This document shows, in pieces, positions 1 to 28,108 of a stretch of DNA of 28,108 nucleotides. Location of the stretch: the IMG/VR virus record IMGVR_UViG_3300017779_000110, positions 1-28,108 of that record. The stretch is one strand, 5' to 3'. The first letter of the stretch is position 1. Each line of letters opens with the position of its first letter. The position numbers and the translations under genes are program-made. Origin of the DNA: a virus. The notes under the pieces are model-generated. The model was not told where the DNA came from. It worked only from the letters and a program-made list of their open reading frames with translations, and ran no database searches.

Positions 1-123
1 GCATCAACTAATGATTATTTTAAATTTTCATCACCTAACACACTACCTTTAACAAATCCAACAGTACAAAGCTCATCAACTGAGTGTGAATTTATACAAT
101 TAACAGCACAATTAACTAGTGAA
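1..123. repeat. Left copy of 123-bp terminal redundancy
   Basis: These bases are identical to the last 123 bases of the window (27986-28108). The repeat lies inside one open reading frame that continues in phase across the joint, so the two ends represent the same place on a circular or circularly permuted molecule. The length also fits an assembler overlap, so it need not be a physical terminal repeat of the virion DNA. Confidence 0.95.
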
Positions 124-2532
124 CAAAATTCACCAGGTTTAACATTTACAGCATCTTTTGACGGAAATTCTGCATCAGAGTCTTTTGATTTAGGTGATAT
201 TACACTAGGGCAATCAATTAATATAGGTGCTGATCCAGGAAATAATAAAATGTACACGTTCCAATATTTAGACGGAACAAGTTTTAAATCTGTAAATAAT
301 TTTCAGCGTGCTAACCCTACTCCTGATGACCCTACAAATGTTACATTTTTATTAGCTAAAGAGTTTTTTGAATTACAAACAGAGCCTTTAGAAATATTAC
401 AAGGTGATATACAAAGCTCTAGTATTTCGCCTTTAAATCTTATAAAATACTCAATAAATAATGATAGTGATTTTAAATACTATACATTTTTAGGCGGTAC
501 TTTTAAAGCTCAATCTGAAATTTTGAGTGGTGAGTGGTTTGCCTTTAGCACAGTAAACAACACAATAACAGAGGGAACGCCAATACCTGACAATCCTTTT
601 ACTCCGCCTATAGGGTATAATCTTTTAAATACTGTAAAAAATGTAACATCATCTATTTTTGACGTACATAAAACAGCACTTGATAATAATGGACACGGTC
701 CGATAAGTACAGAAATAGCTAGTAACACATCAACTAATAAAGTTAATATTAGTGCTGGTGTTAATGGCTCAATAAATAGCGGTCAAAAATTAGTTTTAAC
801 TTTACCTGATGGCTCAAATCCTATAATTTTAACTGCATCTAGTTCAGCAGCAGAAAACGATGTAGAGGTTGATGTTAATTCATTTACTACAAATATTATC
901 TATCCGGTTGGCTCAGTATTAAGTCCTTTATCTTATGAGATAAATAGTTTAGCTAAAACGGCTTTAGGTAATGCTGCTGCAGCACAAACTAAAGCAGATG
1001 CTAATGAAACTAATATAGCTACTAATACAGGTGCTATTACTACAAATGCTAATGTTATAGCTACTAAAGCTAATTCAACAACAGTTGCGGCTAATACTAG
1101 TTCAATAGCTAGTAATTTTACTGCTATAAGTGGTAATACTACAAACATAAATGCTGTAACAACAAAAGCAACAGCTAATGAAACAGATATTACTAGTAAT
1201 AGTAATAGCATAAGTAGTAATACATCTTTAATTGCTACTAATTCTAATGCAATTACAACTAATGTTACTGCTATAGGCACAAAAGCACCTACAGCTAGCC
1301 CAACTTTTACAGGTACAGTAACAATAGGAAGTAATACAAATGTAGAAACTTCTATAAGTAATAATTCTAGTAGTATCATAACAAATGGTAGCAACATACT
1401 ATCAAACACGAATAAAGCAGATGCTAACACAACAAGGTCAACAGATAATCAAAATAATATAACTAGTTTAACAAGTACTGTAAATACAAAAAACCAAACT
1501 TTTACGGGTAATTCTGAGCCTAGTGCAATAAGTATAGGCGATGTATGGGTTGATACAAGCACAACACCAAACACTATAAAAAGAGCAACTGCTACAGGTA
1601 CAGGTAATTTTGTTGTAGTTCAAGAAGTAGGAAATAATAAAACAGATATAGCAGCTGGTAGTGAAAAATTAGTTACAGGAGCTGCAATTGCTGATAAGAT
1701 TTCTACTTTAAGCGGAACACCAGCTGGATCAGATACGCAAGTACAATTTAATAATAATGACTCTTTTGGTGGTACTAATTTACTTACAATAACTGATACT
1801 GATGAAATTACTATAGGTGGACCATCAGGGACAAATGCAAATATTAAATTAAACGCTGGTGCTGATATTATATTGGGTGCTGACGTTGCTGGTGGTACTA
1901 GCTCGACAATTCAGTATTTAGATAGTGGTCCTGGAACAGCTGATCCTACTGCAAGAGTTATGTTAGGAGCTTATGCTACTGATGTAGTAGTATTATCAAA
2001 TAGAGCAGCAGATGGAATTGTAGAAATAAGAGCTAATACATCAACAGCGGGTGCTCTAGGTGAGCTAACTATAGCAACTTTTAAAGATACGTCTGTTGAC
2101 TTTTTAGCAGATGCTGAGTTAAGAGGTACTAATATTGGTAATATATTTGATTTAACTGCTTACTTAACTGCTGTAGATTTTACTATGAGTACAGACCGCT
2201 CTAAGGTTGGGTATAGTCGTACAAATGGTGCGGCTGTTAGAGTAGATTCCACTACTGTTGGACTATTAGCAACTTTTCAAATACCTATAGGTTATAAAGC
2301 AACACACGTTCAAGTTAACGGAAGTTCTAGCTCATCAACATTTGATGTTTATGCCTGTGATGTAGCTAACAATACAAACACATCTTTAACAAGTAGTCCA
2401 TCAGTTAACACAGATCAAATTTTATCATCAGCTGAATCAGGTGTTGCGGGTAAATATTTAAGTATTAAATTTACTGCGGGATCAACAACAAGAGATGTTT
2501 ACGGAGCTAAGATAACACTACAAAGGTTATAA
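1..2532 (+). CDS. Tail hub/fibre protein, C-terminal part (gene continues from 26474-27985 across the circular joint)
   Basis: This is the C-terminal 843 residues of a 1347-residue tail protein whose start is at 26474. Frame 1 is open from base 1, so an ATG at 250 is internal and is not the start. Around bases 940-1500 the protein is a long Asn/Thr/Ala/Ser-rich series of irregular heptads (NETNIA, NTSSIA and NTTNINA types), as in trimeric coiled-coil shafts of phage fibres. It is followed by a GDVWVDTST segment and a DTQVQFNNNDSFGG segment, the latter a common tail-fibre motif. The last 120 residues look like a beta-rich tip that may bind the host surface. The protein probably forms the distal, receptor-contacting part of the tail. 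The fibre assignment is well supported; the receptor-binding role is inferred from position. Confidence 0.85.
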   Translation, partial: ASTNDYFKFSSPNTLPLTNPTVQSSSTECEFIQLTAQLTSEQNSPGLTFTASFDGNSASESFDLGDITLGQSINIGADPGNNKMYTFQYLDGTSFKSVNNFQRANPTPDDPTNVTFLLAKEFFELQTEPLEILQGDIQSSSISPLNLIKYSINNDSDFKYYTFLGGTFKAQSEILSGEWFAFSTVNNTITEGTPIPDNPFTPPIGYNLLNTVKNVTSSIFDVHKTALDNNGHGPISTEIASNTSTNKVNISAGVNGSINSGQKLVLTLPDGSNPIILTASSSAAENDVEVDVNSFTTNIIYPVGSVLSPLSYEINSLAKTALGNAAAAQTKADANETNIATNTGAITTNANVIATKANSTTVAANTSSIASNFTAISGNTTNINAVTTKATANETDITSNSNSISSNTSLIATNSNAITTNVTAIGTKAPTASPTFTGTVTIGSNTNVETSISNNSSSIITNGSNILSNTNKADANTTRSTDNQNNITSLTSTVNTKNQTFTGNSEPSAISIGDVWVDTSTTPNTIKRATATGTGNFVVVQEVGNNKTDIAAGSEKLVTGAAIADKISTLSGTPAGSDTQVQFNNNDSFGGTNLLTITDTDEITIGGPSGTNANIKLNAGADIILGADVAGGTSSTIQYLDSGPGTADPTARVMLGAYATDVVVLSNRAADGIVEIRANTSTAGALGELTIATFKDTSVDFLADAELRGTNIGNIFDLTAYLTAVDFTMSTDRSKVGYSRTNGAAVRVDSTTVGLLATFQIPIGYKATHVQVNGSSSSSTFDVYACDVANNTNTSLTSSPSVNTDQILSSAESGVAGKYLSIKFTAGSTTRDVYGAKITLQRL

Positions 2533-2596
2533 AAAGGGAGATTGATTGTAGTGTATCTTTTCGCTACCTTTTCGATATACTACTTTCACTCCCTTT
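2533..2596 (+). terminator. Long near-perfect stem-loop directly after the fibre stop codon
   Basis: The 5' arm (2533-2557) begins AAAGGGAG and ends GTAGTGTATC. The 3' arm (2574-2596) begins GATATACTAC and ends CTCCCTTT. The outer 8 and inner 10 pairs match, with one G-U, around a short internal mismatch; the loop is 16 bases. No T-run follows, so it is not a classical intrinsic terminator. It could be a transcript 3'-end stabiliser, an RNA processing site or a Rho-type stop between the tail and lysis genes. Confidence 0.5.
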
Positions 2597-2620
2597 ACAT
2601 AAAATTAAAAAATAACAAAA

Positions 2621-2848
2621 ATGCAAGTGACAATAGGAATAATAGAATTAGTAATATCGCTTATCGTATTACTATCTACTGGTGTAGGTGTTTGGACTAA
2701 TCTTCAAACTAAAGTAACTAAACTTTCTTCTAGGGTGTACCACTTAGAGCAATCTGATAATGAATTAAAAACTATTTTAGCAGATATATCGACTAAATTA
2801 CACAAGATAGAATTATTGTTAGCTGCTAATCAAATTAAAGAAAAGTGA
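2621..2848 (+). CDS. Small membrane protein with coiled coil, lysis region
   Basis: This 75-residue protein has one hydrophobic segment near the N-terminus (about residues 4-25, IGIIELVISLIVLLSTGVGV). A heptad-patterned, charged C-terminal half follows (about 30-70). The layout suggests a single-pass membrane protein with a helical coiled-coil domain. It lies between the tail fibre and an M15 endolysin and overlaps the next gene by 4 bases (GTGA), so it is probably a lysis accessory protein such as a holin, antiholin or spanin component. I recognise no family; the role is inferred from size and position only. Confidence 0.6.
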   Translation: MQVTIGIIELVISLIVLLSTGVGVWTNLQTKVTKLSSRVYHLEQSDNELKTILADISTKLHKIELLLAANQIKEK

Positions 2849-3078
2849 CTAAAGAAATACAAAACACTACTTTTAGCATAAGTCTAAAAACATTGTTTAC
2901 TATTTGTGCTTTTTTATTTTTATTACTTGGTGAATACATTGTTTTACAAAACGATATTAATGAAGCTAAAAATTTACCTGTAACTGAGGTAAGTAGAATA
3001 GAATTTGATTTTAGTAATGATAAATTGCAATATCAAATTGATGCTTTAAAAAAAGAATTAGAATCCTTAAAAAAGTAG
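2845..3078 (+). CDS. Small single-pass membrane protein, possible spanin-like
   Basis: This 77-residue protein starts at a GTG that overlaps the preceding stop (GTGA), which points to translational coupling. A hydrophobic segment at about residues 15-35 (LFTICAFLFLLLGEYIVL) is followed by a polar stretch and a short C-terminal helix rich in Leu, Lys and Glu. An N-terminal anchor with a short coiled coil resembles inner-membrane spanins or antiholins, but no diagnostic motif is visible. The neighbours are another small membrane protein and the M15 peptidase 5 bases downstream, so a role in lysis is plausible but unproven. Confidence 0.6.
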   Translation: MTKEIQNTTFSISLKTLFTICAFLFLLLGEYIVLQNDINEAKNLPVTEVSRIEFDFSNDKLQYQIDALKKELESLKK

Positions 3079-3083
3079 TATAA

Positions 3084-3551
3084 ATGAGACTAAGTAAAAA
3101 CTTTGTGTTATCAGAGATTACTCGAAGTAACACAGCCAAAAGACTTGGAATAGATAATGAGCCGACAAAAAAAGACTTGGAGAACTTGCAAAGGATTGTT
3201 ACAAATCTTTTACAGCCTATGCGTAACCACCTTGGTCCTATCAGGATTAGTAGTGGTTATCGTTCCAAGGAACTTAATCGTGCAATTGGTGGGTCTAATA
3301 AGTCGCAACACAGCAAAGGCGAAGCTCTTGATGTACAATTTTGGAAAGATGGTCAAATGTGTAATAAAGAAATTTACGATTGGATTATAGATAATGCTGT
3401 TGAGTTTGACCAAATGATAAATGAGTTTGACTTTGCTTGGATTCACATCTCTCTTAAAAAATCTAAAAACAGACGAGAAGTTTTAGAGGCTTATAAAGAT
3501 AAAGATGGAGACACACAATACAGATACGCACCTGATATAATTACATTATGA
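3084..3551 (+). CDS. M15-family peptidase endolysin
   Basis: This 155-residue protein matches the compact M15 zinc peptidases (D-Ala-D-Ala carboxypeptidase or L-Ala-D-Glu endopeptidase) that many phages use to cut peptidoglycan peptides. The core signature is visible: RISSGYRS at residues 54-61, then SQHSKGEALDVQF at 74-86 with zinc ligands H76 and D83. The third ligand is H121 in AWIHIS. No signal peptide is seen, so export through the holin is expected. The gene overlaps the following holin-like gene by 4 bases (ATGA), a typical lysis-cassette arrangement. The bond cleaved cannot be told from sequence. Confidence 0.88.
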   Translation: MRLSKNFVLSEITRSNTAKRLGIDNEPTKKDLENLQRIVTNLLQPMRNHLGPIRISSGYRSKELNRAIGGSNKSQHSKGEALDVQFWKDGQMCNKEIYDWIIDNAVEFDQMINEFDFAWIHISLKKSKNRREVLEAYKDKDGDTQYRYAPDIITL

Positions 3552-3940
3552 TAAAAAACATTATAAAAAGTTTAGTAGGACAAGCTTCTACTATAATAGA
3601 CGAAGTAGTTACTACTGATGAAGAAAGGTTACAACTTAAACAAAAGTTTGAAGAGGTAGTTAAAACCCACGAAAAAGATATGTTTGCTCTTGAAGTTAAA
3701 GATAGAGATAGTGCTAGAACAATGTTTATGGACGATAGCTTTATACAAAAGATTCTTGCCATTATATTTACTTGTGCTTATTTTCTTATTTCTTACTTTA
3801 TGTTTAATTGTTTTATAACAAATACTTTAGAACTTTCAGATTATGAAATAGGTTTTATTAGTACAGTCTTTGGAGCTATGTCTAGTAAAGTAAACACCAT
3901 TATTGATTTTTTCTTTGGTGGATCATCAAAATCTAAATAA
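3548..3940 (+). CDS. Holin-like membrane protein
   Basis: This 130-residue protein has an amphipathic, charged N-terminal half (residues 1-66). Two hydrophobic segments follow, at about 69-90 (ILAIIFTCAYFLISYFMF) and 98-122, and a short polar tail ends GGSSKSK. The DSAR motif just before the first membrane span and the FFFGGSS ending recall the holin families of gene transfer agents and Bacteroidota phages. It would make the inner-membrane lesion that releases the M15 peptidase encoded just upstream, with a 4-base overlap. The holin call is inferred from topology and context. Confidence 0.7.
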   Translation: MIKNIIKSLVGQASTIIDEVVTTDEERLQLKQKFEEVVKTHEKDMFALEVKDRDSARTMFMDDSFIQKILAIIFTCAYFLISYFMFNCFITNTLELSDYEIGFISTVFGAMSSKVNTIIDFFFGGSSKSK

Positions 3941-3946
3941 ATTAAT

Positions 3947-4243
3947 ATGCCTTGGCTTCCTAAACCAAGAGATAAAAGAACTAAAGCTGAAAAAAATAAG
4001 TCTTGGGGTGGGGACACCTCGTTTTATAAAACAGCTCCTTGGAGAAAATTAAGGAAATTAGTGTTAGAAAAAAATCCTTTGTGCGTTTATTGTTTAAAAG
4101 AAGATATAGTAAAACCTGCTAATGTAGTCGACCATATTGTGCCGATTAAAAAAGGTGGAGCTGAGTTAGACGAATCTAATCTACAAGGATTATGTCACAA
4201 GTGCCACAATAAAAAGACATATTATGAAAATAGACAAAAATAG
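3947..4243 (+). CDS. HNH endonuclease
   Basis: This 98-residue protein has a complete HNH/zinc-knuckle layout: C46-x2-C49 (CVYC), DH at 62-63, N78 and CHKCH at 83-87. H63 would be the catalytic histidine. It is compact, with a basic N-terminus (PKPRDKRTKAEKNK). In many phages a similar small HNH protein cooperates with terminase in DNA packaging, but there it is usually beside the terminase genes. Here it sits at the far end of the late operon next to endonuclease I, so host DNA degradation or recombination is equally possible. It overlaps the next gene by 20 bases. Confidence 0.9.
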   Translation: MPWLPKPRDKRTKAEKNKSWGGDTSFYKTAPWRKLRKLVLEKNPLCVYCLKEDIVKPANVVDHIVPIKKGGAELDESNLQGLCHKCHNKKTYYENRQK

Positions 4244-4619
4244 GTATAGAAGTAAATATGAAGAAGATGTTTGTTCTAGGTTAATTGAGAGAAAAATTAA
4301 TTTTGATTATGAAACTGTAAATCTTTACTACGACATTACAGAACAAAGAAGATACCTTCCAGATATTATATTACAAAATGGAATTATTATCGAATTAAAA
4401 GGAAGATTTACAGCAAAGGATCGTAAGAAAATGTTACTCGTCATAGCTCAACACCCTAACCTAGATATAAGGATGGTGTTTATGAGACCTAAAAATAAAT
4501 TACATAAAAATAGTCAAACCACCTATGCTCAATGGTGTAATAAGAATAATATAAAATGGGCTGATAAACATATACCTGACGAATGGATACGAGAGACAAA
4601 AAAACACCCGAAGAGATAG
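4224..4619 (+). CDS. T7-type endonuclease I (Holliday-junction resolvase)
   Basis: This 131-residue protein has the motif order of phage T7 endonuclease I (gp3): RSKYEED at 9-15, YLPDIILQNGIIIELKG at 44-60, DRKK at 66-69, LDIRMVF at 80-86, YAQWC at 101-105, and IPDEWI near the end. The PD-(D/E)XK residues are probably E13, D47, E57 and K59. The family cleaves branched DNA such as Holliday junctions and cruciforms; the usual phage roles are resolving replication and recombination intermediates before packaging and breaking down host DNA. The ATG lies inside the end of the HNH gene, suggesting coupled expression. Its place in the late operon fits a debranching role. Confidence 0.92.
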   Translation: MKIDKNRYRSKYEEDVCSRLIERKINFDYETVNLYYDITEQRRYLPDIILQNGIIIELKGRFTAKDRKKMLLVIAQHPNLDIRMVFMRPKNKLHKNSQTTYAQWCNKNNIKWADKHIPDEWIRETKKHPKR

Positions 4620-4684
4620 CTGAAGAAATCTTTGGAAATTGGATAGTGGATTCTACAGAAGAAGAGCAAGGAGAGGATGGTTAG
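4583..4684 (+). CDS. Short acidic ORF, 33 residues
   Basis: The frame starts at an ATG inside the end of the endonuclease I gene and reads MDTRDKKTPEEIAEEIFGNW, then an acidic tail ending EEEQGEDG. The composition (charged, helical, no low-complexity runs) looks protein-like and it ends just where the late operon terminates. Its stop lies in the loop of a hairpin terminator and overlaps the converging minus-strand gene by 4 bases. I recognise no function. It could be spurious because of its size. Confidence 0.4.
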   Translation: MDTRDKKTPEEIAEEIFGNWIVDSTEEEQGEDG

Positions 4685-4700
4685 TCCTCTTTTTCTTTTC
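4672..4700 (+). terminator. Intrinsic terminator of the late plus-strand operon
   Basis: The stem AGAGGA (4672-4677) pairs with TCCTCT (4685-4690) around a 7-base loop and is followed by TTTTCTTTTC. It sits exactly where the plus-strand late genes meet the minus-strand early genes and would stop transcription from running antisense into the methyltransferase region. Confidence 0.7.
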
Positions 4701-4974
4701 CTAAGTTTTCTATCTCTAGGTCAAGCATCTTTCTATTGTAGTCGCCACCACTACTAGGCTTAGTCATATTCCACTCGTATTGAAACGGCTTACTTTCCTC
4801 AAGCTCGATTAACTTCTGTAAATACACACATAAATCCATCGCTTCTTCTTGAGCGTGTTTAAGCCACTCTAACTTAGTTAAATCTTCCCGCTCCATCGTA
4901 ACACCATATTTATTCTTACCCTCGTCTGAACGCTTTAAAATCTTAAAACAAACTTGTTCTTCTATACTACTCAT
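4681..4974 (-). CDS. MazG-like (all-alpha NTP pyrophosphatase-like) protein
   Basis: This 97-residue helical protein has the core REDLTKLEWLKHAQEEAMD followed by LCVYLQKLIE (about residues 29-58). The EWLKHAQEEAMDLCVYL pattern, with EE and D four apart, resembles the metal-binding helices of small phage MazG/dUTPase-like all-alpha NTP pyrophosphatases. A second metal-binding helix is not obvious, so activity is uncertain. It is the last gene of the minus-strand operon and its start overlaps the stop of the Dam-type methyltransferase by 4 bases (ATGA). A role in nucleotide-pool cleaning or ppGpp lowering is an inference from the family. Confidence 0.55.
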   Translation of the reverse strand: MSSIEEQVCFKILKRSDEGKNKYGVTMEREDLTKLEWLKHAQEEAMDLCVYLQKLIELEESKPFQYEWNMTKPSSGGDYNRKMLDLEIENLGKEKED

Positions 4975-5678
4975 AATAATTTAATTTGATTAGATACTCT
5001 TTTGTTAGTCCACATAACCTCAGTAGTTCTTTTTCTTACTCCTGCAAATTCTAATAGTGGTTCAAATGGTAGCCAATTAGCATTATCATTCTCACAAACT
5101 ATTACTTGACCTTTTCTACTTTTACACCATTCAGCTAATTCTTCGTAGTCTATATTACTTTCTTTATAAAACTCTCCACCTACTTGATATGGTGGATCAA
5201 TAAACCAGGTAGCTTCTATATTTGGCAAATCCTTGTAATCACCAAAATTAGTTTTCCAATGTTTTATTTCAGGTAAAAGCTTTGCTATTCTTTTTAATTG
5301 AAAACTTGTTGTTGATGCCCAATTAGGTTTATCTTTTGATTGACAACTCCATTTCTGAACTATACTACAAGGTGCTACACTAGCTCTGTTTATACAAAAA
5401 CCTATTAAGTCTAAATGTTCTTTTCTTAGATTTTTAGTTTTTATATCCTCACCTTCATAAAAGTCAGAATTATTTAATATAGTATTAGAATAACAATCAT
5501 TAATTAACCAATTCCATATATTGTAAATCACATCATACTTTTCATTCAATATAATATTTTTGTTTCTATTTAAAACACTATACCAAGCTGAACCTGAGAA
5601 TGGTTCTATTATTGTGTCGTAAATTGGTTTTGGGTAATGTTTAGCGATTCTATTCTTATTTCCATAATAGCTCCACAT
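4971..5678 (-). CDS. Dam-type DNA N6-adenine methyltransferase
   Basis: This 235-residue protein has the two hallmarks of class D12/Dam methyltransferases. The first is the SAM-binding motif IIEPFSGSAWYS at residues 23-34, close to the N-terminus (the start MWSYYGNKNRIA matches the usual YxGxK opening). The second is catalytic DPPY at 161-164 within WFIDPPYQVGG. The stretch between them would hold the DNA-recognition domain. It would methylate adenine in phage DNA, usually to evade host restriction; the target site cannot be read from sequence. No cognate restriction enzyme is visible next to it. An intrinsic terminator lies upstream at 5709-5737, so it may need its own promoter or readthrough. 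Confidence 0.88.
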   Translation of the reverse strand: MWSYYGNKNRIAKHYPKPIYDTIIEPFSGSAWYSVLNRNKNIILNEKYDVIYNIWNWLINDCYSNTILNNSDFYEGEDIKTKNLRKEHLDLIGFCINRASVAPCSIVQKWSCQSKDKPNWASTTSFQLKRIAKLLPEIKHWKTNFGDYKDLPNIEATWFIDPPYQVGGEFYKESNIDYEELAEWCKSRKGQVIVCENDNANWLPFEPLLEFAGVRKRTTEVMWTNKRVSNQIKLL

Positions 5679-5708
5679 AATTTAATTTTTCAGTTTTCGC
5701 TAAAGTAC

Positions 5709-5737
5709 AAAAAAAAAGGCATCTATAAATAGACACC
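5709..5737 (-). terminator. Intrinsic terminator on the minus strand
   Basis: Read on the minus strand, GGTGTCTA (5737-5730) and TAGATGCC (5725-5718) form an 8-pair stem with two wobbles around loop TTTA, followed by nine T (5717-5709). It lies between the possible PD-(D/E)XK gene and the Dam-type methyltransferase. It would end or attenuate the replication operon before the methyltransferase/MazG-like pair. Confidence 0.75.
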
Positions 5738-5790
5738 CTCTTCTTAACCAAAAAAACTTACAAAATTATGCAAAAAGTCGTAAGAATGGT

Positions 5791-6222
5791 TCAAATATAT
5801 AAAACTTTTCCTTTATCATAATTTAAAAACGTAATATATTTATAAACAAAATTTCTTCTACCAAAAATACTTGTCTCAGGCATAGTTTTCCACATCCACT
5901 TATCTATTTTAATCTTGTTTAAATTAAATAATAATACTGAATCGCAATCAAAAAAGTTAATATACAATCCTTGAGATGACTTTTCGTTTTTAGCTTTTCT
6001 TAATATTCTTTCGTACTTGTGCAATTCTAAAATCAAACCTTCAGAGTATTTACTTTTAGCTTTATCTAAAGTAAAGTTTCTTTGTTTCATTTCGCAATAG
6101 AACTTCCTATTATCCCATTCGTATGTAAAATCCCAAAAATCATACTTTCCCTCGGAAGGGACACAATCAATTTTATACTTACTAGCGAATCGGTCTAACA
6201 AGTTTAGTTCATTTTTAGTCAC
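5791..6222 (-). CDS. Hypothetical protein, possible PD-(D/E)XK nuclease fold
   Basis: This 143-residue protein has no family I can name with confidence. Residues 26-48 read KYDFWDFTYEWDN, then RKFYCEMKQRN, placing acidic residues (D28 or D31) before E44-x-K46. That is the spacing and beta-hairpin context of PD-(D/E)XK nucleases and VSR/VRR-like endonucleases. The C-terminal half is aromatic and basic. It overlaps the upstream gene by 8 bases and is the last gene before a terminator. A nuclease working with the nearby recombination and methylation genes is plausible but rests on a single motif. Confidence 0.55.
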   Translation of the reverse strand: MTKNELNLLDRFASKYKIDCVPSEGKYDFWDFTYEWDNRKFYCEMKQRNFTLDKAKSKYSEGLILELHKYERILRKAKNEKSSQGLYINFFDCDSVLLFNLNKIKIDKWMWKTMPETSIFGRRNFVYKYITFLNYDKGKVLYI

Positions 6223-6550
6223 TTTTATCTAACTTAGTTAATATATCTAATTCACTTTTAAGTTCTATAACAGCATTAGCCATCTCCATTTCATTGGCAT
6301 TAGCTAAAAGCTTTTCTCTTTTATAAGCCATCATTTGTGTGTGTACCCAAGTAAATGCTAACGCACTTTCCTCGAACACCTTTAATCTAGGCTTTAACTT
6401 CTCAGCTTGTGGGTGTCCCTTAAATTGCTTCATCATCTTTAACACCTCGCTTTGATGTGCTATAAACTTATCGAGACTATTCATCTCGTCTAAATTCGGG
6501 TCGGCTTCTCGCAATAAATTAATTGCTTTCATTGTAATTTGGTCGGGCAT
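6215..6550 (-). CDS. Hypothetical helical protein
   Basis: This 111-residue protein is predicted almost entirely helical, with repeated charged and Leu/Met-rich segments and no Cys. No catalytic motif is visible and I do not recognise a family. It lies in the middle of the minus-strand operon, 3 bases after the C5-methyltransferase stop and overlapping the next gene by 8 bases, so it is very likely expressed. The start is preceded by AAATTATG, the initiation context shared by other genes of this operon. Confidence 0.7.
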   Translation of the reverse strand: MPDQITMKAINLLREADPNLDEMNSLDKFIAHQSEVLKMMKQFKGHPQAEKLKPRLKVFEESALAFTWVHTQMMAYKREKLLANANEMEMANAVIELKSELDILTKLDKSD

Positions 6551-6553
6551 AAT

Positions 6554-7213
6554 TTAAAGTATAGTTAATTGGTTAGATTGATTTGATTTATGTATGTTTA
6601 ATGCTGTTTCTAATATTGTTTTACCTGCTTCGTAATCTACTAGGTTTCTTGCTATTTTTAAAATTAATTGTTTTCCTTTATATTTTGTAAAATCGTAATC
6701 GTGAAAAGTAGACCAAGTTTTTAAAGATTCGGTATTTCCGTTTTTAGCATCACCAAAGTTTTTAACTCTTCCATTTAAATTATTAGGTAATCTAAAATTA
6801 GTCCAGTACAAATGTCTATCTCGTTTTTTTGGATTAAACATAGGTTCATAGTAAGGTATTACATTTTCAATTACATATTTATTCTTACAATGATGTTCTA
6901 AAAATATTATTTCCTCATATAGTTTCATATCAGGATAAACTGGTTTTTTACCATTAGCACCAAAGCCCCAATATCTAGCCCTACTATGTGTAGGGCAAGG
7001 TGGACTACTCCATATAAAATCAAATTCTTGATAATGATCTAATAAATATTGATGTGCATCTGCTACAATTACTTTATCATTTGGGAATCTCTCTTTATAT
7101 AATTTAGCTAATTCATTATCTAATTCAACGGCTGTAATTTCAATATCTTCTTTTACTTCGTTCCACTTGTATCGGTTTCCACCAAGACAAGCATATAAAT
7201 TTAATATCTTCAT
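6554..7213 (-). CDS. C5-cytosine DNA methyltransferase
   Basis: This 219-residue protein has C5-methyltransferase motifs in order. A degenerate motif I (LNLYACLGGNRYKW) is at 4-17, an acidic motif II residue is E30, and SSPPCPTHS at 69-77 carries the catalytic Cys73. Motif VI is IENV at 115-118, and an RDRHLYW segment near 131-137 is motif VIII-like. The C-terminal RNLVDYEAGKTIL resembles the motif X of small phage enzymes. It is shorter than typical bacterial enzymes (about 320-420 residues), leaving a small target-recognition region, as in compact phage orphan methyltransferases. It probably protects phage DNA from restriction. It follows the helicase gene with a 2-base gap. Confidence 0.82.
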   Translation of the reverse strand: MKILNLYACLGGNRYKWNEVKEDIEITAVELDNELAKLYKERFPNDKVIVADAHQYLLDHYQEFDFIWSSPPCPTHSRARYWGFGANGKKPVYPDMKLYEEIIFLEHHCKNKYVIENVIPYYEPMFNPKKRDRHLYWTNFRLPNNLNGRVKNFGDAKNGNTESLKTWSTFHDYDFTKYKGKQLILKIARNLVDYEAGKTILETALNIHKSNQSNQLTIL

Positions 7214-7215
7214 AA

Positions 7216-8148
7216 TTAAAATATATCGTTAGTTGGTCTTTTGATTATCGTCTCTTGTATAGGGTCTACTAAACTTCCATTCTCATTAAGGTATCTAAAC
7301 CTACGCAAACTATAAGAATAGAATAAACAAATAGGTGTAATCTCAGGTGTAGGTACTCCGACTAACTTTTGAAACTTAATCTTCTGTGCGTGTATTTCAG
7401 TAACATTCCATTTCTCACTTTGTGGGTTACGATGGAACACAAGAAAGTTATCTGCCCTATTTCCGAACATAGCACCAAACTCTACATCACTCATATTAGG
7501 AGCAGGTCGAGTACCATCATCATTTCTTCTTCTATTGGCTGCTGTGCCAGGATGCACAACAAGATAAAACATTACATTGTGACGCTTTATAAACCTTCTA
7601 ATATTACTTAAAGCATCATAATAGTAATCGTACTTACTTACTTTTGGTGGTGCTTTTAAATCATTAAGGGGGTCTATAGATATACCATCAAATTTTTCTA
7701 TTTGCATAAAATCATCAAAAGAATTTATGACTTCATCTACAGTAGGTGTCTCATCAAAAGTAAGGACAGTAAAATGATTGTAAGCCCACTCAATAGCTTG
7801 TAAATAATCGTCTTGATTAATTCTATCGCTAAACTCTTTATCGGCTGTCTTACCACAATACATCTCAGCTATATCTATCATCAAATCACCGATAGGCTCG
7901 TTCTCAGGGCAATACATTAACCACTTCCAATCGTAAAGTTTAGAAGCCATTATCATAAGAAATAATTGTGTAGTAGTTTTTCCGATATTAGCAAACCCAG
8001 TCATTATAGTCAGTTCACCTTTACGGAAATTATAGTGAGGGTTTAACGGATCAATACCTGTAGTTAGCCCTTTTGTGTAACCATTAGCGTAAATTTCTTT
8101 ACAATAATCAGTTACCTCTTGCTTGGAGGTTATTCTATATAAAGCCAT
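7216..8148 (-). CDS. DnaB-type replicative helicase (RecA-fold domain only)
   Basis: This 310-residue RecA-fold ATPase has Walker A GFANIGKT at 51-58 and a Walker B strand FDGISIDPL with D159. VVHPG at 197-201 is in the position of the DnaB H3/sensor loop, and FGNRADNFLVFHR at 228-240 resembles the DnaB arginine-bearing segment. It lacks the N-terminal primase-interaction domain of host DnaB (about 450 residues), so it is a stripped helicase core. It would unwind phage DNA at the fork, loaded by the upstream gene product 2 bases away. No primase is encoded in the window, so priming probably depends on the host. Confidence 0.85.
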   Translation of the reverse strand: MALYRITSKQEVTDYCKEIYANGYTKGLTTGIDPLNPHYNFRKGELTIMTGFANIGKTTTQLFLMIMASKLYDWKWLMYCPENEPIGDLMIDIAEMYCGKTADKEFSDRINQDDYLQAIEWAYNHFTVLTFDETPTVDEVINSFDDFMQIEKFDGISIDPLNDLKAPPKVSKYDYYYDALSNIRRFIKRHNVMFYLVVHPGTAANRRRNDDGTRPAPNMSDVEFGAMFGNRADNFLVFHRNPQSEKWNVTEIHAQKIKFQKLVGVPTPEITPICLFYSYSLRRFRYLNENGSLVDPIQETIIKRPTNDIF

Positions 8149-8150
8149 TA

Positions 8151-8759
8151 CTATTCCTTCATAGCATCTAATTGACTACTAAGATAATCAGAGTTAGGGA
8201 CTCCTTTTTTATATCTATTAATCCACCCTGAAGCAGCCATCTTCCAATTTTTCATAGGATTATCTCCTACTTTCCAACCTTTCGATTCATAAAAGTAAAA
8301 GAAATTTTCTCCTTCTTTTTTATTGCTACCCTTCTCTTGGAAGTATTCGGCTACCTCAGTTGTGGATTTTGGTAATTTTATAGTAGAGGATTTCTTTCTT
8401 TTTTTTGTTTTAGACTTATAATCAATTTTATTATCTTTTAGTATCTTAATTACTGAAGCGTGAACAGCACTAGAAGGATTTAATATTTCACCATATTGAA
8501 ACTTTATAAAATCAACTATATACCACTTACCTTTACTTATTATTTTAATTCTTTGTTTTCCGTCATTAACTATTAATAAAAATTGTTCAGGATTAATATC
8601 TGTTCCAATTAGAAACTCAAACATTTTTTTATTTAACTTAAATACACCTGCGTGATTACAATTATCACAAATGTATATCCAAAATAACTTATGAGCATTA
8701 GATAATTCTAAGAACCAATCTTCACTCCATTTTTCTGTATCTGTAAATCTTTTTGGCAT
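8151..8759 (-). CDS. Phage replisome organiser / helicase loader
   Basis: This 202-residue protein opens KRFTDTEKWSEDWFLELSNA and continues KLFWIYICDNC, the start seen in phage replication initiator/loader proteins with winged-helix DNA-binding domains. A basic linker (about 113-125, KSKTKKRKKSS) leads to a C-terminal FFYFYESKGWKVGDNPMKNW region (about 151-170), typical of DnaD-like phage replication proteins. It sits directly upstream of the helicase, which supports a loader role at the origin. The family is recognised from motif pattern and context, not from an alignment. It is preceded by a 248-base non-coding stretch containing a minus-strand terminator, so its expression may be controlled by attenuation. 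Confidence 0.75.
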   Translation of the reverse strand: MPKRFTDTEKWSEDWFLELSNAHKLFWIYICDNCNHAGVFKLNKKMFEFLIGTDINPEQFLLIVNDGKQRIKIISKGKWYIVDFIKFQYGEILNPSSAVHASVIKILKDNKIDYKSKTKKRKKSSTIKLPKSTTEVAEYFQEKGSNKKEGENFFYFYESKGWKVGDNPMKNWKMAASGWINRYKKGVPNSDYLSSQLDAMKE

Positions 8760-9007
8760 AATTTATTTATTTTTCTTTGGCTTAAAAAAAAAGTAAAAGG
8801 GAAGCCGCATAGACGACCAAGTTTATTTGTCTTCCCTTATACAAGAACAACCTAGTCGTATTGCTTAAAACTAGGATTTAAATATGTAGCACTCACGCAG
8901 CCCACTCTCGTTAAAAATAAAAGGTTCTCAGATTTGATTTTTGCAGAATCGCACTCTGTAGCTGAAATTATAAGAGTTTAACAGTTAATCACCCACACCT
9001 TTATAAA
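8760..9007 (-). other. 248-base non-coding, structure-rich gap inside the replication operon
   Basis: No ORF of useful size is present on either strand. Read on the minus strand (the transcribed direction), the region contains a CAGA/TCTG hairpin near 8940-8965. Next comes a CCTAGT/ACTAGG stem (8875-8870 with 8856-8851), then an AAGGGAAG/CTTCCCTT stem followed by a T-run. In a genome where neighbours overlap or are 1-5 bases apart, this gap is exceptional. Candidates are a small structured RNA, an attenuating leader for the helicase loader, or an origin. No known RNA family is recognised. Confidence 0.5.
8784..8838 (-). terminator. Putative intrinsic terminator/attenuator upstream of the helicase loader
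   Basis: On the minus strand AAGGGAAG (8838-8831) pairs with CTTCCCTT (8804-8797) around a 26-base loop. The loop can form an inner AGAC/GTCT stem. After TTAC comes a run of nine T (8792-8784). It lies 25 bases before the loader start, so it would stop transcription between the DUF3127 gene and the loader unless read through. Confidence 0.6.
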
Positions 9008-9370
9008 TTAAAATGGTAAGTCCGTAGCTTTATGATATTCACCATTAGTATCTACAGTAGTAGTTGCTTCAGTAATCTTTTCACTTACTACTTTCCACGC
9101 ACCTAAATCGGTGTACCACTTTTCATTAAACTCTCTTGAAGAAATATTAAAAAACACTTCTACAGTTTGCCCTACTCTATTAAACTTCATAAAGTTTGCA
9201 ACCTTCTCTTCACCAAAGACTGTAAAATAAGCATCTTTAGGGTACTCGCTTTGAATTGTAACGACAAACCCTAGTTTTTGCCACTCTTTACCTGCTTTAG
9301 ATGTTCCAGTTTGTAACTTGGTGATTTTTGTAATCTCACCTGTTAAAGATAAATCATTCTTGTTTTCCAT
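9008..9370 (-). CDS. DUF3127-family OB-fold protein, likely single-strand DNA-binding protein
   Basis: This 120-residue protein matches the Bacteroidota DUF3127 pattern: LSLTGEITKITKLQTGTSKA near the N-terminus, GKEWQKLGFVV, then YPKDAYFTVFGEEK, and SSREFNEKWYTDLGAWKV near residue 80-95. It ends in DLPF, the acidic tip that SSB proteins use to recruit partner proteins. It would coat single-stranded DNA during phage replication and recombination. Context fits: it is in the operon with the DnaA-like protein, helicase, loader and RecE-like nuclease. The SSB role is inferred from the OB-type pattern and the tail. Confidence 0.8.
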   Translation of the reverse strand: MENKNDLSLTGEITKITKLQTGTSKAGKEWQKLGFVVTIQSEYPKDAYFTVFGEEKVANFMKFNRVGQTVEVFFNISSREFNEKWYTDLGAWKVVSEKITEATTTVDTNGEYHKATDLPF

Positions 9371-9398
9371 ACCTTTTTTTGTTTATTTATAGTTAAAA

Positions 9399-9635
9399 TT
9401 AAATTTGTTCATAATATTGGTCTACTACTTTTAAAAAAAATTCTCTTGCTTGAGGTGTCTTATTCATTTCGTCAACACACAATCCTACAAGTGGACTTAA
9501 TTCTTCGTGGTAATTTAAATGAAAACGTATAGCAAACTCTTCTTCCTTATCAGTTTCTACTACAGAGACCACTATGCTTTCGTTTGTTTCCTCTTGGATC
9601 GTTTCGTGACAAACGTCTATTCTATCTATTTTCAT
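9399..9635 (-). CDS. Hypothetical acidic protein
   Basis: This 78-residue protein is strongly acidic, with a beta-like N-terminal half (MKIDRIDVCHETIQEETNES) and a helical C-terminal half (FFLKVVDQYYEQI). No motif is recognised. It overlaps the end of the DnaA domain IV gene by 14 bases and is followed by the DUF3127 gene, so it is part of the replication operon. Small acidic early proteins often modulate host enzymes, but nothing here proves that. Confidence 0.65.
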   Translation of the reverse strand: MKIDRIDVCHETIQEETNESIVVSVVETDKEEEFAIRFHLNYHEELSPLVGLCVDEMNKTPQAREFFLKVVDQYYEQI

Positions 9636-10041
9636 TGTAAAGTTTTTCTAATCCTTCTATTTGTTCTTTTTGTGACAAATCAGATGTTATTACTTGTTTG
9701 ATTTTAGACCTTATCCTGTGGTGCTTATTATAAATTAAATTTTTATTAATCATATCAAATAATTGATTAAACATAAAGTCTTGATTCATCAATATTCTAA
9801 ACATTTTAACTGAGTGCATAACAGTAGCGTGGTCACAATTAGTAAGAGTGCCAATTTCTGCTAAAGATAACTTTTTATCTTGATAAAGTAAGTATCTCAA
9901 CGAGTGCCTAGCGTAAACTAAATTTCTATCTCTACACTTACTTAACAAATCATCTTTAGTGACATTCCAATATAAACAAATTGTAGGAAGTTCTTTTTCT
10001 AACTTTCGTATTCCATAATCGGTGGCTACATTTCTTCTCAT
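9622..10041 (-). CDS. Stand-alone DnaA domain IV-like DNA-binding protein
   Basis: This 139-residue protein contains the helix-turn-helix core of DnaA domain IV at about residues 35-82: CRDRNLVYARHSLRYLLYQ, then LSLAEIGTLTNCDHATVMHS. The DHATVMH segment corresponds to the DHTTVxH signature that contacts the DnaA box. There is no P-loop or AAA+ domain, so it can bind DNA but not act as an ATP-driven initiator. It is coupled to the RecE-like gene by a 4-base overlap. It probably recognises an origin in the phage genome or competes with host DnaA. About 60 residues follow the HTH and are unlike DnaA. Confidence 0.85.
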   Translation of the reverse strand: MRRNVATDYGIRKLEKELPTICLYWNVTKDDLLSKCRDRNLVYARHSLRYLLYQDKKLSLAEIGTLTNCDHATVMHSVKMFRILMNQDFMFNQLFDMINKNLIYNKHHRIRSKIKQVITSDLSQKEQIEGLEKLYNENR

Positions 10042-10781
10042 AACTCTTCGTGTATTACTTTCGTTTTTGGTTCATTTAACATCTCTAGTAAACTAACGTA
10101 CTCTTGTCTACCTTGGTCAATAAAATTCTCAGTACATCTAAATATACCTACTTGATACGGCTCTTGTGTCTCTACTACAATAAATACAAATTCCTTTGCT
10201 CCAAAACCATCTAAATAGAACGCAGCTTGTCGGTGGTAATTGTACCTATAAGCACTTTTTCTAAATTCACTTACTGGCTTAGAAGTAGTCTTTATATCTA
10301 CTAACATATCACCACCATCAACAACTATATCGGCTTTACCTTTACACTTTCGCATCGTGTTAAAGTCTATCCAACACTTCGGTACTTCCTTCTCAGAGTT
10401 ATCTAAAATAGATTTAACCTCATCAATCCTAGACAATTTATCCCGAATATTTAAGGCTAAGTTGTACTGATCCATTCCGATTACAATACCTTTCCTTTCC
10501 TCCATTTTAATCTTCCAGGCTTTATTTAATTTACTTTGCATCGATTTAGTTGGCTCAGGTCTATCTTCAATATTAATTACGATAAACTTACGTTGAAATT
10601 CCTTTGGCTCTAATATAAGAGTGTGAACTAAGTTACCGAATCTTAAAGCAGGTGAGTCTATCATACCCCCTTGCTTCATCATATCGTAATATTCCCACCC
10701 TTTCTTTAGGTAGCCTAATTGAGAATTCGTAGTGTAATCCCAATCGCTGTAATATTCTTGGTCGGTCTTAAAGTTTTTCAT
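10038..10781 (-). CDS. RecE-like PD-(D/E)XK exonuclease
   Basis: This 247-residue protein matches phage/RecE-type exonucleases of the PDDEXK fold. ALRFGNLVHTLILEP with H53 is at about 45-59, and GKADIVV with D151 at 148-154. MLVDIKTTS with D162 and K164 is at 159-167, and YHRQAAFYLDGF with Q185 and Y189 at 182-193. The family degrades the 5' strand of double-stranded ends, exposing single strands for annealing-type recombination. It lies two small membrane-protein genes away from a putative ssDNA-binding partner. Its ATG overlaps the stop of a tiny membrane protein gene. Confidence 0.87.
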   Translation of the reverse strand: MKNFKTDQEYYSDWDYTTNSQLGYLKKGWEYYDMMKQGGMIDSPALRFGNLVHTLILEPKEFQRKFIVINIEDRPEPTKSMQSKLNKAWKIKMEERKGIVIGMDQYNLALNIRDKLSRIDEVKSILDNSEKEVPKCWIDFNTMRKCKGKADIVVDGGDMLVDIKTTSKPVSEFRKSAYRYNYHRQAAFYLDGFGAKEFVFIVVETQEPYQVGIFRCTENFIDQGRQEYVSLLEMLNEPKTKVIHEEL

Positions 10782-10861
10782 TTTTTATTATCGTGTTGCG
10801 TTAAAGATAAGTAAGCTATATAACTAACAATTAAAAGTATTACTATTAGTGGTGCGTACAT
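10778..10861 (-). CDS. Tiny single-pass membrane protein, 27 residues
   Basis: The frame begins MYAPLIVILLIVSYIAYLSL and ends TQHDNKK. It is one hydrophobic helix followed by a short basic tail. Its start is preceded by AAATTATG, the context of other starts in this operon, and its stop overlaps the RecE-like ATG (ATGA), which argues for a real coupled gene. Function unknown. Candidates include a membrane-associated inhibitor or an early membrane-modifying peptide. Confidence 0.6.
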   Translation of the reverse strand: MYAPLIVILLIVSYIAYLSLTQHDNKK

Positions 10862-10865
10862 AATT

Positions 10866-11021
10866 TTATTTTTTTAAGGTTTCAATTAATTTATTTACTT
10901 TATTATTATCTTCAAATAGCCAAGCAAAAATACACCCTACTATGTGAATTACAAACGCAACCCATATCCACCAAGGGGCATTAGCTACTACTAATATCCA
11001 ACAAATACAAATTAGTAACAT
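10866..11021 (-). CDS. Small membrane protein, 51 residues
   Basis: The sequence begins MLLICICWILVVANAPWWIW and continues VAFVIHIVGCIFAWLF, giving two short membrane spans joined by a tight APWW turn. A charged tail ends NKLIETLKK. The ATG overlaps the stop of the upstream gene (TGATG), and the next tiny gene starts 4 bases later. Both facts support expression as part of the early operon. No family recognised; superinfection exclusion or an inner-membrane modulator role would be guesswork. Confidence 0.65.
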   Translation of the reverse strand: MLLICICWILVVANAPWWIWVAFVIHIVGCIFAWLFEDNNKVNKLIETLKK

Positions 11022-11503
11022 CATATCTTAGATAGTTCAAGGTTAATAGCCTTTTTCTGCTTATCACTCATATTGTATTTAATAAGAGCTTGTTCAACTT
11101 GACTTGCTTTACCATTCTTAATCGCATCTAACATACTTGTCTCAATATCCTTAGTCATAGTTTGTCTTGTCGGTTTCTTATCTCTGATTCGCAAAGCATC
11201 TACTACGTCACCAAAAGCTTTAACACCTTTCTCTACATACAACGTAACTTGTGTACCAACCCAATCTTCAATCAACCCACTTCCTTTGACCTTTTCTATT
11301 GCCCTGGCATTAGTTCGGTTAAGTATCATTCCTTTGTCAAACTCCTTAAAGTAAACTACAAAGCAATCTTCTTTTCTACCTTGTTGTCCAGTAACTTTCT
11401 CTTGAGCTAACTTACTAACTGTAACTACAGCTTCTTTCTTGCCATCTAACGAATACGACCCTAGGTACTCGTAATTAAATTGTTTCTTCCAATGTCCTTT
11501 CAT
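11021..11503 (-). CDS. Conserved phage protein, putative ssDNA-binding/recombination partner
   Basis: This 160-residue protein has an ordered, beta-rich N-terminal region: YLGSYSLDG at 13-21, AVVTVSKLAQEKVTG at 25-39, then KGMILNRTNARAIEKVKGSG and DWVGTQVTLYVEKGVKAFG. This reads like an OB-type fold common beside RecE-like nucleases in Bacteroidota phages. A helical tail follows from about residue 110. Its place three genes upstream of the RecE-like nuclease suggests it binds single-stranded DNA or aids annealing. I cannot name the family with certainty, and no classical Rad52/RecT motif is visible. Confidence 0.6.
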   Translation of the reverse strand: MKGHWKKQFNYEYLGSYSLDGKKEAVVTVSKLAQEKVTGQQGRKEDCFVVYFKEFDKGMILNRTNARAIEKVKGSGLIEDWVGTQVTLYVEKGVKAFGDVVDALRIRDKKPTRQTMTKDIETSMLDAIKNGKASQVEQALIKYNMSDKQKKAINLELSKI

Positions 11504-11572
11504 AATTTATTTAATTTAAAGTGGGGGCGGTATATAAACCTATTTGAAATATTTGTAAAAATGAAGATTTCA

Positions 11573-11854
11573 CTAATGACTTTTCTTACATTTGAGTTGT
11601 GCCTCATATATACACTTTGTAATACAATTAATCATATCAGTAAAGTGCTTAGAACAATTTAAATTACTTTGCTCTCGACCACTTTCCATAATTAAAGTAT
11701 ATCTGATTCGAGGTGGATTATCTCCATCGTATTCGGTTGGGTAAAATGCAAACGATAACTTAACATCGTAACACTTCTCTTCGTTGTTCAAGTTCCAACC
11801 AGTTATTAACATCGGTCGAACTTGCTTTAGTAGATTTTCTTGTTCTTTACTCAT
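11573..11854 (-). CDS. Hypothetical protein, first gene of the minus-strand operon
   Basis: This is a 93-residue protein starting MSKEQENLLKQVRPMLITGW. I chose the ATG at 11854; an in-frame TTG three codons upstream is less likely. A beta-rich middle (VKLSFAFYPTEYDG, then RIRYTLIMESGRE) is followed by a Cys-containing helix (CSKHFTDMINCITKCIYEA), and the end is basic (LKCKKSH). No known family. It lies about 35 bases behind a consensus promoter, so it should be among the first proteins made after infection. First-position early genes often encode host-takeover functions, which is inference only. Confidence 0.65.
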   Translation of the reverse strand: MSKEQENLLKQVRPMLITGWNLNNEEKCYDVKLSFAFYPTEYDGDNPPRIRYTLIMESGREQSNLNCSKHFTDMINCITKCIYEAQLKCKKSH

Positions 11855-12156
11855 TTTAAGCAATTTAAATTAGTTTTTGTTTTTTGGTTCGAAGGCAAAG
11901 ATATAAACATTTTTTTAATTTCCAAACTGACCCCACAAAATAAAAGCGTATTACTAAATGGACTAAAAATTAGAGAGGGGAGGGGCAAAATCGGTCGAGT
12001 GGGGTAGGAGGGAGGTCGACATATCGAGAAAATTATATGTATTCGGTAGGGGAGGAGTTGAGGCGTGTCTTTTTGTCAGTTGCAAACTTTAAAGCATTTT
12101 TTTAGTAATTATTTTTAAATTAAATTGCGCGTATTATTAACCAAAATGCAAAAAAA
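11855..12156. promoter_or_regulatory. Divergent control region between the minus operon and the plus-strand cassette
   Basis: No gene is seen in these 302 bases. The left third holds the early promoter. The middle (11973-12063) is unusually G-rich on the plus strand, with runs at 11977-11980, 11982-11985, 12001-12004 and 12010-12012. An ACATAT/ATATGT inverted repeat lies at 12019-12040. The right end is AT-rich, with a TTGCAA...TAGTAA pair that could be a weak plus-strand promoter. Confidence 0.55.
11896..11926 (-). promoter_or_regulatory. Bacteroidota-type primary sigma promoter for the early operon
   Basis: Read on the minus strand, TTTG (11926-11923) is followed after exactly 19 bases by TATCTTTG (11903-11896). 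This matches the Bacteroides/Flavobacterium consensus TTTG, N19-21, TAnnTTTG. Transcription would start near 11890 and leave a leader of about 35 bases before the ATG at 11854. Confidence 0.82.
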
Positions 12157-12804
12157 ATGAATTTTACAATTAATGATTTGAAAGAGTTAAAACACACGCA
12201 AGTTTTGACGCAAAATGACAAAATGAAGAAAACAAGCAAAAAGGAAAATATACGTCTTTACAATTTCGGTATAAGTGCGTATAAGTCGCATTCGACGGGG
12301 AAAGTTACTTGCCCATTTGCCAGGGATTGCATTAAGTTTTGTTATGCTCGAAAAGGCAGTTTTATTTGGTCGAATACTAAAAAAGCTTATGAAAAGCGGT
12401 ATTTACTGACTAAAGAACCCGATTTGTTCAAGGCTAAAATAACGGACGCAATAAAAAGACGCAAAGCGACACACATACGTATTCACGACTCAGGAGACTT
12501 TTATAACCGCAATTATATTTTACAATGGTTTGAGATAATGCGACAATTTGAAAACGTGACTTTTTACGCTTATACAAAATCAAAAATGTTGTTCGATGAA
12601 TTTGATTTTTTACCTGCTAATTTTACGGTGATTTATTCGCTTGGGTCAAGATTCGACAATTTAATTAATCAAGATGTTGACAGACATAGCAAAATATTTT
12701 ATTCACTTGAGCAACTTGAAAAACAAGGCTATGTTAATGCATCTAATAATGATTTAAACGCAATTAATCCAACAACAAATAAAATCGGTTTATTAATCCA
12801 CTAA
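12157..12804 (+). CDS. GP88-family phage protein
   Basis: This 215-residue protein resembles the phage gene product 88 (GP88) family. Signatures are FGISAYKSHSTGKVTCPFAR at 37-56 with C52, C58 and C62 (CPFARDCIKFCYARKG), RIHDSGDFYNRNYILQWFEI at 108-127, and FYAYTKS at 136-142. The Cys spacing suggests metal or iron-sulfur binding, but the biochemical role of the family is unknown to me. As I recall, relatives carry extra cysteines in the C-terminal part; here that part (NASNNDLNAINPTTNKIGLL) has none, so the protein may be a reduced variant. It is the first gene of an isolated plus-strand cassette. A 4-codon mini-frame (ATGCAAAAAAAATGA) overlaps its start. Confidence 0.72.
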   Translation: MNFTINDLKELKHTQVLTQNDKMKKTSKKENIRLYNFGISAYKSHSTGKVTCPFARDCIKFCYARKGSFIWSNTKKAYEKRYLLTKEPDLFKAKITDAIKRRKATHIRIHDSGDFYNRNYILQWFEIMRQFENVTFYAYTKSKMLFDEFDFLPANFTVIYSLGSRFDNLINQDVDRHSKIFYSLEQLEKQGYVNASNNDLNAINPTTNKIGLLIH

Positions 12805-12817
12805 AATAAAAATTATT

Positions 12818-13153
12818 ATGTATTACGAAATAACACAAACCACGGAAAAAAAACGCCTTTTATTTGGCACTAAAAAAGTTACTAAGCTTTATAAATTTAG
12901 AACCTTAAATGATGCGTATATATTCGCATTAGATGAACAAATTAAAAACGTCTTTTGTTGCTTATCGGACAAAATAAAAACGATTCGAAAACCTTTTAAA
13001 ATATTTTACACTTTGGAACAATTTATAAAAGTAAGTAAGAAAAACCCTTTTCATTATTTAGGTGTACACAATTATAAAAAAATCAATATTAAATTATATT
13101 ACTTTTATTTAGTCAATTCAAACCAATTACAAAAACTTAAAAAATTTGAATAA
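12818..13153 (+). CDS. Hypothetical basic protein
   Basis: This 111-residue protein is rich in Lys, Tyr and Phe (LLFGTKKVTKLYKFRTLNDA near residues 14-33; KINIKLYYFYLVNSNQLQKL near the end). It is very basic and probably a small alpha/beta fold. No motif is recognised. It follows the GP88-family gene by 13 bases, with its start in an AAATTATTATG context, so the two are likely co-transcribed. DNA or RNA binding is possible from charge alone. Confidence 0.6.
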   Translation: MYYEITQTTEKKRLLFGTKKVTKLYKFRTLNDAYIFALDEQIKNVFCCLSDKIKTIRKPFKIFYTLEQFIKVSKKNPFHYLGVHNYKKINIKLYYFYLVNSNQLQKLKKFE

Positions 13154-13172
13154 CCTTTAATAAATAGAAATT

Positions 13173-13721
13173 ATGCAAAATCAAAACACTATCAAATTTA
13201 AAACCCTTTTGGCAATCTCTAAAGACAAAAAATGTACTTACAAAGGGATACAATTACACGTTTTAACAAGTCAAGGGAAAGACGCAAATAAAGAGTATAA
13301 AAGAGGCTATTATTGTACTAATATTTGTGATTGGAAATACACCAATTTAATAACTAAAAAAGGGAAATTTTACCGCCTTACGTCATTAGGTAAATTGTAC
13401 CTTAATAACCCACAAAAGGCAAACGATAAAATCAAAATCAATAAACTTAAATCAAGGGTTTTAAAATTTCAAGATATTGCAAAACATTGGTTTGATGAGG
13501 CTAAAAATATAGAAAGTAAACAAACCAATACATTTAATATGCAAACTGACTATATTGACATTTGCTTTAATTCAAATAGTGACTTTATAACCTTAACAAG
13601 TCAACAAGGCAATAAAGAATTTAATATAATTATAGAACCGCACGAATTTTTGTACTCTTTTAATAACCATCAAATAAATAGAGTTAAAACCGAATATATA
13701 AAGCAAATCAATAACCTATAA
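13173..13721 (+). CDS. Hypothetical protein, third gene of the GP88 cassette
   Basis: This 182-residue protein has a basic N-terminal half. There, KFKTLLAISKDKKCTYKGIQ, a WKYTNLITKKGKFYRLTSLG stretch and KLYLNN resemble the layout of a winged-helix domain (residues about 8-80). A helical linker and an acidic C-terminal part follow. I do not recognise a family. It is preceded by AGAAATTATG and followed within 20 bases by a strong terminator, so it ends the cassette. A DNA-binding role is a weak inference. Confidence 0.6.
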   Translation: MQNQNTIKFKTLLAISKDKKCTYKGIQLHVLTSQGKDANKEYKRGYYCTNICDWKYTNLITKKGKFYRLTSLGKLYLNNPQKANDKIKINKLKSRVLKFQDIAKHWFDEAKNIESKQTNTFNMQTDYIDICFNSNSDFITLTSQQGNKEFNIIIEPHEFLYSFNNHQINRVKTEYIKQINNL

Positions 13722-13740
13722 ACAATAACCATAATTAATT

Positions 13741-13773
13741 AAGCCGTTGTATTAAGTTGCAACGGCTTTTTTT
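13741..13773 (+). terminator. Intrinsic terminator of the GP88 cassette
   Basis: GCCGTTG (13743-13749) and CAACGGC (13760-13766) form a perfect 7-bp stem, extendable by two A-T pairs, followed by seven T. It begins 20 bases after the last cassette gene. Confidence 0.92.
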
Positions 13774-13814
13774 ATTGGCATATATTAAAGCTTTTTTTAT
13801 TACAATCTATTATT

Positions 13815-13837
13815 AGCCCTTTTACGGGCTTTTTTTT
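13815..13837 (+). terminator. Second tandem intrinsic terminator
   Basis: AGCCC (13815-13819) and GGGCT (13826-13830) form a stem around TTTTAC, followed by seven T. This is a common bacterial terminator shape. Together with the one 40 bases upstream it isolates the cassette from the terminase operon. Confidence 0.88.
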
Positions 13838-14080
13838 GTGCCTTGTATACAAATACCTTAATGAATTGCGTTAAGCTTTTATATGTGTCTTATATCGCCT
13901 TATATAGCATTATATTAATAAAGCTTATATACATTAATACATTGACTTAAATTAAATCTAATCGACTGACAAAAAATATTTTAAATTTTTTTTAGCTCTA
14001 ATCTGTGTCAGTTTGGTCGGATTCGATACAATTGCCCCGGCAAAAGCTTAATCGCATAAAATCCCTTACCACAGTACAAC

Positions 14081-14117
14081 ATATAATTATTTATATATAT
14101 AATAATATAAATATATA
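14081..14117. other. 37-base A/T-only tract
   Basis: The bases are exclusively A and T and mostly alternate (ATATAATTATTTATATATAT and onward). Such tracts melt easily and are typical of DNA-unwinding elements at origins. No canonical DnaA box is seen beside it, so an origin role is only a suggestion. Confidence 0.4.
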
Positions 14118-14194
14118 GAAAGGGGTATATGTATCACGAAAAATTTAACTCATTTCTCCGCCGCCCCCCTTACTCTCCACCCTCCCAATAAAAA

Positions 14195-14251
14195 AGGGGT
14201 TGTGGGGGTACTCCCCTAGCCCAAGGGGAAAGAGGCATTCAGGGAATTCCC
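14195..14251. repeat. GC-rich palindrome cluster
   Basis: GGGGTACTCCCC (14205-14216) can fold alone or compete with AGGGG (14195-14199) pairing with CCCCT (14213-14217). CCCC (14213-14216) can also pair with GGGG (14225-14228). GGGAATTCCC (14242-14251) is a perfect 10-bp palindrome. In this AT-rich genome such G/C density is exceptional. The position upstream of the terminase genes suits a cos/pac site or an origin. Confidence 0.45.
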
Positions 14252-14350
14252 TCACCAGGAAAAGGGTTCTCTACTTTGTAGTTATTCTACCTAGTCCATT
14301 TGTAAGTTTACCCAAACTATTATATATTAGCGATTCTTAAAAAAAAAGTG

Positions 14351-14512
14351 ATGGAAGAAAAAGAAGAAAAAATAAAATTTGTAACTAAAGGAACTGATGA
14401 ATTAATGTTCGGTTGGAAACTACAACCTGTTTATTTAAGTGGAAAAATAGCTAGGAAGTATTATGAGAAGTATGGTACTGAAATTAAGGGAGTTACGTTA
14501 ACTTCTGAATAA
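14351..14512 (+). CDS. Small hypothetical protein, 53 residues
   Basis: The frame starts MEEKEEKIKFVTKGTDELMF and continues GWKLQPVYLSGKIARKYYEK, ending VTLTSE. It has a charged helical start, a beta-like middle and a basic helix, which is protein-like composition. It sits alone between the palindrome cluster and the 12-bp repeats upstream of the small terminase gene. No family is recognised. Location suggests a DNA-transaction or regulatory role, but there is no motif to support that. Confidence 0.55.
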   Translation: MEEKEEKIKFVTKGTDELMFGWKLQPVYLSGKIARKYYEKYGTEIKGVTLTSE

Positions 14513-14515
14513 GGG

Positions 14516-14563
14516 TTACCCATACCCTTACCCATACCCTTACCCTAAGCCTTACCCATACCC
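14516..14563. repeat. Four tandem 12-bp repeats TTACCCATACCC
   Basis: Units at 14516-14527, 14528-14539 and 14552-14563 are identical. The third unit, 14540-14551, is diverged (TTACCCTAAGCC). The array sits directly upstream of the terminase operon and is followed by the palindrome CCCTTAGCTAAGGG at 14561-14574. The units are too short for CRISPR and look like iterons, that is, binding sites for a terminase or an initiator. Confidence 0.85.
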
Positions 14564-14576
14564 TTAGCTAAGGGTT

Positions 14577-14600
14577 AAGGATAAAGATAAGGATAAAGAT
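14577..14600. repeat. Two tandem 12-bp repeats AAGGATAAAGAT
   Basis: Units 14577-14588 and 14589-14600 are identical and have the same 12-bp period as the neighbouring TTACCCATACCC array. On the minus strand each contains TTATCC, the first six bases of a DnaA box (TTATCCACA). Confidence 0.85.
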
Positions 14601-14625
14601 ATATACTATATGTAAAATAATTTTT

Positions 14626-14633
14626 TATATTTG
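14626..14633 (+). promoter_or_regulatory. Possible -7 promoter box for the terminase operon
   Basis: TATATTTG matches the Bacteroidota -7 consensus TAnnTTTG and lies 17 bases before the small terminase ATG. No TTG/TTTG is found 19-21 bases upstream, so activator help or another sigma factor would be needed if it is used. Confidence 0.35.
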
Positions 14634-14650
14634 TTTGCTCAAAAGAGAAA

Positions 14651-15124
14651 ATGAAACGACTACCTACAGAAATTAAAAAGCAAAGAGGGACACTTCAGAA
14701 GCATCGTGAAAACGAAAACGAACCAAAGCTACCTTGTGTTATTCCGCCAATCCCTACTTGGCTATCTGAGGATGGTCAAAAAGCTTTTAGTGAACTAAGC
14801 ACTTTGCTTCACGATATGTCGGTCTTAACTCAAGCCGATGAGTTAGCTTTAACTTTACTTTGTGATGCTTACAGCGAATATAAAAATGCTAAACAGATTG
14901 TAAACGAACTGGGTGCAACTGTTGAGGTAATGTCAAGAGAAGGAAACTCAAAACCAACTATAAGACCTGAAGTTCAAATTGCTAATCAAGCTTTTGTTAG
15001 AGTCTTTCAACTTCTTAAAGAATTTGGATTAACTCCTTCGAGTAGAGCAAAGGTAAATGCTATTGAAAATTCTACCAACACACCTGATGTTAAAATAGAA
15101 AACTTCTTCAATAGTGGCGAATAA
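14651..15124 (+). CDS. terS: Terminase small subunit, P27 family
   Basis: This 157-residue protein has the usual order of the phage P27-type small terminase. A basic, disordered N-terminus (KKQRGTLQKHRENENEPKLP) is followed by PIPTWLSEDGQKAFSELSTL at about 33-52. Then come the helical core DELALTLLCDAYSEYKNA and an SSRAKV segment in the C-terminal region. Small terminases bind the packaging start on the concatemer and pass DNA to the large subunit. It is preceded by the 12-bp repeat/palindrome region, a plausible binding site, and overlaps the large subunit gene by 11 bases. Confidence 0.88.
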   Translation: MKRLPTEIKKQRGTLQKHRENENEPKLPCVIPPIPTWLSEDGQKAFSELSTLLHDMSVLTQADELALTLLCDAYSEYKNAKQIVNELGATVEVMSREGNSKPTIRPEVQIANQAFVRVFQLLKEFGLTPSSRAKVNAIENSTNTPDVKIENFFNSGE

Positions 15125-16697
15125 TCTTCACAGAATAAATAAGACTAAATATTATTTTGATGAGAAGTCAGCTAAGAGAGCTTGTGACTTTATTCAAACT
15201 TTTTGTAAACACACTAAGGGTGAATTAGCAGGTCAACCATTTGTACTAGAGCCTTGGCAAATAGAAATTATAGAAGCTATCTTCGGTTGGAAATCTAAGA
15301 AAACTAAACTCAGAAAATTTAGACAGTGCTTTATTTTTATTCCTCGTAAGAATGGAAAGACTACGATGATGGTAGGCATAGCACTCTATATGCTTTTCTC
15401 TGATGGAGAGAAAGGAGCTGAGATTGTATCGGCTGCCGCAGATAAAGAACAAGCAAGGTTAAGTTTTTCTATAGCTAAACAAATGGTTTTACAAGAACCC
15501 AACCTTATCAAAAGAGCAGGTACTTATCGTGATTCAATTACTTATGATAAGGTTGGATCGTACTACAAAGTTATTTCGGCTGATGCAGATACCAAGCACG
15601 GACTAAACCTCTCTTGTTGTTTACTGGATGAGATTCACTCACACAAAAATCGTGACCTATACGATGTGTTACTCACGAGTATGGGAAGTAGAAAAGAGCC
15701 GTTGATGCTCGGAATCACGACAGCAGGGGCAGGTAATCAGAAAGACCACATATCAAGAGAACTTTATGACTATTCAAAAAAATTAATTGATGGCTCTATT
15801 GAAGACGATTCGTTCTTAGGAATTGTTTATGAAGCTGATGAAAGTGATGATATTTTTAGCGAAGAGGTTTGGAGGAAAGCTAATCCTGGTTATGGTACAA
15901 TTATTAAAGAAGAGTATATGAAGCAACAAGCTACTAAAGCTAAGAATGAGCCTTCATACGAGAATACTTTTCGTAGACTTCACGCTAATCAATGGGTGGT
16001 AAATGAGACTAAATTTATTTCTGACTCTAAGTATATGGCTTGTGATGGTGAAGTAAATAAAAGTTACCTCAAAGGTAAATCTTGTTTTGCAGGATTAGAT
16101 TTAGCATCTACTAGAGACATTACTTGTTTGGCATTATTATTTCCCGATGAAGAGGGTGGTTACGATATAATTAACTATAATTTTATACCTGAAGAAAATG
16201 CTAAGAAGAGGTCACAAAGAGATAAAGTAAATTATGATAAGTGGGAAAGAGAGGGGTACGTTATTTATACTCCTGGAGATGTAACAGATTACAATTACAT
16301 AAAACAAAAAATTATAGAATTAGGCGAACTGTATGATATTCAAATAGTAGCTTACGATAGATGGAACTCAAGTCAACTAATAATTGATTTGACAGAAGAT
16401 GGGTGTCCTTGTATTCCAGTAGGTCAAGGATTTAAAACTATGTCACCTGCAACTAAAGAATTTGAAACACTAATACTTAGTGGTAAGATTCGACACGGAG
16501 GTGACCCAGTACTTAGATGGATGATGAGTAATGTTGTTCTTACTTACGATCCCGCAGGTAACGTAAAACCGAACAAAGCAAAAAGTAATGAAAAGATTGA
16601 TGGTATCGTAGCTTGTATTATGGCACTATCAGAAGCTATGGAAAACAAGAATAAGGGTGGCTCAACTTACGATGACAAAGAAATATTTTTTATCTAA
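15114..16697 (+). CDS. terL: Terminase large subunit
   Basis: This 527-residue protein is a Terminase_1-type packaging motor. The ATPase has Walker A PRKNGKT at 77-83 and Walker B LLDE with D172 and E173. The ITTAG segment at 201-205 matches the coupling motif. The nuclease domain has its metal-binding acids at D329 (AGLDLA), D415 (YDRWN) and D496 (KIDGIVA). The start is a GTG (GTGGCGAAT) inside the end of the small subunit gene, implying translational coupling. It packages DNA into HK97-type proheads encoded downstream. Confidence 0.95.
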   Translation: MANNLHRINKTKYYFDEKSAKRACDFIQTFCKHTKGELAGQPFVLEPWQIEIIEAIFGWKSKKTKLRKFRQCFIFIPRKNGKTTMMVGIALYMLFSDGEKGAEIVSAAADKEQARLSFSIAKQMVLQEPNLIKRAGTYRDSITYDKVGSYYKVISADADTKHGLNLSCCLLDEIHSHKNRDLYDVLLTSMGSRKEPLMLGITTAGAGNQKDHISRELYDYSKKLIDGSIEDDSFLGIVYEADESDDIFSEEVWRKANPGYGTIIKEEYMKQQATKAKNEPSYENTFRRLHANQWVVNETKFISDSKYMACDGEVNKSYLKGKSCFAGLDLASTRDITCLALLFPDEEGGYDIINYNFIPEENAKKRSQRDKVNYDKWEREGYVIYTPGDVTDYNYIKQKIIELGELYDIQIVAYDRWNSSQLIIDLTEDGCPCIPVGQGFKTMSPATKEFETLILSGKIRHGGDPVLRWMMSNVVLTYDPAGNVKPNKAKSNEKIDGIVACIMALSEAMENKNKGGSTYDDKEIFFI

Positions 16698-17172
16698 GAA
16701 TGAGATAATAGAAAAAGAGTACAACTCTATAAAAGAGATTTGCACTAATGTTCTTAGAAGTAATAAAGACCTTAATCTTTTAGATGATTTAGTTCAAGAG
16801 GTTTGTTTAATTTTACTTAAACAGAATAACGAATCTATACAGACTATACACGAAAGGGGTCACTTTAAATTCTACATAGCTAGAATAATTACCAATCAAG
16901 TATTCTCTAGTACTTCACCATTTCATAAGAAGTACAGAGAACAAATTCTTTTTATAGACATAGACGATTCAGAAGAATATAATCCACTAGCTGATAAAGT
17001 TTGGGTTGACATACATCACTTACTTACAAAAAAAGAACGTCAAATAATTGAAATGAGATATGTTTATAATCTAAAAGTAACTGAAATTGCTAAGATAAAA
17101 AAAGTGTCTCCAAGGCAAGTTTACAAGTATCTACAAAGGATTAAAAATTATTTGAAAAAAAAGTATAAATAA
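16672..17172 (+). CDS. Sigma-70-like protein
   Basis: This is a 166-residue protein when started at the ATG at 16672; an in-frame GTG at 16657 is an alternative. LLDDLVQEVCLILLKQ near the N-terminus resembles sigma region 2, which contacts RNA polymerase. The C-terminus (KKERQIIEMRYVYNLKVTEI, then AKIKKVSPRQVYKYLQRIKN) is a region 4 helix-turn-helix. It overlaps the large terminase end by 26 bases and sits before the portal gene. It may redirect host polymerase to late promoters, or simply act as a DNA-binding morphogenesis protein. Regulatory use is inferred. Confidence 0.75.
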   Translation: MTKKYFLSKNEIIEKEYNSIKEICTNVLRSNKDLNLLDDLVQEVCLILLKQNNESIQTIHERGHFKFYIARIITNQVFSSTSPFHKKYREQILFIDIDDSEEYNPLADKVWVDIHHLLTKKERQIIEMRYVYNLKVTEIAKIKKVSPRQVYKYLQRIKNYLKKKYK

Positions 17173-17238
17173 AAGGTTCACAAAAACACACTTTATATAT
17201 ATCTATATGGATAAGGTATATTAAAACCACAAAGGGAT

Positions 17239-18492
17239 TTGGCAAACATATTAGATTTTTTTAAAAGAAAACCAAAAGTAAATAGCAATCAAGAAGCTAG
17301 AAACTATGGTTCTGCCATATATGGCAATACAGGTTTTTATGGTACAGTTTCAAATCAAGCTGTATCTAAAGAAACATCTTTAAGGCTTTCAACAGTTTGG
17401 AGTTGCGTAAAAGTAATCTCTGAAACAATAGCTTCTCTACCTATCTCGTTATACGAAAAAGACTCTAATAATAAAAGATATGTTCTTTTTGATAACCCAC
17501 TTCATTCTTTAGTAGGAGAGCAACCTTCTTCTTTATATAACTCCTTTAGTTTTTTTGAAAGAGCATTAATTGACCTTTGTTTAGATGGTAATTTTTTTGC
17601 TTACATAGAGAGAAACAATGGGGGCTTACCTACTCAAATAATCCCTATCCAATGTAATGATGTAAAGGTTTATGTGTCACCTGATGGTAGAGAAGTTTAT
17701 TATAATATAGAGCAAAGTGAATCAATTCCTTACCCAATAACAGGTAGAGTTGGTTCAGAAAATATGCTTCACATTAAAGGTTTATCTACTGATGGATTAA
17801 TGGGTAAATCACCAATACAAAGTGCGGCAGAATCTTTAGGTATATCTTTAGCTATAGAACAATTTGCAGGTTCATTTTTTAAGAACGGAGCATCAGTAGG
17901 TGGAATACTAAAGCACCCTGGAACACTTAAACCTGAAACAGCTAAGAGATTACGAGCTAGTTGGAATCAAACTTATAGTGGTTCTATCAATGCAGGTAAA
18001 ACAGCAATTTTAGAAGAAGGAATGGAATTTATGAGTCGACAGATTCCTAACAATCAAGCACAATTCCTTGAAACTAGACAATATCAAATTAGTGATATTT
18101 GTCGGATTTTCAGAGTGCCTAACCATCTCGTTAATGATTTATCTAACGCCACCTATTCTAATATTGAGGCACAGCAAATCGACTTTGTGGTACACACTAT
18201 TACTCCTTGGATAAAAAGAATTGAGATAGCTTTAAATCACAAATTAATTCCTATTAAAGATAGGGGTAAAAATTATTTTAAATTCAATTTAACTGCACTA
18301 CTTAGAGGTGATTCTAAGTCAAGAGCAGACTATTATAGAACGCTTCTTAATATAGGAGTGTTATCCCCTGATGAGGTTAGAGCTTTTGAAGATTTAAACT
18401 CTATGGGTGGTCCAAGTGAAAGTGTTTATATGCAAAGTAATATGATGCCTTTAGATAAGTTAGGTGAAGGCACTTCAAGACAAGATTTGTAA
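17239..18492 (+). CDS. Portal protein, HK97 family
   Basis: This 417-residue protein matches HK97-type portals. ILDFFKRKP is at the start, then VSKETSLRLSTVWSCVKVIS at 43-62 and IASLPISLYEK at 65-75. Later come FAGSFFKNGASVGGILKHPG in the clip/wing region, FRVPNHLVNDLSNATYSNIE and NLTALLRGD in the C-terminal crown region. It forms the dodecameric ring through which DNA enters. The start is a TTG preceded by AAAGGGA, one of the few SD-like sites here. The protease and capsid genes follow directly. Confidence 0.93.
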   Translation: MANILDFFKRKPKVNSNQEARNYGSAIYGNTGFYGTVSNQAVSKETSLRLSTVWSCVKVISETIASLPISLYEKDSNNKRYVLFDNPLHSLVGEQPSSLYNSFSFFERALIDLCLDGNFFAYIERNNGGLPTQIIPIQCNDVKVYVSPDGREVYYNIEQSESIPYPITGRVGSENMLHIKGLSTDGLMGKSPIQSAAESLGISLAIEQFAGSFFKNGASVGGILKHPGTLKPETAKRLRASWNQTYSGSINAGKTAILEEGMEFMSRQIPNNQAQFLETRQYQISDICRIFRVPNHLVNDLSNATYSNIEAQQIDFVVHTITPWIKRIEIALNHKLIPIKDRGKNYFKFNLTALLRGDSKSRADYYRTLLNIGVLSPDEVRAFEDLNSMGGPSESVYMQSNMMPLDKLGEGTSRQDL

Positions 18493-18496
18493 TATT

Positions 18497-19123
18497 ATGA
18501 AAAATAAAGAAACTAGAATATATAATGGTAACTACGAGATTCGTTTGGATGAAAATTCAAAGGAAACAAAAGTTAGTGGTTACGCAGCCTTATTTGATAC
18601 AGATAGTAGAGATTTAGGCTTTAGAGAAACGATTTCTAATCGTGCCTTCGATGGTCGTTTAGATGATAATGTAATCTTAACTTTTAATCACGATTCTAAT
18701 TTAATATTGGATAGAAATATGGGTGGTACATTAAAACTATCTGTTGATGAAAAAGGGTTACGATATGATGCTACTTTACCTAACACAACAACAGGTAATG
18801 ACGTAGCTGAATTAATGAAAAGAGGTTTACTTTATGAATCTTCATTTGCTTTTACAGTAGAGGATGATGAGTGGAGTAAAGATGGAGATACAACTCGTAG
18901 ACAAATAAATCAGATTGGTCGATTAGTTGATGTATCTATTGTTGGTGTTGGTGCTTACGCTAATACTGATGTTGCACTTCGTTCTAAGGAAGCTTTCGAA
19001 ACAGAAGCAACTGTAGAAGAAACTCCTCAAGTGGAAGAAGTGGAGCAAAAGGTTGAGGAATCATTTGATGATTCAAAGTTAAATTTATTAAGTAATGAAT
19101 TAAAATTAAAAAAACGAATATGA
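18497..19123 (+). CDS. HK97-type prohead protease
   Basis: This is a 208-residue protein from the ATG at 18497. A GTG 33 bases upstream keeps the frame but overlaps the portal gene and lacks the usual beginning. Family signatures are SGYAALFDTDSRDLGFRETI at 27-46, LTFNHDSN with catalytic H65, and LLYESSFAF with the nucleophile serine at 115 or 116. A Glu/Val-rich C-terminal tail (about residues 165-190) is typical of the self-processed end. It trims the N-terminal region of the capsid protein during maturation. It overlaps the capsid gene by 4 bases (ATGA). Confidence 0.92.
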   Translation: MKNKETRIYNGNYEIRLDENSKETKVSGYAALFDTDSRDLGFRETISNRAFDGRLDDNVILTFNHDSNLILDRNMGGTLKLSVDEKGLRYDATLPNTTTGNDVAELMKRGLLYESSFAFTVEDDEWSKDGDTTRRQINQIGRLVDVSIVGVGAYANTDVALRSKEAFETEATVEETPQVEEVEQKVEESFDDSKLNLLSNELKLKKRI

Positions 19124-20373
19124 AAAATTCGATTGAAATTCGTCAAGAAAGAGCTACTGCGATTGAAAACGCAAACACTCTATTAAACTTGGCAAAAGAT
19201 GAGTCTCGTGACTTTACTGCTGACGAGCAAACTTCATACGATGGTATGATGGAAAATATTGACAAACTAGCTAAAGATATTGAGGTAGTTGAACGTCAAG
19301 AAAAATTGAACGCTGAGATAGCTTCAAGCCCAGTTTCTCACCAAACTCAAGATATTTCTGACTCTAAAGAAATTCGTGATTATTCATTTATTGAAGCTGC
19401 AAAAGCTGCTACTTCAGGTCGAGTTGAAGGATTGGTTAAAGAAATGGATCAAGAAGCTCGTAGTGAAAACAGAAATCAAGAGTTTAAAGGTGTTGCAATT
19501 CCTTATTCAGTTCTTGAATCTCGTGCTGCTGTAAATACAGCTTTAACAGCAGGTTCAAATCCTACTAATGTACTTTCTTTTGTAGAGCAACTTTCTAACG
19601 CTTCTATTTTAATTGAAGCAGGTGCAAACTTTTATTCAGGAGTAAGTGCTGACCAAAAAATACCAGTTATTGCAGGTGTCACTACAGGTTTCTATACTGA
19701 AGCAGGTGACGATGGTGGTGCAGCTACTTTAGGTGGTACTGTAACTGGTTCTACTTTAAGTCCTAATGTAGCTATTTCAGGTGTTGAAGTTTCTGCTGCA
19801 TCTATGGTTCAAAATGCTTCTGTAGAAGGTGCGTTTAGAAATTCTATTGCTAAGTCGATTATGTCTAAATTAGAAAATCAACTTTTATCTGCTGCTAATA
19901 TTGCAGGTGGTCCTGATTCTTTTTTTGCAGACGCAACAGCAGGAGGTACTACTTCTGATGCAAGTGCTTTAACTGATTTAGCTGCGGCACAAGCTGCTTT
20001 ATATAGTGCAGGTGTAGAAATGAACTCAAATATTGCTGTATTATTAAATCCTAATGCTTATGCAGACCTTATGGGTGTTGCAGGAGCTGACTTTACTGCG
20101 GGTTACTTAGATATGGTTGCTAGACGAGTTGCTACAATGCCTTACTATGTATCTTCTAATGTAGGTAACAATGCAGGTGCTTTACAAACTTTAGCTCGTG
20201 TACTTGTACTTGATATGGATTCTGTACATATGGCGTTATTTGGAGGTCTTGATATGTTAGTTGACCCTTACACAAACGCTGCATTTGGAGGAACAAGATT
20301 AATCACAACTGCTTTAGTTGATGGTTTAGCTGTTCAACCTGCTCGTAGAGTTAAGATTGTTGAAGCATCTTAA
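19120..20373 (+). CDS. Major capsid protein, HK97 fold
   Basis: This 417-residue protein has a charged coiled-coil N-terminal region (about 1-75, as in NSIEIRQERATAIENANTLL), the scaffold-like delta domain. The linker to about residue 125 is where the protease would cut. The HK97-fold body follows (VLSFVEQLSNASILIEAGAN near 151-170; FYTEAGDDGGAATLG; NQLLSAANIAGGPDSFFAD). The C-terminal end has VQPARRVKIVEAS. It builds the icosahedral head. A stem-loop terminator follows 26 bases after the stop, which would keep capsid mRNA in excess over the connector genes. Confidence 0.94.
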   Translation: MKNSIEIRQERATAIENANTLLNLAKDESRDFTADEQTSYDGMMENIDKLAKDIEVVERQEKLNAEIASSPVSHQTQDISDSKEIRDYSFIEAAKAATSGRVEGLVKEMDQEARSENRNQEFKGVAIPYSVLESRAAVNTALTAGSNPTNVLSFVEQLSNASILIEAGANFYSGVSADQKIPVIAGVTTGFYTEAGDDGGAATLGGTVTGSTLSPNVAISGVEVSAASMVQNASVEGAFRNSIAKSIMSKLENQLLSAANIAGGPDSFFADATAGGTTSDASALTDLAAAQAALYSAGVEMNSNIAVLLNPNAYADLMGVAGADFTAGYLDMVARRVATMPYYVSSNVGNNAGALQTLARVLVLDMDSVHMALFGGLDMLVDPYTNAAFGGTRLITTALVDGLAVQPARRVKIVEAS

Positions 20374-20399
20374 TAATCACTATAATTAATTAGAAAGGC

Positions 20400-20429
20400 G
20401 AAAGGGTTAATTCCCTTTCCCTTTTCTTT
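20400..20429 (+). terminator. Stem-loop terminator after the capsid gene
   Basis: GAAAGGG (20400-20406) pairs with CCCTTTC (20413-20419) around TTAATT and is followed by CCTTTTCTTT. The T-run is interrupted, so partial termination is likely. This is a common way to favour capsid over downstream minor proteins. Confidence 0.65.
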
Positions 20430-20441
20430 ATCAAACCAAAT

Positions 20442-21110
20442 ATGTCGTACTTAGATAACATATATAACTCTAACAACTATGAGTATCTAAACCCAAGTCA
20501 AAATAAATATGGGAATTTAGAGCTTACGGAAGCTGCAACTACTCAAGTAGTTACAACTGCTGAGTTAAAGTCTCAACTTAGAATTGACGCTAATGATGAG
20601 GATATTTTGTTAGCTACATATATAAGTGCTGCGACTCAAATGGCGGAACACTATTGTAACAGACATTTTATTACAGCTAAGTACAAACTTTGGTTTAAAG
20701 AATTACCATCTAAGTTTAGTTTATATTATCCTGATTGTAAATTTACCTTAACTGGAAATAATAAAGATGGTTTATATCGTTTAGTTGAAGTTCCTGGTGG
20801 TACTGATACTTATTTGTATTTTTCAGAATCTAATTGGTATTCAGATATAAGTCAAAATCCAGTTATTGTAAACGTAAAGGTAGACCCAACACAAGCTATG
20901 AATTTTGAAGATATAAATGGTGACCAACAAGCACCTTACTATTTTCAATTTCAAACTGGTATTGGCGATGCAGCAAGTGATATTCCTGACGCTATAAAAC
21001 AAGCAATTAAATTAATTGCAAGTGATATGTATTATTTTAGAGAGGATCGAAAGAGAGCTTTTCCTATGGCTTCTGAAATATTACTACAACCTTATAAATG
21101 TTACTTATAA
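20442..21110 (+). CDS. Head-tail connector, gp6-like
   Basis: This 222-residue protein has the QLRG/gp6-type connector motif VVTTAELKSQLRIDANDEDI at about 36-55, then LLATYISAATQMAEHYCNRH. The C-terminal helix-rich section (IPDAIKQAIKLIASDMYYFR, then EDRKRAFP) is also typical. It forms the first ring below the portal. The middle part (about 85-165) is an expanded beta-rich insertion compared with short gp6 proteins of about 100 residues. It is followed after 3 bases by the head closure gene. Confidence 0.82.
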   Translation: MSYLDNIYNSNNYEYLNPSQNKYGNLELTEAATTQVVTTAELKSQLRIDANDEDILLATYISAATQMAEHYCNRHFITAKYKLWFKELPSKFSLYYPDCKFTLTGNNKDGLYRLVEVPGGTDTYLYFSESNWYSDISQNPVIVNVKVDPTQAMNFEDINGDQQAPYYFQFQTGIGDAASDIPDAIKQAIKLIASDMYYFREDRKRAFPMASEILLQPYKCYL

Positions 21111-21113
21111 GAT

Positions 21114-21491
21114 ATGGCTTTTATTTCTCAAATAAAGGCAGGTGAATTTAATTTAAGAATGTTGTTAAAGTCACCAAATACAAGTCAAAATGATTTTGGC
21201 GAAAGTCCTGTTGGTAGTTATTCTACTAAAGCAACAATTTGGGCTAAAAAAAGTGTTACATCTTTAAGAGATATAAATGAAAAATTTGAAGGAGACCAAT
21301 TACAATCTTATGGAAAGTTTTTTATACAAATAAGATACAATACTGATATTGCACAAAATTTAATGCCAACTTGGAAATTATTTGATAAAAATACTTCTGA
21401 AGAATATGAGATATTAAGTTATATTATAGACCCTAGAAAAGAATACATTGAGTTCTTTACTAAAATAGATATAAATAATTCTATAGTATAA
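21114..21491 (+). CDS. Head closure / head-tail adaptor protein
   Basis: This 125-residue protein resembles SPP1 gp16/HK97 gp7-type head closure proteins: NDFGESPVGSYSTKATIWAK at 27-46, FFIQIRYNTDI at about 70-80, and YEILSYIIDPRKEYIEF near the C-terminus. These proteins close the head after packaging and dock the tail. The place between the gp6-like connector and the gp10-like protein fits exactly. It is separated from its neighbours by 3 bases and 1 base. Confidence 0.78.
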   Translation: MAFISQIKAGEFNLRMLLKSPNTSQNDFGESPVGSYSTKATIWAKKSVTSLRDINEKFEGDQLQSYGKFFIQIRYNTDIAQNLMPTWKLFDKNTSEEYEILSYIIDPRKEYIEFFTKIDINNSIV

Positions 21492-21492
21492 T

Positions 21493-21978
21493 ATGGCTAG
21501 TGATAATAGAGGTATAAGAGTTCAAGGTATTCAGGATGTACAACGTGGTTTAAAAAAACTAGGTCAAACAGCTAGACAATCTCGTACAGCCATAAACAAA
21601 GCATTGAGACCCGCAGCTAATATGTTAGCGAGAGGTATTCAAAAAGCTTATAAAAAAGAGTTTAATAGTAACTCAAATTACAAAAGATTAAGTGGTAGAA
21701 CACCAACTTGGAAAACAATTGGTATAATTACTGCTAGAAGGTCAAAAGAACCAGGGCTATTTGTTGGTCCTATTGTTCGTAAAACAACTCCTATAAGAGT
21801 TAAAGGGAAAGATAGTAGAAACTTACCTGCGATGCAAATTAAAGGTAATGCAATACAAAGCCCTAGACCTGATGTATTTTTAGCAACAGCAAAAAAAATG
21901 GACTCACAAATCTATTTACAAGCTGAAAAAGACTTAGATAAGTTATTAGATAAAATGATTAAACAAGCAGGATTTTAG
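21493..21978 (+). CDS. HK97 gp10-like tail completion protein
   Basis: This 161-residue, very basic protein has the gp10-like layout: an N-terminal GIQDVQRGLKKLGQTARQ, then INKALRPAANMLARGIQKAY, and a helical end DLDKLLDKMIKQAGF. Basic stretches in the middle include ITARRSKEPGLF. HK97 gp10-like proteins act at the head-tail joint. The stop is immediately followed by the ATG of the tail terminator gene (TAGATG), as usual in this module. Confidence 0.8.
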   Translation: MASDNRGIRVQGIQDVQRGLKKLGQTARQSRTAINKALRPAANMLARGIQKAYKKEFNSNSNYKRLSGRTPTWKTIGIITARRSKEPGLFVGPIVRKTTPIRVKGKDSRNLPAMQIKGNAIQSPRPDVFLATAKKMDSQIYLQAEKDLDKLLDKMIKQAGF

Positions 21979-22389
21979 ATGTTTGCAGTAATAGGAAAAG
22001 AAATAGTAACAAAATTACAAGCCACAGCAGCTTTTACTACAGCTAATGGTAACAACAAGGTTTTTCCTGTTATTATACCACAAGGTGTATCTTACCCTTG
22101 CTCTACGTTTGAAATAACTAACGTATCAAACTTTTTATCTAAAGGTGGATCGCTTAACTCGTGTGATGTATCAATTTGCATCGCTTGTTTCGCAGACACC
22201 TATAACACAACATATAATCAAGCTAAGGCAGCCGTAGAAGCCTTAGACTTGTACGAGGTAACTTATACTGAAGATAGTGTAAGCTACACAGCGAAATTCA
22301 GATTTCTTGATTTAGACGATGACTATTTTAAGACTCCTGAGAAATTCTACAAAAACGTAAATTTCAACTGTTTAATAATTAAAAACTAA
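21979..22389 (+). CDS. Tail terminator protein (DUF3168/gp17-like)
   Basis: This 136-residue protein shows the DUF3168/tail-completion pattern: an N-terminal helix IGKEIVTKLQATAAFTT, FPVIIPQGVSYPCSTFEITN at about 28-47, CDVSICIACFADTYNTTYNQ, then AKAAVEALD. These proteins cap the tail tube and set the interface with the head. Four cysteines lie in the central strands, which is somewhat unusual. Position before the tube protein genes supports the call. Confidence 0.76.
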   Translation: MFAVIGKEIVTKLQATAAFTTANGNNKVFPVIIPQGVSYPCSTFEITNVSNFLSKGGSLNSCDVSICIACFADTYNTTYNQAKAAVEALDLYEVTYTEDSVSYTAKFRFLDLDDDYFKTPEKFYKNVNFNCLIIKN

Positions 22390-22395
22390 AATAAA

Positions 22396-22860
22396 ATGGC
22401 AATAGAAAATGCAACAAATGTTGTTATTAGAATAGCAGACGATAGCTCAAGTACAAATTTACAAACTTTAGCCTTTGCAACATCTGCATCTCTTAGTATG
22501 AGTACAGAACTTCGTGACTCTACAACAAAATCATCAGGAGGATTTCAAGAAAACTTAGCAGGACTAAAATCTTGGGAACTAAGTGGAGATGCTTTTATAG
22601 ATTTAAGTGGTGATACTGTTACTGCAACAGACCCTTATACAGGTTTTCCAGGTACTTTAAAAACTGTAACAAAGTTATGGGATTTATGGGCAGCAGGAAA
22701 TAAAGTTGATATTGAATTTGGTACAGGAGCAGGTGGTTCAGGTGACAAATCATATGTAGGTGAAGCATTTATAACTTCTCTTTCTATGGATGCTGGAGTT
22801 GAGGAAAATGCAACTTATTCAATTACATTAACAGGTACAGGAGCATTATCAGAAGCATAA
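22396..22860 (+). CDS. Major tail tube protein 1
   Basis: This 154-residue protein has TP901-1-type tube features: LAFATSASLSMSTELRDSTT at about 25-44, GLKSWELSGDAFIDL at 55-69, WDLWAAGNKVDIEFG at about 92-106, and the closing GEAFITSLSMDAGVEENATY. It would assemble as stacked hexamers around the tape measure. A second, larger paralog follows 24 bases downstream, sharing the same closing motif. Confidence 0.85.
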   Translation: MAIENATNVVIRIADDSSSTNLQTLAFATSASLSMSTELRDSTTKSSGGFQENLAGLKSWELSGDAFIDLSGDTVTATDPYTGFPGTLKTVTKLWDLWAAGNKVDIEFGTGAGGSGDKSYVGEAFITSLSMDAGVEENATYSITLTGTGALSEA

Positions 22861-22884
22861 TATTAACTTTTAAATCCATTAATT

Positions 22885-23637
22885 ATGGCAATAAAAAACG
22901 CATCGGATTTATTAATTTATAAAAATGCAACAGCAGTAGCACAAGTAACTAAAATAACTGTTGCTAGCACACCTTTAAGTGGTGTAGGTCACATATTTGC
23001 TAATAATGTAACTAATGGTTCAGATAGTACTAGCGATGATGTAAGAATACCTAGTTCAAGTACTATGGCTAATAATAAAGCCACTATAGCGGGTGCTATC
23101 AAAACTATTCTTGAAGCAAATGGTTATACTTGTAGTTCTGTTGTAGATGGAGTTTTAACAGCTACTAATGGTGCTACAGGTTACGTTCCAACATTATCTT
23201 TTAAAGATGGTGATGTAACTATAGACCAAGGTGGTATTACTGTAGAAGTTACTACTCAAGGTAGTGATTTAGGTTATGAACCAATAGCTTTTAGTACATC
23301 TGCTAGTATATCATTTACAGATGAAGTTAGAGATGTTACAAATAAAGACTCTCAAGGTGTTTATCAATGTTTGTCAGGTTTAAAATCATTTGAAATGACT
23401 ACAGAAGCATTACAAGATTTTGAAGCAAATTTAGATTTCCAAAATTTCTATGAAGATTTAGAAAATGGAACTAAAGTTACTTTAAGATTTTCTGAAAGAT
23501 TAACAGGCGAAAATGATAGGTTTTATCAAGGAGAAGCCTTTATAAGTAGTCTTTCTATGGATGCAAGTGTAGAAGAAAATGTAACTTATTCTGTAACATT
23601 TACAGGTACTTCTTCAGTAACAGAAGGTGCACATTAA
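22885..23637 (+). CDS. Major tail tube protein 2 (paralog with inserted domain)
   Basis: This 250-residue protein repeats the architecture of its neighbour. The start MAIKNASDLLIY parallels MAIENATNVVIR. FSTSASISFTDEVRDVTNKD corresponds to FATSASLSMSTELRDSTTKS, and GEAFISSLSMDASVEENVTY is nearly identical to its neighbour. About 115 residues (roughly 13-130), rich in Thr, Ser and Gly, are inserted near the N-terminus and are absent from copy 1; they could be a surface decoration. It may be a second tube subunit or a special ring at the tail end. The start is in an ATTAATTATG context. Confidence 0.82.
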   Translation: MAIKNASDLLIYKNATAVAQVTKITVASTPLSGVGHIFANNVTNGSDSTSDDVRIPSSSTMANNKATIAGAIKTILEANGYTCSSVVDGVLTATNGATGYVPTLSFKDGDVTIDQGGITVEVTTQGSDLGYEPIAFSTSASISFTDEVRDVTNKDSQGVYQCLSGLKSFEMTTEALQDFEANLDFQNFYEDLENGTKVTLRFSERLTGENDRFYQGEAFISSLSMDASVEENVTYSVTFTGTSSVTEGAH

Positions 23638-23656
23638 TTTAACTAATAAATAAAAA

Positions 23657-23956
23657 ATGAAAAAGGTAAAATTAGGTGGTCAAGAACGACCAATTAGATT
23701 TAGCTACTTAGCACTAAAAGACATTTGTAATAAATGTGGATTAAAGTTAAGTGAGATGAATCAATTAGGAACGGAGATAGACCACATTGGAATTATTGCT
23801 TACTATGGATTAAAATATGGTGCTAAGAAGATTGGCGAACCATTTAAGTTTAAGGTAAGTGATATTGAAAATTGGCTAGATAATGAAGAGTTTTCAAAGA
23901 TAAATGAAATATTTGAATCGTTTCAATTAGACCAACCTCAAAACGAGGGAAAGTAG
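23657..23956 (+). CDS. Tail assembly chaperone, gpG-like
   Basis: This 99-residue protein has the helical layout of tail chaperones: RPIRFSYLALKDICNKCGLK at about 7-26, LSEMNQLGTEIDHIGIIAYY, GLKYGAKK, a FKFKVSDIENWLDNEEFSKI segment, and an acidic end. Its final codons form G GGA AAG TAG, a slippery site followed at once by the stop. It therefore makes this short form and, by -1 frameshift, a fusion with the downstream frame, as in lambda G and GT. It chaperones the tape measure encoded next. Confidence 0.84.
   Translation: MKKVKLGGQERPIRFSYLALKDICNKCGLKLSEMNQLGTEIDHIGIIAYYGLKYGAKKIGEPFKFKVSDIENWLDNEEFSKINEIFESFQLDQPQNEGK
23947..23953 (+). other. -1 ribosomal frameshift site GGGAAAG
   Basis: The zero-frame codons are GAG GGA AAG TAG, so the heptamer G-GGA-AAG has the X-XXY-YYZ form and is the same heptamer used in the lambda G/GT gene. 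After a -1 slip the next codon is GTA at 23953-23955, and the frame is open to 24318. A second GGGAAAG lies 14 bases later at 23961-23967. Confidence 0.92.
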
Positions 23957-24318
23957 TTGAGGGAAAGGAAGTCGATGAAGAGTCTGGTGATATTAATTGG
24001 GATAGGCTTGAACAAATAGCTTTAGGTAGAATGGGGATGAGTTATGATGAACTTTATGACTCAACCCCACGAACCTTTAATAACAAGTTGATTGGGTTTA
24101 ACAATTACCAGGAACAATTAATGCAAGATAGATGGGAGCAAACTAGAATAATAGCACACTCCACACTATCACCTCACTCTAAAAAAAGAATAAAGCCTAA
24201 AGAAATATTGCCTTTCCCTTGGGATAATAACAAAAAATCTAAAGTAAAACTAGCCTCAAAAGAACATATACAATCTGTGATAGATAAATACAATAAGAAA
24301 AAAATTAATAAAATATAA
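23953..24318 (+). CDS. Frameshift extension of the tail chaperone, gpT-like
   Basis: This -1 frame adds 121 residues to the 99-residue chaperone, giving a fusion of about 220 residues. It opens VVEGKEVDEESGDINWDRLE, then IALGRMGMSYDELYDSTPRT and FNNKLIGFNNYQEQLMQDRW; LPFPWD follows near residue 93. The pattern is typical of gpT-like domains. The first in-frame ATG is at 24031, in the middle of the conserved LGRMGMSYDEL stretch, so independent starting would truncate the domain. The stop overlaps the tape measure ATG (TAATG). The extended form normally bridges the tape measure and tube protein during tail assembly. Confidence 0.85.
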   Translation, partial: VVEGKEVDEESGDINWDRLEQIALGRMGMSYDELYDSTPRTFNNKLIGFNNYQEQLMQDRWEQTRIIAHSTLSPHSKKRIKPKEILPFPWDNNKKSKVKLASKEHIQSVIDKYNKKKINKI

Positions 24319-26474
24319 TGGCTGGAGTTAAAACTATATCGATAATTGTAGCTGCTAATATCAAAGGTTTGGAAGCAAGTCTTGGTAAAGCAAATAAATC
24401 AATAGCAGGTTTTGCTTCTAATGCAGCTCGTGTCGGCTCTATGCTGTCTTTTGGTGTTACAGCACCTTTAGTTGCTATGGGTAAACAAGCCTTCGATACA
24501 TTCTCTAATTTTGAGAACGCTATGATGAAGGTAAATACTGTTACTGGAGCAAGTGTCGAAGAATTTAAGATGCTTACAGAAGAAGCTAAACGATTAGGTG
24601 CAACTACTCAATTTACAGCCTCTCAAGTAGCAGACTTACAATTAGTTTTAGGTCGTAAAGGTTTTGATCCACAAGCAATTAAAGAAATGGAAGGGTCTAT
24701 ATTAGACCTTGCTTTAGCTACAGGAGAAGATTTATCTTTAGCAGCAGACACAGTAGCAGCCTCAATAAACGCTTTTGGATTAGAGACAGACCAAGCAGGT
24801 AGAGTAGCAAATACTTTAGCTTCAGCAGCAGCAAACTCATCAATACAACTTAGTACATTTAGTACAGCTTTTGGTCACGCAGGTTCTTCGGCTAAAGCAG
24901 TTGGTGTAGATATAGAAGAATTGTCTGCTATGATGGGTGTCTTAATGGATAATGGTATTAAGGCTTCTAAAGCAGGTACAGGGCTTCGTAAAGCTTTTAT
25001 GAAGTTAAACGAAGAAGGTATACCATTTGGTCAAACTTTAGATAACTTATCTAATGGTACAATGAGTCTTAGTCAAGCTCAAGGTTTAGTCGGAACTACA
25101 GCAGCAAACCAATTACTTATATTATCAGAAAATAGAGAAAAAATAGAAGAATTAACCAATGAGTATGATACTAATACTACTAGGTTAGGCGAAATGGCAG
25201 AAGCTATGGGTAACACCACTTTCGCTAAAGTTAAAAAAATGCAATCTGCTATAGAGGGTTTAAAGTTAGAGATAGGTGCTTTAATAGCTGATATGCTAGT
25301 ACCTCTAATTCAAAAGATAACTCAAGTAGCAAACAAGTTTTCAGGTTTAGATGAAGAAACTCAAAAATCTATAATTAAATTTGCAGCAGTAGCAACAGCT
25401 ATCGGACCTGTGTTAATTGCAATAGGAGCTTTAGTGGCTGTTTTTGGTAACTTATTTTTAGCTATCAAAAAGGTTGCTGTCACAGGGTTTACGTTATTCA
25501 CAAATCCTATAGGGATTGTAGTTGGATTAGTTGCAGGTTTAGCAGCAGGAGTTTTATATCTTATTGGTAATTGGGACACATTTGTACTAAAAGTAGCTAA
25601 ATCGGCATCACCAATAAAATCAGCAATTACAGGTATTTTAAAATCAGTAGCAGGATTTGCAGGTGTAAACCCTAAGTTACAAGGTACTATAATGGCTATT
25701 GATATATTAAGTGACCAAATATCTAGTGGTGAATTTGAGCCTCCCGAAGCACAATGGAAGAGTTTTGGAGATACTATGAAAGATTTAGTGTCTGATGTGG
25801 CAGGTTTTGATTTAGATGTATTAGGTGGTTTATTTGGTAACATCAATTCGCCTGAAGTAGAGTCAACAGAAAGCGAAGAAAAACCTAAAACAAGATCCCT
25901 TCAAGAAGCTTACGATGCTATATTTGGCGAAAACGCTTATGCAGCATATCAAGAAGATATGAGATTAAAACAAGAGCAACTAGCATCAGCAAAAAGATGG
26001 ACTAATTCACTTAATAGTTTAGCTGTTAGTTTATCAGAAAACTTTGCTCAATCATTTGCCGATACTATTTTAAGTGGTCAAAACTTCTTAGAGGGTATGA
26101 AGGCAATATTTATAGATTTAGCAAAACAAATTGCTTCGATGATAATTAAAGCACTTGTTTTAACTGCAATACTTTCTTTAACAGGACTTGGTGGAACTGC
26201 CGCAGCACAAAAAAAGTTTGGAGCAAATCAAGGATTTAAAGATATATTAGGTGGTATGTTCGCAGGTGGTTTCGCTAACGGAGGTCAACCACCTTTAGGT
26301 AAAGTCAGTCTCGTTGGAGAACAAGGACCAGAATTATTTGTTCCGAATCAATCAGGAACAATTATACCTAATCACGCTTTAGGTGGTGGTACAGTTATAC
26401 CTGATGTAAGAATATCAGGTGATGATTTATTAATAGTATTTGATAGAGCTAACAGAAGAAAAGCACGCAGATAA
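24318..26474 (+). CDS. Tail tape measure protein
   Basis: This 718-residue protein has an N-terminal tape measure domain, with AFDTFSNFENAMMKVNTVTG at 58-77, EEAKRLGATTQFTASQVADL and LALATGEDLSLAADTVAASI. Hydrophobic glycine/alanine-rich segments at about 353-415 (FAAVATAIGPVLIAIGALVA; NPIGIVVGLVAGLAAG) may insert into the host membrane. It ends with the common GGFANGGQPPLGKVSLVGEQ / GPELFVPNQSGTIIPN segment. At roughly 0.15 nm per residue, the usual rule, the tail would be near 105-110 nm long. It overlaps both neighbouring genes by single TAATG junctions. Confidence 0.93.
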   Translation: MAGVKTISIIVAANIKGLEASLGKANKSIAGFASNAARVGSMLSFGVTAPLVAMGKQAFDTFSNFENAMMKVNTVTGASVEEFKMLTEEAKRLGATTQFTASQVADLQLVLGRKGFDPQAIKEMEGSILDLALATGEDLSLAADTVAASINAFGLETDQAGRVANTLASAAANSSIQLSTFSTAFGHAGSSAKAVGVDIEELSAMMGVLMDNGIKASKAGTGLRKAFMKLNEEGIPFGQTLDNLSNGTMSLSQAQGLVGTTAANQLLILSENREKIEELTNEYDTNTTRLGEMAEAMGNTTFAKVKKMQSAIEGLKLEIGALIADMLVPLIQKITQVANKFSGLDEETQKSIIKFAAVATAIGPVLIAIGALVAVFGNLFLAIKKVAVTGFTLFTNPIGIVVGLVAGLAAGVLYLIGNWDTFVLKVAKSASPIKSAITGILKSVAGFAGVNPKLQGTIMAIDILSDQISSGEFEPPEAQWKSFGDTMKDLVSDVAGFDLDVLGGLFGNINSPEVESTESEEKPKTRSLQEAYDAIFGENAYAAYQEDMRLKQEQLASAKRWTNSLNSLAVSLSENFAQSFADTILSGQNFLEGMKAIFIDLAKQIASMIIKALVLTAILSLTGLGGTAAAQKKFGANQGFKDILGGMFAGGFANGGQPPLGKVSLVGEQGPELFVPNQSGTIIPNHALGGGTVIPDVRISGDDLLIVFDRANRRKARR

Positions 26475-28108
26475 TGGCATACGCAAAATACAGAACTTGT
26501 AATATAACAGGTGAAAAAGGCTCTTTTTGGACTGTAGAAATACATAAAAAAGACTTTAACGGAGCATCTACTCAAATTAATACATCAGGCGAGGGTTTCG
26601 AGATAACTTGGAATGGTCAAGGAGGTACTAGAGATAGAGTATTTTTAGGCTCAGAGTGTAAATTAAATTTGATTGTAGAAAATAATACTGATGAAGCTTT
26701 TATATATGATACAATTAGCGCAGGTAATCAAGGGTATTATATAAGAATTTACAAAAGCAATGATCCTCTAGTTAGGGGTGATTTATGGTGGTTTGGATGG
26801 GTGCAGCCAGCTTTTGATAAAATACAAAATATGCCTTATCCGTATATCTATCAACTTACATCTACTGACAGTTACGGATATTTTAACAAGCAAAAAGAAA
26901 AAACTTTTACAGGCAATACTGAAAAAACAGCGCCACATAAATTAAAAGATATTTTTAGAGATACTTTGCTTACTGATATGAAAATATTTAGTTCTACAGC
27001 AAATGACTCACCAGCTCCTTTAGATGAGTATCTTTTAAGAACTGTTTTAGATTGGCGACAAACTACTGATAGTTATACAGAAGACCCCGCAGATTTATAT
27101 TATATAGCTAAAGGTAATGTTAAAGATGAAACACAAACTGATCCTGAAACAGGAGCAACAATATTAACTGATAAGCCATTTGATTATAAAAGTCAAGACG
27201 TATTTAATGGTCTTTTAAAAGCTTTTAACGCCGTAGGTTTTTTAGCTGAGGGTAAATACAATATAATTCAACCTAATAGCTTAAAAGGTAACATAACAGG
27301 TAATATAAGAGCGTGGGAATATAATAAAACTACTGACTCATCATTACAAGTACCAAATATATTACTTACTATAGACCAAAATAATAATAATTTACTTGCT
27401 GGGTCAACTATTACCTATGAGCCTAGTTTTGAAAGTGTTAAAGTACATTATAAAAAAGGTGTATCTATATTTAATGTAGGGAATCAACAAGATTTATCAT
27501 CTTTAATTTATGCTGGTACTTTGGTTGAGCAATCAGATGCACAATTACAATTACAATTTTTTGCAAAGCATAGGGAAACAATAAACACAGCTGACATAAA
27601 TTACCCTACTAATCAGATTGTACATCATACTTTTAAAACAACTAGCATTTTAACTGTAAAAGCTACAAGTGGTACAAGTAGTAGATATTTAGTTCAAGAT
27701 ACAGACGGTTTATTGGTTTGGCAAAATACATCAGGTACTATAACTATTGAGAGGGGTTATAATGCAGATATAACTAATTTAATAAATTCCGTTGATGGTT
27801 TTTGTGATGGTATGCCTAAAAACGTTGGTTTAGATAGTTTTAGCGGTAATAGCAATTTATCATACGGGCCTTGTTCTACATCACTAACAAATAGTAACGC
27901 CCAACAAAATTTTAATACAGAAATTAAATTTACTGCTAGTATACCTTTTCCTGATATATCGCCAGCAGACATTGAAATACAAGTAGCATCAACTAATGAT
28001 TATTTTAAATTTTCATCACCTAACACACTACCTTTAACAAATCCAACAGTACAAAGCTCATCAACTGAGTGTGAATTTATACAATTAACAGCACAATTAA
28101 CTAGTGAA
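26474..28108 (+). CDS. Tail hub/fibre protein, N-terminal part (continues at base 1)
   Basis: The frame starts at the ATG overlapping the tape measure stop (TAATG) and has no stop through 28108. Because 27986-28108 repeats bases 1-123 in phase, the gene continues from base 1 to 2532, giving 1347 residues. The N-terminal part (MAYAKYRTCNITGEKGSFWT; WWFGWVQPAF at 105-114; YPYIYQLTSTDSYGYF) is beta-rich and in the place of distal tail or baseplate hub proteins. The C-terminal part is a fibre. It appears to be a single protein doing the work of several tail-tip proteins. I cannot name the hub family precisely. Confidence 0.85.
   Translation, partial: MAYAKYRTCNITGEKGSFWTVEIHKKDFNGASTQINTSGEGFEITWNGQGGTRDRVFLGSECKLNLIVENNTDEAFIYDTISAGNQGYYIRIYKSNDPLVRGDLWWFGWVQPAFDKIQNMPYPYIYQLTSTDSYGYFNKQKEKTFTGNTEKTAPHKLKDIFRDTLLTDMKIFSSTANDSPAPLDEYLLRTVLDWRQTTDSYTEDPADLYYIAKGNVKDETQTDPETGATILTDKPFDYKSQDVFNGLLKAFNAVGFLAEGKYNIIQPNSLKGNITGNIRAWEYNKTTDSSLQVPNILLTIDQNNNNLLAGSTITYEPSFESVKVHYKKGVSIFNVGNQQDLSSLIYAGTLVEQSDAQLQLQFFAKHRETINTADINYPTNQIVHHTFKTTSILTVKATSGTSSRYLVQDTDGLLVWQNTSGTITIERGYNADITNLINSVDGFCDGMPKNVGLDSFSGNSNLSYGPCSTSLTNSNAQQNFNTEIKFTASIPFPDISPADIEIQVASTNDYFKFSSPNTLPLTNPTVQSSSTECEFIQLTAQLTSE
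27986..28108. repeat. Right copy of 123-bp terminal redundancy
   Basis: This stretch is identical to bases 1-123 and begins at a codon boundary of the tail hub/fibre gene. It marks the point where the linear contig closes into a circle of about 27,985 bases. Confidence 0.95.

Follow-up and report, generated by a model that had tools for sequence, protein, structure and literature searches.

The stretch of DNA analysed here (the window) comprises positions 1 to 28,108 of the virus record IMGVR_UViG_3300017779_000110, 28,108 nt read on one strand. It carries a 123-nt direct end repeat (1-123 and 27986-28108), so the genome is probably circular or circularly permuted; the ORF at 26474-28108 runs on into 1-2532, forming a single long tail protein gene. 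An ECF-like sigma factor gene (16657-17172; Sigma70_r4_2, E 4e-9) lies between the large terminase and portal genes and overlaps the end of the former. No tRNA genes were found in the window. The locus of interest (Table 1) is a small gene, G, with a second coding region, T, overlapping its end in the -1 frame. Upstream are two tail tube genes (Phage_tail_2, PF06199), adjacent paralogues at 22396-22860 and 22885-23637 that are 38% identical, the second with ~110 extra residues near its N-terminus; downstream is the tape measure gene.

Table 1. Features of the G/T locus in the window
Feature	Position	Strand	Basis
G, gpG-like tail assembly chaperone, zero-frame product, 99 aa, ends EGK-TAG	23657..23956	+	ORF, synteny, predicted fold
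Putative slippery heptamer, G GGA AAG	23947..23953	+	In-phase conservation, wobble-site constancy
Zero-frame stop TAG, directly 3′ of the heptamer	23954..23956	+	Adjacency kept in relatives
T, gpT-like -1 frame domain, 121 aa, predicted only as fusion to G	23953..24318	+	phrog_16333, pN/pS
First canonical start (ATG) of the -1 frame, at the hairpin base	24031..24033	+	
Conserved mRNA hairpin in T coding sequence (5′ arm 24032-24047, loop 24048-24053, 3′ arm 24054-24069)	24032..24069	+	
Tape measure protein, ATG overlaps T stop (TAATG)	24318..26474	+	PF10145, PHROG tape-measure families

No Pfam family was found for G, and 3 of the 19 members of the G set matched PHROG 2115 (‘tail protein’). 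An AlphaFold2 model of G (pLDDT 87) was compared by Foldseek with viral models; one match was to A0A8S5M2L5, a tail assembly chaperone of viral origin (TMq 0.78, E 1.1e-4), and another, at a weak E of 0.013, to the homologue of G in Cellulophaga phage phi18:2 (S0A451, TMq 0.76). By this model G is predicted to fold as tail assembly chaperones do. Nothing useful came from PDB fold searches with either domain or from sequence comparison with solved structures, and no solved structure matched the G model. The named relatives are Cellulophaga and Bacteroides phages and Porphyromonas and Bacteroides prophages, so that a Bacteroidota host is well supported; scans of genome contigs gave only distant prophage matches, in Porphyromonas and Bacteroides fragilis.

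The initial annotation proposed a lambda-type -1 programmed frameshift in this tail chaperone gene, and direct reading of the sequence confirmed its coordinates, the phase of the heptamer, the adjacent TAG, the extent of the -1 frame and the 220-residue fusion. The 99-aa ORF at 23657-23956 finishes GAG GGA AAG TAG. The -1 frame, whose preceding stop is at 23914-23916, is open from 23917 to the TAA at 24316-24318, giving a predicted fusion of 99 + 121 = 220 aa with the junction GK-VV. After the heptamer this frame reads VVEGKEVDEESG..., without ATG, GTG or TTG until the ATG at 24031. Among 5491 in-phase positions in the plus-strand coding sequence of the window, GGGAAAG occurs in phase only here. 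A second GGGAAAG, at 23961 and in the -1 frame, was dropped as a candidate slip site because relatives have GGGAGAG, GGGGGAG and others there. Transcriptional slippage at the window's GGGAAAG is not favoured, a homopolymer run being absent.

Relatives were collected by a scan with the G alignment, which yielded 80 IMG/VR loci with G 79-93% identical, or 81 loci including the window. These loci are related rather than independent, and counts over them are to be read as comparisons, not as probabilities. Relatives lacking the heptamer, which the initial annotation had named as evidence against its proposal, were looked for and the opposite was found: GGGAAAG stands in phase at the end of G at all 81 loci. 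Sequencing error is thereby ruled out as the cause of the frame break. In a tree built from 67 distinct sequences, the heptamer's three wobble positions changed once, never and once, and the third positions of 96 conserved codons changed 5.8 times on average. At 23 of the 81 loci GGG is immediately preceded by a -1 frame TGA; the frames overlap there by just 10 nt, and a crossing is therefore possible only at the heptamer. More distant relatives retain GGGAAAG TAG (L057-L059, L062) or have GGGAAAC (L060 and L061, with TAG one codon later; also L201).

The product of the -1 frame had been described as gpT-like and lying just before the tape measure. This is borne out by its match to phrog_16333 (E 6e-21), a family to which all 21 members of our alignment of distant T domains (A7) belong, and by the TAATG overlap with the tape measure gene. 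T could in principle be a separate gene with its own start, at ATG 24031 or at some unusual start codon, and its overlap with G incidental: that ATG opens a 95-aa ORF, the PHROG 16333 match begins only at residue 22 of the -1 product, and cultured relatives carry annotation as two hypothetical proteins. Codons 2-25 after the slip site are at odds with this reading. They lie upstream of the first canonical start in nearly all of the 55 sequences with equal spacing that were used for the comparison, and in those sequences pN/pS is 0.20 when they are read in the -1 frame but 1.42 and 1.26 in the two others, the pattern of a stretch conserved as protein. A structure model of T places a predicted helix at residues 16-27, beginning upstream of the first Met, so that a start at ATG 24031 would cut it; other members have GTG, TTG or CTA in place of this ATG; and a separate gene leaves an invariant heptamer with free third positions to be explained. 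Against a separate T gene, the purifying selection on the -1 frame ahead of its first start weighs most, and on this ground we discard that reading as very improbable.

A lambda-type G/GT programmed -1 frameshift, its occurrence judged by comparison, is thus the reading that we hold with high confidence, and the original proposal is strongly supported both by the heptamer at 81 of 81 loci and by selection ahead of any start. The locus has the features of its class, namely an in-phase X XXY YYZ heptamer near the end of G, a T without a start of its own, a position between tail protein and tape measure genes, and conservation of the arrangement.

The stop codon touching the heptamer is also conserved. 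It is the next codon at 80 of the 81 loci, the sole exception being GGGAAAG TCA TAG; over all 81 loci the stops are 78 TAG and 3 TAA. Among distinct sequences with Val as the first -1 codon, that codon is GTA in 64 of 65, while GTA makes up 31% of other Val codons in T; the second -1 codon is variable (GTT, GTA, GTC, GAA, GCA, GGA and others). Retention of A at the free position of the GTA codon retains the zero-frame stop, and the adjacent stop is itself under selection, more than the protein would require. The mean distance from heptamer to stop is 26 and 36 nt in two curated phage sets (PMC10885494).

The initial annotation suggested that the adjacent stop acts as a pausing signal in place of a pseudoknot. 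Such stimulation would fit a stop conserved beyond the protein's needs, and -1 sites with a zero-frame stop directly after the heptamer do occur naturally, in Rous sarcoma virus and barley yellow dwarf virus (PMC4373837), which are eukaryotic RNA viruses with genes unrelated to G and T. The precedent in the same source runs the other way: a stop codon placed after the HIV slip site lowered -1 shifting in mammalian cells, and in earlier bacterial work cited there a following stop had the same effect, and shifting was abolished when release factor was overexpressed (PMC4373837). The pausing suggestion is therefore unsupported, and stimulation by TAG seems to us improbable. Given the lowered shifting and release factor competition in that precedent, the stop is better seen as a brake and a cut-off: termination would probably compete with slippage, keeping GT rare and fixing the C-terminus of G.

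In eukaryotic RNA viruses with an adjacent stop, stimulatory structures lie downstream. No conserved classical stimulator (a hairpin or pseudoknot 5-9 nt after the heptamer) was found here, nor any conserved structure from 0 to 80 nt after it, either by folding (mean z -0.2) or by RNAalifold. The assumption that RNA structure is lacking holds to this extent; it fails further on, where a strong conserved hairpin begins 78 nt after the heptamer in the window and ~69 to 87 nt after it across relatives. Folding of the 120 nt after the heptamer gives a mean z of -2.6, due to this hairpin, and in an RNAalifold analysis of 33 representatives it was the only structure recovered. Among 1759 coding windows none has a lower energy (-23.7 kcal/mol) or a lower z against synonymous recoding (-6.7). 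It is present in 39 of 40 distinct relatives, with a mean z of -4.8 against synonymous recoding, the L112 clade alone lacking it at that place. No Rfam family was found at E <= 1 in 23600-24400.

Compensatory changes accompany the conserved pairing. Of the hairpin cells 85% are paired, a share that falls below 50% when the arms are slid. Changes on both sides of a pair occur in 15 cells over 5 pairs; shuffles give 5.6 cells, and none of 500 reached 15, while the number of both-side-changed pairs alone (5 versus 3.7 in shuffles) is not decisive. Compensation is clearest at GGAGTTAGC/GCTAACTCC of L132: a Gly codon there has become Glu with pairing retained. Since G-U cells outnumber A-C cells by 115 to 5, the hairpin belongs to the mRNA strand, and a palindrome acting at the DNA level is ruled out.

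The base of the hairpin coincides with the first in-frame start of T or follows it closely, and this gives it a simple candidate role: masking of the in-frame ATGs, so that T would be made only as a fusion. This is the role that we favour, tentatively. Two observations stand against it: the L112 clade has no hairpin there although its in-frame ATGs are exposed, and Cellulophaga phage phi39:1 has ATGs and no such hairpin.

Hairpins near the G/T crossing also occur elsewhere among the relatives. In gut Bacteroidales phages, whose T is ~35% identical to that of the window and which have an A9 slip run, often with an adjacent stop, a hairpin of -21 to -30 kcal/mol (z -1.6 to -4.3) occupies the corresponding position in T, ~60 nt downstream of the slip site. 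Its 3′ arm is again on Thr-Pro codons and its 5′ arm is three codons earlier. L064 and the L112 clade have strong hairpins at the classical spacing, 6-8 nt after the slip site. Very stable hairpins were also seen near A-run slip sites, spaced almost as in the classical case, at L194:1520-1575 (z -6.0) and L064:2525-2578 (z about -4 to -5), and at L020:2950-3010 there is an odd layout in which the slip site AAAAAAG and its TAG lie in the loop of a 12-bp hairpin (CCGGATCAAAGA...TCTTTGATCCGG). Structure near the crossing thus recurs at varying distances, which is evidence against a single stimulator of the classical kind.

Two other roles may be considered. The hairpin may be a distal part of the frameshift signal, working through pausing or through a long-range fold that reaches the slip site; its place within a frameshift cassette, the gut Bacteroidales counterpart and the classically spaced hairpins of L064 and the L112 clade speak for this. 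A spacing of ~69 to 87 nt is too far for a simple stimulator, and a long-range helix between the slip site region and the far side of the hairpin (GTTGAGGG with CCTTTAAC) has 7.5 of 8 pairs, little more than the coding expectation of 6.8; a distal signal is rather unlikely. Alternatively, the hairpin could control mRNA stability or processing between the highly expressed head, tail-tube and G part and the little-needed tape measure. Most of the T stretch would be free of ribosomes because of the stop, and structure could persist there; the hairpin has no U-tract and so by inspection is not an intrinsic terminator. We consider control of mRNA stability unlikely. Masking of the T starts remains the role that we favour.

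The heptamer G_GGA_AAG is highly shift-prone in Escherichia coli, and lambda G/GT is the model system (PMC5009743); the founding paper on the class is Xu, Hendrix and Duda 2004, as cited in that review. By direct check of its sequence, lambda has the same GGGAAAG heptamer in the same phase; it shares the gene order (major tail protein, G, T in the -1 frame, tape measure) and a T without a separate start. Differences are the distance from heptamer to stop (15 nt in lambda, 0 nt in the window), proteins too unlike those of the window for a sequence match, and the hairpin, which was not found in lambda. Lambda T (L154) has a locally structured stretch of its own ~144 nt after GGGAAAG (z -4.5 against synonymous recoding). 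Haloarchaeal viruses, with archaeal hosts and compared here as the review presents them, have g-t slip sites G_GGA_AAG in HCTV-5 and G_GGA_AAC in HCTV-1 (PMC5009743), the latter being the GGGAAAC of L060, L061 and L201.

Distant Bacteroidota relatives retain the G/T frame change, at A-runs. These A7-A10-run pairs (Cellulophaga phi39:1, phi12:1 and phi10:1, Bacteroides Bacuni_F1 and gut prophages) share the gene position, the T family phrog_16333 and often a stop directly at the run; they differ in that an A-run replaces GGGAAAG, and there transcriptional slippage is possible. In the cultured Cellulophaga phages phi39:1 (L029), phi12:1 (L030) and phi10:1 (L032) the crossing from G to T is +1 (or -2), at A7-A9 runs, for which transcriptional slippage is a candidate; their records list hypothetical proteins, and G of phi10:1 is left unannotated. 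Bacteroidales phages and prophages (L155-L178, L190, L194-L197, L199, L200, L202) cross by -1 at A9 or A9G, often with a stop directly after the run.

These comparisons suggest the following course of events. Ribosomes on the mRNA of the gpG-like chaperone would reach G GGA AAG with TAG next, and the majority would terminate there, yielding the 99-aa G. A minority would slip back by one base, with tRNA-Gly and tRNA-Lys re-pairing at GGG AAA; these ribosomes would bypass the stop and continue in the -1 frame as far as 24318, yielding the G-T fusion of 220 aa. If lambda is a guide, G would coat the tape measure protein and the T domain would recruit the tail tube protein, while the hairpin, in mRNA that few ribosomes enter, may hide the in-frame ATGs of T. 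The tape measure ATG is -1 to +17 nt from the T stop in 64 of 67 relatives (in the other 3 no start was called), and with the two so near, shifted ribosomes could also feed tape measure translation, which we offer as a lead rather than a result.

As a frameshift the locus belongs to the known lambda class; the invariant contact of heptamer and stop and the distal hairpin go beyond it. They may, though we put this forward with reserve, mark a distinct Bacteroidota phage module in which the slip site touches the stop, so that release factor sets the ratio of G to GT, and a hairpin either tunes the shift distally or prevents T from being made alone. Marine and gut groups with different slip sites both have the hairpin, with one arm displaced along the protein. 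No description of the heptamer-stop contact or of the hairpin in Bacteroidota phages was found in open full text, which omits most subscription journals.

In the records checked, such gene pairs appear as hypothetical proteins, with one partner unannotated, or with no annotation. Strong comparative evidence now places uncultured marine Bacteroidota phages among those with the lambda G/GT mechanism. No description was found of the conserved hairpin, an RNA element located in a stretch that few ribosomes would enter, and the invariant contact between heptamer and stop is a natural test of the competition between termination and -1 slippage in bacteria.
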